Part shown: positions 1 through 64,000 of the stretch, piece after piece
Numbering within the stretch: the stretch's first letter is position 1
Layout: each line of letters begins with the position of its first letter
Source of the DNA: Mesorhizobium loti
Lineage (GTDB): Bacteria > Pseudomonadota > Alphaproteobacteria > Rhizobiales > Rhizobiaceae
NCBI GenBank assembly: GCA_014189435.1
Contig: CP050295.1
Location: 62,001 to 126,000, forward strand
Direction of reading: 5' to 3'
DNA: 64,000 nucleotides
Program-made: the position numbers and the translations under genes
The notes under the pieces: model-generated
What the model was told of the DNA's origin: nothing
The model's database searches: none
What the model saw: the letters and a program-made list of their open reading frames with translations, nothing else

Positions 1-685
1 CCATCGAACCGATTCCATATTTGCCGATGGTGAAGGCCATCGCGCCGAAAGCCCCGATCGGTGCGGCCTTCATCAGAATGCCGACCAGCTTGAACACCGG
101 CGCGATGAGCGCCTGGAGCAGAGAAAGCACAGGCTTCCCCGTCTCTCCACCCTTTGCCAGGGCGATGCCGAACAGAACCGAGAAGAACAGGACCTGCAGG
201 ATGTCGCCCTCCGCGAAGGCACCGACGACCGTTGACGGGATGATGTTCATCAGGAAGCCGATCACCGACTGCTGGTGCGCCTTTGCGGCATAGGTGCTCA
301 CCGCCTGGGCATCGAGCGAGGCCGGATCGATGTTGAGGCCGGCCCCGGGTTGAACGACATTGGCAACTATGAGGCCGACGATCAGTGCCAGCGTCGAGAA
401 GGTTAGGAAATAGAACATCGCCTTCCCGGCGACCCGGCCCAACTTCTGAAGATCGTTCATGCCGGCGATGCCGGTCGCAATTGTCAGGAAGATGACAGGC
501 GCGATGACCATCTTGACGAGCTTGATGAATGCATCTCCGAGCGGCTTCACGCTTTCGCCGATCTCCGGATAGAAATAGCCAAGTGCGACGCCAAGCGCGA
601 TTGCGGCAAGCACCTGCACGTAAAGCCGCGCAAAATGGGGTTTATGAGGGCCTGCGTTCGCGCTGCGGATCTCTGGAGCTAACAC
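1..685 (-). CDS. dctA: C4-dicarboxylate transporter DctA, 5' part (runs off the window)
   Basis: The minus strand encodes about 228 residues of a DctA-type dicarboxylate/proton symporter, the inner-membrane carrier that brings succinate, malate and fumarate into bacteroids. Visible family signatures are [13 protein letters not shown] near residue 20, [16 protein letters not shown] near 55, and [19 protein letters not shown] close to the window edge. The C-terminal half lies outside the window. I chose the GTG at 685 because a purine-rich GGGAGA lies just upstream and no ATG fits. A sigma-54 promoter lies about 100 bases upstream. The usual divergent dctBD pair is not seen upstream, so this may be an extra or relocated copy. 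Confidence 0.9.
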
Positions 686-780
686 TGTCTCTCTCCCTGA
701 CCGGGTCGGGGCGGGCGCTTCCTCCCTTCCCAGGCTTCTCCCACGCGGCGCCCCGGTCCAGCGCTGCTGCCATCTCGGTC

Positions 781-795
781 GCAAGTGCCGTGCCA
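781..795 (-). promoter_or_regulatory. Sigma-54 (RpoN) promoter of dctA
   Basis: On the minus strand this reads TGGCACGGCACTTGC, which fits the -24/-12 consensus TGGCAC-N5-TTGC with correct spacing. It lies about 100 bases before the dctA start. Known dctA genes of rhizobia are RpoN-dependent and activated by DctD (or NifA in nodules). I see no clear activator site in the following 250 bases, so the activator is not identified. Confidence 0.75.
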
Positions 796-1052
796 AATGA
801 AAACCTTCGCCAGACGCCCCTCAGGCTTGCGGTTTTGCCAGCAGTTGGATGTGTGATCGTCGTCGATCTTGCTGAGAGCCGGTCAAGAGATCGGGAGCGC
901 GGGCCCGGGCGCCGGCGGTGACCCGCTTGAGTCGTGGCTTGGACGGCGGAAACGTCTCCGAAACCGTTGGAAAATGCGTGGCGGCGGGTGGACAAGGGCG
1001 TAGCGATCGGCCTAGACGACGTTCGCAACTCCCTGAAATCCGCGAGAACACT

Positions 1053-1478
1053 ATGAGGCAGCAGAAGCGACCCTTTGTCGTCGAGATCAAACAGAAGCGT
1101 GGGCTCGTGAAGCGGCCACAGTCGATCTGGGGCGGCATCGACCTGGCCACCATCTCGAGCGAAGTCGCGGAAGCGAAGACGGAAGATGCGATCGCTGAAC
1201 CGACGCCGCAGCCGATTTTCCCTGGTGAAGATGTTCGTTCTGAGCCCATGCTCGCCATCGGTGAAGCAGAAAGCGACGTTAAGCACGTGATCACGCCCGA
1301 CGCGGCGCTTCCCGAGCCGCCAACGGTTGAGGAAGCGCCGGTTCCAGAGGCATCGAATGCACCGGGTGGAGACAGACAGACCCGCAGGAAGAAGCGGTGG
1401 CAGGACGATGTGCCTTTGCCGCGAGGTGAACGATGGAAGCGGCGCCTACCATGGGTGCTACGCCAGCGCCGGCGTTAG
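1053..1478 (+). CDS. Conserved hypothetical protein, charged, 141 aa
   Basis: No function recognised. The protein starts MRQQKRPFVVEIKQKRG, has an acidic, proline-rich middle, and ends in a strongly basic tail (RWKRRLPWVLRQRRR). Short rhizobial proteins with such a basic tail are common and uncharacterised. The ATG at 1053 was preferred over the longer frame from 918 because coding character begins there. The roughly 370 bases between it and dctA hold the dctA promoter and no other gene that I can support. Confidence 0.5.
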   Translation: MRQQKRPFVVEIKQKRGLVKRPQSIWGGIDLATISSEVAEAKTEDAIAEPTPQPIFPGEDVRSEPMLAIGEAESDVKHVITPDAALPEPPTVEEAPVPEASNAPGGDRQTRRKKRWQDDVPLPRGERWKRRLPWVLRQRRR

Positions 1479-1685
1479 CGCCAGGATCGACTGCGTCAGG
1501 ATTGAAGCTGCCTTTATCGAACTGCCTATGACAGGCCGCGAGTGCTACAATGAAATAAGGAAGGGCTTGAAGGGTACGGAAGGGGTTTGCCTATCAGCCG
1601 CTCTGGGATTTTGGTGCGAGAATGAAATCGAAAACTGGCTCAGGCTGGCCAAGGCATCGACTCCCGCAAAACAGCCGGGGAAGTT

Positions 1686-1871
1686 ATGGCCGCTTCGGCA
1701 TATACTGCAAGCGCGGCAGGTTTCATTCTGAGTGCGGCCTCAAAGTCCCGGTTCGGCAAATCAATCACCTGGCGAAAAAGCGCTGCAGCCCTTGCCGCAT
1801 GGCGCGCGGCAGCGACCCGCTTTGCCTCGCGGATTTTCACCCCGGCCGCGCTAACAGAATCAATCCCTTAA
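1686..1871 (+). CDS. Possible small Ala-rich basic protein, 61 aa
   Basis: A short open frame with GGGGAAG just before its ATG. The product is rich in Ala, Ser and Arg and has no recognised domain. It runs opposite to, and only just overlaps, the end of a decayed DUF309 gene. It may be real or chance; the neighbouring stretch 1479-1685 shows nothing else. Confidence 0.25.
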   Translation: MAASAYTASAAGFILSAASKSRFGKSITWRKSAAALAAWRAAATRFASRIFTPAALTESIP

Positions 1872-2122
1872 GAGCAGGCGATGCTGAGCGCTTTTTTTCG
1901 CAGCGTGCCAAATGGGCTCCCAAGCCTCGTGAGCTTCCCAGTAATACCGTCGTTGAAAAGGTCGATACCCCATCGAAACTCGTTTGAGCTGAGTGCTTCT
2001 GTCGTACTGTGACCCAACGGGTCGCGCACAGGATGCGGATGTTTGCCAGGCAGGTATGCGTAGCTCGGGAAATTCTTTTCGGGCAGCAAGCGAGAACGTG
2101 ACCTAGACCCATAGCTGCGCAC
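1860..2122 (-). pseudogene. DUF309 protein remnant, frameshifted
   Basis: The minus strand encodes KNFPSYAYLPGKHPHPVRD followed by FRWGIDLFNDG. One base shift then gives YYWEAHEAWEPIWHAAKK and a stop at 1860. Both halves match the layout of DUF309 proteins (a YxYxPG-PHPxRDP-GHS start, then GxxLFNxGxYxEAHExxE). The frameshift falls at about 1940-1945. A second copy of the first half lies at about 17690-17795. Function of the family is not established. Confidence 0.6.
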
Positions 2123-2325
2123 GCCCGTTCCACAGGACGTATCTCCCGCGGCGCCCCCTCCTGGCGCTTAAGCTGCGAGATCGAAGCGGTGACATGGTCA
2201 GCGAGCACGAAAAACTTGCGGCACGCACGTGGAGATCAAGTCGCAGTTTGGTCGATATACCTCCATCGCGCCCTATAGGAGTCGAGCAGGAATTTGGCCG
2301 CCAGGTAAGAGCAGCGCCGGGCCGG

Positions 2326-2757
2326 CTAGAGACGGCCGAAGTGACCTGAGCGACGAAGCTTCGCTAGCAGGATGCTGGCCGTTCCGGAGTGATCAAGCCT
2401 CGCTTGCTCACTCAGCGGAGACGCATTCCAGGCGGCCAATTCTGCTACCAGAAGTGCGGTGTCTCCGTTTATCGATGCGCATCTAAGGTGTCCGTTCTTC
2501 TCCATCACTATTATCGCCGTGCCGGTTTCGCCATAGCCAATCGCAGCCATCCGCTGGACCCAGGTATCGCCGTCGACGCGAACATCGAACAGAACCGACC
2601 CTGCGGTTTTTTCTGCGGCGTCAGCCACACGATCACAGAAGGGTCGATTGAGGCCCTCGATATTCCCGAGTGACTGCTCAAACAGGGCCAATTCAACATG
2701 CTCCGCCACCATGGCTGCGAGAGTGCGCGCCGGCTGGCGCAATCGGCAAGACGCCAA
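2326..2757 (-). CDS. Hypothetical protein, 143 aa
   Basis: Not recognised. The frame has good coding character and a globular-looking composition: an Ala/Leu-rich N-terminus (VAEHVELALFEQSLGNIEG), then a segment suggesting beta strands (SVLFDVRVDGDTWVQRM, TGTAIIVMEKNGHLRCA) and a final amphipathic helix. It has no signal peptide or membrane segment. It lies among decayed genes and could itself be a fragment. Confidence 0.4.
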   Translation of the reverse strand: MASCRLRQPARTLAAMVAEHVELALFEQSLGNIEGLNRPFCDRVADAAEKTAGSVLFDVRVDGDTWVQRMAAIGYGETGTAIIVMEKNGHLRCASINGDTALLVAELAAWNASPLSEQARLDHSGTASILLAKLRRSGHFGRL

Positions 2758-2885
2758 CGCTGATTATCCACACACCAGCCGCCTACCCGGCCTTTTTTAT
2801 AGTCAACAACAGGCGCGCCTCCGCGTAAGCACCGTCTTGCCGGCGACCGAGAGCAATAACCGCTCGACGTGCTCGAAATGGGTCA

Positions 2886-3103
2886 GGGCCCACGACAATC
2901 CCGTCGCGACACTGCGCGCGATCGCGGAAGCTCAGTCTCTCGGATCGGCAACAGGCAGATTGGTGCCCGCGGACATCTGGAAACACAGCGCGACACATCC
3001 TCGAGCGATTTTGCGACCAGCTCGCGGGCGTCTGGCGTCGAGACCAACCCGTAAATTGTGTATTGCAATATCTTCGTACGGGCCGTGGCAATGCGCCGTC
3101 TAG
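2886..3103 (-). pseudogene. Open-frame tail beyond the IS5 element, possibly former 3' extension of the cold-shock gene
   Basis: If the IS at 3104-3948 and one CTAG copy are removed, the frame of the cold-shock gene continues here (RRRIATARTKILQYTIYG, then STPDARELVAKSLEDVSR) to a stop near 2886. This may be chance (one in three), since known relatives end close to the insertion point. No domain is recognised. Confidence 0.25.
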
Positions 3104-3948
3104 GACGTGTGGACTCTTGGGATTCCCAAGTGTGAGGGTCTGTGATTCAAAGCTGTCTTTTGGAGGCAGCGATGGGTGTTTTGGACCGTCTGATTCTTCG
3201 GGACGATCAGTGGGAGCGGATTTCGCCGCATATTATTGGCGACGAGCGAACGCGTGGCTCGTCTGGCCACGATAACCGGATGTTCGTGGAAGCGGTCTTG
3301 TGGATCGTGCGTACCGGATCGCCGTGGCGCGATCTGCCCGATGTCTTCGGCGACTGGAACAGCGTGTTCCGCCGCTTCAGCCGCTGGAGCCATAAGGGTG
3401 TCTGGTGGCGCATCTTCGCGGCGATGTCGGACGATCCGGACTTCGAGTATCTGATCGTCGATTCCACGATCATCCGCGCCCATCAACATGCTTCGGGCGC
3501 CAAAAAAGGGGGTCTGAAGATCAGGCCCTTGGCCGTTCCCGCGGCGGCCTGAGCACCAAGATCCATATGGCCGTCAGAGGTCTCGGTTGCCCGGTGCGCT
3601 TCACCCTGACCGCCGGCCAACGGGGAGATTGCCCACAGGCTTATGCCCTGATCGACGGCTTGCCCGCCAAGGTCGTCATGGCCGACGCTGCCTACGACGC
3701 CGATCGCCTGCGTCAGGTGATCGCAGACAAGCACGCCGTGGCTGTCATCCCCAACAACCCGTCGCGGGCTCGAAAATACCCTATCGACAAGCACCTCTAC
3801 GCGCAGCGCCACCTGATCGAATGCTGCTTCTCAAAACTCAAACAGTTCCGACGCGTCGCAACACGCTTCGAGAAAACAGCGAGGAACTACCTCGCCGTCG
3901 TAACCCTCGCCGCTACAATCCTATGGATCAGATAAGTGTCCACAACTC
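3104..3948 (+). mobile_element. IS5 family (IS427 group) insertion sequence
   Basis: About 845 bp, flanked on both sides by CTAG (3100-3103 and 3949-3952), as expected for a 4-bp target duplication. The ends form imperfect inverted repeats: GACGTGTGGACTCTTGG on the left against GAGTTGTGGACACTTAT read inward from the right. The single transposase gene is split by a frameshift site. The element sits at the last codons of a cold-shock protein gene. Confidence 0.85.
3172..3935 (+). CDS. IS5/IS427 transposase, two overlapping frames
   Basis: The first frame (from ATG 3172, with GGAGG about 6 bases upstream) encodes the N-terminal DUF4096-like part and the first DDE aspartate (DSTIIRAHQHASGAKKG). 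The second frame continues RSRGGLSTKIHMAVRG to the catalytic C-terminus with ADAAYDADRLRQ and HLIECCFSKLKQFRR. The frames join by a -1 shift at AAAAAAGGGG (about 3502-3511), the usual arrangement in this group, so the product is probably a fusion made by programmed frameshifting. The element looks intact. Confidence 0.85.
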
Positions 3949-4544
3949 CTAGGGCGAATGCTCCGGACTTCCAAGCCTTTCTTGCCTTGCCCGCATTCGA
4001 CAAACACCTTTTGTCCCTCCACCAGCACGCTGAGCCCTGAGCGGGTCAGGGTGCTGGCATGAACGAAGACGTCCTTCTCACCGTTGTCAGGGGCTTGGAA
4101 GCCGAAACCCTTTTCGGGTTTGTACCACTTGACCGTGCCCCCGCTCTCTAGCTGCGCACCCGTCTCGACCATGGTCCCTCCGGCGACGCGCGTATGTGAC
4201 GGAGTGTTCGCGATCTCATCGCCGATCTCCAGCACCTGCGCGACTTGATGACCTTTTGGACTTTTTTCGACCGTGACCTTCAGAAGCGTGCCCTCGGCAA
4301 CATCTCGGCTTCCGGCCGCCTCCAACACTCGGACGCGCAGATAGGCCTCCGTGCCGTCCGACAGTTTGACGAAGCCAAAACCCTTGCTGACTGTGAACCA
4401 CAATACCTCGGCGTCGACGGGGTGGACGGTCACGGTCGCCGGGCGCTGAAAGTAGCTTGGCTCGGAGGTCCGTTCCGAAAAGGAAACGGGGTCATCGTCA
4501 TGGCGGTGTCCGCGTGGCTCGCGATGGTCTCGATAATTGCCCAT
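3921..4544 (-). CDS. Two-domain cold-shock protein, C-terminus altered by an IS
   Basis: The protein begins MGNYRDHREPRGHRHDD and carries two cold-shock domains: VLWFTVSKGFGFVKLSDG near residue 50 and TVKWYKPEKGFGFQAPDNG near 140, each with the RNP1-like KGFGF motif that binds single-stranded nucleic acid. Such proteins act as RNA chaperones in the cytoplasm. The frame ends in residues read from the IS5 element (PRSCGHLSDP); relatives stop just after EVRSIR, so the fold should survive. ATG 4544 was chosen because it matches the conserved MGNYRDH start. Confidence 0.8.
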   Translation of the reverse strand: MGNYRDHREPRGHRHDDDPVSFSERTSEPSYFQRPATVTVHPVDAEVLWFTVSKGFGFVKLSDGTEAYLRVRVLEAAGSRDVAEGTLLKVTVEKSPKGHQVAQVLEIGDEIANTPSHTRVAGGTMVETGAQLESGGTVKWYKPEKGFGFQAPDNGEKDVFVHASTLTRSGLSVLVEGQKVFVECGQGKKGLEVRSIRPRSCGHLSDP

Positions 4545-4824
4545 GATCATCTCGACTGGCATGGATGGCGAACTACGCTACCGTCAAGACAATCTCAATC
4601 GGGCGACGCGTTTATGTCAAATGGCCGTGATGGCCGCAGCTGTGCCCAGCCTATCGGTCGAACCCTTTGAAACTAGATTCATTTCACCTGAAACAATAGT
4701 GCCGGCGAGTCGATTTATTGACTCGCATAGGCTGTGCTGGAGTGCGCGTGCGATGATGGCGGCGCGGGCGAACTGGCAGGGCCTTCAAATTCGGAGAGGT
4801 TGCCGGCGCGTTGCGCCATGCGCG

Positions 4825-5090
4825 AAGCCAAGCTGTTTGTATTCGAGAAGCTCCCGAAGCAGCCATATGACAGCGAATGACCGTTTTGCAGTGGTTTGCC
4901 GATCACTCGCAACGGCTGGGCTGGCGACCTCCCTTCGCCAACGAAAGCGAGTTCAAGCGCTTTGCAAGAACCGGAAGGGCTCCCGTTTCCTTTTTCGCGG
5001 TCCGCGGAAAGTCTTCAAACACGACTATTGTGGTTCGCCTGTCGTATTTCCCAAGGCCATCGCACGGTAGAGTGACGGCGCTTCGCCGCT
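4825..5090 (+). repeat. Duplicated block, left part (thiD 3' end and spacer)
   Basis: This stretch closely matches 20281-20545. It begins in the last codons of a thiD-like gene (KLFVFEKL) and runs through a spacer to CACGGTAGAGTGAC. The block is then interrupted by the IS21 element and resumes at about 7804 with sequence matching 20580-21650. The remaining part, 4545-4824, has no gene that I can support. Confidence 0.7.
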
Positions 5091-5304
5091 CCCGTCTGCG
5101 CGGCGACAATTAAGTTGGCCAGTTCGACGACAATTATCTTGGCCGGTTAGGGCGTCCGCCAGCGCCGTTTGAAGGGAGGGGCGGAGCCCCGACCGGAAAG
5201 CGGCACTGGCGGACGGCGGCGATTTCAAGCCCCCCTTCAGGGTGGGCCAGCCGTTCGGCGTCGAGGGTGGTATCGCAGCTCAATCAACCAACGATTTGAG
5301 CTCG

Positions 5305-6819
5305 ATGCCAAACCTTCATGTGACCGACTGCCAGGTGATGCTCTACATGACCTCCCGTTCCCGACACCAAAGCAAGGATGCCGCCGCAGCCAGCGCCGGC
5401 TTTAGCGCGCGCACCGCACGCCGCATAGACAAAGACCCGCGTTTGCCGTCTCAAAAGAAGCAGCCGCGAACCTGGCGAACTCGCACCGACCCACTGACGG
5501 ACGTCTGGCCCCGGGTATTGGAGATGCTGGGGATACCAGGTGTCATGGCCGTGACGATCTTCGAGGACCTCCAGGATGAACTCGGCCTTGACGCTCTTCC
5601 CGACAGCGTCCGCCGCACGCTGGAGCGTCGCATCGCCAAATGGCGCGCCCTTCACGGCGAAGACAAGGAGGTCTTCTTCCCTCAGCGCCATGATCCCGGC
5701 CGCCAGGCGCTGTCCGATTTCACCGTCACGGACAGCCTCGGCGTCACCATTGCCGGCGAGCCTTTCCCGCACCGCCTCTATCATTTCCGGCTGGCCTGTA
5801 GCGGCTGGGAACATGCGCGAGTCATTCTCGGCGGCGAAAGCTTTTCAGCTGTCGCCGAAGGCCTGCAGGATGCGCTTTGGAAGCTGGGCGGCGTCCCGCG
5901 CGAACACCGGACTGACTCGCTGTCGGCTGCTTTCAAAAACCTCGACCGCGACGCCGAACGCGATTTTACCAAGCGTTATGGCGACCTGTGCCGACACTAC
6001 GGCATGGAGCCCACCCGCAACAATCCCGGCGTCGCCAATGAGAACGGTAGCATCGAAGCCGCCAACGGCCACATCAAGATCCGCCTCGACCAGAGGCTCC
6101 GGCGCCGCCGAAGCCGAGATTTCGACAGCCTTGAAGCCTATCGAGCCTTCGTCAGTGGCGTCTGCGATCGTCACAACGCCCGCCGCGCCAAGGCCGTCGC
6201 GGCCGAGCGCGAGACGCTCAAAACTCTGCCCAAGCGCCGAACCACCGACTTCGCGATGGTGACGGCGAAGGTGACACGCAACAGCACCATCAATGTCGAT
6301 CGGATCCTCTATTCCGTTCCGTCCCGGCTCATCGGCAACAAGATCGAAGTGCGTCTCTTCGATGACCGGCTGGAATGCTTCCTCGGCCCCGACCCGGTCA
6401 TGCGCATGACCCGCGCACGGACCGACCGAGCACGCGGCCACTCGATCGATTATCATCATCTGATCGGTACACTGCGGCGCAAGCCGCAAGCCCTCCGATA
6501 CCTCGTCTACCGCGAAGCACTCTTCCCGCGCGCAGCCTACGCTCGCGCCTGGACCGCTCTGGACGAAGCCCTGCCGCCCAGAGACGCCTGCCGGTCAATG
6601 GTCGCTTTGCTGGCAATGGCCTCGACCTGCGAAGCCATTGAGATCACCTTGGCCGATCGTCTCGACGCAATCCTGGACGCCGGCCGGCTGCCTGACCTCG
6701 CCAAACTTGAGATCGAGTTCGCGAGCAAACCGAACTCGTCGAGCGAGGTCGCCATCCCAGAGCCAAATCTTGAAGCCTACGATCGGCTTCTGCCCTCGGC
6801 TTGCGAGGTACGGCCATGA
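5305..6819 (+). CDS. istA: IstA transposase of IS21 element
   Basis: IstA-type DDE transposase of about 500 residues. It has an N-terminal HTH (SKDAAAASAGFSARTARR), the catalytic core with FRLACSGWEHARVIL and the PTRNNPGVANENGSIEAANG segment carrying the final acidic residues, and an RRTTDFAMVTAKVTRNSTI beta-barrel segment. It acts with IstB to move the element. The stop overlaps the istB ATG by four bases, the usual IS21 coupling. The ATG at 5305 is preferred, though the frame is open further upstream. It looks intact. Confidence 0.85.
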   Translation: MPNLHVTDCQVMLYMTSRSRHQSKDAAAASAGFSARTARRIDKDPRLPSQKKQPRTWRTRTDPLTDVWPRVLEMLGIPGVMAVTIFEDLQDELGLDALPDSVRRTLERRIAKWRALHGEDKEVFFPQRHDPGRQALSDFTVTDSLGVTIAGEPFPHRLYHFRLACSGWEHARVILGGESFSAVAEGLQDALWKLGGVPREHRTDSLSAAFKNLDRDAERDFTKRYGDLCRHYGMEPTRNNPGVANENGSIEAANGHIKIRLDQRLRRRRSRDFDSLEAYRAFVSGVCDRHNARRAKAVAAERETLKTLPKRRTTDFAMVTAKVTRNSTINVDRILYSVPSRLIGNKIEVRLFDDRLECFLGPDPVMRMTRARTDRARGHSIDYHHLIGTLRRKPQALRYLVYREALFPRAAYARAWTALDEALPPRDACRSMVALLAMASTCEAIEITLADRLDAILDAGRLPDLAKLEIEFASKPNSSSEVAIPEPNLEAYDRLLPSACEVRP

Positions 6820-7569
6820 CCGACGCAGCCCTCCTCTCCTCCTTGCTGACCGAACTGCGCCTGCCCAGCATCGTGCGCAATTGGCGGCGCATCGCCGACA
6901 CTGCCGACCGCGACGGCTGGCCAGCCCAAAAAACCATCGCTGCGCTGATGGAGATCGAGGTCGCCGAGCGCACCTCACGCCGCATCCAGCGTCATCGCGA
7001 TCAATCCGAAGCGCCGGCTGGCAAAACCTTCGCCAGCTTCGATTTCGACGCCGCACCAGGCGTGCGCAAACAGCAACTTCTGTCCCTCGGCGCCGGCGGA
7101 GACTGGATCAAGAACGGCGAAAAGCGGCACAGGCAAAAGTCACGCTATCGCGGCCATCTGCCATGCTCTTATCGATGCTGGAAAGCGGGCCTTGTTCACG
7201 CGTACCATCGACATCGTTCAAAGGCTGCAGACTGCGCGTCGCGACCTTTCCCTGATCGGCGCCCTTGAGAAGCTCGATAAGTTCGACCTCATCGTACTCG
7301 ACGACCTTTCCTATGTCAGGAAGGATCAAGCCGAGACCAGCGTCCTGTTCGAACTCATCGCGCATCGATACGAACGGCACAGCATCGCCATCACCGCCAA
7401 TCATGCATTTTCAGCATGGAGCACCGTTTTCCCGGACGCCGCCATGACCGCGGCGGCGGTGGACAGATTGGTCCATCACGCCACGATCATAGAAATGAAT
7501 GGCGAAAGTTATCGAGAGCGCTCCGCCGCCCGGCGAGCCACCAACGAGGAAACTCCCATCTTGGCTTAG
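6816..7569 (+). pseudogene. istB: istB ATPase, inactivated by a deletion in Walker A
   Basis: The first part (MTDAALLSSLLTELRLPSI to GGDWIKNGE) and the last part (FTRTIDIVQRLQTARRD, FDLIVLDDLSYVRKDQAET, AAAVDRLVHHATIIEMNG) are clear IstB. Between them, around 7120, the strand that should encode NVLLFGPPGTGKSH has lost roughly 20 bases; SGTGKSHAIAA survives in another frame. No full-length IstB can be made, so this copy should need help in trans to transpose. Confidence 0.8.
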
Positions 7570-7803
7570 GCTTTAACAGCAACACATCATCGCATGGGCT
7601 GTAATCGTCGCTGGGACAATAGCTAGCGACAATTACTCACGCCACTATCATAAACAGCCAGCGACAATTAAAATGATTGTCGCTAAGACTCCCCCTTGTC
7701 AAACGACAATTAGAAAGATAGACGTCTTGTCGCTACTCGGCGACTGTCCAAATATGCCAGTTTAATTGTCGATAGACGGACACCGTAATTGTCGCGTTGC
7801 AAG

Positions 7804-8511
7804 CGCGGGCAGGGAATGGCAGAATGCCATGCCAAGCATGGCAAGACGGCGTAGACCGTCACGCTCTTCAAGCAAGAATATTCGCCAGGGGATTGTCATC
7901 ATTGATCCGGCTGTCGGAAGGCTCGGACGGCTGAAAGAGGGCGATGGCTATGATATGGTCAGGAACGGAATCGCATTGTTTCCGCCAGGTACCTGCGCGG
8001 ATCACCTCCCAAAAATGGGGGCCGGTCCGGGCACCGTCGCGGGATTTTCGCGGCCGGGGTGGCTGTCTGTCGCCCGCAGGGCGAAGCGCAGCCGATGAGG
8101 ACCTCCCGGAGACTCAATGCGACCGAACTGTGCATGCTCTATAAGAGACATCGGCTGAGGTTGCCGAGTTTGGCAGCGATGCCGAAAGCGTAGTGCGGCG
8201 ACCACCGTCTTGCGAGCGAGCTTGTCGAGCTCCCCCTGATCCGTGACGCCGAACCCCCTAGTGATAGATGATTTCGGATGCATGCTGCTCGCGATCCGCC
8301 TCGGTTTCGTTCGAAACGCCAGTTTGATCAAATACGCGCCCGAGGAGCGCGATTTCTTCGGGAGTGAGCACCTCCCCGCTAAAGGGCATAGGGCCTCCTC
8401 AAAACAGGTGGCAGTGACAAAGGCGCCCTTGATGCGAAGCTATGACGACCACCGTCCTGTCCTTCGGCATGATTTTGCGAAGGCCCGCGGTCTCCCGCGC
8501 GTCGGGCGCCG
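7804..8511. other. No supportable gene; right part of the duplicated block
   Basis: About 700 bases that parallel 20580-21011 (shared stretches such as ATTGATCCGGCTGTC and GAGGGCGATGGCTATGAT). The open frames here differ between the two copies and have no recognised product, so I treat it as decayed intergenic sequence. Confidence 0.5.
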
Positions 8512-9108
8512 TCAGACTGCTCGTCGATATGTCCAGAGCTGTGCGGGCGGGATATTGCGGACCACGAAATCATAGTGAGACACGACGTAGCGGTCGGGCA
8601 TTTTGATCACCGGGGACAAAGGTCCGTAGGTGATCTGAATCACAGGTCTGCCAGCAGGAATGCGGGCTAGCAAATCCTCGAGCAAGGCAATGCGCTGTTC
8701 CATCGGAAAGCTCAACATCGGCACCGCACTTATGACACAGTCGAATTGCTCCCCGCTCCGCTCGGCAAGCACTTCCCCCAGCGCGAACGCATCGCCCAAT
8801 CGAAAGTCCACGCCTGGAAAGCCTCGCGTCAAGCGATGATAGAAATCTTTCGAATATTCGACCGAAATCAGCTGATGCGGCTTGATGCCCCTTTCCAGGA
8901 TAGCCTTGGTGATGACGCCAGTTCCGGCACCAAGTTCCAGAACCGGCAATCCGGATGCTGGGTTAATTACGCTTGCCATACGGCGCGCGGCATGCACGGA
9001 CGTTGGCATGAGCGCGCCCACTCGTTTCTTGTCCTTCTGCCAGCCCTTGAAGAATTGCACTTCCTCTTCAAACTTCCTGCCGAGCCGCTCCTTCAATCGA
9101 AAGACCAT
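8512..9108 (-). CDS. pmtA: Phosphatidylethanolamine N-methyltransferase PmtA
   Basis: About 198 residues of a rhizobial PmtA, which methylates phosphatidylethanolamine stepwise to phosphatidylcholine with SAM. The SAM-binding motif I is VLELGAGTGVITKAILERG, followed by FRLGDAFAL and QFDCVISAVPMLSFPM. The C-terminus ends NIPPAQLWTYRR. ATG 9108 is preferred over GTG 9114 because GGGAG lies five bases before it. Phosphatidylcholine is needed for efficient symbiosis in several rhizobia. A second copy at 21012-21608 has a stop codon. The short upstream overlap with other frames is chance. Confidence 0.88.
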   Translation of the reverse strand: MVFRLKERLGRKFEEEVQFFKGWQKDKKRVGALMPTSVHAARRMASVINPASGLPVLELGAGTGVITKAILERGIKPHQLISVEYSKDFYHRLTRGFPGVDFRLGDAFALGEVLAERSGEQFDCVISAVPMLSFPMEQRIALLEDLLARIPAGRPVIQITYGPLSPVIKMPDRYVVSHYDFVVRNIPPAQLWTYRRAV

Positions 9109-9114
9109 ATCCAC

Positions 9115-9550
9115 TCCCTGCTACCACTATTTGTCTGGGTCGTGACGACGCACGTTTGTACAAGCGTTGCGGCATTTTCAAGCCCGGGTACGAGGGATTC
9201 CCTCTCCTGAGAGCGGCAATTTCTCTAATGAGCTGCCTGTTGGCATAGACTCCGCGGCTCTGCCCTCTCCGCAAAAGCTGGCTCATATGAATGCCGGTCG
9301 ATCGCGCGACCAAACACTGGCCCCGGCCTCAACGTTGCTGCGACCAGCCGCCCCCCTCTCCTCCCGAGACCAGCTTCGGCGCTGCTCGACCGACGTGATC
9401 ACCTCGATCAGATGCTTCGTCACAGGGCTACTCCCAGTGCTTGCACTAGGACTTGCAGCCTTCAGCATACCCCAGGAAGGCGGCCGTCACCGTCGGAATA
9501 CGAGACAACCAGACCATCGCCCCAAAGTGCCGGTTCGGCTATTCAAACAC
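9115..9550. other. No supportable gene
   Basis: Intergenic stretch between pmtA and the IS1380 end. Open frames exist on both strands but none has recognisable similarity or a good start signal. It is not part of the duplicated block, which ends near 9150. Confidence 0.4.
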
Positions 9551-9554
9551 CTAG

Positions 9555-11173
9555 CCGCCTTGATGCACAGCGATGAGTTGTCGGCGGCCTGAAGCTACGA
9601 TTTGGTCGCGATGTGGGTGCATTTTGACAAGCCTGGTCGGGCGGCGGGGCTGATCCGTCGGTGATGGGAGGCGGGGTTTGCGGGTTGATGTTGGCGGGTT
9701 CGGTTCGGGGCATCTTGGCCCCGTCGCTATGTCACGAGTTGGGGGATGCGATCGAGGACGATGCGCAGAATACGCTGGTCGGGGCAGGATGTCGGCAGGT
9801 GCAGGCGGATTTGCGTTTTCATCTCGACCACCCGCGCGGCGATTTTGATGAGGCGCAATCGCAGCGTGTCAAATTGGGCGACGGCAAAGCTCGAGCGCCT
9901 CGGCATCGCGGCCCGCAAGCCCCACATCAACCAGTAAGCACCGGCATGCAGGAATAGCCGGAACTGGTTGGCCGTCGCTCTGGTGCAGGATGTGCGGTCG
10001 GCGGCAAGATGCGTCTTCCACGACTTGATGTGGTTCTCGGCCGCGCCGCGCCGGCAGTAGACATCCTCGTAGAGCGCCTTGGCCTTCCCACCGGCAAGGT
10101 TGGTGACGACGAAGCGGGTATCGGCACCTTGGGCGCCGACCTCGACCCGCGCGATGATGCGCTCGACGCGGCTCCAACTAGCGGCGCCGTCAACGAACTC
10201 CTTGAACCTGCGGACCTTGCCTGTCTTGGCCGACACTTCGAAGCGCGCCGTCGTGCTGGCCTCCAGATCCGCGACATGCTTGCGCAGGGTCGTGGTGGGC
10301 GCGAGGCCAAAGATGAAGTCGACGTCGTTGGCGCGGCACCAGTCGATGACCTGCGGGCTGCAATAATGGCTATCGCCGCGGAGCAGGATTCGAATGTTCG
10401 GCCAGTTGATCCGGATCGCCCGCACCAGACGGCGCAGGTGGGGGCGGATCTCAGCCCCACTCGGCCGCTTGGCCGGTCGCAGGATCGCGCTGACGAACCG
10501 TCCCGCACCATCGAACACTACGATCGGCTGGAAGCCGTACTCGTCATGGTGGGCATTGAACAGGCGAAGCTGTTGGCCTCCGTGCACAGCGTCGAAGGTG
10601 TCGTCAATGTCGAGTACGATCCGCTTCGGCACCTGCCGGAACGAGGCGCAATAGAGATCGACCATCGCCCGCCCCATCGCAACCAGCTCCCGCACGCCGG
10701 GCAGGTTCTCCAGCCGGCACAGCGTCGATTGCGACGCCAGATCCCGACCCGACGGCAGCGCATCCTGGGCCATCTTGAAGACCGGATCGCGGCGCAGCCG
10801 GTTGGCGTCGTTGCCGTCCTCGTAGCCGGCGGCAATCATCTTCATGCGAAAGCCGATCATGTCCGCCAGGCTGTGGACGACCTGGTCCGGGCAGCGCGGA
10901 TCGTCGATGCAACGCGCCAGACGCTCGGCCACCCGCAACCGCTTTTCCACCTCGGCCAAAGCCAGAACGCCGCTGTTGGACGACAGCATGCCGCCGTCGA
11001 AACGGGCGACGACGGACTTGCCGCCGACTGATGACAAACCGCTCAGCGGCAGCGTAAGATCGTTCATGGTGGGTGTGGTCTCCGGGAAATGGTTCGGATC
11101 GGCTTAAGCAACCAAATCCTAAGTCATTTCAACGGCTTGCGCCACATCCACCAACCCCCATGAATTTTTCAGG
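9555..11173 (-). mobile_element. IS1380 family element, copy 1
   Basis: About 1.6 kb flanked by CTAG on each side (9551-9554 and 11174-11177). Its outer ends are CCGCCTTGATG and, read inward from the other side, CCTGAAAAATTCA. The same element recurs at 53985-55600 and as a fragment at 22838-23174. The 5' end abuts the last codons of a GGDEF/EAL gene and supplies its stop codon. Confidence 0.8.
9727..11067 (-). CDS. IS1380 transposase, intact
   Basis: 446 residues starting [18 protein letters not shown]. Family features are the N-terminal [17 protein letters not shown], the first catalytic aspartate in IVLDIDDTFDAVHGGQ, the second in ILLRGDSHYCSPQVIDWC, and the glutamate-containing CRRGAAENHIKSWKTHLAADR. 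It is the only complete version of this transposase here, so it could mobilise the damaged copies. Confidence 0.9.
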   Translation of the reverse strand: MNDLTLPLSGLSSVGGKSVVARFDGGMLSSNSGVLALAEVEKRLRVAERLARCIDDPRCPDQVVHSLADMIGFRMKMIAAGYEDGNDANRLRRDPVFKMAQDALPSGRDLASQSTLCRLENLPGVRELVAMGRAMVDLYCASFRQVPKRIVLDIDDTFDAVHGGQQLRLFNAHHDEYGFQPIVVFDGAGRFVSAILRPAKRPSGAEIRPHLRRLVRAIRINWPNIRILLRGDSHYCSPQVIDWCRANDVDFIFGLAPTTTLRKHVADLEASTTARFEVSAKTGKVRRFKEFVDGAASWSRVERIIARVEVGAQGADTRFVVTNLAGGKAKALYEDVYCRRGAAENHIKSWKTHLAADRTSCTRATANQFRLFLHAGAYWLMWGLRAAMPRRSSFAVAQFDTLRLRLIKIAARVVEMKTQIRLHLPTSCPDQRILRIVLDRIPQLVT

Positions 11174-13127
11174 CTAGCTCCTGACCAAACTGCTTCGCAG
11201 CAATGCCAGGAATGTCGCCGATCCCGACAGGTTTCCCGATTAAATAGCCTTGAGCTTCATCGCATCTGACGCGGCGCAGATAGTCGAGCTGTTCGGGAGT
11301 TTCTACGCCTTCGGCCGTTACCTCAATTCGAAGCTCATGCGCCAACTCAACCAATGATCTTACAATCGCGGCGCAGTCCGCATCGGTGAGCATATCCTGG
11401 ACGAAAGATCGGTCGATCTTGAGCCGCGAAAGAGGCAATTTACGAAGATAAGTGAGTGATGAATAGCCGGTGCCAAAATCGTCAAGAGCAACTGTTACGG
11501 ATAGAGAACCTAACGATTGTAATAATGAAATCGTTTCTTCAAAATTCGAAATCAGCACAGTTTCTGTGATCTCGACCTCCAGTCTTCGGGGCTCCAAACC
11601 GGCTTCAGCCAAGGCCACCACAATTCCATCCAGTAAGGCTTTATTCTTAAGCTGTACTACCGACAAGTTGACGGAGACCCGCAAGTCGTGCGGCCAACGG
11701 GCAGCCGCCAAACAAGCCGTTTTGACGACCCAGTGTCCGATGGAGTGAATCAAACCCGTTTCTTCAGCGATAGATATGAACTCCGACGGTGGGATCGCGC
11801 CAAGGGTCGGATGGTGCCACCGCAGAAGCGCTTCAAAACCTCGGATGCGATCGCTGCTGAGGTCGAGAAAGGGTTGAAATGCGAGCGAAAGCTGGCCATT
11901 GGCCAGCGCAGATGCCAGATCGCGTTCAAGGGCATGGCGCCTTGCAGCAGCTTCATCGTCGCTTCCGCTGAAAAACTGGATGGAGCCCGCCCCCAGCGTC
12001 TTAGCCCTGTACAGCGCGGTGTCGACGCACCGCAAGAGTTGGTTGGCATCCAAACCGTCCGTGGGCGCCAAAGCGATACCAATAGAGGCCCTGCAATATA
12101 TTTCGCGCCCTTCGATCAAGAAAGGCGCGCGCACGGCATCTATGATCTGTTTGGCTAAAGACCCGATTTGATCTGGCCTGATATCGCGCGTAGCGATTAT
12201 TGCAAATTCGTCGCCCTCCAATCTCGCAATGCCGTCGCTCTCCCGTGTCGATTTCCGAAGTCTCGCAGCCACTTCGACCAAAAGGACATCCGCTATTGCT
12301 CGGCCAAAACGATCGTTCACCTCGTCGAAATTGTTAAGATCGAACAAAAGTAGCGCAAAGTGCTGGTCAAACTGCCTTGCGTCCACCAACGCGCTGTCCA
12401 GCCGCTCATTGAAGCTGAACCGGTTTGGCAAACTCGTTAGAATGTCCCTGCGAATGGCATTTTCGCTTTCCGCTTGCAGAATGAAGCGTTGGGTAAATTC
12501 GAACGCGTGAGCAAGCACTGCACGAAATAGCGTGATGGCGTAGCTTACTATCAGGATTGCGACGGGCAGATTGACGGCGTCTCCCACCCACACAATCGCC
12601 ACCGCCGAACCGACGAAGATCGGTAGCGTATACGCGACGGCCGCAATAGGAATTGTGGAAAAAGAAGCGGCACCGCCTGCGATCATCCCCGCACTCAGGC
12701 AGGTAATGACGACCTGGGCTGCGCTTGTTGCCCCGCTGAAGAACAGAACGGGAAGTGCTCCCCACCAAGTGCCGAACAAGAAGGCGTTGCGCACCAGGTT
12801 TTGCGTTGTCCGGCGAGACACTGACCTTGGTTTGACTGACTGAAACGATGATCTCGCTCTTAAGCCTACGACAGCTGAGGCTACGATGATAACACTCGCC
12901 CAGAGGACGGCATTCGTTTGGTCGGGCGAGCCCCAAAGCGCCATAACAAAAGTGGCCGCATTGAGTATGTTCGCAACCATGCCAAGAGGCGTGTTGCGAA
13001 GAACGAGACTGACCTGCTCCGCCCTGATTCGGCTGGCAAGGGGTTCGATTGTCGAGGGCCCGCCAAAAACTCGCAGGTCTCCCGCCAGAAGGTCACCGAA
13101 CCTTGCGGCAGAGAGACGCTGCCTCAC
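11169..13127 (-). CDS. Membrane GGDEF/EAL cyclic-di-GMP protein
   Basis: 652 residues. The first 210 contain about five hydrophobic helices (FVGSAVAIVWVGDAVNLP among them), then a GGDEF domain (about 225-385) with the signature degenerated to LEGDEF, then an EAL domain (about 400-645) with FEALLRWHHP, VEITETV and DDFGTGYSSLTYL intact. It probably hydrolyses c-di-GMP, with the GGDEF part catalytically weak or regulatory. GTG 13127 has GGGGAG seven bases upstream. The last codons and stop (GAG CTA GCC TGA) are partly made by the IS1380 end, so the true C-terminus may have been longer. Confidence 0.88.
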   Translation of the reverse strand: MRQRLSAARFGDLLAGDLRVFGGPSTIEPLASRIRAEQVSLVLRNTPLGMVANILNAATFVMALWGSPDQTNAVLWASVIIVASAVVGLRARSSFQSVKPRSVSRRTTQNLVRNAFLFGTWWGALPVLFFSGATSAAQVVITCLSAGMIAGGAASFSTIPIAAVAYTLPIFVGSAVAIVWVGDAVNLPVAILIVSYAITLFRAVLAHAFEFTQRFILQAESENAIRRDILTSLPNRFSFNERLDSALVDARQFDQHFALLLFDLNNFDEVNDRFGRAIADVLLVEVAARLRKSTRESDGIARLEGDEFAIIATRDIRPDQIGSLAKQIIDAVRAPFLIEGREIYCRASIGIALAPTDGLDANQLLRCVDTALYRAKTLGAGSIQFFSGSDDEAAARRHALERDLASALANGQLSLAFQPFLDLSSDRIRGFEALLRWHHPTLGAIPPSEFISIAEETGLIHSIGHWVVKTACLAAARWPHDLRVSVNLSVVQLKNKALLDGIVVALAEAGLEPRRLEVEITETVLISNFEETISLLQSLGSLSVTVALDDFGTGYSSLTYLRKLPLSRLKIDRSFVQDMLTDADCAAIVRSLVELAHELRIEVTAEGVETPEQLDYLRRVRCDEAQGYLIGKPVGIGDIPGIAAKQFGQELA

Positions 13128-13299
13128 TCTTTCACTCCCCCGCCCTAGCCCGTCCTATTCACGAGCGGCCTGGTTCCTTGCCGCTTGGCGTTCGGTCATG
13201 AAGGTGTGAGGCGTCTTTTTCACCGCAGCTGAGACTGGACTTTGGAACGCGCTGGAGGGTCAAGGTATCGGGTTCGGTGGGGCTTTGATGCCCCGGCGC

Positions 13300-14643
13300 T
13301 CATGGCCCTGCGGGCTGCAGCGTGATGGCGATCGTTCGGAACAGACTTGCTTCGGGACAGGCGGCGGCGAAGGCCAGACGGATGCGCGAGACGGTTTCGG
13401 TGACGCGGGCGCCGAGCTTGAGAAGCCTGAGCCGCAGTGTAGAGAACTCGGCGTTGCACAGATGATGGGTCGTGGGCACTGCCTCGCGCAGGGTGAGCAT
13501 CAACCAGTATGCGGCGGTGTGCAGGACGAGACGGACCTGGTTGGCAATCGGTGAGCGGCAGCTGGTGCGGTCGGAGGCGAGCTGGCTCTTGTGCATCTTG
13601 ATCAGGTTTTCGGCCTGGCCGCGGGCGCAGTAGATCACATCGTAGACATGCTCGGCGGAGCCTTTGTCGAGATTGGTGACGACGAAGCGGATGTCGAGGC
13701 CGAGGGTGGTTGCCTCGATGCGGGCGCAGGCGCGGCGTTCCGTCCTCCAGGATTTCGCCTTGTATCGGGTCTCGGCATAGCCGCGCAGCACCGGCTTCTG
13801 CTCGAGCGCGCGGCGGGTGCGGATATCGTCGGCGGCTTCATCAACGAGACGCTGGAGAACCTTGTTGCCGGGCAATCCGAAGAGGTAGTCGACCGCATTG
13901 TCCTCGCACCATGCCATGACTTGCGCCCGGCCATAGTGGCCATCGCCGCGGATCAGAATGCGGGTGGTCGGCCAGCGGGCGCGGATGCGCCGGACAAGCC
14001 GGCGCAGATGGCCGCGGATCTCCTTGCCCGCCGGGGTCCTGCCAGGACGCAGGATCATGGCGACCGGGCGTCCTGTCGCGGCGTCGTAGATGTGGATCGG
14101 CAGGAAGCAACGCTCGTCGTAATGGGCGTTGAACAGCGAGAGCTGCTGATGGCCGTGAACGACATCCACCGTGTCGTCGATGTCGAGCGTGACGCTTTTG
14201 GGCGGCGCGGCATAGCTCGACAGCCACAGATCGACCAGCACCCAGCCGAGCCGGATGACGGTGCGCAGGTCGGGCAGGTTCTCGAGGCGCGAGCATGTCG
14301 GCTGCGAGCACAGATCAATCCCGCTGTCGGGCAGCCGCCCGCAGGCGAGCTTGAAGGCCGGGTCGGTGCGCAGCCGGTCGAGATCGTTGGCATCCTCGTA
14401 GCCGCATGCGATCGCAAAGATGCGGGCGCGCACAATGTCGGCCATGGCGTGCGTCACCCGCGCTGGATCGCGCGGATCGTGGATCGCGGCGGCCAGCCTG
14501 TCGGCCAGTTGCAGGCGTCGCTCGGCCGCTGCCAAAAGCATGACGCCACCATCCGAGGTGATGCGTCCGCCGTCAAACGCAGCTGTGATCTTCTTGCGTC
14601 CAACGGCTGGAAATGAGAGCGGCAGCAACGTATCATCGGTCAT
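13300..14643 (-). CDS. IS1380 family transposase, second type
   Basis: 447 residues, same family as the 9727 transposase but clearly divergent. It has MTDDTLLPLSFPAVGRKK, SVTLDIDDTVDVVHGHQQL, ILIRGDGHYGRAQVMAWCE and CARGQAENLIKMHKSQLASDR. It looks full length. Outer limits of the element are not certain; the 3' boundary should lie near 13210-13260 and the 5' boundary near 14750. Flanking stretches 13128-13299 and 14760-15016 hold nothing else that I can support. Confidence 0.88.
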   Translation of the reverse strand: MTDDTLLPLSFPAVGRKKITAAFDGGRITSDGGVMLLAAAERRLQLADRLAAAIHDPRDPARVTHAMADIVRARIFAIACGYEDANDLDRLRTDPAFKLACGRLPDSGIDLCSQPTCSRLENLPDLRTVIRLGWVLVDLWLSSYAAPPKSVTLDIDDTVDVVHGHQQLSLFNAHYDERCFLPIHIYDAATGRPVAMILRPGRTPAGKEIRGHLRRLVRRIRARWPTTRILIRGDGHYGRAQVMAWCEDNAVDYLFGLPGNKVLQRLVDEAADDIRTRRALEQKPVLRGYAETRYKAKSWRTERRACARIEATTLGLDIRFVVTNLDKGSAEHVYDVIYCARGQAENLIKMHKSQLASDRTSCRSPIANQVRLVLHTAAYWLMLTLREAVPTTHHLCNAEFSTLRLRLLKLGARVTETVSRIRLAFAAACPEASLFRTIAITLQPAGP

Positions 14644-15016
14644 GGCGGGTGTGGCTCGCGAGAGGCGGTGGCAGGGTTGGCTTAGACAACCGAATCCTAC
14701 GCTAAATCAATCGCTTAGGCTACATCCGCCAACCTCTCAGACGCAACGTCGTGCATAAGACGGGCTAGAGTAGTAGCTGCGTGTTTGTTCCCTAGCACAG
14801 AACAATTCGGAAAAAAGTAAATTTCAACCGCAAAATTTGGACAGCTCAGTTGGGAAGCCAAGGGCTCCCTAATTCGAAGATAGCGAAACGCGATGCTCCC
14901 TTAGGACCTCGCTGCCGTATTGCGCCGCCATCTCGGCATAGCGGTTGACCTGCGTAACACTGCACCATCTACGAACGCTCGCGAGTATTACCACGAACGT
15001 GCGACCCGCTTCCGCA

Positions 15017-17437
15017 CTAGGCCGCGCTGTTCTTGACCACGCGCAGTTCGTGGTTGCTCAGCCGTCGGGAAGCGGGCGTCCGGCCTTTGCCGCTCGTATG
15101 CTGAGCGAAGTCGGAAATCGGGCAGGGTCGGCCAAGTAGGTAACCCTGGATCGCATCGCAGGCTTCTTGCCGCAGGAAGGTCAGCTCCGCGTCCGTTTCG
15201 ACGCCCTCTGCCAGGACCGGGAGCTTGAGGCCCCGAGCGAGGCCAAAGACCGCACGCATGACGGCAGCCGCCTCATCACTGGTATCCACCGCCCGGACTA
15301 GAGACTGGTCGACTTTGATCTTATCAAACGGGAATGCCCGCAGATTCGATAGCGACGAGTATCCGGTGCCAAAATCATCCATGGCGATTTGAACCCCAAG
15401 GCTTTTGAGCTGACGCAGGGCAGAGAGCGCCCGCCCGATATCCTTGATCAGGCAAGTTTCGGTAATCTCCAGCTCGAGGCGGAACGGATCGAGACCGGTT
15501 TCTTTCAGCACTGCCCCGACCAGCTCGGGCAAATTCCCGCCGTGGAGTTGCATGGCCGAAACGTTGACGCTGATTGCTAGCGGTTGTTGCCAGCTTGCCG
15601 CTTCGGCGCAGGCGGTCCGCAGCACCCATTCACCGATCTTCAGAATGGCGCCACACTCTTCCGCGATCGGGATGAACACGGCCGGCGGAACGGCGCCGCG
15701 TTCCGGATGATCCCACCGGAGCAGCGCTTCGAAACCGAAGACCTTGTTGGACAGGAGTTCCGCCTGCGGTTGATAGACGAGGCGGAGTTCCTTGCGCGAG
15801 ATCGCGTGACGGATGTCGTGCTCGAACTGGCGGCGATCGCGCAGGTGCTCACCCATGGACGGCTCGAAAACGCAATAAAGGCCACGGCCCTGCATCTTGG
15901 CCTCATAAAGCGCAGCGTCGGCATGGCTCAGAAGGGTCTCCCGATCGGGTGCATCGTTCGGGAATACAGCGATGCCTATGCTGGTGCCGATGGTGACACC
16001 GGCGGGCAGGTTAGCGCCTGTGTCGTTGAGTGCGTCCAGGATGGCTTCAGCAGTGCGCGTCGCATAGCCCGCGCTCGGCAGACCGGGAACAATCACAGCG
16101 AACTCGTCGCCGCCCAAGCGCGCAACCATCTGCCCTGGCTTAAGGACGCCCCTGATCTTCTCGGCCACACACTGCAGCACGGCGTCTCCGACGAGATGGC
16201 CGAAGAGGTCGTTGATCTCCTTGAAGCGGTCGAGGTCGAGGAAGAGGACGGCAAGGCACCGCTCAGCGCCGCGATGCGTCGTAAACTCGGCCTCCAGCTT
16301 TTCGTTAAAGCTCGTGCGGTTTGGAAGCTTGGTCAAGGGATCGTGGTGGGCAAGGAAATGAATCTCTTCCTCCGCCCGCTTGCGCCCGCGGATATCGCGC
16401 ACGGCAAGAACCTGGTGTTGCTTGCCGGCATAGAGGATGCTGTGCCGGATCAGCTCAACCGGGACCGTGCTGCCGTCCGTCGCGCATAGTCCCACCTCCA
16501 GCGGCGTTTGCGTAGTGCCCGAGAGCTCGCCTTGGGAAACCGTGGGAAAGAAGGACGCGAGCGGGCGGCCGGCCGGCTGAGAGCCGTCGACGCAGGCAAG
16601 CGCGGCGAAACTGCGATTGGCTGCCACGATCTCGGTTTCGTTGCACACGATCAGCCCCTCGACGGCCGCGTCGGCCAGCTCCTGCATGCGCGCTGCTTCG
16701 CCGGCGCGACGGAGATCGCGCACATCGAGGGCGAGGCCGATGATGGCCAAAAGGATGATGACGATCGAAACGAGGGCTACGCCAGCGGCCATCCAGTCCG
16801 CGGGCAACGCCGTTGCGGAAATGACAATGCGCGGGTCTGGCATGATTGCGGCCGCGCCCATCGCCGTGAAATGGTGGCTGCAAATCGCTACCGTCAGCAC
16901 GAGGGCGCCGAGCGCCTTCCACTTGACCGTGTTGGCGTGAAGGGCAACCGGCAATGCGGCCGCGCCGAACAGCCCACCAAGAATGATTGAGGCGGCGACG
17001 AGCGGCACATCCCAGACGACGCGGCCCGCGATCTCGAATGCGGCCATGCCAGTGTAGTGCATCACCGCGATGCCGCCTCCCACGATCGCACCGCCGATCC
17101 AGCGTCCATGTGGAACGCGTGGCGAGGTACTGATCGTGAGACCCGTCCCGGTCAAAGCGATCGCGGCCAGCAACGACATGATCGTCAAAGCGATGTTGTA
17201 GCCGCTCGGTACGGCGGGCTGGAAGGCCAACATGGCTATGAAATGCGTCGCCCAGATGCCGAAGCCGGTGGCGACCGCGGCGATGGCTAGCCAGATCCGT
17301 CGCATTTCGCTTTCACTGCGCCCGACATGGTGGAGGAGGTTCACGGCCGTGAAGGAGGCCAGGGCGCAGATCAAGGCCGCTAGCGCGACCAGACGCAGAT
17401 CATGCTGCGTCGCAATGCAAGTGTAGACTTTCAACAT
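15017..17437 (-). CDS. MHYT-PAS-GGDEF-EAL sensor protein
   Basis: 806 residues. The N-terminal 7-TM MHYT domain (1-225) shows the repeated sensor motifs ATHFIAML, VMHYTGM and SHHFTAMG, thought to bind a metal and sense gas or redox. A PAS segment (about 245-355) follows, then GGDEF with an intact RLGGDEFAVI (about 365-525) and EAL with FEALLRWDHP and DDFGTGYSSLSNLR (about 540-785). It is an inner-membrane c-di-GMP turnover enzyme that may have both activities. ATG 17437 has GGGGGAA upstream. Monocistronic, with IS1380 downstream. Confidence 0.9.
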   Translation of the reverse strand: MLKVYTCIATQHDLRLVALAALICALASFTAVNLLHHVGRSESEMRRIWLAIAAVATGFGIWATHFIAMLAFQPAVPSGYNIALTIMSLLAAIALTGTGLTISTSPRVPHGRWIGGAIVGGGIAVMHYTGMAAFEIAGRVVWDVPLVAASIILGGLFGAAALPVALHANTVKWKALGALVLTVAICSHHFTAMGAAAIMPDPRIVISATALPADWMAAGVALVSIVIILLAIIGLALDVRDLRRAGEAARMQELADAAVEGLIVCNETEIVAANRSFAALACVDGSQPAGRPLASFFPTVSQGELSGTTQTPLEVGLCATDGSTVPVELIRHSILYAGKQHQVLAVRDIRGRKRAEEEIHFLAHHDPLTKLPNRTSFNEKLEAEFTTHRGAERCLAVLFLDLDRFKEINDLFGHLVGDAVLQCVAEKIRGVLKPGQMVARLGGDEFAVIVPGLPSAGYATRTAEAILDALNDTGANLPAGVTIGTSIGIAVFPNDAPDRETLLSHADAALYEAKMQGRGLYCVFEPSMGEHLRDRRQFEHDIRHAISRKELRLVYQPQAELLSNKVFGFEALLRWDHPERGAVPPAVFIPIAEECGAILKIGEWVLRTACAEAASWQQPLAISVNVSAMQLHGGNLPELVGAVLKETGLDPFRLELEITETCLIKDIGRALSALRQLKSLGVQIAMDDFGTGYSSLSNLRAFPFDKIKVDQSLVRAVDTSDEAAAVMRAVFGLARGLKLPVLAEGVETDAELTFLRQEACDAIQGYLLGRPCPISDFAQHTSGKGRTPASRRLSNHELRVVKNSAA

Positions 17438-17556
17438 GCTCTTCCCCCACGCAGGACGATCACCCGCTTGGGGAGAAATCTACGGCCAAAACTTGAATAA
17501 AGCGCTTAAGCGGAAAATCCGCTTTGATCATCGTTACCGAAGGTCGTGAAAGAACC

Positions 17557-17913
17557 CTATGGCCCTGGCTCGCTGCAGAATGGGGCGGGCCGGTCGCGCC
17601 ATATATGGGAACGCCTGATTGTAGGCTTAGGGCCAAGACTCACGAGTGATTCCTCGACCGCAACAACGGTCACCGGGTCGCTTTGATAACTGTGACCCAA
17701 GGGGTCGCGAACCGGATGTGGATGTTTGCCAGGCAGGTATGCGTAGTCCGGGAAATTCTTTTCGCGAGGACGTGACATAGACCCACCAATCATGAAAGCG
17801 CGTTGGTGGCAATTCCAGATGAAGTAATCGCTTGCGCCAGAGTGCCAGCGGTAAAGAAATATCTTGCGCTGCCCCGACAAAATGCGCTCATGGTGCCATT
17901 CCTCCATGGGCAC
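17557..17913 (-). pseudogene. DUF309-like N-terminal remnant, second copy
   Basis: Contains KNFPDYAYLPGKHPHPVRD followed by GHSYQ, nearly the same at DNA level (17690-17795) as the remnant at 2012-2100. After this motif the frame loses similarity, and the GxxLFNxGxYxEAHE core seen at 1900-1960 is absent. It is probably a fragment. The upstream residues (MEEWHHERILSGQRK) are not recognised. Confidence 0.45.
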
Positions 17914-17969
17914 GTGCGCCGGGAGGGCACCTCTAAAACGACCGATAGACCGAGGGAGGGCTCAACCCA

Positions 17970-19619
17970 ATGAGCAGGGTGCCGCGCGCAGATGCGAGTC
18001 CAGCTTCGTCGGCGACATTTGCGCCGCTCGAGAATGCGACCTTTCGATCGATCTGGCTTGGCACCCAGGTCGCCAGCCTTGGCTGGCTAATTCAAACTGT
18101 CGCCATCAGTTGGCTGATGGCGACCATCTCGACTTCGGACGTGATGGTCGCCTTGGTTCAGGCTTCGACGACACTCCCCATATTCGTCCTGTCGATCATC
18201 GCCGGGGCCCTGGCGGACAATTACAGCCGCCGCAATCTCATGTTCGCTGGCTGGTGCATGATAGCGTTATCCTCGGCGATGCTGACTGTTCTTGCGGCCC
18301 TCGGGATTTTCATTCCATGGATGGTTCTCGCATTCAGCTGTTTGGCCGGAGCGGGTGCCGCTTTCACCGATCCTGCTTGGCACGCGTCGGTGGGCGATAT
18401 CTTACGAAAACGCGAAGTCCCAGCCGCGGTCACGCTCATCTCGGTTGGATACAACGCCATTCGAAGCGTCGGCCCGGCGCTCGGTGGCATCGTCGTTGCC
18501 TCCTTTGGACCTCTGACAGCTTTCGCTGTGGCGACACTGACCTATGTAGCGCTGCTGTGGACCCTAGGGCGCCGCAAATGGGATGTTCGCACCTCACCTC
18601 TCCCGCGCGAGCCTTTGACCACCGCCATCCATGACGGAGCGCGCTTCACGGCCCTGTCGGCGGAGATCAAGGCGGCAATCGCGCGTGGAGCGCTTTTTGG
18701 CCTGACCAGCATCTCCATACTCGCGCTGCTGCCTCTCGTTGCCCGCGATCAACTAGGGGGAGGACCAATCGTTTATGGTATCCTGATGGCCGGCTTCGGG
18801 ACGGGCGCCTTGTGCGTCGGCATTTGCAACAATGTCTTGAGGCGGTCGCTATCCCAGGAGCGGCTTACAACACTGGCATGCATTGCCTGTGCGGCGTGCT
18901 GTCTATCTCTTGCTCTCACTACTTCAGTGGCGGTGGCGGCTATTGCGCTGGCGCTCGGCGGAGGGGGCTGGGTCGTCACCTGGACGGGGCTTGACGTGAG
19001 TGTCCAATTGGCAAGCCCAAGGTGGGTCGTTGGTCGCACGCTCTCGATCTACTATGCCCTTTCGTCGGGCGGTATCGCAGCCGGCAGTTGGCTGTGGGGC
19101 ACAGTGGCTGAGAACTATTCGCTTACCTTAGCCCTCGAGGTTTCCGCTGGCGCGCTCGTAGTGGTCGCGGCCACCGGCTTCCTGATGCCTATCCGTCAAT
19201 GGCAAGACTCTGATCAGGATCCTTTTGGCTTCGAAACGCCACAGCTCGCTCTCGACCTGAAGCCGAGAAGCGGGCCAATCGTCGTCAAGATCGAGTACTC
19301 AATACCGGAGGCGAACGTCGAAGCTTTCCTGGACCGGATGCAGGAACGACGGCGAGTGCAAAGCCGTGTCGGTGCTCGGCACTGGAATCTCCAACGCGAT
19401 CTTCAAGATCCTTCGCTTTGGACAGAAACCTTCCGCACGCCGACCTGGATGGACTATCTGCGCCTGAACCATCGCCTCACGGCGGCGGACAAAGCGTTGG
19501 ACCAACATCTGCTCGAATTGAACATGGCAAATCCGCCTCGTACCAAGCTCTCGATTGAACGACCGACCGTGGCAACCCGCAGGCGGGATCAGTCGACGCG
19601 ATTTTTCTTCCGGCTGTGA
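17970..19619 (+). CDS. MFS transporter, EntS/MFS_3 type, with C-terminal extension
   Basis: 549 residues: about 400 form a 10-12 helix MFS carrier (IWLGTQVASLGWLIQTVAIS, the loop DNYSRRNLMFAG, DPAWHASVGDILRKREVPAA), as in exporters of the EntS/DHA3 group. The last 140 residues are soluble and end in a small alpha-beta domain (VVKIEYSIPEANVEAFLDRM, RHWNLQRDLQDPSLWTETF), as in annotated MFS_3 proteins. It probably exports a small molecule or siderophore; the substrate is unknown. ATG 17970 has GGGAGGG about 12 bases upstream. Confidence 0.85.
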   Translation: MSRVPRADASPASSATFAPLENATFRSIWLGTQVASLGWLIQTVAISWLMATISTSDVMVALVQASTTLPIFVLSIIAGALADNYSRRNLMFAGWCMIALSSAMLTVLAALGIFIPWMVLAFSCLAGAGAAFTDPAWHASVGDILRKREVPAAVTLISVGYNAIRSVGPALGGIVVASFGPLTAFAVATLTYVALLWTLGRRKWDVRTSPLPREPLTTAIHDGARFTALSAEIKAAIARGALFGLTSISILALLPLVARDQLGGGPIVYGILMAGFGTGALCVGICNNVLRRSLSQERLTTLACIACAACCLSLALTTSVAVAAIALALGGGGWVVTWTGLDVSVQLASPRWVVGRTLSIYYALSSGGIAAGSWLWGTVAENYSLTLALEVSAGALVVVAATGFLMPIRQWQDSDQDPFGFETPQLALDLKPRSGPIVVKIEYSIPEANVEAFLDRMQERRRVQSRVGARHWNLQRDLQDPSLWTETFRTPTWMDYLRLNHRLTAADKALDQHLLELNMANPPRTKLSIERPTVATRRRDQSTRFFFRL

Positions 19620-19658
19620 TCGCCGGCTTTGGGTTGGTAGAGCTTGGGGGACAGCGAG

Positions 19659-19907
19659 ATGACCGGTTTGGTGAGATTTGAGAGGCAAGTCGTGGTCCAG
19701 ATTGGCCGCCACAGCCCAGAACGTGCCGTATTCGATGTCAATGATGCGGCCGCCATCTTGCTGCAGGTTTCTGGTCGTCAGACGGAGAAGCGCAGGGCAG
19801 CGATGGACGCCTGTTTGAAGGCACTACGGGGTAAGGCTCATCCACCCGCCGCCCGAAGAGCCTTCGTCGCGGCCGCGCGCGAAGCAAATATCCTACGCGG
19901 CGATTGA
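19659..19907 (+). CDS. DUF982 family protein
   Basis: 82 residues, with the typical layout of rhizobial DUF982 proteins: a first strand (VRFERQVVVQIGR), then VFDVNDAAAILLQVSG, CLKALRGKAHPPAARRAF and AAREANI. The function of the family is unknown. I moved the start to ATG 19659 because GGGGGA stands eight bases before it; the longer TTG start at 19644 overlaps this site. Confidence 0.65.
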   Translation: MTGLVRFERQVVVQIGRHSPERAVFDVNDAAAILLQVSGRQTEKRRAAMDACLKALRGKAHPPAARRAFVAAAREANILRGD

Positions 19908-19959
19908 CAGGTCAAAAATCGTTCGACGCTGACCGAAGCGGCGAGAAAATATGTAAAGA

Positions 19960-20337
19960 GCCGCTTTGGCTGACAAGAATGCACCGGTCTACGTCTTCAG
20001 CAACGCCGGCAAGCAGCGTAAAGTCTTCGCCCGAAATCAGGTGGTATCCGATCTCCAGGGTGAACGCGCCGCTGGCCGCCGGGCCGCAGGTCCTGCTGAT
20101 CAAGGGCGGCACGCATCGGGACATCGATCAACCGATGTTCTGTTGCGCTTCGATCAAGAACCAATCCGCTTCGACACACCGCGCCTGATCTCATCGATGC
20201 GCGGGACGGGTTGCATGCTTGCCAGCGCGATTGCGGCGCATCTGGCCAATGCGAGATCGCTTCAAGATAGCGTGCGCGAAGGCAAGCTGTTCGTGTTCGA
20301 GAAGCTCCGGAAACATGCAGCCGAAAACAGCGAGTGA
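19960..20337 (+). pseudogene. thiD: thiD (HMP/HMP-P kinase) remnant
   Basis: Pieces of ThiD lie in different frames: LAAGPQVLLIKGGTHRD near 20080, then FDQEPIRFDTPRLISS and the catalytic RGTGCMLASAIAAHLAN (anion hole and base region) near 20200, ending FEKLRKHAAENSE. The N-terminal half is missing. Intact ThiD phosphorylates hydroxymethylpyrimidine in thiamine synthesis. Thiamine, biotin and pantothenate genes are known on Mesorhizobium symbiosis islands. The last codons recur at 4825-4877. Confidence 0.65.
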
Positions 20338-21011
20338 CCGTTTTGCGGCGGTTTGCCGACCACCACATGGGAGCGTCTGACGAGCGATCTCCCTTCTCCA
20401 AAGAAAGCGAGTTCGAGGGGCCTCTGAAGGAGCGGAAGAACTCGCGTTTCCTTTTTTCACGGTCCGCTGAAAAGTCTTCAGCCTAAACATGACTATTGTG
20501 GTTCGCCTGTCGTATTTCCGAACGCCATTGCACGGTAGAGTGACCGAACCTCACTGGCGTGGCACGGAAGGCCAGGAGGCCATCGTACAAGCTGAGGCAT
20601 AGGACGGCGCAGACCGTCCGCTCTTCAAAGAAGAATATTCTCCAGGGGGATCGTCATCATTGATCCGGCTGTCAGGAGGCCTGGGCAGCTGAAAGAGGGC
20701 GATGGCTATGATATGGTCAGGGACGGGATTGCATGGTTTGCGTCAGGCACCTGCACGGATCACCTCTCAAAAATGGCAGGCCGGTCCCGGCATCGAAGCG
20801 CCGTCGCGAGATTTTCGCGGCCGCGGTGGCTTCGCTGTCAATTGTCCGCAGGGCGAAATCCGCAGCAAATGAGTGTGCGCTAAAAGGCATAGCCGCCTCC
20901 GCAAGCGGAGGCGGCTACAAAAGCGCAATCGATGCGAATTTCGTGACGATCACCGTCGTGTCCTTCAGCAGGATTTTGCAGAATGCCGCCACTTTCCGCG
21001 CGTGCTGCGGC
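20338..21011. repeat. Duplicated block, second copy, no gene
   Basis: This spacer between thiD and pmtA remnants matches 4878-5075 plus 7804-8511, so it is the uninterrupted version of the block split by IS21. A hairpin CCGCCTCC-GCAAGC-GGAGGCGG lies at 20891-20912. I see no gene in it. Confidence 0.55.
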
Positions 21012-21608
21012 TCAGACTGCTCGTCGGTAAGTCCAGAGCTGTGCGGGCGGGATGTTGCGGACGACGAAATCATAGTGAGACACGACGTAGCGGTCGGGCA
21101 TTTTGATCACCGGCGACAAAGGTCCGTAGGTGATCTGAATGACAGGTCTCCCGCGAGGAATTCGGGCAAGCAAATCCTCAAGCAATGCAATGCGCTGTTC
21201 CATCGGAAAACTCAGCAACGGCACCGCACTTATCACACAGTCGAATTGCTCCCCGCGCCGCTCGGCCAGCACTTCCTCCAGCGCGAACGCATCGCCCAAT
21301 CGAAAATCCACCCCTGGAAAGCGTCGTGTGAGACGATGATAGAAATCCTTGGATTATTCGACCGAAACCAGCTGATGCGGCTTGATGCCCCTTTCCAGGA
21401 TTGCCTTGGTGATGACGCCAGTTCCTGCGCCCAGCTCAAGAACCGGCAATCCGGATGCCGGATTGATAACGCTTGCCATACGACGCGCGGCATGAACGGA
21501 CGTTGGCATCAGCGCGCCCACTCGTTTCCTGTCCTTCTGCCAGCCCTTGAAGAATTGCACTTCTTCTTCGAACTTCCTGGCGAGGAGCTCCTTCAATCGA
21601 AAGACCAT
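21012..21608 (-). pseudogene. pmtA: pmtA second copy with an internal stop codon
   Basis: About 90 percent similar to the copy at 8512-9108 and in a single frame throughout, except that VEYSKDFYHR has become VE-stop-SKDFYHR: codon TAT is TAA at about 21353. This would truncate the enzyme after the SAM-binding motif. No other lesion is visible. Readthrough or sequence error could restore it. Confidence 0.8.
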
Positions 21609-21682
21609 ATCCACTCCCTGCTACGCTATTTGTCTGGGTCATTTTGACGACGCACGTTTGTCCAAGCCTTGCGGCTGCTCAA

Positions 21683-22573
21683 TCATGCGGCATTAGCTGC
21701 CGCGAGCAGCTCGCCTTTGCGCTGCCCGGGCAGAACGCCGACGTTATCGATAAGCCGCGTCCCGCCGAGCCAGGCGGCGACGATCAGGCGGGCCGGTCGG
21801 TCCGCGGCGGAAAGCGGCGACAGGTCCTGGTCTGCTCTCAGCTCGAGATACTCGACTTCGTCGTAACCGGCAGCGCGGATCGCTTGCCTGGCCTCGGCAA
21901 GCACAAGCTCCGCCGGCGCTCCCGCCGACAATCGCCCGGCCGAGGTGGAGAGGACTTCGGCGAGCCTTGGCGCTGCCAAGCGCTGTTCGGCCGAGAGCCT
22001 GACATTGCGCGACGACATCGCCAAGCCGTCGGCTTCACGTACCGTTGGACATGCTACAATCTCGATCGGAATCTCGAGATCGCGGACGAGCCGGCGAACC
22101 ACGTGCAGTTGCTGGAAATCCTTCTCGCCGAAGAAGGCGAGATCAGCACGCGTCTGGAGAAAGAGCTTGGCGACGACGGTTGCCACGCCGTCGAAATGGC
22201 CGGGACGGAACGCGCCGCACAGGCCCCTGCTCACCCCACTCACCGAGATCGTAGTGGCGAAACCTTCCGGATACACGTCCGCTGCATTTGGCGCGTAGAG
22301 CAGATGAGCGCCAAGCGGCGCAAGCTTGGCGGCATCGTCATGCTCAGTGCGCGGATAGGCCGCGAGATCGGCCGCGCTGTTAAACTGTTTCGGGTTGACG
22401 AAGAGCGTCACGATAACCCGGTCGGCCTTGGCGAGCGCGGTTCGCACCAAGCTCAGATGGCCTTCATGCAAGGCACCTATAGTCGGCACGACAGCGACCT
22501 TCAGGCCCTTCTGACGCCATCCGGCCACAGCCATGCGCAACTCGGCGACGGTTCGTGCGATCGGAATGATCAT
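21683..22573 (-). CDS. panC: Pantoate-beta-alanine ligase PanC
   Basis: 296 residues, full length. It joins pantoate and beta-alanine with ATP to make pantothenate, in the cytoplasm. Family motifs: [16 protein letters not shown] (HIGH-like nucleotide-binding loop), [41 protein letters not shown] and [14 protein letters not shown] (KMSKS-equivalent). Its ATG overlaps the stop of the panB remnant by four bases, keeping the usual panB-panC coupling. Because panB is broken, this copy may depend on another panB. Confidence 0.92.
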
Positions 22574-23064
22574 CCGGCTTCTTCTCCATTCACGGACCTT
22601 GGCGCATCGCCGAAGACATGGTCGGATCCCGGAAAGCGGCGGTCGCGCACTTCCTGCGCATAGGCCGCGATCGCCTCCCCGGCGATCTCACCGAGTTCGG
22701 CACAGCGCTTGACGAATTTGGGCCGGAAGTCGCCGAAGGTGCCCAACATGTCGTCGACGACGAGAATCTGTCCGTCACAGGCTGCCGAGGCGCCGATACC
22801 GATCGTCGGGATCGCCACCTCTGCGGTGATGGCGGCGATCATCTTCATGCGAAAGCCGATCATGTCCGCCAGGCTGTGGACGACCTGGTCCGGGCAGCGC
22901 GGATCATCGATGCAACGCGCCAGACGGTCGGCCACCCGCAGTCGTTTTTCCACCTCGGCCAGAGCCAGAACACCGCTGTTCGACGACAGCATGCCGCCGT
23001 CAAAACGAGCGATGACGGATTTGCCGCCCACTGATGACAAACCGCTCAGCGGCAGGTAGATCAT
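22570..23064 (-). pseudogene. panB: Chimeric ORF: IS1380 transposase N-terminus fused in frame to PanB C-terminus
   Basis: Residues 1-78 are the N-terminus of the IS1380 transposase ([18 protein letters not shown] to [11 protein letters not shown]). Residues 80-164 are the C-terminus of ketopantoate hydroxymethyltransferase ([38 protein letters not shown]). The switch is at about 22837. The PanB part lacks the N-terminal metal- and substrate-binding residues, so it cannot be an active enzyme. The frame is intact over 164 codons and reads straight into panC. Confidence 0.85.
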
Positions 23065-23174
23065 TCATGGCGGGTGTCGTCTCCGGGAAATGATTCGGAT
23101 CGGCTTTAGCAACCAAATCCTACGTCATTTCAACGGCTTGCGCCACATCCGCCAACCACCCTGAATTTTTCGGG
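22838..23174 (-). mobile_element. IS1380 fragment (5' end only)
   Basis: Matches the 5' end of the element at 9555-11173, including the outer end (GAATTTTTCGGG next to CTAG at 23175-23178) and the first 78 codons. The rest of the element and the first two thirds of panB are missing, as if one deletion started inside the IS and ended in panB. Confidence 0.8.
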
Positions 23175-23200
23175 CTAGGTCCCTCGGTATGGACCGAGCA

Positions 23201-23947
23201 TCAATCAACCGATACTTGAGACGCTTTCCAATGCCAGTCAGGCAGCTGCCAGCTAGGAAATCCGTGCAGCATGCCGGCGACGGCCTCCGTCAGCGCCATC
23301 CGCTTTATGTGCCGGCCTCTGCCGAATCTGACCGGTGGCAAAACATCGGGGTAAGCGTCCTTTCCCGCGAGTTCTATTGCAAATGGCACTAACTCCTCGC
23401 AATCGCATAAGACCTCGCCAGTCTCCCGGCGGTACTGGCTATTTTTGTAACTGAGGGCCTTTGTCAGACGCCACGCGACGGGCCTCTCAGACATGATCCA
23501 ACAACACGTGACACCAGAGCGCCGATAGCGCTCCGTCCTGGTTAGGAAATCGTCCAAGTGCTGGCTTGAGAGTTGAACCTCGAATGCGACCCGCCTGCCG
23601 TCAGCCAGAAACACCAGCACGTCTGCTATCCATTCGGCGCCTGCTCCGTCTGTCCCCCAGGCCTCAAGCTCCGCCCGAAAGCCCATTGCCCGCGCAGCCT
23701 TGACCACATCAATCTTCAGGCGGGTGTGTGCGTAGCTCTCCGGGCCAGGAAGCTGACCTGTAAATCCAGGTGCGTGCGCGAAGAATCGTAGACCCCGGAT
23801 TGACGTTTTGGGCACCGCCGGCCAGGCCGTGCGCGGCATTCGCCATGTCCCGAGCGGCGCATTGCAAATACTCAGCCAAGCGGCATCCGAGGCCGAGAAC
23901 GCTTCGGTCATGTCCCCTATCGCCGCGTTGTACGCGATCTGCCCCAA
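23201..23947 (-). CDS. CoiA-like protein with a nuclease-type core
   Basis: 248 residues. The middle shows the CoiA/PD-(D/E)xK-like core: EWIADVLVFLADGRRVAFEVQLSSQ (Asp and E-x-Q strand), then FLTRTERYRRSGVTCCWIM. CoiA proteins affect incoming DNA in competence; in rhizobia the role is unknown. The TTG at 23947 has AGAGGG upstream; ATG 23911 is the alternative. The IS1380 fragment lies just upstream of the 3' end. No operon partner. Confidence 0.7.
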   Translation of the reverse strand: MGQIAYNAAIGDMTEAFSASDAAWLSICNAPLGTWRMPRTAWPAVPKTSIRGLRFFAHAPGFTGQLPGPESYAHTRLKIDVVKAARAMGFRAELEAWGTDGAGAEWIADVLVFLADGRRVAFEVQLSSQHLDDFLTRTERYRRSGVTCCWIMSERPVAWRLTKALSYKNSQYRRETGEVLCDCEELVPFAIELAGKDAYPDVLPPVRFGRGRHIKRMALTEAVAGMLHGFPSWQLPDWHWKASQVSVD

Positions 23948-24117
23948 TTACCCGAACCCTCTCACATAATCATATCGTTGAGTCTTTATACTACCACCAC
24001 CAAAGCCCCTGCGGCGCGGTAGATCAACCGACTTTGGTAGACTGGCGTGTCTCGGCTACATGAAAGTTACATGAAAGAAATTTAACGAGATTGGATTGCG
24101 TAAATTATTGAAAAATA

Positions 24118-24158
24118 TGGTGGGCGGTACAGGATTCGAACGACCCCTACCGTGTGAA
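24118..24158 (-). pseudogene. 3' remnant of a tRNA-Val (GAC) gene
   Basis: Read on the minus strand, this gives ACACGGTAGGGGTC, then GTTCGAATCCTGTACC and GCCCACCA. This fits the 3' half of a rhizobial tRNA-Val from the anticodon stem to CCA, except that four T-stem bases (ACAG) are missing. The 5' half is absent. It cannot be a working tRNA. A 3' tRNA end is the usual attachment site of integrative elements, so it may be an att scar. Confidence 0.55.
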
Positions 24159-24380
24159 AGCGTTTCGTCCCCCGAGAATCGTCTTGTTGCGCAGGGGCGC
24201 TTTTTTGTCTCAAGGCTCAAGCAGCTTGGAAATGCTGCTCGCTAAGTAGTCGACAAGCCGTCCCACGCCGAGGTGGTCCGGAAACCGACATGCGGGCAGT
24301 TTTCACGTCGATACCAAGGGCTCGATGCAGGCCAACGGAATTGATTATCGTTCGAGATTCAAGCTAATCACAGACTTGAC

Positions 24381-24417
24381 GAACCAGCTTGGTTCAACAA
24401 TAATCATAGTGAACCAA
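24381..24417. promoter_or_regulatory. Operator repeats before the toxin-antitoxin pair
   Basis: Three half-sites of one motif: GAACCA at 24381, TTGGTTCA at 24389-24396, and TGAACCAA at 24410-24417. The last two form a perfect 8-bp inverted repeat with a 13-base gap; the first two form a tighter palindrome. The site ends 18 bases before the antitoxin start, as expected for autoregulation by a ribbon-helix-helix antitoxin. Confidence 0.65.
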
Positions 24418-24434
24418 CGAAAGTTATACCCCCC

Positions 24435-24680
24435 ATGACCGCCTTCACCGTCCGTGTGCCGGACGAAACCGCAGACAGGCTGGACCAACTCGCCGAAAAG
24501 CTTGACCGCTCACGCTCCTATGTGGCCGCACAGGCCATTGAGGACTTCGTGGCCCGGGAAGAGTGGCAGCTGGCTGAAATAGAGGCCGGGTTGGCCGAGG
24601 CCCAGCGCGGCGAATTCGCAAGTGACCATGATGTAGCTGCCGTGGTCGGAAAATACGTCAAGTCCGCCCGCCAATCATGA
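24435..24680 (+). CDS. Ribbon-helix-helix antitoxin (CopG/ParD type)
   Basis: 81 residues. The N-terminal FTVRVPDETADRLDQLA is a typical RHH DNA-binding strand and helix, followed by LDRSRSYVAAQAIEDFVAR. The C-terminal half (WQLAEIEAGLAEAQRGEF) should bind and block the toxin. Its stop overlaps the toxin ATG by four bases. It should repress its own promoter through the TGGTTC repeats just upstream. Confidence 0.85.
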   Translation: MTAFTVRVPDETADRLDQLAEKLDRSRSYVAAQAIEDFVAREEWQLAEIEAGLAEAQRGEFASDHDVAAVVGKYVKSARQS

Positions 24681-24970
24681 GCCGTAAAAGAATCCGCTGG
24701 ACCCAGCGGGCGTTGCGGCGGCTTGACGAAATCGGCGCCCACATCGAGAAAGACAGCTCCGATGCCGCCGGCCGTGTCGTAGCGCGCATTGTGTCAGCGG
24801 CCGAGCACCTGGCCGAGCAACCGGCCATGGGTCGCATCGGACGCATCAAGACGACGCGGGAGCTCGTTTTGGCTGATATACCCTATATCATCCCCTATCA
24901 CGTCAATGGCGAGACTGTCGAAATCCTGACTGTCATGCACGCCGCCCAACAGTGGCCGCAGGCCCTGTAA
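24677..24970 (+). CDS. ParE/RelE family toxin
   Basis: 97 residues with the RelE/ParE fold pattern: IRWTQRALRRLDEIGAHIEK, AEHLAEQPAMGRIGRI, and the terminal strands LVLADIPYIIPYHV and VEILTVMHAAQQWP. ParE members poison gyrase and RelE members cleave mRNA; the sequence alone does not decide which. Paired with the antitoxin before it. It may stabilise the island. Confidence 0.85.
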   Translation: MSRKRIRWTQRALRRLDEIGAHIEKDSSDAAGRVVARIVSAAEHLAEQPAMGRIGRIKTTRELVLADIPYIIPYHVNGETVEILTVMHAAQQWPQAL

Positions 24971-25055
24971 AGTCGCTGCACCAGCAAATTTCCGGCCGTC
25001 ACGCCAGAATCGTATTGATGATTTTGGGGCGCTTCCGCCATTCTTGAATTACGCA

Positions 25056-25091
25056 ACGATAAGCCCCTGGCGTGAACCGGGGGCTTATCGT
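25056..25091. terminator. Strong hairpin, probable bidirectional terminator
   Basis: A perfect 12-bp stem (ACGATAAGCCCC and its inverse) with a 12-base loop. It lies between the toxin gene and the end of the convergent LRR remnant, where a terminator for both would fit. There is no long T run, so termination strength is uncertain. Confidence 0.55.
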
Positions 25092-25093
25092 AA

Positions 25094-25262
25094 TCAGTCG
25101 CGGACGATCTGTCCGCCGACATCCAAGCCGTCGGGCAGAGCGATAAGGCCCGTGCCACCGAAGAGGTAGAGGTCGTCCCGACCTTCGGCCCGTCCGGCAT
25201 GGCGGCGAGGTCCGTGCGGCCGGAGAGGTCGAGATTATCGGGGGTAGACGAAATAGACATTG
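25094..25262 (-). pseudogene. Short leucine-rich-repeat protein, frameshifted
   Basis: Starts MSISSTPDNLDLSGRTDLAA and, after a frameshift near 25180, continues DDLYLFGGTGLIALPDGLDV and a stop at 25094. The repeat unit LxLxGTxxxALPDGLxVGG is that of bacterial LRR proteins. A ribosome site AGGAGA lies before the ATG. With only about two repeats it is a fragment or remnant. Confidence 0.45.
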
Positions 25263-25660
25263 AGGATTCTCCTGTGTCGGCCCTCCGTCACGCCGGAAGG
25301 CGGGTGCCGGGGGATCGCTACGAGGAGCGGAAACGGGACATTGGAAATGTCGCCGGTTCAGTATGGGCGAGGGAATGCCGTTTGCAAAGGGGACCAAAAA
25401 TAGCAGATTCAGGCAATGCCATAAGCCCTCCCCCGTTACGGCCGGCAGTAATACGAACGGCCGTTGCGGCTTCGCCGCTCCGGCGGCATCCTCTCAAGGC
25501 GGCGAACCGGTCGGCCAGCCGGAGTGGTGGCGTGTTCAGGTTCTCTTCGCCACCCTCGCCGCATGGGGTTCTGCTGCTGCCAGACCTGATTCTCTTAGTC
25601 TAGCCCAATAGCTTCTGCGACCGGGTCTGCCGCACTACACGCCGGGTGGGGGGAAATGGA
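25263..25660. other. No supportable gene
   Basis: About 400 bases between the LRR remnant and the helicase leader frame. Open frames occur on both strands without recognisable products. Confidence 0.35.
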
Positions 25661-25884
25661 ATGAAGCGACCCTATAGTTCGTTGAGCATCGACCAGCTTG
25701 AGGCGATACTGGATAAAGCCACGGCAAGTGGTGATACCAAGGCTGTCAAAGTCATCGCGCGTGAAGCTGCAGTGAGGACCACAGCTCGGGCCGGGAGGCT
25801 TCTGGTCCGCGCCAAATCCGCATTGAACGTCAAGCAAGCGGACCTCTTCGACCGAAGCGCCCAGACGTCTAGGAAGCGGCCGCC
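25661..25884 (+). other. Probable N-terminal part of the helicase gene, out of frame
   Basis: Starts MKRPYSSLSIDQLEAILDK after a good ribosome site (GGGGGGAAATGG) and reads DTKAVKVIAREAAVRTTARA to ADLFDRSAQTS. It then overlaps the helicase frame, which has a stop at about 25868 and only a GTG start after it. One base change near 25865 would join the two into one protein. This is my inference; a separate small gene is the alternative. Confidence 0.4.
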
Positions 25885-27594
25885 GTGGTGCACAAGAAAG
25901 CGGCGGCGAAGCCCGTGGGTCGTAAACCCACGACGGAGCAGCAACAGGCAATTGACGCTTTCCTGTCCGGTGGCTCGCTCCGCATCAATGCTTATGCGGG
26001 CACCGGCAAGACCTCGACGCTGCAGTTCCTTGCCCACGGCACTCGCAGCCGCGGCCAGTACATCGCCTTTAACAAGGCGATTGTCGGAGACGCCCGTGAG
26101 AAATTTCCTCCGACGGTAAATTGCTCCACCACCCACAGCCTAGCGCTGAAATCGCTGCACTCAGACTACAAAAAAACCAAGGACAAGTTCGCCGGCAAGG
26201 TCGGCACGAAGCAACTCGCTGAGATACTTGGATTCAAGAAGGCCTGGCGAGTTGACCGTGACCATTCTCTACAGCCAGTGTCACAAGCTTATTTGATCCA
26301 GCAAACAGTTAGACGGTTCGCTCAAAGCGGCGACGAGGAAATCTCTGACGCGCACGTGCCTCGGCACGGATCGCTGCTTACGGCCAGCGAAGATACTCTC
26401 AAGGCAGTGAAAGAGTTTGCGTGCAACAATGCCAGGCACGTATGGCACCGCATGTGCGACCCAAAGGATGCGATCCCGCTGGGTTTTGACGGGTTCTTGA
26501 AGCTTTGGGGGCTATCCAAGCCGCAGATCGCAGCCGACTACATCCTTCTAGATGAAGCGCAGGACACCAATCCCGTCGTACTCGAGGTGCTGCGGCGGCA
26601 AAACGCCCAGCTTGTCTACGTTGGCGACCGCTACCAGCAGATATACGAATGGCGTGGCGCGGTGAACGCGATGGATGCGATCAAGACTGATGCCATCGTT
26701 AGCCTGACCCAGTCGTTCCGGTTCGGTCCCGAGATCGCCGGCGAAGCATCCCGCATCCTGCAGCGGCTCGGTGAGAGCGTTCCGCTGACCGGCAATCCCG
26801 CTATGCGGAGCCGGGTCGGTAGCTGCAACCCCAATGCCATCCTTGCCAGGACCAATGCGAACGTCATGACGGCGCTAATCCAGTGCCTCGATGAGGGTCG
26901 CAAGCCGCATCTCGTTGGCGACAACAGGGACCTCAAGGAGCTGCTGTGGGGAGTGCGGGACTTGAAGGAGGGGCGTCCAACCGATGTCGCCGATTTCTTC
27001 GGTTTCACCAGTTGGGAGTCGGTGGTCGACTTCTCCAAGACCACCGAGGGCGAGCACCTGACCATGTTCGTCAACCTGGTGCAGAGCAAGGGCGAGAAGC
27101 GCCTGCTGTGGGCAATCAACCAATCCGTCAGCGAGGAGCAGGCTGAGATCATCATCTCCACAGCACACAAGGCCAAGGGTCGGGAATGGAAAAATGTTCG
27201 ACTGATGGACGACTTCCTGAAGACCCGCGAAGCACGGACTCCCGCGGAAAAGGCCAAACAAGAGCAGGAGGACGCTGCGGAACTAAGGCTTTTCTACGTC
27301 GCCGTTACACGCGCGAAGGAGGCGATCGAGATACCGATCATGGGCAGCAAGGGTGAGCCGCCTCCAGCTTCGGCACTCCTAGCAAAGTATGAGGAGCAGG
27401 CGCCGGCTAAGACCGCTGTCGCGCCACCGGTCGACTGGCAGGAGGCGTTGGTGCATGGGTCCGGACTTGAGGGGATGTCGATCTTTGAAGCGGCAGACTA
27501 TGCCGTGGCCGCCTTGCGGCGGGCGGATTTCGGGCGTGCGCAGGCAAGCATGCGGTTGAGGACGGCGCAGCCGATGGCGACTTCGGTCTGCTGA
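25885..27594 (+). CDS. UvrD/FBH1-like SF1 helicase, 3' end replaced by an IS
   Basis: Superfamily 1 DNA helicase. Motif I is NAYAGTGKTSTLQFLA, motif II DYILLDEAQDTNP, motif III VYVGDRYQQIYEWRGAV, motif IV SLTQSFRFGPEIAGEA, motif V STAHKAKGREWKNVRL and motif VI LRLFYVAVTRAKEAIEI. It resembles the short FBH1-like helicases that displace proteins or recombinase filaments from DNA. From about 27444 the frame reads into an IS5 element (VHGSGLEGMSIFEAADY onwards), so the last 50 residues are foreign; all helicase motifs remain. The start may be upstream (see 25661). Confidence 0.8.
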   Translation: MVHKKAAAKPVGRKPTTEQQQAIDAFLSGGSLRINAYAGTGKTSTLQFLAHGTRSRGQYIAFNKAIVGDAREKFPPTVNCSTTHSLALKSLHSDYKKTKDKFAGKVGTKQLAEILGFKKAWRVDRDHSLQPVSQAYLIQQTVRRFAQSGDEEISDAHVPRHGSLLTASEDTLKAVKEFACNNARHVWHRMCDPKDAIPLGFDGFLKLWGLSKPQIAADYILLDEAQDTNPVVLEVLRRQNAQLVYVGDRYQQIYEWRGAVNAMDAIKTDAIVSLTQSFRFGPEIAGEASRILQRLGESVPLTGNPAMRSRVGSCNPNAILARTNANVMTALIQCLDEGRKPHLVGDNRDLKELLWGVRDLKEGRPTDVADFFGFTSWESVVDFSKTTEGEHLTMFVNLVQSKGEKRLLWAINQSVSEEQAEIIISTAHKAKGREWKNVRLMDDFLKTREARTPAEKAKQEQEDAAELRLFYVAVTRAKEAIEIPIMGSKGEPPPASALLAKYEEQAPAKTAVAPPVDWQEALVHGSGLEGMSIFEAADYAVAALRRADFGRAQASMRLRTAQPMATSVC

Positions 27595-28305
27595 ACTGGA
27601 AGCGACCGTGCCCGCAAACGCCGCCCGATGGTGGACTTGTATCGCCCTATGGCGGTCTCGACCAGCGAGCGTTTGCCATAACCGTTGGAGACCTGCCATT
27701 TCATCCGGCCGTCTCTGCCGATTGCGGCGATATGCTGGTCCCTTTGGCCGGCAGGTCTATCGTCGAATGGTTCGACCGCGTTGACGCGAGGCGGAATGAC
27801 GATTGCGGCGGCAGCGCTGTGATCGATGACTGCGTCGTAAGTCGGTTTTCCGTCATAGGCGCCGTCAGCAGTAAACTGTCCGATCGGACCGCCAATCTGG
27901 TCGAGCAGTGGCTCAACTTGAGACACATCGCCAGTGTCCTGATCAGTCAGGGTATGGGCAATGATCTCGCCGCTGTCGGCATCCAGTGCCAGATGCAGCT
28001 TGCGCCAACTGCGACGGGATCTGGCGCCGTGCTTCTCCTCCAGCCACTGACCCGCGCCGTAGACCTGCAGGCCGGTGCTGTCGACAAGAACATGCACTGG
28101 TCCCTCCGGCGCAACCCGGCGATCATGCCGTTTGTTGGGCGATTGCCATGTCCGCGCCCGACGGCTCAGGGTGGTATGATCGGGGACAGCGAGCGCCAGC
28201 CCCATCAGTTGCAGCACCGATTCCAGCAAGCCTTCTGCCTGGCGCAGCCGCAGGCCAAACACAAGGCCCAGCGTCAAGCCCCACTTAAACACCGCCTGTA
28301 AGAAT
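27444..28305 (-). mobile_element. IS5 family element, 3' part with transposase C-terminus
   Basis: The minus strand encodes the last 260 residues of an IS5 transposase: LRQAEGLLESVLQLMGL, then VPDHTTLSRR, the catalytic VLVDSTGLQVYG, FTADGAYDGKPTYDAV and the Glu segment KRSLVETAIGRYKSTIG. The outer end is GGCGTTGGTGCATGGGTCCGGAC at 27444-27466. The matching N-terminus is at 30067-30378, so the gene was split by the IS1634 element between them. Confidence 0.8.
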
Positions 28306-28311
28306 ATGTTA

Positions 28312-30000
28312 TTATATCAGCACGTTAGGCGCGCGCCGGCGCGTGTTACCACTACATTTTGGGGATGATATCAGGCGAGTTGTTCGTCGAGGTTGTGTGG
28401 CAGAGCGATGCCAGCTGCCTTGAAGACGTTGCCCACTTGGCCCGTAACGTGGGTTCTGGTGGTGACGATGCGACCATCCTTTTCGATGGTGGCTTCCTGG
28501 AGGCGGTCGAGATCGCGTAGGAGCGGCTGCCATTCGGGCGTCAGGCCTTTGGCCCGGCAGAGGCGGCGCAGTTCCTTGCTGAGTACGAGCCCCAGGAACG
28601 AGCAGAACACATGCCCGCGGATGGCGGCATCGGATTGGTGGAAGATCGGCCGGGTATTGAAGGTTGCCTTGGCGGCGCGGAACAGGCTCTCGACCTCGAG
28701 CAAATCGCGATACCGCAGCACGGCCTGGAGCGGGGTCACCTTCGCGTTGGTCCGCACCACGGTGATGCCGTCGTACCGGGCTTCCTCGGCAAGCTTGCCG
28801 ACATCGATCTTGAAGTTCTTGCCGCTGGCCTTGAGGTAACGCCGGTAGGCCGAGTTGCCGACCAGTGCCTTGTCGCCCTTCTTGAGCTGCGCCTCGAGGC
28901 CGGCGATGATCGCCTGGCGGTCGGCCTTGTCCTTCTCGGGCCTCGGCGTCATTGCGGCTGACGATGTAGCGGTCTTTACCGACCTTGACCTCTTTGACCC
29001 ACAACTGAGTTTCACCGCGCTGGCGCTCGAGAACGAGCGGAACCATCGGTGCCGCGTCATTGAGCACGACGTTGTGGATCACGCTGCTCGAGCGTTCGCG
29101 GGCCCCCAGAATGTATTCCATGCCCAGCTTTTCGAGCGCGGCGATGGTATCGGCGCTGATCATGCCGCGATCGGCGACAACGCAGGCGCGTGTGACGCCG
29201 AAGCGCGTTCGCAGCCGATCGACCACCGGCAACAGGACGGTCACGTCAGCGGTGTTGCCGGGTACCATCTCGGTGCAGATCGGCCGGCCCTCGGCATCAA
29301 CGACCAGCGCCAGGATCATTTGCGCCAGATCGGGGCGGAAGTCCTTGGAATGCCCGCGCTTGCCCAGCGTCTCGCCGCCCGCGCCGTAGAAGGATAACGA
29401 GGTGGTGTCCATGAACACAAGGCTGAGGTCGGTGAACAGGTCCTGCCGGCGCGCGAAGAGCTTTTCCTCGATCACGTCTTTCACGCAGCGCGCCACCAGC
29501 GCGCCTTGCGCCTTTTCGCCGAGTTCCTCGCCCAGCCACGCCATGGCCCGGTAAAAGTGATGGAGCGCCAGACCCTCGGCGCCCTCGATACCATAATCGG
29601 CCATCCAGTTCGCGCAGTCGCGGTCCGAGCCCGAGACGAACAGCCGATGCAGCGTGCCAACGAACACCGCCCGTTCCACCGCAAAGCCGAACTGGCGCCC
29701 TTCCAGCACCTCTTCCAGCACCTCGCCGATCCCGAGCCGCTCCCACAGCCGCCCGAACAACAGCGGACCGCCGATGCGGCGAGAGGCAATTCGCCCCGCG
29801 TCAATGTCGGACAGGATGAGGCTGCGTTCGCCATGGCGCGCAATCGAGGCCGCCAATCTGTCAAGTTCGCCGCTGGCAACCAGCGCATCCTTGCGGCCCA
29901 GCGCCTTTATCGTGCGCTGGCGAACGGTTTTGCCGTCGCGGACACTTTCCACGAGGTAGAGATAGCGGTGGCCGCGGGCGACTCTCTCAACGACAAACAT
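28312..30000 (-). mobile_element. IS1634-type element with frameshifted transposase
   Basis: The minus strand encodes a 560-residue IS1634/IS1549-type transposase: MFVVERVARGHRYLYLVES, RTIKALGRKDALVASGELD, FMDTTSLSFYGAGGETLGKR and TRACVVADRGMISADTIAAL. At about 28945 one extra C (GGCCCG for GGCCG) shifts the frame; the true C-terminus then reads EKDKADRQAIIAGLEAQLKK to VFKAAGIALPHNLDEQLA, ending at 28371. The enzyme is therefore broken here. I could not find convincing inverted repeats. Confidence 0.75.
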
Positions 30001-30066
30001 GCCAGCGTTGTTAGCGAATAAATGCCATAAAATCCATACAACATGCGGCTAGCAGATCAAATGTTG

Positions 30067-30378
30067 TTACCACACATTTTCGCGCCGAAAACTCACGGCG
30101 AGTGAATTCAATAGCTTAACGGACAGCGTTCGCCATCCGTTCACCTCCAACTGTTCAAGTCGGGCCAAGGTGGTCTCGATTGCCAGATCAGAATAGCGGT
30201 GCTGGCCGCCACGTGTCTTGCGTCTTGGCGCTTGCCACCTGGACAGGGCTTCCGGCGTCACCCACAGGGTCAAACTGCCGCGATGACGAAGTCCTGCCTC
30301 ATATTCTGGCCAGTTCGTCACCCTGAACTTCATCTTCTCAATATGATGGCGGCCGCTGGTATTGTGTTTGAAAGGCAT
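30067..30378 (-). pseudogene. IS5 transposase N-terminal fragment
   Basis: MPFKHNTSGRHHIEKMKFRV, then VTNWPEYEAGLRHRG and SLTLWVTPEALSRWQAPRRK are the standard N-terminus of IS5 transposases whose C-terminus is found at 27498-28300. After YSDLAIETT the frame leaves the family, marking the break. The two parts are separated by about 1.8 kb of inserted DNA. Confidence 0.7.
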
Positions 30379-30448
30379 GGCTACGCTACAAAGGCTATTG
30401 CGGTGACCGCTTGCCTAAACCCACACCAATAAAAGATCCGTGCACCAT

Positions 30449-31805
30449 GTGTAGACGCCCGTTTGGCAAGAGGAATCTTTAGTTGGCATTGCGCGTTGTC
30501 GGGTGCTGACATGTGTCCGGCCTGTGATGCGGCTTTCACACATGCCGCGGGCCCTTATGGTGTTCGCAGGTCAGGTCCAAATCAACGCCGCGTGCTCTTG
30601 AGACACTTTGGTGCACACTGGTTTTCCTGATCCCGTCTCACGACCGTTGCGCCATACTTCCGATGACCTCTCTCGCTGCGACGTCCCCTCGGTTACGTTG
30701 GCTTTAGACCGCAGCAACCGGAGCTCTGTATATTCCTCCCTTGGCCATGATAGCCCAGATCATTCGCGCCATCTTGTTGGCAAGCGCCACCCTCACCAGC
30801 ATCGGTGGTTTATGCGCCAGCATCTTGGCCAGCCACGTGCCTGGTGTTGCACCCTTGCGGGCGGGCGCGCCACACAAGCTCGCTATTGGCCCCTATGATC
30901 AGGAGCCGCCGCAGAGATCGATCCCCCATCTTCGTCGTGGAGCCGAGACGCTGTTTGCCGCCTGTCGAATGTTGTCGCGGCACAAGCCCAAGCCATGCGG
31001 CGAAGTCCCGCCCACGTTTGAAGGTTTCAGGCGATGGCGCCAGAGCCACCAGTGCGGTGGCAATCAATGGGCCAATTCCGGGAACTGTCATCAACCGGCG
31101 TGCGGTCTCATCTTCACGAGCCCGGCGCACAATCTGTGCATCCAGCACGCGAATCTGATCATTCAGTTGGGACAAGCTTGCTGTCAGAAACCGCAGAGCA
31201 GTCCGCGCAGTTTCTGGAAGAGCCGTTTGCGGATCCTCAATCATCGCAATCAGTTTCGAAGCGAAGCTTAAACCCTGCGGCACGACTTCACCAAATTCCG
31301 CAAGGTGGCCGCGCAGCGCATTGATGGTCTGCGTGCGCTGCCGGATCAGCAGATCGCGGGTGCGCAACACCACTGCTGCGGCTTGTCTTTCTTCGCTCTT
31401 CACGGCAACAAAGCGCATCGTTGGTCGTTGCGCCGCCTCGCAGATCGCCTCAGCATCAGCCATGTCGTTCTTCTGCCGCTTCAAAAAGGGCTTCACGTAG
31501 GCCGGTGGGATCATACGGACTTCGTGTCCCAAATGCCCTATCTCACGCGCCCAGAAATGCGAGCTTCCGCAGGCTTCCATCGCAACCAGGCACCGTGGCA
31601 GGCCACCAAAGAATTTCAAAACCCGCCCGCGCCGCAATTGCTTGCGAAACACAACAGCACCTGTTTCGTCAGCCCCGTGGACCTGAAACACGTTCTTGGC
31701 TAAATCCAAACCGATCGTACGAACTTCGCTCATGATGCCCATCTCCAATGGTGGTTTAAACAACTCCACTTTGCCACACACTGCGGTCGTCGCGGGCGTC
31801 TACAC
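30449..31805 (-). mobile_element. IS110 family element (IS1111-like)
   Basis: A perfect 13-bp inverted repeat, GTGTAGACGCCCG at 30449-30461 and CGGGCGTCTACAC at 31793-31805, brackets an IS110 transposase and about 240 non-coding bases beyond its 3' end. Subterminal inverted repeats are a mark of the IS1111 group. It lies directly beyond the 3' end of the PPTase gene. Confidence 0.75.
30704..31733 (-). pseudogene. IS110 transposase, frameshifted near the C-terminus
   Basis: Starts MSEVRTIGLDLAKNVFQVHG (DEDD/RuvC-like catalytic core), continues VAMEACGSSHFWAREIGHLG and RQKNDMADAEAICEAA, and has the C-terminal transposase_20 segment MTVPGIGPLIATALVALAP. At about 30872 one extra base in a GCCCGCCCGC run shifts the frame; without it the protein would run KGATPGTWLAKMLAHKPPML to GGIYRAPVAAV and stop at 30704. 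It may be inactive or a sequence error. Confidence 0.8.
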
Positions 31806-31829
31806 CATCAACGCCCTGCTGCGGCCGAG

Positions 31830-32510
31830 TCAAGCGCGGCCGAAGATGATGCCCCATTTTGATCGGGGCCCCGTAACGAAGACTGCAGTGAGTATCAGTC
31901 CATTGGAGATGATGAACCGGCCGCGAAGCTCCCACGCATGATCTTCGGCCGGCAGGAATGTGTGGGGGAGGCGAGCATGAAATGTGCCATCGTCGGGGAT
32001 GATGGTGACCACGGCGTCCTCGAAGCCTAGCCATTCACGTGTGAGCGGGAACCATGCCTTAAAGATGCTTTCCTTAGCACTGAAGAGCAACCGGTCCCAA
32101 TTGAGGCGCCCGGGTGCGTTGGCCAGCCAATACCGTTCCTCGTCAACCGAAATGAGCTCCAATACGCCGGATGGCAACTCCTCGTCGACTTCTGCATCGA
32201 TTCCAAGCGCAGCGTAGTCCCCATGCTGAGCGACGGCGGCGGCACAGAATCCAGCACAATGTGTTATGCTGCCAACCACACCAGGTGGCCAAAGCGGCTC
32301 ACGGTGAGGTCCACTTGGGATCGCGCAGGGAGGAAAGCCGAGCTTGGACAATGCCGCTCTGGCACAGGCACGCCCGATCGAGAATTCACGCCTTCTGCTC
32401 TCGGCCGCAGTGGCGATTGCACTCTCTTCTTCGGCCATCACCAGGGCACTGCTGAGATCTCTTGCTCGACAGGTTTGCACAGCAACGTTTGGGGGGAACA
32501 GCGTATCCAA
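31830..32510 (-). CDS. EntD/Sfp-type 4'-phosphopantetheinyl transferase
   Basis: Attaches phosphopantetheine from CoA to carrier domains, so it should activate the two T domains of the NRPS encoded upstream. EntD-type motifs are present: FSIGRACARAALSKLG, WPPGVVGSITHCAGFCAAAVA, LGIDAEVDEELPSG (Mg-binding Asp and Glu) and LLFSAKESIFKAWFPLT (K-E-S-x-x-K). No reliable ATG exists; I chose TTG 32510 (GAGCGAGG upstream), giving about 226 residues, the normal length. The open frame extends to 32627. It is last in the NRPS-MATE-PPTase order on the same strand. Confidence 0.85.
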   Translation of the reverse strand: MDTLFPPNVAVQTCRARDLSSALVMAEEESAIATAAESRRREFSIGRACARAALSKLGFPPCAIPSGPHREPLWPPGVVGSITHCAGFCAAAVAQHGDYAALGIDAEVDEELPSGVLELISVDEERYWLANAPGRLNWDRLLFSAKESIFKAWFPLTREWLGFEDAVVTIIPDDGTFHARLPHTFLPAEDHAWELRGRFIISNGLILTAVFVTGPRSKWGIIFGRA

Positions 32511-32729
32511 ATGTCCTCGCTCTCTCGACCGCGATCCGCTGCTGGCCGGCTCATGCAGGTCGCGCTGCGGCCAACACCCGTCCTTTGTCCTCGCCGTGCC
32601 GGATTGACCATTCGTGCGCCCGGTCAAGCATGCACGGATGGGTCCTGTATTGGATCTGGCTCTTCAACCACGATCTGCGGGCAGAACCGAAATGATCGCC
32701 TTTCACGTCAGCAGCGTCGACCCGATTCC

Positions 32730-34082
32730 CTAGCTCAGCGAGGGCATTCCTTTAAGAACGCCGATCTGCCCGCGAATTACAAACAGAGCAATCAGCCCCG
32801 CCACCAACTCAGCAACTGCCTGGCAGGCCAACAGTCCGTTAAAGCCCCAAATGACTGGAAACAGTAGTATGGCGGGTATGAAAAGGTAGCCTTGCCTGGC
32901 AAGGGAAACGACGGCACTGAGGCGTACTCTCCCCAATGACTGAAGCAGGGTGATCGCAACGTACTGAACACCAAAGAGGCCGAAGAAAAGATGGAAAACA
33001 ATACAGGCAGAGACGGCGAGATCGATTACATCCTCGTTATCGCTGAAAAGCGAAACCATTGGCCGAGCAAAAATCAGGACCACGGCGGAAAAGCTGACTG
33101 AAAATGCGACGGCTATGAAAAGCATGAACTTCGCGGCCTTCTCTACCCGGGCGAAATCCTGTGCTCCCCAACCGAAACCGAGAACCGCCTGAGAGCCTAT
33201 GCAGAAGCCGATAATTGGGAGTGCCCCGATCGTTGACAATCGCACGGCTATACCCACAGCGGCAACGGAAGCGTCGCCGAATGGTGCAGCAGCACGGTAG
33301 AAGAGCATGAATGCAACGGCAGACAAAATACTGGTGATAGTTGCCGGCGCTCCAATGGCGGCGATCTGTTTGATGCGGCCCACCCTGAAGGTAATGTAAG
33401 AAGTTCCGATACGAACAATCCCACACTTCTTTAGGAAATATGCGATGTAGACGCTGATAGCGGCGATCTGAGACAACAGCGTCGCAAGCGCCGCTCCTCG
33501 AACGCCCAGATCTAGCAAGAAAATGAAGATAGGATCGAGCACGGTATTCAGCGCGAAAGCCGTAATCATGGTCCACATGCTGAATCGTGTATTGCCCTCG
33601 GCCCTTACGATGAACCCATTGACAATGTTCAGCAGCATGAGAGTGTAGCCGAACAAGAGCGTCGATGCGTACTCAAGCGCGGCCGGCATGATTGTCGGAC
33701 TGGCGCCAAGCATAGCGAGAATCTTGCGCAAAGACAGAAACAGACCGACAGTAAGACCCACTCCGATCGGAACCGCGAGAGCGAGCGCCAAGCTCGCGCC
33801 GCGACTCGCCTCAAGCGAGTTGTCAGCGCCAAGATGGCTAGACACGAATGATGCTGTGCCTACGCCGAGCCCCTGTCCGACTGCCAAGAGGAGGACAACG
33901 ATCGGGAAAGTCATGCTGACGGCGGCGATAGCCTGTGCCCCGAGCGTGCCAACAAAGATCGCATTCACGAACTGCTGAAGCGCATTGATCGACAAGCCAA
34001 TAATCGAAGGAATGGCGAGTCGCATGATGAGGCGGGAAAGTTTTTCGTCCGACAGATTAATGTGTTGTTCCGGTGCTGCCAT
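32730..34082 (-). CDS. MATE family efflux transporter
   Basis: 450 residues with 12 predicted helices in two halves (LIMRLAIPSIIGLSINALQQ; IAAIGAPATITSILSAVAFM), typical of NorM/MATE exporters that use a Na+ or H+ gradient. It starts 64 bases after the end of the NRPS coding region and 103 or more bases before the PPTase frame, so it is probably in one operon and exports the peptide product. ATG 34082 has a GAGGGGG ribosome site about ten bases upstream. Confidence 0.88.
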   Translation of the reverse strand: MAAPEQHINLSDEKLSRLIMRLAIPSIIGLSINALQQFVNAIFVGTLGAQAIAAVSMTFPIVVLLLAVGQGLGVGTASFVSSHLGADNSLEASRGASLALALAVPIGVGLTVGLFLSLRKILAMLGASPTIMPAALEYASTLLFGYTLMLLNIVNGFIVRAEGNTRFSMWTMITAFALNTVLDPIFIFLLDLGVRGAALATLLSQIAAISVYIAYFLKKCGIVRIGTSYITFRVGRIKQIAAIGAPATITSILSAVAFMLFYRAAAPFGDASVAAVGIAVRLSTIGALPIIGFCIGSQAVLGFGWGAQDFARVEKAAKFMLFIAVAFSVSFSAVVLIFARPMVSLFSDNEDVIDLAVSACIVFHLFFGLFGVQYVAITLLQSLGRVRLSAVVSLARQGYLFIPAILLFPVIWGFNGLLACQAVAELVAGLIALFVIRGQIGVLKGMPSLS

Positions 34083-34145
34083 GCTTCTGATTGCCCCCTC
34101 TTCCTCAACCCCCTACCCCGGACTTATCGTCGGTTGACAGGTCGG

Positions 34146-35026
34146 CTACACATCTTCAGATGTATTGATTATCTGGAGCAGTTCCTGGCGCAAGATTGTG
34201 CAGAGGTTGCGGGTCGTTCCATAGCCAACTTGTCTTGGATCGTATCTCACTTCGATTTGTAGCTCACCAGCTTCGTATCCGACACGAAACCAGAAGAGGT
34301 AGTTCATGGCGGACTGCTCCATATCTTCGCCGATCCAAAGTGAGTGCGGATCTCTGGCTAGCAGACGCCGTGGATAATGGCGTTGCAGTCGTGCTCGATA
34401 GTTCAGTCCGATCCTAGGCAACGGCAAATGATCGATCCGCTTCCGCACTGCCGGATCCCGATTCAAGAACTTCATCGCCCGAAAACCGATCCCCCGGCGC
34501 GGCAGCGCGTTGCGCTGCCGATATATCGAACGAGCGCGATCCGGACGAGACTCCTTCCCAGTCAGATATAAGGGAAGCGGAACCAGCTCGCCGACATAGC
34601 CGATGATCTGAGACGGATCGATGTCGTCGAATAACTCACCTCTGGTCGATGTGAGGCTGTCGATCCAGAGCGAGTAATTCCCGAAAGCGCGGCCAAACGC
34701 CCCTGACACAGCCGCAAGGAATATATCAAAATCCTCGCATTGCGCAGACGTCGCCGAGACATTGAGAAGTCTGGCCGTCGCCTTCTCGCCGATCGTTACG
34801 CAATATTTGGCCTGATCTTCCCAAAGTTGGCTGCAATATTCTTCATTTACCAATCCCTCCAAGCGGGCATAATGGAGCCTTCTTGCAGTTTCATCTAAAA
34901 ATTCCGCTGTACCCGAGCCAGCATCGCTCACATGCATATCGAGCAGATCATATCGAACCCCCTCCCAATATTCGAGTTCGGTTGGCGCTTCGCTATCTGC
35001 GTAATGGCCCAATCGCTCCAGCCACT
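34146..35026 (-). pseudogene. NRPS C-terminal remainder (second half of final condensation domain), out of frame
   Basis: Continues the condensation domain interrupted at 34993: after the shift the protein reads SQWLERLGHYADSEAPTELE, then WIDSLTSTRGELFDDIDPSQ, IIGYVGELVPLPLYL and YLFWFRVGYEAGELQIEVRY, ending IINTSEDV. The order fits motifs C4-C7 of condensation domains. No carrier or thioesterase domain follows. It has no start of its own and would be made only if the frame is restored. Confidence 0.8.
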
Positions 35027-38000
35027 GAGAGAGAGGCGTCGTCTCTGGATCCGCAATGGTCCCCGCCTGCGGCTAGCGTATTGTAGGCTGTTTCCAGTGC
35101 ATTTAGGAACAGTCGGTACCCAGTCCCGTCAGCTACAAAGTGATGCATCAAAACAAGCAGATAGTAGTTGCCGCTCTCTGATGTCCGGAAGGCTGAAAGC
35201 CTGACGAGGGGTGTCTGACCGTCAAACCGAAACCTGGTTTGACGCTCTGCGCAGGCGCCTTCGATGACCGTCAGCTGTTTTGCCGTGGCCATGCCGACCA
35301 GGTCTATTTCTTCCACGAGGGGATTGGGTACCGATCCGATTGCCTGAGATAGGCCGCTCTCGGTTTGGACTATTCGAAGTTTCAGTCCTTCGTGCCGACC
35401 AATGACATGAGCAAGGGCGCCTTCAAGGATTGATAGATTCAAGAGACCCGCGGGCAGGAAGAAAAGGTCGCCAAGGTTGTAGTGCTCGCCTAATCCGACA
35501 AGGCTGTTCCAAGATGAGACGGCGGGAGTCACTAGCAACGGTCCATCGGGAGCCTCATAGGCAGAGATCGTCGTGGCCGATGCGATTTCCTTGGCCAATT
35601 CCCGAATGGTCGATGTTCTATACAGTTGGCCAACGGTCAAGCTCAGTCCGGCTTTACGCGCTAATGTAACGCAACGCACACTCAGAAGAGAGTTTCCGCC
35701 GATATCAAAGAAGCTGTCATCGATCCCGATGGATTTGGCGCCCAACAGATCTTGCCAGATCTCGGCAAGAAGTCTCTCCCGCTCCGTGCGCGGCTCAGTA
35801 GATTGGGCATTCCGAAGCTCGCGGGATCGGACAGAAGAGAGGCGACGACGATCTATCTTCCCGCTCGCCGTCAGTGGCATACGGTCCACCATGCGAAAAT
35901 CGGATGGAATCATGTAGGGCGGCAATTCCTGCCGTAGGTGATTCACAATGTCTCCTGCGGTAAGGCCATCGTCAGTTGGGACCACTATGGCCACCAGTCG
36001 GCGATTGTCATCCACTCCCCGAACGACTGCGGTGGCCCTGGCAATTCCAGGATGCACTTCAAGGGCGTTTTCGATTTCCTCCAGCTCAATTCGGAAACCC
36101 CGGAGCTTGATTTGGTTGTCTGATCGACCGCAAATCTCCAGAAGACCTTTGGCTGAGACGCGGGCGATATCGCCACTGCGATAAACAAGGCCGTATTGGC
36201 AGTCATCATATGGATTGGGCACGAAACTTTGCTTCGTTCGCTCTGGGTCCCGCCAGTACCCCGTGCTTACGCAGCGTCCCGCGACGCAGAGTTCGCCTGC
36301 TACCCCGACGGGAACCCGCTCCAACTGTGCATTGAGCACATAGATCTTCACATTGTCGATTGGGCGCCCGATCGGCACAGCTTTAGAGCCATCGTCCGCC
36401 TCCGATGTTGCGTAGACTGCCGCATTAGACGCGCATTCCGTGGCGCCATAAAAATTCCATAGCGGCACATCTGGAAAGCTCTGTCGCCAACGAGAAGGAA
36501 GCGATGGCGGCATCGGTTCAGCACTGCTTGTGACTAGGCGCAAGCTGGTCGTTTCCGCATGTCGTTTTTGAGAGGCGATCAGACCGGACAGAATGGGCGG
36601 GGAAGCGAACAACCGAGTCACGCGATGCCTAGTCAAGGCACTCAACAAGAGGTCGGGGTCGAGCAACTGGTCATCGGTCAGGATCAGCGTTGGGACCCCC
36701 TTCAGGAGTCCTCCAAAATACTCCCATGCTGCGGCAACAAGTCCCGCCGACTTCTGAACAACGATCACGTCGGCGCCATCAAACGGAAAGCATCGCCACA
36801 TCCAGTTCAGTCGATTGAGTATTGCGGGCTCAGGTATGAGAACGCCTTTCGCCTTACCCGTTGAGGATGAGGTGTAGATCAGGCTGGCTGCGCTGTTATC
36901 AGGCTGCTCGACCTCGCAGTGCATTGCCCGAGCGGGGTAGTATCTCGCCTGCAGGAAAGACAAGCTAACGGACGGCACACCGAAATCGATCTCTTCGTCC
37001 GCGCTGGCGTGAATTAGGAGCTTTGCACCGCTATCTCTTACAACGTGGCTGATCCGTTCCTTCGGGCAATCTGGCGATATAGGCACGACGGTCGCCTGCA
37101 TTGCCCGGATAGCCAAAGTTGTAGTGGCCACTTCAGGTGACCGGTCGATCAGCATGGCGACCATGTCGCCCGGCCCTACCTCGCCGGTACGCAGAGCGGA
37201 CTGGATCGCCGCCATGCGTTCGCGCAGTTGGCCGAACGTGACTTCTCCGAACTCGCCGAAATACGCCACCCGGTCGTTCTTTGCGCTGACCTGATCGAAG
37301 GCTTCCACGAGCGAAGGTTCGTTCTCATGTACCTGCTCAGCGCCCCTGAGCGCGTCCAGCATGGCGACCTCCGAGGGGCACAGGCAAGTCAGGGCGACAA
37401 TCGGCTCAGCCGGCCTCTCGACACAGGCAGCAATAAGATGGCGAAGATTGGCGGCCATGCGAGCGATCACGTGACTTGAAAAAATGTCTTCCGCATATGC
37501 CAGTTGCAGCGCAATCTCATCGCCCTGGTCTTGCGCATACAGGGTAAGGTCGAACTTCACATAGCCTGTGTCATATTCACGAAACGTCAGATCCAAATCG
37601 CGTTCGGCCGGTGGCTCCTGGGGTTCGGAGTACATGTTGAACATGACTTGGAAGATCGGTGATCGACCGGCTTCGCGGTACAATCGGGCGTCCCTCACCA
37701 TCCAACTGAATGGATACGCCGAGTTCGCGATGGCATCGCTGACAAGGGCTTGCACATGAGTTACGTGAGCCACAAAGGACTTATTGACATCGATAGTGGT
37801 TCGGATTGGTAGCATATTGAGGAAAAAACCAACGATCTCCTCCGTGCCTGTTTGGTCGCGCACGACGTGCGGTATACCGACGATGACATCGTCCTGGCCG
37901 CTATACATCCGCAACAGGAGCTTAAAGCATGCCAACAGGATCGTGGATGTGGTGCACCTGTGCCGACGTGCAAAACCCCTCACTTGATCGGACAGTTCTT

Positions 38001-40590
38001 CACCAAGGGGAACCGCATGCGAGGCCCCACGGTAGGAATTCCCTTTCGGCCGGGGTCGATCACTCGCTAGCAAAAGCGCGGGCGGATTGTCGCCAATCTG
38101 CCCACGCCAGTAGCGCCGCTGCTCAACCAGCAAGTCCGGTGTAACGTGTACACTTTCCCAGAGCGCATAGGCCGAGAGTGACACACGATGCTCTGGAGAG
38201 AACGGGGCAGCATTGGTGTATCTCGTTCGCAAGTCTCTGAGCAAGACGGAGATCGACCAGGCATCTATGATAATTTCGTGTGCGGTTATCAGTATTAGAT
38301 GGTCATCCGCGGCAAGGCGGATCATGCGCGCACGAAACAAATGGCCCTGACTGAGATCAAAGGCGTCGTTGAGCTCGGTCTGCCGCATCTCCGCCACAAG
38401 CTCCTCAGCCTCCTGTTGCGTAAGGTGAGTGGTGTCAACCAACTCTAAATTGGCGTAATGCGGATCATCAAAAATCTGGACCGGCCCATCTTCGTCGCTG
38501 AAACGTGCCGAAAGCGCGTCGTGGGCCCTGACGACATTGATCCAAGCTTCATTGAAAGCAGTCAGATCGATTGCTCCTCGTATACGCAGGCCACCTTGAA
38601 TGACGTAGTTTTTCGCATCCGGATCGAGCTGCCAGAGGAACCACAGGTGTTCCTGCACCCGTGTCAGCGATGATCGTCCGTGCTTCCGGCCCGCTGGAAG
38701 CACGTTCTGTGTCGTCTCGGATTGGCTTGATAGCGATGCCGCCAGCGACCTGACGGTCCCATTTAGCACCAGCCTGAAATCCACCTTCGCCCTGAGCTGC
38801 CTCTGCAGCTGGGCTAATATAAGCATCGCCCGGAGCGAGTCCCCGCCAAGGTCCATGAATTGGTCGTTCACGCCGATATCTTTGATGCGAAGAACGCTGG
38901 ACCAGATACCTCGCAGCTTGCCTTCGAGCTCCGTCTTTGGTTCCTCGAACGAATTCAGCATCTGAGGGCGAATGGTCGTCGGATCCGGCAAAGCTGCAAA
39001 GTCTACTTTCCCGTTTCTGGTAATTGGAATGCCATCGACATGAATGATACGCTCCGGGACCATGTAGGCAGGAAGCGTTTCGGCAACAAAGCTTCGGAGT
39101 CCACTTTCCAAGACGTCGGGAGGAGCCGATACATAGGCCACTATTCGTCTTGGCCTGATCCCTCCGTCGGCCTTGGTTATGTCTCTTGCTGTGAGCTTCA
39201 CGCCTTCATTGACGGGTGCTACGGCGACGGCGCCACTTACCGAAGGATGGGTGCAGAGCCGAGACTCAATCTCTCCAAGCTCGACCCGGTGCCCCCGGAT
39301 CTTGACTTGACGGTCTCGCCTGCCAAGACATTCCAGCAGGCCGTCAGCTCTGAAGCGTCCGCGATCGCCTGTCTTGTATAGGCGCCGATGGGATGGATGG
39401 TTGGAGAACGGGTTTGGAAAAAAAGCATCTTTGGTACGCGCGCTATCATTGATGTAGCCAGCAGCGACACCGACTCCGCTGACACAGATCTCGCCGACTT
39501 CACCCGTCCTGCACAGCCGCCATCCATCGGCGACATAGACTTCAAGATTGGAGATCGGCCGACCGATCGGTACATAGGCGTCAGCTGCACTAGGCGGGAC
39601 AGAAACCACATGGTGGGTAACCCCATCCGCACATTCTGTCGGGCCATAGTGATTGAGAATTGGGACTTGGGGATACAGTGCCAGCCAGGCGCGCGCCAGG
39701 GCAGGCGTCAGCGGCTCGCCGACCGTGGAGATCATGCGTAAGGCACTGAGAGGGCGCTCGTCTGCCGCGAGTGTCTGCAGATACTCAACAAATATGGCAA
39801 GCACCGATGGGACGAATTGGACAATTGTGACGCCTTGTCCCTGCAGCGCCTTAAGAAGAGCGATCGGAGATCTAAGCGTGGCATCGTCTATGATCGCGAC
39901 GCGGCTTCCAACGCATAGCCCTGCCAAGAGCTGCCACAGCGAGATGTCAAAGCAATGCGATGCAGTTTGAGCGATGCAGTCCTTCTCGGTCAGCTCGAGC
40001 GCATCGATCTTGGCTATCAAATGGTTGTTTAGTCCGGTACGCTCGACCATCACACCCTTGGGCCACCCCGTCGAACCGGACGTAAACAAGATGTAAGCGA
40101 GACCGCACTCAGCCGAAGAGGGCATCGCAGAAGAGGCACGGTCCCCAAATAACGCGGTCTGCACCGTCATGAATTCTCGGGTGCCGTGGCTGTTTTCTTG
40201 AAGCAGACCGAGGGCTTCCGGCCGCTCTTGCCCGATAATCAGAGTGCATCCACTCTGCTCGACCATGAATGAAGTGCGTGAGGCCGGTAAAGATGGGTCG
40301 AGCGGCAAATATGTTGAGCCGCCCTTCAGAATTGCGATTACTGTAGCGGCCCAATTGGGATTTCGTTCACCACAATAGCTCACGATCGTTCGCACCGCGC
40401 AGCGCTCTCGTAGAGTGCTCGCGATTCTAGCCGACATGACTCGCAGCTCACCATATGTGAGTTCCGCCGCGCCATGCGTAATCGCGATTCTGTCCGGAAA
40501 CGATGCCCCGATTTCATCGATAGCCGCGATTACATCGGTGAGCCGACGTCCGTCCAGCTTGTGCTTCTCACGTGAATTTTCGTTAAACAT
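34993..40590 (-). CDS. Two-module non-ribosomal peptide synthetase (A-T-C-A-T-C)
   Basis: About 1865 residues from ATG 40590. Domains: A1 about 15-550 (ILFTSGSTGWPKG, NHYGPTE, YKTGDRGRF, NGK Lys); T1 Ser near 585 (DLGGDSLRAM); C1 about 640-1070; A2 about 1090-1580; T2 Ser near 1633 (DIGGNSLLSV); C2 from about 1680 with MHHFVADG near 1816. C1 has HEIIIDA where HHxxxDG is expected. A2 lacks the usual Asp that binds an alpha-amino group. The frame ends early because of a slip in a GA repeat; the rest lies in another frame to 34146. It has no TE domain, so the last C domain may release the product. The TTG at 40683 is unlikely as start. The product is unknown. Confidence 0.9.
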   Translation of the reverse strand: MFNENSREKHKLDGRRLTDVIAAIDEIGASFPDRIAITHGAAELTYGELRVMSARIASTLRERCAVRTIVSYCGERNPNWAATVIAILKGGSTYLPLDPSLPASRTSFMVEQSGCTLIIGQERPEALGLLQENSHGTREFMTVQTALFGDRASSAMPSSAECGLAYILFTSGSTGWPKGVMVERTGLNNHLIAKIDALELTEKDCIAQTASHCFDISLWQLLAGLCVGSRVAIIDDATLRSPIALLKALQGQGVTIVQFVPSVLAIFVEYLQTLAADERPLSALRMISTVGEPLTPALARAWLALYPQVPILNHYGPTECADGVTHHVVSVPPSAADAYVPIGRPISNLEVYVADGWRLCRTGEVGEICVSGVGVAAGYINDSARTKDAFFPNPFSNHPSHRRLYKTGDRGRFRADGLLECLGRRDRQVKIRGHRVELGEIESRLCTHPSVSGAVAVAPVNEGVKLTARDITKADGGIRPRRIVAYVSAPPDVLESGLRSFVAETLPAYMVPERIIHVDGIPITRNGKVDFAALPDPTTIRPQMLNSFEEPKTELEGKLRGIWSSVLRIKDIGVNDQFMDLGGDSLRAMLILAQLQRQLRAKVDFRLVLNGTVRSLAASLSSQSETTQNVLPAGRKHGRSSLTRVQEHLWFLWQLDPDAKNYVIQGGLRIRGAIDLTAFNEAWINVVRAHDALSARFSDEDGPVQIFDDPHYANLELVDTTHLTQQEAEELVAEMRQTELNDAFDLSQGHLFRARMIRLAADDHLILITAHEIIIDAWSISVLLRDLRTRYTNAAPFSPEHRVSLSAYALWESVHVTPDLLVEQRRYWRGQIGDNPPALLLASDRPRPKGNSYRGASHAVPLGEELSDQVRGFARRHRCTTSTILLACFKLLLRMYSGQDDVIVGIPHVVRDQTGTEEIVGFFLNMLPIRTTIDVNKSFVAHVTHVQALVSDAIANSAYPFSWMVRDARLYREAGRSPIFQVMFNMYSEPQEPPAERDLDLTFREYDTGYVKFDLTLYAQDQGDEIALQLAYAEDIFSSHVIARMAANLRHLIAACVERPAEPIVALTCLCPSEVAMLDALRGAEQVHENEPSLVEAFDQVSAKNDRVAYFGEFGEVTFGQLRERMAAIQSALRTGEVGPGDMVAMLIDRSPEVATTTLAIRAMQATVVPISPDCPKERISHVVRDSGAKLLIHASADEEIDFGVPSVSLSFLQARYYPARAMHCEVEQPDNSAASLIYTSSSTGKAKGVLIPEPAILNRLNWMWRCFPFDGADVIVVQKSAGLVAAAWEYFGGLLKGVPTLILTDDQLLDPDLLLSALTRHRVTRLFASPPILSGLIASQKRHAETTSLRLVTSSAEPMPPSLPSRWRQSFPDVPLWNFYGATECASNAAVYATSEADDGSKAVPIGRPIDNVKIYVLNAQLERVPVGVAGELCVAGRCVSTGYWRDPERTKQSFVPNPYDDCQYGLVYRSGDIARVSAKGLLEICGRSDNQIKLRGFRIELEEIENALEVHPGIARATAVVRGVDDNRRLVAIVVPTDDGLTAGDIVNHLRQELPPYMIPSDFRMVDRMPLTASGKIDRRRLSSVRSRELRNAQSTEPRTERERLLAEIWQDLLGAKSIGIDDSFFDIGGNSLLSVRCVTLARKAGLSLTVGQLYRTSTIRELAKEIASATTISAYEAPDGPLLVTPAVSSWNSLVGLGEHYNLGDLFFLPAGLLNLSILEGALAHVIGRHEGLKLRIVQTESGLSQAIGSVPNPLVEEIDLVGMATAKQLTVIEGACAERQTRFRFDGQTPLVRLSAFRTSESGNYYLLVLMHHFVADGTGYRLFLNALETAYNTLAAGGDHCGSRDDASLSVAGAIGPLRR
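35027..35035. repeat. (GA)4G tract at the NRPS frameshift
   Basis: On the coding strand this is CTCTCTCTC. One additional CT unit would give DASLSQWLERLGHYAD and restore a continuous condensation domain. Dinucleotide tracts can lose or gain units in replication. Confidence 0.75.
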
Positions 40591-40831
40591 GCGCATCCAG
40601 CCTACAATTTTTGGGGCTCCCTCACTCCAGAGCCGATTCCAGGCCTGGAAGTTTGTGAGGGGCTCGCCACGCCGGGGGCTCAATCTGCAAGACCATGTTG
40701 CTCCAAAGCTATTGCCAAAGGTTGCGCGACTTTATGCGCAAGCTTGTTTACCTCTTAGAGACGAGGCGCCGGGTTCAAGGGAAGTTTCTGCGTGCAGTCA
40801 GCCCTCACTCAATGTCGCTGCATCTCATTCA

Positions 40832-40846
40832 GCAAAGGCCGTGCCA
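40832..40846 (-). promoter_or_regulatory. Sigma-54 promoter of the NRPS operon
   Basis: Reads TGGCACGGCCTTTGCT on the minus strand, which fits TGGCACG-N4-TTGCW at every consensus position. Transcription should begin near 40820, leaving about 230 bases before ATG 40590. No other gene on this strand lies between. Confidence 0.8.
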
Positions 40847-40908
40847 GCGCGCTCCGCGCGCGGGATGCGCATGATTACGCGTGGAAAACCTCCACAGTGC
40901 CCAAGATG

Positions 40909-40953
40909 TGTTTTGAACCTGACATGTTTTCTGACGATGTCAGGTTTTGGACA
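40909..40953. promoter_or_regulatory. Two NifA-type upstream activator sequences
   Basis: TGT-N10-ACA occurs at 40909-40924 (TGTTTTGAACCTGACA) and at 40938-40953 (TGTCAGGTTTTGGACA), 29 bases apart. They are inverted near-copies of each other and together form a long palindrome (AACCTGACAT and its inverse, 40916-40946). They lie about 65-110 bases upstream of the -24 element, where NifA normally binds. Confidence 0.75.
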
Positions 40954-40994
40954 CGCATCACGCGCTTCGCGCTGCCAGAATAGCATGGCCAACC

Positions 40995-41104
40995 GCATGC
41001 TTGCCTGCGCACGCCCGAAATCCGCCCGCCGCAAGGCGGCCACGGCATAGTCTGCCGCTTCAAAGATCGACATCCGCTCAAGTCCGGACCCATGCACCAA
41101 CGCC
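40995..41104 (+). mobile_element. IS5 terminal fragment
   Basis: About 110 bases identical or nearly so to the outer end of the IS5 element at 27444 (plus strand reads NRMLACARPKSARRKAATA and stop, then the 23-bp end at 41082-41104). The rest of the element is missing. It lies just upstream of the NRPS promoter. Confidence 0.75.
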
Positions 41105-41293
41105 GTGTTCAGTCAGAAATTCCACTTATAACCCCCGTCCAAATTTCCCGAGCCAGCTCTCTTCCGCGCTTCCCCGCCGCAATAGCGCCTTGCCGGCTTC
41201 ACACAACTTTACATTCGCCCGCAACAGCCGAAACATTACGCTCGTAGTTTCGCCCAGTCGCGGCAGAGATGCCGCATTAGCGAAAGGACCATC

Positions 41294-41829
41294 ATGGAAA
41301 CGAACCATCAGGAACCGGCCAGCCTCTCCGGCACCGCGCAGAAGAAGAGCTGGGGCAAGCGAATCGCCATAGGCGGCATCGCGATAGTGGCGCTTGCCGG
41401 CGTCGGCGTCCCTGGCGCGCTCAGCCAGGATTACGGGCGCATGCAGCGCTCGGCATGGGCGGGGGCCACCGCGGACCCGACATGCACATGCAGGCCAACT
41501 TCCGCGACGGGATGGGGTTCGGCGGGCATAACTTTGAGTGCATGTTCGGGGAGGTCGACGCCACACCCGAGCAGGAAGATAAGCTGGAGGCGATCATGGA
41601 CAAGTTCCGCGACGATGTCCGCCCGATCAAGTGCGGCTTCCGCGATACGCGAGACGATGTCGCCAAGCTGCTCGGCGCCGCAACCATCGACCGCGAGGCA
41701 GTGGAGAAGCTGCGCGCCGAGCGTATCGCGGCGGTCGACGAGGTCTCGCGCAAGCTGACGACGGCGCTGCTCGACGCCGCCGCGGTGCTGACGGCCGAGC
41801 AGCGGGCGGAGCTGGTCGAACTTTTCTAG
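41294..41829 (+). pseudogene. CpxP/Spy-like periplasmic protein, frameshifted
   Basis: The first frame gives a signal-anchor N-terminus (KRIAIGGIAIVALAGVGVPG, then ALSQDYGRMQRSA). One missing base at about 41456 moves the rest to another frame: MGGGHRGPDMHMQANF, VDATPEQEDKLEAIMDKFRD and the LTAEQRAEL (LTxxQ) motif near the end. Spy/CpxP proteins are periplasmic chaperones or sensors of envelope or metal stress. It heads a cassette with a response regulator and a kinase. Confidence 0.7.
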
Positions 41830-41899
41830 GATCGCAGCTGGCACCGACGCTGGTAAGCTCTGTACCGGCACAGGTTCGAATCGGAGTAGACAAACGAGC

Positions 41900-42588
41900 A
41901 TGGCGGACCAGGTTCTCATCGTCGACGACGACAGGCGCCTGTCCGCCATGCTCGCGGAATATCTGACGGGCAACGGTTTCGTGTGCGAACGGCGGATACA
42001 GCGGGCGCAGGCATTGCCGATATCGCGCGGCTGTCGCCCGATGCCGTGATTCTCGATGTCATGCTGCCCGACATGGACGGCTTCGAGGCGCTCAAGCGCA
42101 TCCGCGCGAACTCCGACGTGCCGGTTCTGATGCTGACGGCGCGAGGCGACGAGACTGACCGCATCGTGGGGCTGGAAATAGGCGCCGACGATTATCTGCC
42201 GAAGCCTTTCAATTCGCGCGAATTGCTGGCGCGGTTGAAGGCGATCCTTCGCCGCCGCAACGCCGGCTCCCCGCGCATCCTGCGCTTCGGACGGCTGGAG
42301 ATTGACCCTTCGTCGCGCTCGGCCCGCGTCGACGGGCGCGACTGCCCGATGACCAGCTACCAGTTCAACCTGCTGGTGGTGCTCGCCGAAAATGCCGGGC
42401 GTACGCTGTCGCGCGTGCAGCTCATGGACATGGTCAAGGGCGAAGAACTGGCGTTCGACCGGTCGATCGACGTGCATGTCTCGCGCATCCGCGCCGCGAT
42501 CGAGACCGATCCGAAAGATCCTCGCCGCATCAATACGGTACGCGGCGCGGGCTATTTCTTTGCCCGTTTCCAGGACGGTGACAGATAA
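41900..42588 (+). pseudogene. OmpR-family response regulator, frameshifted
   Basis: MADQVLIVDDDRRLSAMLAE (acidic pocket) is followed, after one missing base near 41983, by VRTADTAGAGIADIARL, the phospho-acceptor region DAVILDVMLPDMDGFEALKR, LMLTARGDETDRIVGLEIGA and the wHTH domain (TSYQFNLLVVLAENAGRTLS to YFFARFQDG). The normal sequence at the shift was probably GFVVRTAD. It stops 3 bases before the kinase. Confidence 0.75.
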
Positions 42589-42591
42589 GCC

Positions 42592-43799
42592 ATGCGCAAC
42601 AGCCTTTTCGTCAAGATCTATCTCACCGTGCTCGTCAGCTTCGCTGCAGTGGTGATCGCCAGCGCGACCTTCCTGCACATGAGCCGGGAACGCGACCATG
42701 CCGCGTGCGACGCCTTCGCGGCGATGCCGCCGGCGGACTCCGACCCCGCTCTGCTGCAGGCGACGGCCGAGCGGGTTCGGCGGCCTTCAATGCCGACATC
42801 TCCGTCTTCGGCCCGCAAGGGGGGCTGGTTGCAGAGATCGGCCGGCCGATCTCCCCGCAAAAGTTCGGATCCCCGCGCAGGATCCTCCCCGGCGGGCATC
42901 ACCTGCTGATCAGCCGGCAGTTGGACGGAAGTGTGATCGCGGCGCGGCTGAGAATGCCGCTCGGCCAGGCAGGCTTTCTCGCGCTGATCGCCGCGGTGAT
43001 AGGGCTTGCCGCCTTTCCAGTCGTGCGTCATCTCACACACCGCCTTGAAGCAATGCGCCAGGGCGTCGATCGCTGGGGCGCAGGCGCTCTCGACAAGCGC
43101 GTCGCCGTGCGCGGCAGCGACGAGGTGGCGGCGGTGGCGGCGAGCTTCAACCGCGCCGCCGAGCAGTTCGAGCGGCTGCTTGCCGCGAATAGCTCGCTGC
43201 TTGCCAATGCCAGCCACGAGTTGCGCTCGCCGCTTCCGCGGCTGCGCATGGCGATCGACCTCATCGCCAACGAACAAAGCGGCCCGATGCGCGACGAGAT
43301 CGTGCGCAACCTCGCCGAACTCGATGCGCTGGTGGAGGAAATCCTGCTTGCCGGCCGGCTCGACCATATCGAGAAGCTGGAGCCGGTGGATCTGCTGGCG
43401 CTCACGGCCGAGGAAGGCGCACGGTCCGGCGTCGACGTCTCAGGCGAACCTGGCGTCGTGTCGGGCGACCCGAAGCTGCTCACGCGGTGGTTCGCAATCT
43501 CATGCAGAACGCGCAGAGACATGGCTGCCCGCCGGTTAGCGCGCATGTGGGGATCGAAGGGGCGGCTCGGTGGTGCTCAAGGTGTGCGATCACAGGCCGG
43601 GCCTGCCGGAAGGAACCGGTGAGCGCGTCTTCGAGCCCTTCTTCCGGCCACAGGGCCGCAGCGAGACGGCCGCCGGCTGGGGCCTCGGTGCCTGTCGCTG
43701 GTGCGCAAGATCGCCTTGCGTCACGGCGCAACCGTGCACCACGAATCACCATCCGACGGCGGCGCCTGCTTTGTCGTCACGTTTTCGGCAATATCTTGA
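42592..43799 (+). pseudogene. Sensor histidine kinase, several frameshifts
   Basis: MRNSLFVKIYLTVLVSFAAV (first membrane helix), a periplasmic part with FNADISVFGPQGGLVAEIGR after a shift near 42780, HAMP, the H-box NASHELRSPLPRLRMAIDL near 43210-43260, N-box NLMQNAQRHG after a shift near 43490, and G-boxes DHRPGLPEGTGERVFEPFF after another. The last part (LRHGATVHHES, CFVVTF) needs a further shift. At least three lesions show the gene is dead or poorly sequenced. Confidence 0.75.
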
Positions 43800-43854
43800 T
43801 ACGGCGGGCGCATATCCTTGTGAAAGCAGGGCGGAAGGAGAGGTATGATTAACG

Positions 43855-44094
43855 CACGAATTCCCGACGGGTACTGGTTCCGCGAAAAGATCAGCAGGCG
43901 CGGAGGGCAGCGAACCTCGAAGGAGGACGGATTTAATGAACGATCCGGCCGTCCGTCGGCGGGAGCAGGCCTTGGCGAGGCTGACCGCGGCTGAATAACG
44001 CTGGTCGCTCCGCCGTTCCCAGCACGTCGCGAACAAGCTGTCGAAGCTCACATGGGCAGTAATAGGACGTGAGGAACCAAAGGGAAAACGTACA
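43855..44094. other. No supportable gene
   Basis: Between the kinase and the TniQ relic. A 20-codon frame (MNDPAVRRREQALARL) begins at 43936 after GAAGGAGG and stops at TAA; the following codons are open in the same frame, so a longer gene may have been cut. No function recognised. Confidence 0.3.
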
Positions 44095-44492
44095 ATGATC
44101 ACCTCACCAAAAGGCCTCTCGAAGCCCTCGACGAAAACTCTGCTCGGCCGCCAGACAGGCGTTTCGCGGGAAACAATCTTGGCGGTGGCAATGGCTGGTC
44201 GGGCTCTGCCACCGCTCTTGCTGCCACTGCGCGAAAGGGCCAAGCGCAACCGTTCGACCTGGATTCAGTATTCCCCTTTTTGCCTCGCCGACGACGAGGC
44301 TCTGTATTTTCGTCGGCAGTGGCGACTGGCATCGCGTCTTTTCTGCTTCGTGCACGGTTGCGGCCTTCGGGATCGATGTCCCGCCTGCCGCGGCGGGATT
44401 GCCCCCTTCGATCAGACGGAGCTGATCCCGCAGCATTTCTGCCCCGCGCTGCTACCTCAATTTCCTTACGGCTCAATCAATGTGACACCACC
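44095..44492 (+). pseudogene. tniQ: TniQ (TnsD-type) transposition protein fragment
   Basis: Contains the TniQ zinc-ribbon region: WIQYSPFCLADDEALYFRRQ, WRLASRLFCFVHGCGL and RDRCPACRGGIAPFDQ. TniQ selects targets in Tn7- and Tn5053-like transposons. The N-terminus is incomplete, and the frame is cut at 44493 by the 23-bp IS5 end relic (44493-44515). No tniA or tniB lies next to it. Confidence 0.65.
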
Positions 44493-44515
44493 GTCCGGAC
44501 CCATGCACCAACGCC
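44493..44515. repeat. 23-bp relic of an IS5 end
   Basis: GTCCGGACCCATGCACCAAC plus GCC is identical to the outer end found at 41082-41104, 27444-27466 and 47680-47702. Nothing else of the element is left on either side. Confidence 0.7.
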
Positions 44516-44554
44516 GCAAAGCGCCGCTTGATCAACCCAGTCACCCAAATTCCG

Positions 44555-45466
44555 TCATAGCTCTGGCCGAGATGCCTCCTGCATCATTATCTCTCGCATC
44601 CAGATGCTTGCCGGATCGCTATTGTGGAGAGCCGGCCACTGGGCGGCTTCGGTGAAACCGGGAAGCGGCAGCGGAAGTTCGACAACCTGAAGGGGAAACG
44701 TGTTTTCGAAATGCCTGACCAGCCGGAGGGGCACGGTCGCTATACGAGCTGTGCCGGACACCATGGGCGGGATCATGCTGAAGCTCTGCACGACGACTTC
44801 GACACGTCTTTTAAGACCATGCTCAAGCAAGAACCCTTCCTCGATGGAGGGCTTCAGCAAACGTCGGAACCTGACGCAGACGTGCCTCATCGACATGTAT
44901 CTCTCGAATGTAAGGTGCCGTGGCAGCTGCTTGTTCGTGGGACAGCCTACGCATACGAGCCTCTCGTGGAAAAGCGCCACTCTTGGATGCGCGTTCGACA
45001 TGAACACATCCGGAGTGATCAAAAAATCGACCTCACCACGCCGGAGGACCTCATCGGGGCTGCCGTCGAGAGGCATCAATTCGAAGCTGACGGCGGGGGC
45101 TTCCCGGGCAACACGCTCCACGACCGTTTCAAAAAACACGAGCGCGGCGAAATCGGAAATAATGATCCTGAAGCGGCGATCGGATCGAGCAGGGTCAAAC
45201 GGATCCGACGACATAATCGAGGACTGGATGTTTAGGAGAGTCTCGCGGACTGCGGGGCCAAGTGCTGCCGCACGTGATGTCAGAATACGTTCTCGGCCGC
45301 TCATGCTGAACAGTTCATCGCCGAAAAAATCGCGCAGCCGGGCGACGGCCGCACTCATGGCCGGCTGACTGAGGTTGATGCGGCGTGCCGCCGCCGAGAG
45401 ATTGCGCTCGGCCAGCAGGGCGTCGAGCACGACGAGAAGGTTCAGATCAAGCCCTTTGAAACGCAT
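44555..45466 (-). CDS. nodD: NodD-type LysR regulator
   Basis: 303 residues, normal NodD length. The start [20 protein letters not shown] and the [23 protein letters not shown] are NodD hallmarks, as are [44 protein letters not shown] [19 protein letters not shown], and the end [18 protein letters not shown]. NodD binds nod boxes and responds to plant flavonoids. ATG 45466 was chosen by homology. Only eight bases separate it from the panB-like fragment, so its own promoter seems to be missing; I see no nod box nearby. Confidence 0.88.
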
Positions 45467-45474
45467 GTCTGCGG

Positions 45475-45861
45475 CTATCCATCCGTCCAGGTGGCCCGCG
45501 ATGGGATCAACCCGACATGGCCGATCACCGGAATGGCCTCGTCGGAGAGCCGCTCCACGGTCGCCAGACTGGCGCTGCAATAGACGGCGTCGGCGCTCGC
45601 CTTGTAGAGCGCGAAAGCCCAGCGCACAAAATCGTCCGCCATGCCGACCTCGAAGAAATTGACGCCCGGCACCGCAAACAGGCTTGGCGCAACCTCGCGG
45701 AAATGCGGAAGAACCATGATCTCAGGCGGCACCGAAACCATGTCGACGCCGGCCCTCTCGGCAGCCTCCAACTCGTCCAGCGTCTCCACGCGGATCATCG
45801 TGAACTGATACTTGTCTTTCAAGGCGCGGATATCCGCTACCGTGGGTCTCTTCCTGCTCAT
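45475..45861 (-). pseudogene. PanB-like ketopantoate hydroxymethyltransferase, truncated
   Basis: The N-terminal 128 residues of a PanB-family protein: [55 protein letters not shown] and the conserved [19 protein letters not shown]. Normal members have about 260-280 residues; this one stops at the nodD junction. It is not the same subfamily as the panB remnant at 22570. Upstream lie remnants of a desaturase/Rieske operon, so it may belong to that pathway and not to pantothenate. Confidence 0.65.
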
Positions 45862-45927
45862 CGGCTGCACCTCACATTTTGCGCGATCATGACGCCAGCA
45901 ACGTCTTGAGTTTCACGTCGGGCGACA

Positions 45928-46085
45928 TCAGTTCCGAGGGTCAGGCCGCGCCCGCCTCGCGATCAGCATGTCGGCCAGGCGAATGTGCGGGCCACGGCGT
46001 TGCCGGGACCGATGCCGCTCGCCAAAAGCAGATGTCTGTCCGCGGCCGGCGCCGCAGGCCTCGATCCAATCCGTCACTTTCATCT
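45928..46085 (-). pseudogene. Short ORF starting like a Rieske ferredoxin (moc-like)
   Basis: Starts MKVTDWIEACGAG, as MocE-type Rieske ferredoxins often do (x-DWIEAC), but no C-x-H or C-x-x-H cluster follows, and the rest is unrelated. It directly follows the desaturase remnant, as in rhizopine (moc) loci. Probably the first codons of a gene joined to other DNA. Confidence 0.35.
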
Positions 46086-46472
46086 CCGTGGATCTTGTCT
46101 GATCGAAGTCGGAGGCGGCGGCGGGCCGCCGCCTCCGTAGCCTTGGGAGGCTGTTGTTCCGCGGCAACCTTGGTTTCGGCGTGGAACTCTTCGCGATACG
46201 GCCGCGCCGTTGGCGGCAGCTCGCGCTTGACGAAGTAGTCCTCGTTGCGCAACTGGCGCAGGAAGGTCGGGATCATTTCGCCGGTTGCCGGCGATCGACG
46301 GCGACGGCTGGTCGTGCTTGACCAAACCGTTCAGCTTCAGCAGCGCGTGGTACGGCACCATCGGGAACCTGTGGGGCTTGATATGCTCGACGGCGCGCTG
46401 CCCGTAGCGCCCTATCAGACTGTAGTCGCGTTTCGTCTGCCTATAGTCGTCGGCTGCGGCAGTTGCGCTCAT
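46086..46472 (-). pseudogene. Fatty-acid-desaturase-like (MocD-type) remnant
   Basis: Starts MSATAAADDYRQTKRDYSLI and RYGQRAVE, the N-terminus of MocD-like di-iron desaturases, then jumps straight to the C-terminal FPMVPYHALLKLNGLVKHDQ, losing about 230 residues including all His boxes. A frameshift near 46280 separates the final MIPTFLRQLRNEDYFVKREL and PPTARPYREEF. MocD takes part in rhizopine catabolism in some rhizobia. It is divergent from the LacI gene. Confidence 0.6.
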
Positions 46473-46617
46473 CACGATCTTCCTTTTTCAGGCTAGGACC
46501 AAGGCTGACAAACCGTCATGCAACAGAACTACCATATTCAATCATTTACCTCAACAGATCTTGCAATTTTTCTATCATCCGCTATCATTCCTTCGAAACC
46601 TCAAAAGGAGGCTAGCC

Positions 46618-47649
46618 TTGGCCAAGCGACCAACGGTTTCGGATTTGGCTCGGGCATCCGGGGTCAGCGTGGCGACGGTCGACAGGGTTTTGAACAGCCG
46701 CCTTCCGGTGCGCGAGGAGACGGCGCAGCGGGTCTACGAGGCGGCGACCGTCATCGGCTACCACGCCGCGCCCCTGATCAAGCAGCGGATCCGCCAGGAT
46801 CTCCCGGAATACCGGCTGGGCTTTCTTCTGCAGAAGCCCGAGCAGCATTTCTATCAGGAGTTCGCGCGCGAGTTGGAGGCCGCGACGACCCATGCGTCGC
46901 GGTTCCGCGGCGTTGCGGTCATTGATTTCTGGTCGAGCCAGGCTCCCGAGGACATCGTCGTCCATCTGGAGAAACTGGCAGCGAAGACGAACGCCGTCGC
47001 ATTGGTCAGCCCCGATCATCCAACGGTCACGGTCGCCGTGGAGAGCTTGAAGGCCCGCAGTATTCCGGTGTTTTCGCTCCTGTCCGATTGCGCCTCCGGC
47101 GTACGGGAGGGCTATGTGGGCCTCGACAACCGCAAGGTAGGACGCACCGCCGCGTGGATGATCGCGAAGTGCGCCAGGCGGCCCGGCAAGGTCGCGGTGT
47201 TTGTCGGCAGCCACCGCTTTCACGGCCAAGAGTTGCGCGAGATCGGCGTGCGCGCCTACTTCCGGGAACACGCACCGGACTTCATAGTACTTGAGACGCT
47301 GGTCAATCTCGAGACGGCCGATTTGACTCACGATGCAATGCTCGACCTGCTCGAGAGGCATCCCGATCTCGTCGGGTGCTACATAGCCGGGGGCGGCATG
47401 GAGGGAGCTATCACGGCGGTGAGAATGGCCATGCCTGCCCAGCCTCCGGTCATGATCTGCAACGAGATAACGCCTGAGTCGCGCGCTGCACTCGCCAACA
47501 ACATCGTCACCATGGTGCTCGCAACGCCGCTGGCGCGGCTGAGCAGCGATCTCGTCGATCTCATGGCGCATACCATCAAGGACGGCGCCGCCAACGCGCC
47601 GGGACAGACCTTCCTGCCCTTCGACATCTACCTGCCGGAGAATATCTAA
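46618..47649 (+). CDS. LacI family transcriptional regulator
   Basis: 343 residues. HTH: PTVSDLARASGVSVATVDRV followed by the hinge LNSRLPVREET; then a periplasmic-binding-like sugar domain (YRLGFLLQKPEQHFYQEFAR, VALVSPDHPTVTVAVESLK, GYVGLDNRKVGRTAAWMIAK, LVGCYIAGGGMEGAITAVRM), as in inositol and ribose regulators. TTG 46618 is preferred because AAAAGGAGG lies at the right distance. It faces away from the moc-like remnants, so it may once have controlled inositol or rhizopine use. CTATCAT repeats at 46572 and 46582 are candidate operators. Confidence 0.85.
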   Translation: MAKRPTVSDLARASGVSVATVDRVLNSRLPVREETAQRVYEAATVIGYHAAPLIKQRIRQDLPEYRLGFLLQKPEQHFYQEFARELEAATTHASRFRGVAVIDFWSSQAPEDIVVHLEKLAAKTNAVALVSPDHPTVTVAVESLKARSIPVFSLLSDCASGVREGYVGLDNRKVGRTAAWMIAKCARRPGKVAVFVGSHRFHGQELREIGVRAYFREHAPDFIVLETLVNLETADLTHDAMLDLLERHPDLVGCYIAGGGMEGAITAVRMAMPAQPPVMICNEITPESRAALANNIVTMVLATPLARLSSDLVDLMAHTIKDGAANAPGQTFLPFDIYLPENI

Positions 47650-47665
47650 GCGTCTCTGCGATAAA

Positions 47666-47678
47666 ATCTATCATAGAT
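47666..47678. promoter_or_regulatory. Palindrome ATCTATCATAGAT downstream of the LacI gene
   Basis: A perfect 6-bp inverted repeat around a central C, 17 bases after the stop codon. Related TCTATCAT and GCTATCAT copies lie upstream of the LacI gene (46571-46588). It may be a LacI operator that belonged to a following gene now replaced by the IS. Confidence 0.35.
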
Positions 47679-47679
47679 G

Positions 47680-48070
47680 GGCGTTGGTGCATGGGTCCGG
47701 ACTTGAGCGGATGTCGATCTTTGAAGCGGCAGACTATGCCGTGGCCGCCTTGCGGCGGGCGGATTTCGGGCGTGCACAGGCAAGCATGCGGTTGAGGACG
47801 GCGCAGCCGATGGCGACTTCGGTCTGCTGAACGGGAAGCGACCGTGCCCGCAAACGCCGCCCGATGGTGGACTTGTATCGCCCTATGGCGGTCTCGACCA
47901 GCGAGCGTTTGCCATAACCGTTGGAGACCTGCCATTTCATCCGGCCGTCTCTGCCGATTGCGGCGATATGCTGGTTCCTTTGGCCGGGAGGTCTATCGTC
48001 GAATGGTTCGACCGCGTTGACGCGAGGCGGAATGACGATTGCGGCGGCAGCGCTATGATCGATGACTGCT
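47680..48070 (-). mobile_element. Truncated IS5 element
   Basis: Same as the outer 390 bases of the IS at 27444 (terminal GGCGTTGG..., transposase C-terminus from the VIDHSAAAAIVIPPRVNAVE segment to the end). The rest is missing; similarity stops at about 48070. Confidence 0.8.
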
Positions 48071-48123
48071 TGCCAATGCACCTAACTGGAGGGTAGTGGC
48101 AACTCGATGCCCATCTTTGACGC

Positions 48124-48624
48124 CTAACCAATTCCTTGAGCGAAGCGGACCAATCTGCGTCGCACGTCGTGCGCGGGGAGCCGACATCTTGGATGAGTGA
48201 AAATGATGTTCAGACCTTGATGGAGCCGTTCAAGGGCAACGTGGTTTCCATTGGCAAGTTGGTCGAACAACCACAGGACGCCGTGCATGTTGATCCGCTC
48301 TGCCTGAGCAAGTTCGCGTAGGCCGGCATCACCGGTGAGAAGTGTCCATTGACGAGATTTAGCAATGGCGAAAGCGAATGTATCTGGTGTAGACAGGCGG
48401 GCATTTTGCCGCCGCGCCATCGTCGCCCGAGCCAGTTCCGTTGGCGTCAGGACTTCAACGCGAAGTCCCAACGCCACCAGTTGTTCGCCGAGCGGTCCCG
48501 CGAGTTCCCTTGCATAGAGTAGGTCGGGAACGGCGAATTCGAAGGGTAGACGAAACATCTCCTCCAGAAGCTGGCCTCGCTCCAGGTCGATCAGAACCGA
48601 CGTGTCTGAGACGAGAACCGGCAC
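48124..48624 (-). CDS. PIN domain protein
   Basis: 166 residues. PIN nuclease pattern: VLVSDTSVLIDLERGQ (first Asp), ELARATMARRQNARLSTPDT (central acidic region), FAFAIAKSRQWTLLTGDAGL (last Asp). Such proteins are usually RNA-cleaving toxins. GTG 48624 lies three bases after the stop of the XRE-ImmA gene, so both are in one operon; that partner may act as its antitoxin. The extension after residue 125 is unusual and not recognised. Confidence 0.75.
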   Translation of the reverse strand: MPVLVSDTSVLIDLERGQLLEEMFRLPFEFAVPDLLYARELAGPLGEQLVALGLRVEVLTPTELARATMARRQNARLSTPDTFAFAIAKSRQWTLLTGDAGLRELAQAERINMHGVLWLFDQLANGNHVALERLHQGLNIIFTHPRCRLPAHDVRRRLVRFAQGIG

Positions 48625-48627
48625 GGA

Positions 48628-49692
48628 TCAAGCCACCACCTGATCCAGCCTGGCATCGAGCTCGCGGACGGAGATGCCCAGCAACTCCGCAGCGCGCGCC
48701 TCACCGATGACACGCTCGGCAAGTGCCCGATAGCACAATCGCTCGAAACGTTTAGGCTCCTCCAGTTCCGGCAGCATCGTTTCCGGTTCCTCGAATGGTG
48801 CTGTTCTCCATCCTCGCTCGGCGAATATCTTGAACAGGCGACCAAAGGCCGCCTGATTGATGATGCCGAGATCCTTGCAGCGATACGTCAGAGCCTGAAT
48901 GCTGACGCCGAAGCGCTTCTTCAAGACGACAAGTTCCCCGAGGCTGATCGACGAGCGATTGGCACCGACCTCCGCGCGCAGGGCATCTGCGGGCATCAAG
49001 AAGGCGCCGGCAAAGCGGTGCGCTGCTTTTTCCTCGTCGACGCCGCCAGACGGTGCGATCACCATATGACCAAGCTCATGCGCTAGGTTGAAGCGCTTGC
49101 GCTCCGACCAGGTGCTGCGTTTGATGACGATGACGCGCGCGGCATTGCGGTCCTTGCGCCGCACTTTCGCGGCAAGGCCATCAATATCGTCGAGATCGAG
49201 CGACAGGATCTTGATGCCGCGCTCCTCCAACAATTCGGCGAGCTGTGGAATGGGGTCGTTGCCGAGCCCCCAATCCTCGCGCACTGAACGGGCTGCGTCC
49301 TCGGCATCACGCATGTCTGCGACCGGGTGGGGAGCGCTGCGTGGCTGCTCCCAATCGACGCTGCGCATTTGCAGTAAGTCTTCTATCGTCAGGTAGCGCT
49401 CGAGCATGTGAATCGCTCGCGCCTCCAGCGCAGCCTCCTCGCGCGATGAGGTGCCGGCCTTCTTGCGGAAATCCACACCTTCCAGGGCAAGTTCGTCTTC
49501 GCTGAGGAGATACTCCTCCGTGACGTTGAGGGTGGCCGCCATTGCCATCAGGATGCGCGAACTCGGCATGTCCTCATCTCTCTCATATTTTCCGATGGCT
49601 TGGGCTGAGACGATACCGCCCATGGCATCGGCAAGGGCGCGCAGCGATAGGCCCGACGCCGACCGGGCCACTTTGAGCTTGCTTCCGATCAT
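48628..49692 (-). CDS. XRE regulator fused to an ImmA/IrrE metallopeptidase
   Basis: 354 residues from ATG 49692. HTH (about 1-65): MIGSKLKVARSASGLSLRAL, SAQAIGKYERDEDMP. The middle and C-terminal part is an ImmA/IrrE (DUF955) zinc peptidase with RFNLAHELGHMVIAP (HExxH-like HELGH) and a downstream Glu in VDEEKAAHRFAGAFLMPADA. Such proteins sense stress and cleave repressors or antitoxins. It is divergent from the CBASS operon, with TTTTGTAAAC repeats between them, and may regulate it. The frame opens further upstream to 49722. Confidence 0.85.
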   Translation of the reverse strand: MIGSKLKVARSASGLSLRALADAMGGIVSAQAIGKYERDEDMPSSRILMAMAATLNVTEEYLLSEDELALEGVDFRKKAGTSSREEAALEARAIHMLERYLTIEDLLQMRSVDWEQPRSAPHPVADMRDAEDAARSVREDWGLGNDPIPQLAELLEERGIKILSLDLDDIDGLAAKVRRKDRNAARVIVIKRSTWSERKRFNLAHELGHMVIAPSGGVDEEKAAHRFAGAFLMPADALRAEVGANRSSISLGELVVLKKRFGVSIQALTYRCKDLGIINQAAFGRLFKIFAERGWRTAPFEEPETMLPELEEPKRFERLCYRALAERVIGEARAAELLGISVRELDARLDQVVA

Positions 49693-49739
49693 GGCGGCCT
49701 CCTTGCGATCGTCGGTTTCCATCTATAGAATATAAGAAT

Positions 49740-49822
49740 TTTTGTAAACTGAAATCCCTTGAAAAGGCCTGAATTGGCTCATATCTGATAGTCGCACTGC
49801 CAAGATTTCCAGTTTTGTAAAC
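49740..49822. promoter_or_regulatory. Repeated TTTTGTAAAC boxes between XRE and CBASS genes
   Basis: TTTTGTAAAC(T/C)GAA occurs at 49740-49752 and again at 49813-49825, 73 bases apart, in the 213-base divergent region. One box lies near each start. They are candidate binding sites for the XRE protein. Confidence 0.5.
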
Positions 49823-49905
49823 CGAACAGATGAAGCGCACCACTGAAACGGCCCGCCGATCATAGGCGGGTGATAGGCAGGCGCCGAGCGAGAAAGGTCG
49901 GGACG

Positions 49906-50850
49906 ATGGCGTTGAGCAATACGGAACTGCGTTACTACGACAGTAATGTCCTGCGCCTGCCGTCGGACAAGAGGAAGGAATATCACGAACAGGTTGACCG
50001 CTTGATCGTCGAATTGTGCAAGAGCGTCCGCGACAAGACCGAGATCAAGATTACCAAGGTGGTGAAGGCTGGGTCGTTCGCCAAATTTACGATCCTGCGC
50101 AAAACCAGCGTCGATCCGGTCGACGTCGACATCGTGTTCTACATTTCCGGTCGCGACGCGAACAAGGAAACGCTCGATAGCCTCAACAACACGATCTATG
50201 ACCTGCTGATGAAGCAATATCCGAGCAAGTCCGTCGAAGATTTCGAGATCCAGCGCAAGGCCGCGACGGTCACCTTCGTGGGGACCGGACTGAGCGTCGA
50301 CATCGTCCCGGTGATCGAGGACGAGAACCGACCTGGCTATGGCTGGCAGTTTGACATCCATGATGGGTCGAAGATCCAGACCTGCGCGCCATGCCAGATC
50401 AAATTTGTCCGGGACCGCAAGATTGAGGACAGCGATTTCCGCACGCTGGTGCGCATGGCAAAAAAATGGCGCAATCAAGCGGAGATCAAACCGCTCAAAT
50501 CCTTCGCCATCGAACTGATCATGGCGCATGTCCTGGCGACGCAGGGTAATTCGGGGAGCATCGAACAGCGCTTTCGGAACTTCCTTCTCTATATCGCTCA
50601 ATCCGGCCTCAAGGATCAAATCAGTTTTCCTGAGAACACGGCGCCCTTCACGACGTTCTCCGACCCTGTGATCATTCTCGATCCCGTTTACAGTCTGAAC
50701 AACGTGACCAGCCGGATCTCTGAGGCCGAGCGCAAGGAGATTGTCGCGTCGGCTGAGGTGACTTGGGAAACCGCCAATTTCGCATCTGCCGAAAATGACA
50801 ACGAGGTCTGGAAGGAAATCTTCGGTCCTCGCTTCAACACGGAAGACTGA
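49906..50850 (+). CDS. CBASS CD-NTase (cyclic oligonucleotide synthase)
   Basis: 314 residues. The nucleotidyltransferase core is clear: VVKAGSFAKFTILRKTSVDP with the GS motif, VDVDIVFYISGRD (two metal-binding Asp) and LSVDIVPVIEDENRPG (third Asp), then the OAS1-like helical C-terminus (VRMAKKWRNQAEIKPLKSFA). Together with HORMA and TRIP13 genes this indicates a type III CBASS enzyme, probably CdnC-like, that makes a cyclic oligonucleotide on phage infection. It begins the operon, and only one base separates its stop from the HORMA ATG. Confidence 0.9.
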   Translation: MALSNTELRYYDSNVLRLPSDKRKEYHEQVDRLIVELCKSVRDKTEIKITKVVKAGSFAKFTILRKTSVDPVDVDIVFYISGRDANKETLDSLNNTIYDLLMKQYPSKSVEDFEIQRKAATVTFVGTGLSVDIVPVIEDENRPGYGWQFDIHDGSKIQTCAPCQIKFVRDRKIEDSDFRTLVRMAKKWRNQAEIKPLKSFAIELIMAHVLATQGNSGSIEQRFRNFLLYIAQSGLKDQISFPENTAPFTTFSDPVIILDPVYSLNNVTSRISEAERKEIVASAEVTWETANFASAENDNEVWKEIFGPRFNTED

Positions 50851-50851
50851 G

Positions 50852-51346
50852 ATGAGCCAGACCAGAACAGCAACTGCTACCTACACGGTCGTCGACATCG
50901 AAAATGTCGTCCGCCGTGTGAAAGCCGATCTCGCCATGATCGCCGACAGTACCGGCGCCTGGACCGCGGCGGAAGCTGCCAACTATGCATATGACATCGA
51001 GGTGCTGGCCAAGGCTGGATATCTCAAATGGGTTGACGTGACGCTGCTCAGCAATGGCGTCGAGGTGAAAGCCGTCCGCTTTGATGTCGATACCGACGCA
51101 GGCTCACTCACGTCGAGCCGGCCGGGTGGCGTCCTCTGGCCAAAGGTGTCGGGTGCGCATCTGCGTATCGTGCTCAGCTACACGAATGCTTATACGAGCG
51201 AGGCGCGCGAGGCGACAAAGGGCAAGCTCAAAATCGGGTGGGTGCCGACTTACGACGACACCAGCCATGCCAGCCTGATGTCGGCAGGTGGCCGCGGCTA
51301 CGCGAGCAACGCCTATGGCATGCAACGAAAGGATTGGGCAGCGTGA
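50852..51346 (+). CDS. CBASS HORMA-domain protein (Cap7-type)
   Basis: 164 residues: TYTVVDIENVVRRVKADLAM, GYLKWVDVTLLSNGVEVKAV, RFDVDTDAGSLTSSRPGG and LRIVLSYTNAYTSEAREATK fit bacterial HORMA proteins, which bind a closure peptide and then activate the CD-NTase. The C-terminal safety-belt region includes LKIGWVPTYDDTSHASLMSA. Its stop overlaps the GTG of the TRIP13 gene by four bases. Confidence 0.85.
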   Translation: MSQTRTATATYTVVDIENVVRRVKADLAMIADSTGAWTAAEAANYAYDIEVLAKAGYLKWVDVTLLSNGVEVKAVRFDVDTDAGSLTSSRPGGVLWPKVSGAHLRIVLSYTNAYTSEAREATKGKLKIGWVPTYDDTSHASLMSAGGRGYASNAYGMQRKDWAA

Positions 51347-52239
51347 GCCAGCCGAGCATCTTTGACAGCGAAACGCCGCTTCCCAGTGTTACGCTCACCA
51401 TGCGCCAGAGGACGCTGTTGGGGTTCGAGGCGCGCTACGCCCACGTCCATGATCAACTTCGCCTTCTGCTTAATGTCGGCGGCCTCGGTGAATGGAACCG
51501 GAAACATCACGGCGGCAAGCTCGCCATCTGCGATCTTGTCGCCGAACAATATCCGCTGGTGATCTTTTACGGTGACGTCGGGACTGGAAAGACGGCTATG
51601 GCCGAATGCATTGCCAACAAGCTGGTGGCGGAGGCTAAGAGCGAAGATTCCATTCTTTTCAAGCTCTCCAATCGCGTTCGCGGCAGCGGCATGGTCGGCG
51701 AGATGGGCACACTGATCGCCGAGGCGTTTCGCAAGGTCGTTCAATCCGCTGGCAAACATCGCCGTGCGATCCTGGTGATCGACGAAGGCGACAGCCTCGG
51801 CGCTTCGCGCGCGCAGGATCACAGTCATCACGAGGACAAGGTGGCCGTTAACACGCTGATCCAGGGCGTTGATGACCTGCGCCAATATGGCGGCCGCATC
51901 GTTGTGATCCTTTGCACCAACCGTCTCTCGGCACTGGACGCGGCACTTCGCCGGCGTGCCGCAATCATCGAGGAGTTCAAGCGCCCCTCCGATGAGGAAC
52001 GTCGCCAGCTCCTCACGATGGACCTGGCCGGTCTTGGCCTGGCGCCAACACAGTTCGACGAACTTGTCGCGGCGACGGGTGCGCGCGCTGGTCATCCAAC
52101 CTGGACCTATTCGGACATTCGCACTCGGCTATATCCGGCAGCGCTAGCGAAGGCCTATCCGCAGGAGCCGCTGCGCTTCGAACATCTGAAATCTGTGGCG
52201 GCCACCCTGCAGGCGTCGCCGGTGATGGAGGATAAGTGA
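51343..52239 (+). CDS. CBASS TRIP13-like AAA+ ATPase (Cap6-type)
   Basis: 298 residues. Walker A is FYGDVGTGKTAMAECIAN, Walker B is AILVIDEGDSL, sensor 1 is IVVILCTNRLSALD, and the arginine finger is in ALRRRAAIIEEF. TRIP13/Pch2 ATPases open HORMA proteins, so in CBASS it resets the HORMA activator and prevents false alarms. GTG 51343 was chosen because it overlaps the HORMA stop in the tight operon and gives the normal N-terminus (MSQPSIFDSETPLPSV). Confidence 0.88.
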   Translation: MSQPSIFDSETPLPSVTLTMRQRTLLGFEARYAHVHDQLRLLLNVGGLGEWNRKHHGGKLAICDLVAEQYPLVIFYGDVGTGKTAMAECIANKLVAEAKSEDSILFKLSNRVRGSGMVGEMGTLIAEAFRKVVQSAGKHRRAILVIDEGDSLGASRAQDHSHHEDKVAVNTLIQGVDDLRQYGGRIVVILCTNRLSALDAALRRRAAIIEEFKRPSDEERRQLLTMDLAGLGLAPTQFDELVAATGARAGHPTWTYSDIRTRLYPAALAKAYPQEPLRFEHLKSVAATLQASPVMEDK

Positions 52240-53405
52240 TGACTCGCTCTCCGCTGTTCGGCCGCCGTATCCATCTCGCCGGCAGCATCGTCGAAGATGT
52301 TGCGGTCGCGGCGGCTGGTGATGTGAATCAGGCGCGGGAACTGGTCTCCGCTCTGGTAAAAGAGCTGGTCAAGCGCGGCGCGAATTTCGTTATCGCTGTT
52401 GACGCTGACCCAGTGCGCAAGAGCGACAGCTTGCCGATCTGCTTCGATTGGCTGGTCTGGAAGACGATCAAGGACAATCTGGCACTGCGTCCAGCGAATG
52501 CATCGGGATCACTCGCGGTGGCAGTCCAGCACCATAAGAGTGAGGATCAAATTCCGGCGGAATATGCCGGCCTCTGGGACGAGCTGCGCGCTTCGCCTTT
52601 GGTGAGAATCGAAAACGCCGCGCATTGGAACATGAATAGCAAGCGCATGGAGGCGCAGGCGCGGTTCGGAGATATTCTCGTGGCCTTGGGCGGGACTGAG
52701 GGCGTGCTCTATCTCGCCAATCTCTATCACGATGCAGGCAAACCAATCGTGCCGCTCAACCTTCCGCTCTGTCCCGAGACGACAGGTGCGCGCCGACTCC
52801 ATAATTATGGGCTGACCAGCACCCAGAGCCGGCGGCTGTTTCAGATCGCCGACGATGGCGATGCTCATGACTGGATCAACAAGATTCGTTTTCCTTCACG
52901 ACAGTCAATTCCCGATCGCGTCTCCGTGCTTGTCGAACTTTTGGAAGCGCTGGAGAGGCCAAAGGCCTTTGCCGTGCGGCTGCTCAATCCAGATCTACCC
53001 GACTATGCCGATGTGCAGACCTTCTTCGACACGGTGGTTCAGCCCGTAATCGAAGGCGAATTTGGCTACCGCCTCGTCGTGATCGACGGTCGCCAAGCCT
53101 ATGAGCATGCCCGGATTGATCAGGAGATATTCGCGAAGCTACATCGCAGCAGCGTCGTTCTTGCTGACATCACCGGGACACGGCCGAACTGCTTCCTTGA
53201 GCTTGGCTATGCTCTTGGCCGTGGTCTTCCAACCATGGTGATGGCACGCGAAGGATCCAGCCTGCCGTTCGATATTACGACTTTCTCAGGTCTCCATTGG
53301 AAGACCACGGGAAGCGCGGAGGACAGGCGGCGAGCGTTCCGAGAGCATTGGCAGTCCATCCGCAACCGTCCTTCCCTCGTCCCGGCGGAGCCCCTGATCT
53401 CATGA
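52239..53405 (+). CDS. Candidate CBASS effector: SLOG-like plus deoxyribosyltransferase/TIR-like domain
   Basis: 388 residues. The N-terminal half (about 5-190) has a Rossmann pattern of SLOG/LOG type: [32 protein letters not shown], then [20 protein letters not shown] and [11 protein letters not shown]. The C-terminal half (about 245-385) reads [40 protein letters not shown] and [20 protein letters not shown], like nucleoside deoxyribosyltransferase (DRHyd) or TIR-type folds that attack NAD or nucleotides. Such a pair in the effector slot suggests a signal-binding SLOG part and an NAD- or nucleotide-cleaving part. ATG 52239 overlaps the TRIP13 stop. Function is inferred from position and motifs. 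Confidence 0.7.
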
Positions 53406-53956
53406 GTGGAAAGCGAGAAATCTTCGTTTCGGTCGATGTGGAAACGGCCGGCCCCATCCCCGGCGAGTTCAGCCTTCTATCGATCGGTGCCTGCGAGGTG
53501 TTCGCCCCAACGAACACGTTTGCTTGCGAACTGAAGCCGATCAATCGCAATGCAGATCCTAAGGCTCTTGAGGTGTCGGGCCTTTCTTTGGACGAACTCG
53601 CCCGAGCAGGATTGGACCCCTCGGAGGCAATGCGACGCTTCACGGACTGGCTGGCGATGGCGGCGGGTGTCGACGGAAGTGTCGTCTTTGTTGGGTTCAA
53701 TGCCCCTTTCGATTGGTCGTTCGTGAACTACTATTTCCATCGCTTTGGCGGAGGAAATCCGTTCGGATTCACAGCGCTCGACATCAAGGCCATGTATATG
53801 GGGGCGACCGGTTGCAACTGGGCAGACACGCGATCGAGCAAAATCGCGAAGGCTTTAAGGCCTCGCTTGGAAGGAGATCATGATGCTCTACATGACGCAC
53901 AGTACCAGGCAGAGCTATTCCGTCTGATCCAATCTCAATTGATGCAGCATCGGTAG
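53402..53956 (+). CDS. DEDDh 3'-5' exonuclease, last gene of the CBASS operon
   Basis: 184 residues with all DEDDh motifs: [20 protein letters not shown] (D-x-E), [18 protein letters not shown] (second Asp) and [13 protein letters not shown] (His and last Asp). It is like RNase T/oligoribonuclease-type exonucleases. The ATG overlaps the effector stop by four bases, so it belongs to the operon. Exonucleases of this kind are found as accessory genes in some CBASS loci; it could degrade the signal, RNA or DNA. Confidence 0.85.
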
Positions 53957-53984
53957 AATAGCCCGCCTTCGAGCTACCTGCTAG

Positions 53985-55600
53985 CCCGAAAAATTCACGG
54001 CGGGTTGGCGGATGTGGCGCAAGCCGTTGAAATGACGTAGGATTTGGTTGCTAAAGCCGATCCGAATCATTTCCCGGAGACCACACCCGCCATGAATGAT
54101 CTTACCCTGCCGCTGAGCGGTTTGTCATCAGTGGGCGGCAAGTCCGTCATCGCTCGTTTCGACGGGGCATGTTGTCCTCCAACTGTGGCGTTCTGGCTCT
54201 GGCCGAGGTGGAAAACGACTGCGGGTGGCCGACCGTCTGGCGCGTTGCATCGATGATCCGCGCTGCCCGGACCAGGTCGTCCACAGCCTGGCGGACATGA
54301 TCGGCTTTCGCATTAAGATGATCGCCGCCGGCTATGAGGATGGCAATGACGCCAACCGGCTGCGCTCCGATCCGGTCTTCAAGATGGCCCAGGATGCGCT
54401 GCCGTCGGGTCGGGATCTGGCCTCCCAGTCGACGATCTGCCGGCTGGAGAACCTGCCCGGCGTGCGGGAGCTGGTCGCGATGGGGCGGGCGATGGTCGAT
54501 CTCTATTGCGCTTCCTTCCGGCAGGTGCCGAAGCGGATTGTGCTCGACATCGACGACACGTTTGACGCCGTACATGGCGGCCAGCAATTGCGCCTGTTCA
54601 ACGCGCATTACGACGAATACGGCTTCCAGCCGATCGTAGTGTTCGACGGTGCGGGCCGGTTCGTCAGCGCGATCCTGCGACCGGCCAGGCGGCCGAGCGG
54701 GGCTGAGATCTGCCCCCACCTGCGCCGCCTCGTGCGGGCGATCCGGAGCAACTGGCCGAACATCCGGATCCTGATCCGGGCCGACGGCCACTATTGCAGC
54801 CCGCAGATCATCGACTGGTGCCGCTCCAACGATGTCGACTTCATCCTCGGCGTAGCGCCCACCACGACCCTGCGCAAGCATGTCGCGGACCTGGAAGCCC
54901 GCACGACGGCGCGCTTTGAAGCGTCACCGAAGACGAACAAGGTCCGCAGATTCAAGGAGTTCCTGGATGGGGCCGCCAGCTGGAGCCGCGTCGAGCGCAT
55001 CATCGCGCGGGTCGAGGTCGGCGCCCAAGGTGCTGACACCCGCTTCATCGTCACCAACCTCGCCGGTGGAAAGGCCAAGGCGCTCTACGCGGATCTTTAC
55101 TGCCGGCGCGGCGCGGCCGAGAACCACATCAAGTCCTGGAAGACGCATCTCGCCGCCGACCGAACGTCCTGCACAAGAGCGACGGCCAACCAGTTCCGGC
55201 TCTTCCTGCATGCCGGCGCCTACTGGCTGATGTGGAGCCTGCGCGCTGCGATGCCGAAACGCTCGAGCTTTGCCGTCGCCCAATTCGACACGCTGCGATT
55301 GCGCCTCATCAAAATCGCCGCGCGGGTGGTCGAGATGAAAACGCAAATCCGCCTGCACCTGCCGACATCCTGCCCCGACCAGCGTATCCTGCGCATCGTC
55401 CTCGATCGCATCCCCCAACTCGCGACATAACGATGGGGCGCAGACGCCCCGAAACGAACCCGCCGACCGCAACCTGCAAACCCCACCTGCCATCACGACG
55501 GATCACCGCCGGCGCCTGACGAGGCTCGCGGAAAAGCGCCCAACAGCGGCCACATCGCCGCTTCAGGCCGCCAAAACCTCATCGCCGTGCATCAAGGCGG
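53985..55600 (+). mobile_element. IS1380 family element, copy 2
   Basis: Same element as 9555-11173 in the opposite orientation, between CTAG copies at 53981-53984 and 55601-55604. The right CTAG contains the stop codon of the alkylsulfatase gene. Its transposase has two single-base deletions. Confidence 0.85.
54094..55430 (+). pseudogene. IS1380 transposase, frameshifted near the N-terminus
   Basis: Starts [20 protein letters not shown] as in copy 1. Compared with copy 1, one G or C is missing at about 54163 (GACGGGGCATG) and another at about 54217 (GAAAACGACTG), so residues 25-43 are out of frame; from [20 protein letters not shown] on it is intact to the end. The catalytic residues are preserved but not in one reading frame with the start. 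Confidence 0.8.
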
Positions 55601-56947
55601 CTAGTTGCTTTTCTTCGACAGGTACTGCGCCGAGGTCAAATAGTAATTCCGGGCCGTGGCATTGATCTGGCGTTCGCCCAGTTCGGTCAGCGCCCGGGCC
55701 TTGAGTTCCTTTGCCGCCCCGTGTTCAGGGTCGAGGGCCAGCACATAATCGACTAGTTCGGCCGCCCACTGGAACTCCTTGGCCTCGACCGCTTCATTGG
55801 CTCGATCGAGCATCTTCGCTGGTCCACCGGCTAGCTTGAGCATCTTGCGGGCGCGCTCGGTAGGAGGCAGCGGGTATAAACTGGTCGCGTTGCCATCGAA
55901 CCATCCCACATAGTCGGCGTAGATACCCCGTACGGCCCAAGCCACGCTGCCATAGTATTCCTGAAGGTAGGGGCTGTTTGCGAGTTCGGTAGGAAGCTTT
56001 ACCTCCTGGACAAGTTCGTCCGGTGTCTTGCCCTGCTTGATGCCTGCGAGGGCCTGGTCGAGGACGGTCTTGATCCCGTCCCGGTAGTCTGTGAGTGCCT
56101 TACGCACCTTGTCCTTCCCGAGGATTGGACGCATATGCCCCTGCACCATGTAGGTGGCCTCCAAGGTAAGCATCTTGTCGAGGCTGGCGATCCACTTCTC
56201 CGGCGACCTCAGTTTAAGGCCGCGGATCGGTGAGAGATTCGGGTAGGATTTCAAGAAATCGTCGCCTGGAATGAGCACGCCCTTTGCCGCCAGCCAGATA
56301 GCCGTGTTCTCGGGAGATTCGCCCGGCGTATGGATAAGCTGCATCTCGGCGCCCGCCACCTCAATCGTCAAGCTCTCGCCGCTGAAGGTGCGCGTCGGAG
56401 GCAGGTAGCCTTCCCGCGTGTGCGGCGTCACCCGACCGTATTCGAGTTGGGTGCCGGCATTGATGAACAGTTCGTCGGGCAGCTTTGTGCCAAATGCATC
56501 GCCGCCGTCGCGCTGGCCTCTGCCGAGCTCTGGACCGGCTTCCACCAGCGTCTGGTGACTATAGATTTCGGGGTTGTCATTTCCGGAAAACACATTCGCG
56601 CCGCCGGAATGGTCGGGGTGATTGTGCGTGTAGAGAATTGCTCGCACGGGCCGCACCAGGCGATCCCCGAATGCACCTATGATGGCCTTCGCGTCGACAG
56701 GGTTTGCGGACGTATCGACAATGATCGAGCCATTGTCGCCCTGGATAAGCGTGACATTGCTCGCCGAATAGCCGACGGCCGCAAAGACGCCGTCGGTGAT
56801 TTGAATGACTTCCTTCCTGAACTCGGCGGAACTCGCGCGGAGTTGCTCACGGCCGGCAAAATCGTCTGCGTAGGCGGGCGCCGATTGATCTAGAGCCGAT
56901 CCATAATCGAGCAGAACATCGGCGTGGCGACCGCCGTGTCGAACCAT
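55601..56947 (-). CDS. MBL-fold alkylsulfatase (SdsA-like)
   Basis: 448 residues. The zinc site is ILYTHNHPDHSGGANVFSG (HxHxDH), preceded by GVFAAVGYSASNVTLIQGDN and followed by IHTPGESPENTAIWLAAKGV and MVQGHMRPILGK. A dimerisation domain of alkylsulfatases follows (ALAGIKQGKTPDELVQEVKL, AVRGIYADYVGWFDGN, ALDPEHGAAKELKARAL). It hydrolyses alkyl sulfates. The sterol-carrier-like C-terminal domain of SdsA1 is lacking; the frame ends LSKKSN at the TAG made by the IS target site, so it may be truncated. No clear signal peptide. Confidence 0.82.
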   Translation of the reverse strand: MVRHGGRHADVLLDYGSALDQSAPAYADDFAGREQLRASSAEFRKEVIQITDGVFAAVGYSASNVTLIQGDNGSIIVDTSANPVDAKAIIGAFGDRLVRPVRAILYTHNHPDHSGGANVFSGNDNPEIYSHQTLVEAGPELGRGQRDGGDAFGTKLPDELFINAGTQLEYGRVTPHTREGYLPPTRTFSGESLTIEVAGAEMQLIHTPGESPENTAIWLAAKGVLIPGDDFLKSYPNLSPIRGLKLRSPEKWIASLDKMLTLEATYMVQGHMRPILGKDKVRKALTDYRDGIKTVLDQALAGIKQGKTPDELVQEVKLPTELANSPYLQEYYGSVAWAVRGIYADYVGWFDGNATSLYPLPPTERARKMLKLAGGPAKMLDRANEAVEAKEFQWAAELVDYVLALDPEHGAAKELKARALTELGERQINATARNYYLTSAQYLSKKSN

Positions 56948-57021
56948 GTCGCCATCATCGTCAGCGGCGGAGTATTTATGGTGGAGGTGCGAGGATTAGC
57001 TATGGTGGTTAGGCTGGGCGC

Positions 57022-57290
57022 TCAGCCATGCTTGCCCCCGAGATAGTTTTCCTGGACCTCGGATCGGCTTCGATCTCTTGCGGCGTGCCTTCCTTGAACA
57101 GGCGGCCATTGTGCATCATCGAGACATATTCCGACATACGCAGCGCGACATCCAGATCGTGCTCGATGATGATGTAGCCGATATGCTTCGGCGGCGCGTT
57201 GAGGATCGCGACGAGGTCGCGGCGCTCGGTCGGCGAAAGGCCGGCCGTGGGCTCGTCGAACAGGATGAAGCGCGGTGCGCCTGTCTGGAA
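57022..57290 (-). pseudogene. ABC transporter ATPase (LivG/LivF-type), C-terminal fragment
   Basis: FILFDEPTAGLSPTERRDLV (Walker B and D-loop), HIGYIIIEHDLDVALRMSEY (H-switch) and SMMHNGRLFKEGTPQEIEAD are from the C-terminal 90 residues of a branched-chain amino acid type ABC ATPase. A frameshift near 57055 precedes the normal ending VQENYLGGKHG. The N-terminal two thirds are missing. Confidence 0.75.
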
Positions 57291-57718
57291 ACGCGCCGGA
57301 CCCTACGACCTACTCCCAGGGCTGCCAGCTGATCGCATGAACGAGGCGGTCGTGCAGTTCGTGCATGAGCGGCGGTCAACTGGCCAATCTACGATCCGGC
57401 GAGGCGGACGACCGCTCTGATCGGCGAACGGCTTGTGCTGTCGGAAGACCCCGGCAGGATAATGTTCGGGCTGCTCGACGGGCAACGCATCAGTCGACAA
57501 GGCACGAAACGGCGGCGAAAGGTGCTGCCATGACGGGTCGGAATCGCCTTGCGCGCAACCGAACGCCCGGGTGCAGCGTGTTGGCGCCGCGACAGTTCGC
57601 TTGACGAATATGACCCGCGCGGAGGGCTGCACGAGCGCGGTCCTGAGACAGTCCAGCCGCCGCTCCAATAAAAGGCGGCGGCTCGACCTGGGTGATTCAG
57701 CTGGGAATCGTGGCTTAC
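57291..57718. other. No supportable gene
   Basis: About 430 bases between the ABC fragment and matC. Open frames on both strands show no recognisable product; the breakpoint that truncated the ABC gene lies at its left edge. Confidence 0.4.
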
Positions 57719-59064
57719 TCAGACCAGTCCTGAGACCACGAAGACCAGGGCGATGATAGGTCCGATGATGGCGATGAGCGCGCTGTAGATCAGCAATGTC
57801 CGCAACACGCTGTCGCGCTCGGATTCTTGCGCGTTGGCGACGACAATGGCGCCGTTTGTGGAGAACGGGCTGGTGTCGACGATGGTCGTTGAAATGGCGA
57901 TTGCCGCAACGACGCCGATGGCGCTGATGTGGCCCTGCAGCAAGAACGGAACGGCGAGCGGAATGATGGCGCCGAGCAAGGCGGTGGACGAGGCGAACGC
58001 CGATACGATCGCGCCGGTGAAGCAGAGGAGGAGTGCAACCAGCAGCGGCATACCGAGGCTCGAGATGCCTTTCGCGACGTAGTCGATCGTACCGATCTTC
58101 TCCATGAGGCCGACATAGGTGATGATGCCGGCGATCAGCAGCACTGTCGACCAGCTGACCTTGTCGATCGCTGCCTTCTGGGTCTTCGGTGAGAGGAGCG
58201 CCAGTGCGACGGCCACCGTGATCGCCACCAGCCCGACATTGAATTTGAAGACGAGTGCGCCGACCGCGAGTGCCGTAAGGCCAATCAAAGTCGTCAACCT
58301 TTCCGTAGTCAGGCTGGAAAGCGCCGACACATTTTTCGTCTGCTCCTCAAAGACGCGATGGCTGATTGGCACAGCCGGCGTGCCGCCGTGGCCGATGATT
58401 GGCTGCGTCACGCCCTCAGGGTGGAGGTCGGGCAGTGGGCCTAATACGATCGAATGCTTACGCAACACCTTCGAGCCGCCGAAGACGAAGAAGACGAGGA
58501 CGGCGATGGCCAGGTTGAAGAAGAAGCTGGAGAGGAACAGTGATGTCGGTGCGAACGGCAACCCCGCCTTCTCGACTATCTGGTTGGTGATGCCACCATA
58601 GACGCTGATCGGAGAAAAGCCCCCGCCTGTGCACCGTGAATAACCATCAATCCCATCATGACCGGATTGATGCGATACTGGAACGCAAAACCCAGCGCCA
58701 CCGGGGCCAAGATGGCGACGGCTGCAGGTCCGAGGCCACCGAAGCCGGTGATGACAGCGGCGACCAGGAACATGACCCAGGGAATCCACGCCACATGTCC
58801 GCGCACCAGTTTGACTGCGCCCTCGACCAGCCAATCGATGGTGCCATTGATCTGGGCGATGGCGAACAGATAGGTAATGCCGACCAATGTCAGGAAGAGG
58901 TCGCTCGGGAAGCCGGCGAATATTTCCGCCGGCTTCATAGCCATGATGAGGGAGCCGACCACAAAGGCGCAGGCGAAGGCGAGTGCGCCCATATTGATCG
59001 GCTGAATGGTTGCGATCACGAACATGCCAACCAGCAGGGCGATCGACAGAATCTGTATGTTCAT
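57719..59064 (-). pseudogene. matC: MatC malonate/dicarboxylate carrier, one frameshift
   Basis: Starts MNIQILSIALLVGMFVIATI (ATG 59064, AGGAAG upstream) and runs through VFVVGSLIMAMKPAEIFAGF and GGLGPAAVAILAPVALGFAF to VIHGAQAG. One missing G at about 58620 (run of five Gs where six are needed) shifts the frame, after which FSPISVYGGITNQIVEKAGL continues to the end FVVSGLV. About 448 residues if repaired. MatC brings malonate into the cell for MatB and MatA. It is last in matA-matB-matC. Confidence 0.8.
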
Positions 59065-59172
59065 AGCTTCCTCCCTCGGGAACCGCATTCAGGCGCCCGT
59101 TCTCATTTCCATCGGTTAGTAGATCGGCCTGCGTCGGTCTCGCTCCCAAGCACCAACGCGGGTCGTGGCCTC

Positions 59173-60692
59173 CTATGAGGCGGGCATGTAAAGGTCGCTG
59201 TACCGGTCGCGCAGAAGGTTCTTCTGCACCTTTCCCATGGTGTTGCGCGGAAGGTCCTCGACGAAGATGACCCGTTTCGGCTGCTTGTAGCGCGCGAGGC
59301 GGGCGTGCAGCGCGTTGAGCACGGCCTTTTCGTCCAGCCGGGTGCCGGGCTCGAGGACCACTATCGCCGTCACGCCCTCACCGAAGTCGGGGTGCGCAAC
59401 GCCGATCACCGCGCTCTCGGCGACGCCGTCGAGCTGGTCGATCTCGTTCTCGACCTCCTTCGGATAGATGTTGTAGCCGCCGGAAATCACCAGGTCCTTG
59501 CCGCGTCCGACGATGTGGACATAGCCCGCCTCATCGATCTTGCCGAGGTCGCCGCTGATGAAATGACCGTCCCTGCTGAACTCCGCCGCCGTCTTTTCCG
59601 GCATCCGCCAGTAGCCTTTGAAAACGTTCGGCCCTTGATCTCGATCATGCCGGTTTCGCCTGGTCCAAGCGCCTCGCCCGTGGCTGGATCGGTGACCTTC
59701 ACCGACACGCCTGGGAGTGGAAGGCCGACTGTCCCGGCCCTTCGCTCGCCTTCATAAGGGTTTGAGGTATTCATGTTGGTCTCGGTCATCCCGTAGCGCT
59801 CGAGGATGGCGTGACCGGTGCGCTGCTCGAATGCGGCGTGTGTTTCGGCAAGCAGCGGCGCCGAGCCTGATATGAAAAGCCGCATATTGGCAACGGCGTC
59901 ACGGTTAAGGCCCTCGTGCTGAAGCAGCCGCACATAGAACGTCGGCACGCCCATCATCAGCGTCGCGCGCGACATCAGAGGAAGGATTTCTTCCGGCTCG
60001 AACTTTGGCAGCAGAAACATCGAGGCGCCCGCGATGAGCGTGATATTGGTCGCCACGAAGAGCCCATGCGTGTGAAAGATCGGCAGCGCGTGGATCAGCC
60101 GGTCGGCTGTCGTCACGCACCAGCACTCGCGCAACGCAAGCGCATTGGACAACAGGTTGTCGTGCGTCAGCATTGCGCCCTTGGAACGGCCGGTGGTCCC
60201 CGATGTGTAGAGGATCGCAGCGAGATCGTCAGGCGCGCGCGCGGCGTCGAAGAAGTCGACAGACTCCTCCCTTGCCAACTCCATCAGCGATCCAGCGCCG
60301 TCGGCATCGAGTGTTTCGACGATTGCGCCGTGGCGATGCGCGATCTTTTCGACTTCAGCCCGAGCCCTTGATGAGACGACGACCAGCCGCGGTTCGGCGT
60401 CACCGATAAAATAATCGAGTTCGGCCAACGTGTAAGCGGTGTTCAATGGCAAATAGACCGCCCCGCAACGCAAGCATGCAAGGTAGAGCATCAGAGCCAG
60501 CGGGCTCTTGTCCACCTGGACTGCGACTCGGTCGCCAGGGCGAACACCAAGCACGTCGACCGTGCTGGCGATCTGTCCGGAGAGCCGCAGCGCATCTCCA
60601 TAGGTCCAATGCCGACCATCGATGGTCTCGATGAAAATGGACTCGCCTGACTTGGCGGATGCTCGCATGGCGTCGAACAGGTGATTGCTCAT
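59173..60692 (-). pseudogene. matB: MatB malonyl-CoA synthetase, one frameshift
   Basis: MatB ligates malonate to CoA with ATP. The N-terminal part is intact: AAILYTSGTTGRSKGAMLTH (P-loop), MRLFISGSAPLLAETH, YGMTETNMNTSNPYEGERRA. At about 59633 one base is missing (GGGCCG for GGGCCCG); the C-terminal part then reads VFKGYWRMPEKTAAEF, DGHFISGDLGKIDEAGYVHI, GGYNIYPKEVENEID and LPRNTMGKVQKNLLRDRY with the catalytic Lys. It begins 22 bases after matA. Confidence 0.85.
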
Positions 60693-60713
60693 TGAACTCC
60701 TCCCAATTGCTTA

Positions 60714-62108
60714 TTAGGTTTTCTGTATTTTGGTACGGCGTCGATGAACCGGGGCGCCGAGACTGACGTCGGCCGATTCGGTCTCCGCCAGTTTCATCAC
60801 CTCCGGCGAAGCCGCGACCTCGCCATGTTGCGCCAAGGCTTCATGGTTCGCTTCGATGTCGTCCAACTTGTAAAGGTAATTGACCATCAAGCCGTGGGAC
60901 TGCCGCATCGCCTTGGCGGAGTGATCGGCGAGGAAGTTCAACCGTTCGAGGCGAGCGCCGTTGCCCAAATGAAAACGCGCCACAGGATCGACCGGCCGTC
61001 TGCCGGCGGCACGTTCCTTCACGAAATAGCGTGCAGCGAGTGGGAGGAGTACACCTTCGACGGCCCGCGCCTTCTGTGGATCATTCGCCCAGCTCGGATC
61101 GTCCAGCAGGTCGAGCGTCTTGATCGCCTGGTCACCGAGGCGCGAATCGGTCGCCTTGCGCAGTTTTGCCAGCCAGCCGGCGAAAGCAGGAGCCGGCGAC
61201 AGCGTCACGAAGGTCTTCAGACTTGGAAGCTCGCGGCGCAAATCCTCGACCACCTGCTTGATGAGAAAATTCCCGAAAGAGATGCCGCGCAGTCCGTCCT
61301 GGCAGTTGGAAATCGAATAGAAGACAGCGGTGGTGGCGTCCTGGGCCGTGATCGGGGAACGGTTCTCGTCGAGCACATCCGCGATGGCGGAGGGAATCGC
61401 CTTGGTCAACGCAACCTCGACGAAGATCAGCGGATCGTCTGCGAGACGCGGGTGGAAGAACGCAAAGCACCTGCGGTCGGCAGGAGCCAGTCTCCGTCGC
61501 AGTTCCTCCCAGCCGGCGATTTCGTGCACAGCCTCGTATTTGATGATCTTCTCAAGGATGTCGGCTGGCGTCGACCAGTCGATCGGACGCAGGGTCAGAA
61601 AGCCGCGGTTGAACCATGAGCCGAACAGGTGCGCGAAGTCGGCATCGACGGCGCGAAACGGTTCCGTCGCATCCTTCATGGCTAGCAGGCGCTCGCGCAT
61701 CTCCACCAGTCTTGCCGTACCTTTGGGGGCAAGGTTGAGCCTGCGCACCAGTTCCTGGCGACGCGGCTCGGCGGCTTGATGCAGTTCGATGACGGCATCC
61801 GAACTCCTGTCGCTGCGGTAGCGCTCGATGGCTTTGTCAAGCTTGGCGATGTCTGGGCCGAACTGTTCGTGCAGCATACGCACGAAGTCTTGCTGACCGG
61901 CCGCGTCCAGTTGCGCCCAGCGCTGATGGATCTCGGCGGCCAATGCCATGCCCGAGGCTTCGCCCCGGCTCGACAGCAGCATGTCGCAGAGTTTTTCGAT
62001 ATTGGTCTCAGCTGGGACCGGCCCGCTGCGCGCGCCTACCGCAAGCAGCCTACGGCCGCGATCGGTGATGCTTTGCACCATATCGCTGAAGAACGAGATG
62101 CCTTCCAT
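60714..62108 (-). CDS. matA: Malonyl-CoA decarboxylase MatA
   Basis: 464 residues, full length. It converts malonyl-CoA to acetyl-CoA and CO2. Family segments: ERYRSDRSSDAVIELHQAAE, LFGSWFNRGFLTLRPIDWST, HEIAGWEELRRRL, CFAFFHPRLADDPLIFVEVA, TAVFYSISNCQDGLRGISFG and FVTLSPAPAFAGWL, which carries the catalytic Ser region, plus ARFHLGNGARLERLNFLADH. ATG 62108 (MEGISFFSDMV) was chosen. It is first in the mat operon, controlled from the MatR site upstream. Confidence 0.92.
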   Translation of the reverse strand: MEGISFFSDMVQSITDRGRRLLAVGARSGPVPAETNIEKLCDMLLSSRGEASGMALAAEIHQRWAQLDAAGQQDFVRMLHEQFGPDIAKLDKAIERYRSDRSSDAVIELHQAAEPRRQELVRRLNLAPKGTARLVEMRERLLAMKDATEPFRAVDADFAHLFGSWFNRGFLTLRPIDWSTPADILEKIIKYEAVHEIAGWEELRRRLAPADRRCFAFFHPRLADDPLIFVEVALTKAIPSAIADVLDENRSPITAQDATTAVFYSISNCQDGLRGISFGNFLIKQVVEDLRRELPSLKTFVTLSPAPAFAGWLAKLRKATDSRLGDQAIKTLDLLDDPSWANDPQKARAVEGVLLPLAARYFVKERAAGRRPVDPVARFHLGNGARLERLNFLADHSAKAMRQSHGLMVNYLYKLDDIEANHEALAQHGEVAASPEVMKLAETESADVSLGAPVHRRRTKIQKT

Positions 62109-62238
62109 GTCGGAGTCCCCCTGGCAACGTCGAATCGGCACAAATAGGGCCGTCCGCGCGCTCTCGATGCTTGCTGTTGCTCGGATGCGTTCGCCCAATT
62201 GTGTGCGACTTGCCTAATGTGGTATGGTTCCTAAACAT

Positions 62239-62273
62239 TCTTGTGCGCAAAGTCAAGCATCTTGCATACAAGA
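62239..62273. promoter_or_regulatory. MatR operators
   Basis: TCTTGCATACAAGA at 62260-62273 is a near-perfect palindrome and close to the TCTTGTATACAAGA site I recall for MatR of Rhizobium. A weaker version, TCTTGTGCGCAAAG, lies at 62239-62252. Both are in the 195-base gap between divergent matA and matR, so MatR can control both sides. Confidence 0.65.
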
Positions 62274-62303
62274 ATTGACCTCTTGCATTGAAAGGGCCCA
62301 AAG

Positions 62304-62954
62304 ATGTCGGAGAATGTCGTTCAACGCCTGCGAGACGAGATCGAAAACAGCATAATCTCGAACGACTTCGCCCCCGGTGCGCGGCTAGACGAGGTGCAAT
62401 TGGCCACACGCTTCGGCGTGTCGAGAACGCCGGTGCGCGAGGCGCTGATGCAGTTGAATGCGATCGGGCTGGTGGAGATCCGGCCGCGCCGGGGTGCCGT
62501 GGTGATCGATCCGGGACCGCACCGCATTTTCGAAATGTTCGAGGTGATGGCGGAACTTGAGGGTCTGGCCGGTTCGCTGGCCGCGCGACGGTTCACCGAT
62601 GCCGATCGCACAACCATCTTGGCCGCGCATGCAGACTGCGAGCGTTCGTCCTCTGCTGGCGACAGCGACCTCTACTACTACGACAATGAACGCTTTCACA
62701 AAGCTATCTATGCTGCCAGCCACAGCGGTTTCCTCGCCGAGCAGTGCGTCGCACTGCATCGCCGTCTGCAGCCTTACAGGCGTCTCCAGCTTCGCGTGCG
62801 CAACCGCGTTGCCACCTCGTTCGCCGAGCATGGCGCGATCGTGGAAGCAATCCTAGCCGGCGACGCGGAGCGGGCGCGCACGCTCCTGCGCCAGCATGTC
62901 AGTATCCAGGGCGAACGTTTCAGCGATCTTGTAGCGACGCTGGCGAGCAGATAG
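62304..62954 (+). CDS. matR: MatR, GntR/FadR-type malonate regulator
   Basis: 216 residues. The winged HTH is ARLDEVQLATRFGVSRTPVR with EALMQLNAIGLVEIRPRRGA; the FCD ligand domain has MAELEGLAGSLAARR, YYDNERFHKAIYAASHSGF and a final HGAIVEAILAGDAERARTLL. It represses the mat operon until malonate binds. It is divergent from matA, as in other rhizobial mat loci. Confidence 0.9.
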   Translation: MSENVVQRLRDEIENSIISNDFAPGARLDEVQLATRFGVSRTPVREALMQLNAIGLVEIRPRRGAVVIDPGPHRIFEMFEVMAELEGLAGSLAARRFTDADRTTILAAHADCERSSSAGDSDLYYYDNERFHKAIYAASHSGFLAEQCVALHRRLQPYRRLQLRVRNRVATSFAEHGAIVEAILAGDAERARTLLRQHVSIQGERFSDLVATLASR

Positions 62955-62980
62955 TCGATCGTCCGGTGGTTCCACTGTGC

Positions 62981-63012
62981 TGTCCAGAATTATCTGTCGT
63001 TGTCCGGAATTA
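62981..63012. repeat. Direct repeat TGTCC(A/G)GAATTA, possible transposon end
   Basis: Two copies, 62981-62992 and 63001-63012, spaced by 20 bases, just after matR and before the MuB-like gene. Tn7/Tn5053/Mu-like elements have such repeated transposase sites at their ends, so this may mark the left end of the element that carries the ATPase. Confidence 0.4.
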
Positions 63013-63191
63013 AGCCGGGCTTCGGAGGTCGTGCGCGGTACTGTGCGCACCATGGCAAACCGTGGGTCTACGCAGGCGGCCTTGCGGCTGCCGGTCGCCC
63101 GCATGCAACCATGGATGGCTGATTGAGATTGGAACCTGGTCATCTCCGAACCGCTGCCCGGCGGCTCGTATCTCAAGTGTCTCTCAGTATT

Positions 63192-63995
63192 CTAACGCGA
63201 CAACAGGGTTTCCCCGTTCGCGCGCTTACTTCTCCTGGTCGCCTGCGGTTGGGGCTGACGGTCGTTTCGGCGCTCGTGCAGAAGCTTGAGTACATCGCTG
63301 GCGCACGACATGCCGCGAAGCGTGGTCTCGATCCGGGGAAGACGAATGCTGCCGAAGCCGCTGGTGCCGGCAGCGCAGTTCTGGAGAAGGTAGCAAAGCG
63401 CTCGTAGGGAGGTGTTCTCACCGTAGATGGCAATCGCTTCGTAGCTGTCGGTTCCCTCAACGTTGTGTTCGGCGCCTATCCTCACGCAGTCCTCCCGCGT
63501 CGGCTGGCCGATCTCGAAACGCATGCCGATACGGCTTTCGATCTGATCCATAGCGTGGGTGTCACGCCTCGTGCTCGCTAACCGATGGGTGTTACCCGCG
63601 AGCAGCAACGGGAAACCGCAGCGCTCCTGGAGATGCAGCAGCTCCCGCAGCACGGTGGGCGTGAAGTTCTGATATTCGTCCACCAGCAACGGGCGCGTTG
63701 GGCCGTACCGGCCGCCCAAAAAGTTCATGCAATCCTTCGCAAGATCGTATGTGTGCTTGCTGTCCTTTTGGACGCCGTAGGCGTCGTGCAGCATCTTGAA
63801 CATTGGCCTGATGGCCCTGGTATGCTGCGCAACCTCACAGTAGGCAGCTCCACTCTGGTCGGCTATCCACCTGAGCGCTACAGTCTTTCCGAGTCCGGCT
63901 TTGCCGACCGCAAGCACTGGATATCGCATCTTGACCGCCACATCGAAGGCGGCGCGCATGATGAGCGCAGCGCGGGTTTCAACGAACATCGTCAT
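63192..63995 (-). CDS. MuB/TniB-like AAA transposition ATPase
   Basis: 267 residues. Walker A is PVLAVGKAGLGKTVALRWIA, Walker B is RPLLVDEYQNFTPTVLRELL, sensor 1 is FPLLLAGNTHRLASTRR, and a lid follows (SRIGMRFEIGQPTREDCVRI). Such ATPases bind target DNA and direct a Mu- or Tn5053-like transposase. ATG 63995 is five bases from the window edge; the transposase should lie beyond. The gap 62955-63191 has only the end repeats and a small frame (MRYEPPGSGSEMTRFQ) that I cannot assign. Confidence 0.8.
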   Translation of the reverse strand: MTMFVETRAALIMRAAFDVAVKMRYPVLAVGKAGLGKTVALRWIADQSGAAYCEVAQHTRAIRPMFKMLHDAYGVQKDSKHTYDLAKDCMNFLGGRYGPTRPLLVDEYQNFTPTVLRELLHLQERCGFPLLLAGNTHRLASTRRDTHAMDQIESRIGMRFEIGQPTREDCVRIGAEHNVEGTDSYEAIAIYGENTSLRALCYLLQNCAAGTSGFGSIRLPRIETTLRGMSCASDVLKLLHERRNDRQPQPQATRRSKRANGETLLSR

Positions 63996-64000
63996 CCCAC

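Follow-up and report, generated by a model that had tools for sequence, protein, structure and literature searches.

A two-module NRPS operon of Mesorhizobium loti behind a predicted NifA/sigma-54 promoter apparently captured from a TlpA-like gene

Results

The window (the whole 64,000-nucleotide stretch of Mesorhizobium loti DNA analyzed here) carries genes for a non-ribosomal peptide synthetase (NRPS), a MATE family exporter and a 4'-phosphopantetheinyl transferase (PPTase) in the same direction on its minus strand, as a preliminary description had proposed and as Pfam and NCBIfam searches confirmed (Table 1). Since the predicted promoter of this operon is homologous to that of a TlpA-like thioredoxin gene, and the decayed 5' end of such a gene still lies between promoter and NRPS, the Mesorhizobium NRPS promoter was apparently captured from a TlpA-like gene. 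The best overall explanation, which we regard as fairly probable, is a NifA/sigma-54-driven bacteroid operon that makes and exports one compound. Genes of the IS110, IS1634 and IS5 types are found next to the operon.

Table 1. Features of the NRPS operon and its upstream region (positions in the window)
Feature	Position	Strand	Remarks
UAS 1, TGT-N10-ACA (predicted NifA site)	40938..40953	-	106 nt before the -24 17-mer
UAS 2, TGT-N10-ACA (predicted NifA site)	40909..40924	-	77 nt before the -24 17-mer
-24/-12 site CTGGCACGGCCTTTGCT (predicted RpoN promoter)	40831..40847	-	19.1 bits, 15-promoter R7A matrix
Decayed 5' end of TlpA-like thioredoxin gene	40642..40696	-	between promoter and NRPS; alignment with L087
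NRPS ORF as listed mechanically	34993-40683	-	Pfam/NCBIfam; ends early through frameshift
NRPS, revised extent	34993..40590	-	A1-T1-C-A2-T2 and first half of terminal E-like domain
A1 domain	39226..40458	-	predicted code DIWQSVHDGK
T1 (PP-binding)	38737..38919	-	Pfam/NCBIfam
C domain	37366..38673	-	HEIIIDAWS where HHxxxDG expected
A2 domain	35857..37296	-	predicted code VAWFTSFSNK; first code position without Asp
Terminal E-like domain, remainder	34146..35072	-	different frame; ORF 34146-35012
MATE family exporter, 450 aa	32730-34082	-	TIGR00797, 201.7 bits (cut-off 147.4)
4'-Phosphopantetheinyl transferase, 265 aa as listed	31830-32627	-	4PPT_N and ACPS above cut-off

The promoter and its origin

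The RpoN promoter that had been noted ahead of the operon was recovered as the sole exact match to TGGCACGGCCTTTGCT in the window (40831-40846, minus strand), and the two TGT-N10-ACA sites described with it were likewise found, both within the spacing used here to define an upstream activator sequence (UAS; about 60-180 nt upstream). TGT-N10-ACA alone is not enriched in the window, where chance predicts 6.9 sites and 6 were seen. The combination with a -24/-12 site (UAS, 40-100 nt, TGGCAYR-N4-TTGCW) is rare, with five occurrences in the whole 8.33-Mb genome and none for the reversed pattern that served as control. The same 16 bases of UAS 1 are present in the promoters of three relatives (L020-L022) and in a further promoter of the host genome (C3:547032); UAS 2 has a variant form in L021 and L022 and is disrupted in L020. 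Contig C3 of the host genome encodes two nifA genes (above cut-off) as well as nodC. The genome also contains three near-identical promoter copies (C2:227192, C2:445737, C3:356519); no gene could be assigned to them, and a reading of these copies as nifH promoters was dropped.

Promoter and leader of the NRPS gene are homologous to the TlpA-like locus of the same genome (L087; E 2e-78 in a one-against-one comparison). Two stretches of the leader align to this locus, the second with 29 of 31 positions identical, and longer remnants of the TlpA-like gene are retained in L021 and L022. Related promoter sequence was detected in 92 of 146 Mesorhizobium genomes, and a largely full-length TlpA-like gene follows 17 of the 30 promoter copies examined. 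We infer that the promoter moved from the TlpA-like gene to the NRPS gene.

A -24/-12 site precedes 23 of the 58 close orthologues with upstream sequence, namely all 17 from Mesorhizobium, Sinorhizobium and Rhizobium (13 of them with an exact UAS), but only six of 41 from Bradyrhizobium. For the other 35 Bradyrhizobium orthologues no such promoter was found within 720 nt, and none reached the top 5% of the background. A matrix built from 15 promoters of M. loti R7A, leaving out the identical Nr msi281, matched 24 of 60 upstream stretches of relatives versus 13 of 2852 background tiles, and together with an exact UAS 19 of 60 versus 5 of 2852. Among eight sequences compared, the promoter groups of Mesorhizobium, Sinorhizobium/Rhizobium and Bradyrhizobium showed no mutual similarity at E 1e-3. 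Pattern searches in the 1500 nt upstream of L028-L081 returned no Nod box (up to 9 mismatches), no exact FixK box and four weak tts box hits, all at the maximum of 4 mismatches allowed. The NifA/RpoN control proposed in the preliminary description is upheld in part: the rare motif pair, the homology to the TlpA-like promoter and the presence of the -24/-12 site in all 17 orthologues examined outside Bradyrhizobium argue strongly for it, whereas the absence of the motifs from orthologous clusters, which had been named as evidence against it, applies to most Bradyrhizobium orthologues. Judged from these sequences, three of the genera are likely to use NifA control, and it is not universal.

The NRPS gene and its predicted product

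All components of a two-module NRPS are encoded, with two A, two T and one C domain and the carrier serines recognized by domain searches and residue inspection, but not in a single intact gene: the ORF terminates within the last domain, whose remainder lies in another frame, a split that had been overlooked. As the mechanically assigned start falls within the remnant of the TlpA-like gene, the ATG at 40590 is preferred and, from the sequence and the starts of relatives, is likely the true start. In L020, whose NRPS is 99% identical, a single ORF reads through the split point, where the two strains differ in length by one base. Among the 146 Mesorhizobium genomes, the frame stays open for 2161-2194 aa in the other four carriers; shortened copies exist elsewhere, for example P0073 (1320 aa) of B. 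japonicum. The copy of the window strain is probably inactive if the frameshift is not a sequencing error. Given the split gene, it is doubtful that this strain produces the compound.

The codes predicted for the A domains hardly vary, even among relatives at 38-40% identity, and the A1 code is identical in 57 of 58 sequences, so that the relatives probably share a single conserved product. The codes, read from residues located through GrsA positions, name no amino acid. A1, in which the Asp is kept, should accept an alpha-amino acid, while the missing Asp of A2 suggests an acid probably lacking a free alpha-amino group. The C domain deviates from the canonical HHxxxDG motif, and HE is found at this place in at least 57 of 58 sequences. 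The terminal domain belongs to the epimerization (E) domain family: bacitracin synthase 3, PvdL, GrsA and TycA, all chains that contain an E domain, top the profile search, and TycA, GrsA, TycB and PvdL lead the fold search (model mean pLDDT 75.6, below 50 for the first 37 residues). E domains carry an EGHGRE motif with a Glu, where Leu of SLTSTRG is aligned here; lacking this Glu, the terminal domain more likely releases or cyclizes the chain than epimerizes it.

A MATE match with more than 60% identity accompanies 58 of 59 close relatives, a few being partial (e.g. L053 and L068). A PPTase match with more than 50% identity was found for 18 of 59, some partial, and the PPTase gene is confined to relatives bearing the promoter (17 of 22 versus 0 of 35 without it).

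Nodule-forming bacteria of several genera encode the same two-module NRPS beside an exporter gene. Occurrence of the NRPS goes along with nodulation: of 50 genomes with an NRPS relative that were tested for nodC, 49 have it, and within Bradyrhizobium it is present in 63 of 64 carriers (a count that includes partial and broken NRPS copies) compared with 135 of 265 genomes overall (Fisher p 1.3e-21). This association could reflect hitch-hiking on symbiosis islands and plasmids.

Discussion

Several other explanations are conceivable. The operon of the window strain might be a relic decaying after transfer, with a functional promoter but a split NRPS that yields nothing, which we consider a serious possibility just short of an even chance: L020 reads through the split point, the other four Mesorhizobium carriers have open frames, truncated copies such as the one in B. 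japonicum are known, and IS110-, IS1634- and IS5-type genes adjoin the operon. However, the difference of one base could be a sequencing error, and the MATE and PPTase genes match those of L020 at 100% and 99%. The NRPS might also be nodulation-island cargo serving competition outside the nodule, for instance as an antimicrobial or metal chelator, rather than a source of a nitrogen-fixation-stage compound. Toxic compounds are often exported by MATE pumps, and the many Bradyrhizobium orthologues without a NifA/RpoN site would fit; conservation of the -24/-12 site in every other close relative, in promoter groups without detected similarity to one another, makes this explanation unlikely.

Even less probable, in our estimate, is that the motifs arrived passively with the TlpA-like fragment and do not govern the NRPS. 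The decayed start of another gene does sit in the leader, related promoter sequence is frequent in Mesorhizobium, and in R7A the identical -24/-12 site is not followed by an annotated complete gene (PMC3538637). Yet L020-L022 have kept the -24/-12 site and UAS 1 intact despite the decay of the TlpA-like coding remnant, and promoters of the same type, with no detected homology, head the NRPS in other genera.

According to the favored explanation, a bacteroid operon under NifA and sigma-54, these regulators would switch on transcription in low-oxygen, nitrogen-fixing bacteroids. Its carrier domains charged by the PPTase, the NRPS would then assemble a single small peptide-like compound, which is predicted not to differ among the relatives and which the MATE pump would presumably export. 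Nodule expression of the NRPS family would follow, and the nif-type promoter ahead of the operon makes it likely that strains with a whole NRPS gene produce the compound inside root nodules. More speculatively, a single dipeptide-like compound may represent a widespread, symbiosis-locked metabolite of alpha- and beta-rhizobia, under NifA/RpoN control via at least three unrelated promoters, one of them captured from a TlpA-like gene, and directed inside the nodule at the plant or neighbors as a signal or effector; this wider proposal is tentative, and we think it rather more apt to fail than to hold. Apart from Nod factors and polysaccharides, the metabolites of rhizobia are poorly charted. That this small NRPS is nearly confined to nodulating bacteria, that its predicted codes hardly vary and that three genera have nif-type promoters before it together point to an unrecognized nodule metabolite. 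In the promoter with its decayed gene start, the apparent recruitment of a biosynthetic gene to the nitrogen-fixation regulon can still be read.

Comparison with known systems

The A-T-C-A-T order is shared with LgrA, which ranks first among the solved relatives for A1 as well as A2, and with the aureusimine synthetase AusA, which ends in a reductase domain. In contrast to both, the NRPS described here ends in an E-like domain rather than a reductase, and it has the C motif HExxxDA and an A2 domain without the Asp; its match to the AusA family stays below threshold (score 825, cut-off 2500).

The promoter architecture is that of the NifA-RpoN operons of M. loti R7A (PMC3538637), whose Table 1 lists with Nr msi281 a -24/-12 site identical to that of the NRPS promoter, although there, unlike here, no annotated complete gene lies downstream. 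No NRPS appears in this Table 1, and 'peptide synth' is absent from the main text of that paper. The accessible text of a Bagel4 survey of ICEs and IMEs from 41 complete Mesorhizobium genomes (PMC8627217) reports no such peptides. In the open-licence literature we found neither a description of this NRPS family nor expression data for it; the data found there, in Table 2 of PMC6515984, concern blr2108 of B. diazoefficiens, an NRPS listed as a NifA+RpoN1 target and 39.0-fold up in soybean bacteroids. We rejected blr2108 as an orthologue (3310 versus 2147 aa): it is a different NRPS, with 34% identity along most of the length of a 1320-aa query. Like the NRPS in the window, however, blr2108 comes from a nodulating bacterium and has a -24/-12 site with a UAS upstream, the R7A matrix giving 21.4 bits for the site before the NRPS that by its place corresponds to blr2108.

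Organisation of the operon and its promoter

The preliminary description had placed genes for a two-module NRPS, a MATE exporter and a phosphopantetheinyl transferase (PPTase) in one orientation behind a consensus RpoN promoter and two TGT-N10-ACA sites (UAS, predicted to bind NifA), and all of these elements were recovered (see table). By itself, the UAS pattern is not more frequent in the window than expected by chance. A genome-wide search for the -24/-12 pattern without a UAS gave 19 exact matches versus 4 for the reversed pattern, and the combination of both (UAS, 40-100 nt, TGGCAYR-N4-TTGCW) occurs at five places versus none for its reverse: the NRPS promoter, C3:547032 and three near-identical copies. 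The arrangement before the NRPS is thus a real and rare promoter pair.

Features of the NRPS operon (window positions) and further promoters of the same genome (contig positions)
Feature	Position	Strand	Basis
NRPS	34993-40683	minus	open reading frame and domain matches
MATE exporter	32730-34082	minus	open reading frame and family matches
PPTase	31830-32627	minus	open reading frame and family matches
-24/-12 site	40831-40846	minus	exact pattern match
Three near-identical UAS + -24/-12 promoters, on two contigs	C2:227192, C2:445737, C3:356519		pair-pattern search

Exact -24/-12 sites also precede a radical SAM/SPASM-type protein (L091:4404-5786; G000:C2:408403-409785) with TGT-N10-ACA 159 nt upstream, for which all 25 models displayed, including PqqE and peptide maturase types, scored below cut-off, and a serine-protease-type autotransporter on C3 (L092:199-3222; barrel model above, EprS model below cut-off), here with a sequence resembling a UAS 135 nt upstream.

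The genome comprises 8.33 Mb in three contigs, and the window spans C3:62001-126000. Contig C3 (656 kb) is likely a symbiosis replicon because it carries two nifA genes and nodC. The closest relative of the NRPS is found in Mesorhizobium sp. AR07, on a plasmid of 1.02 Mb that was classed as conjugative. Transposase genes of the IS5, IS1634 and IS110 types follow immediately downstream of the operon (27498-31781), and an AMP-ligase-like sequence at 59191-60605, in two adjoining pieces in different open frames, is perhaps a broken gene.

The NRPS reading frame of the window ends within the last domain, the remainder (34146-35072) being in a different frame. The tail domain is found in 5 of 146 Mesorhizobium genomes, and in the four besides this one the frame stays open for 2161-2194 amino acids. 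The NRPS of the relative L020 (99% identical) is uninterrupted through the split point. A sequencing error is possible, as only one base differs from L020 there; the window's strain probably makes no product from this operon. Elsewhere, two NRPS versions (P0073 from B. japonicum and P0071) are cut to 1320 and 1272 amino acids, both ending within A2, which suggests repeated loss of the gene.

Predicted product

Adenylation codes were read from a 58-row alignment (57 tree rows and L079), compared by eye with LgrA alignments, at positions which we take to correspond to those of GrsA. The A1 code DIWQSVHDGK is present in 57 rows and the A2 code VAWFTSFSNK in 47, the remainder being close variants; both codes stay nearly invariant even at 38-40% identity, in Paraburkholderia atlantica (L076) and Sinorhizobium psoraleae (L077). 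A2 has Val or Ile where Asp is usual, and SSSTG instead of SGSTG in 56 of 58 rows. The C domain motif is HExxxDA. Profile and fold both place the terminal domain in the E family. Its HHxxxDG motif keeps both His, the Asp and the Gly without exception across 20 aligned relatives, but the aligned Glu is substituted. Judged from these sequence features, the product would be expected to consist of two units, with the terminal domain carrying out release or cyclisation.

Distribution and proposed origin of the promoter

A scoring matrix was built from 15 R7A promoters, leaving out the R7A promoter whose -24/-12 is identical to that of the window. Run on 60 of 64 loci (all except L079, L080, L082 and L083), it matched in 24 relatives versus 13 of 2852 background tiles from the same loci, and together with an exact UAS in 19 versus 5. 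Among the 58 close relatives (excluding L076 and L077), the -24/-12 site is present in all 17 outside Bradyrhizobium, 13 of them with an exact UAS, and in 6 of 41 Bradyrhizobium, all with an exact UAS; the 24th match is the distant L077, without UAS. In L045 the exact UAS goes with a second site farther upstream. The other 35 Bradyrhizobium have no site by the matrix, and none ranks within the top 5% of background. NifA/RpoN control, against which absence of the motifs from orthologous clusters had been held to speak, is likely for the NRPS-MATE pair in Mesorhizobium, Sinorhizobium and Rhizobium, and the claim does not extend to most Bradyrhizobium.

On the NRPS tree (FastTree; L055, L068, L071, L080 and L081, short or broken, and L079, L082 and L083 omitted) promoter state requires three changes across 55 rows. 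Among 57 close rows (L055 and L080 omitted), the PPTase gene accompanies 17 of the 22 that have the promoter and none of the 35 that lack it. A comparison of eight promoter sequences at E 1e-3 detected no similarity from one group to another (Mesorhizobium, Sinorhizobium/Rhizobium, Bradyrhizobium). TTGA, with A at -12, occurs in 12 of 14 Sinorhizobium/Rhizobium rows (TTGC in L055 and L066); PMC3538637 reports A at -12 for nifH of M. loti and R. etli.

The promoter at C3:547032 shares its first UAS with the NRPS promoter and precedes a 393-amino-acid TlpA-like protein (Pfam Redoxin and thioredoxin families above, NCBIfam thioredoxin-type models below cut-off). In a one-against-one comparison (E 2e-78) the alignment of the two loci begins upstream of the UAS, runs into the first part of the TlpA-like coding sequence and, after a gap, resumes over a further 31 bases of the NRPS leader. 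The relatives L021 and L022 retain more of TlpA in the interval separating promoter and NRPS, namely residues 1-71 and about 106-136. Related promoter sequence is found in 92 of 146 Mesorhizobium genomes, and of 30 fetched copies (one top-scoring match from each genome, with that of the window among them) 17 precede a largely full-length TlpA-like gene, 5 the NRPS and 8 a fragment or neither. The decayed coding remnant suggests that the NRPS acquired its promoter from the TlpA-like gene. According to Sullivan et al. (PMC3538637), R7A has an identical -24/-12 with no annotated complete gene behind it.

Link to nodulation

nodC was above cut-off in 49 of 50 tested genomes (covering 50 of 64 loci), compared with 8 of 397 in an even draw across the order; as the loci were found via the NRPS, this and the carrier counts below are conditional. 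The sole exception is a Clostridiaceae MAG. Its 35% relative (L079:7977-14468) differs little in the A-domain codes and has a MATE-like match (24%) directly upstream. Orthologues at 73% or more, counting incomplete and interrupted copies, are present in 64 of 265 Bradyrhizobium genomes, and nodC is found in 63 of these carriers versus 135 of 265 overall; the copy in the remaining carrier, G791, has an internal stop. Five of 146 Mesorhizobium genomes have the NRPS, all with nodC (101 of 146 overall). The NRPS-MATE pair is conserved and symbiosis-linked, and the association with nodC could be due to linkage on symbiosis islands.

Comparison with known systems

No description of this NRPS family was found in the parts of the open-licence literature covered. 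In B. diazoefficiens, the NRPS blr2108 is given as a NifA and RpoN1 target in Table 2 of PMC6515984, with a protein log2 change of 6.5 at low oxygen, 39.0-fold in soybean bacteroids and a microoxic transcript entry of '-'. From its place at about 2.277 Mb, we infer that a 3310-amino-acid NRPS in genome G609 is blr2108; like the window's NRPS it has a -24/-12 site and UAS upstream, but with 34% identity to the Bradyrhizobium query it is a different NRPS. NifA control of an NRPS is therefore already known, for an enzyme other than the family described here.
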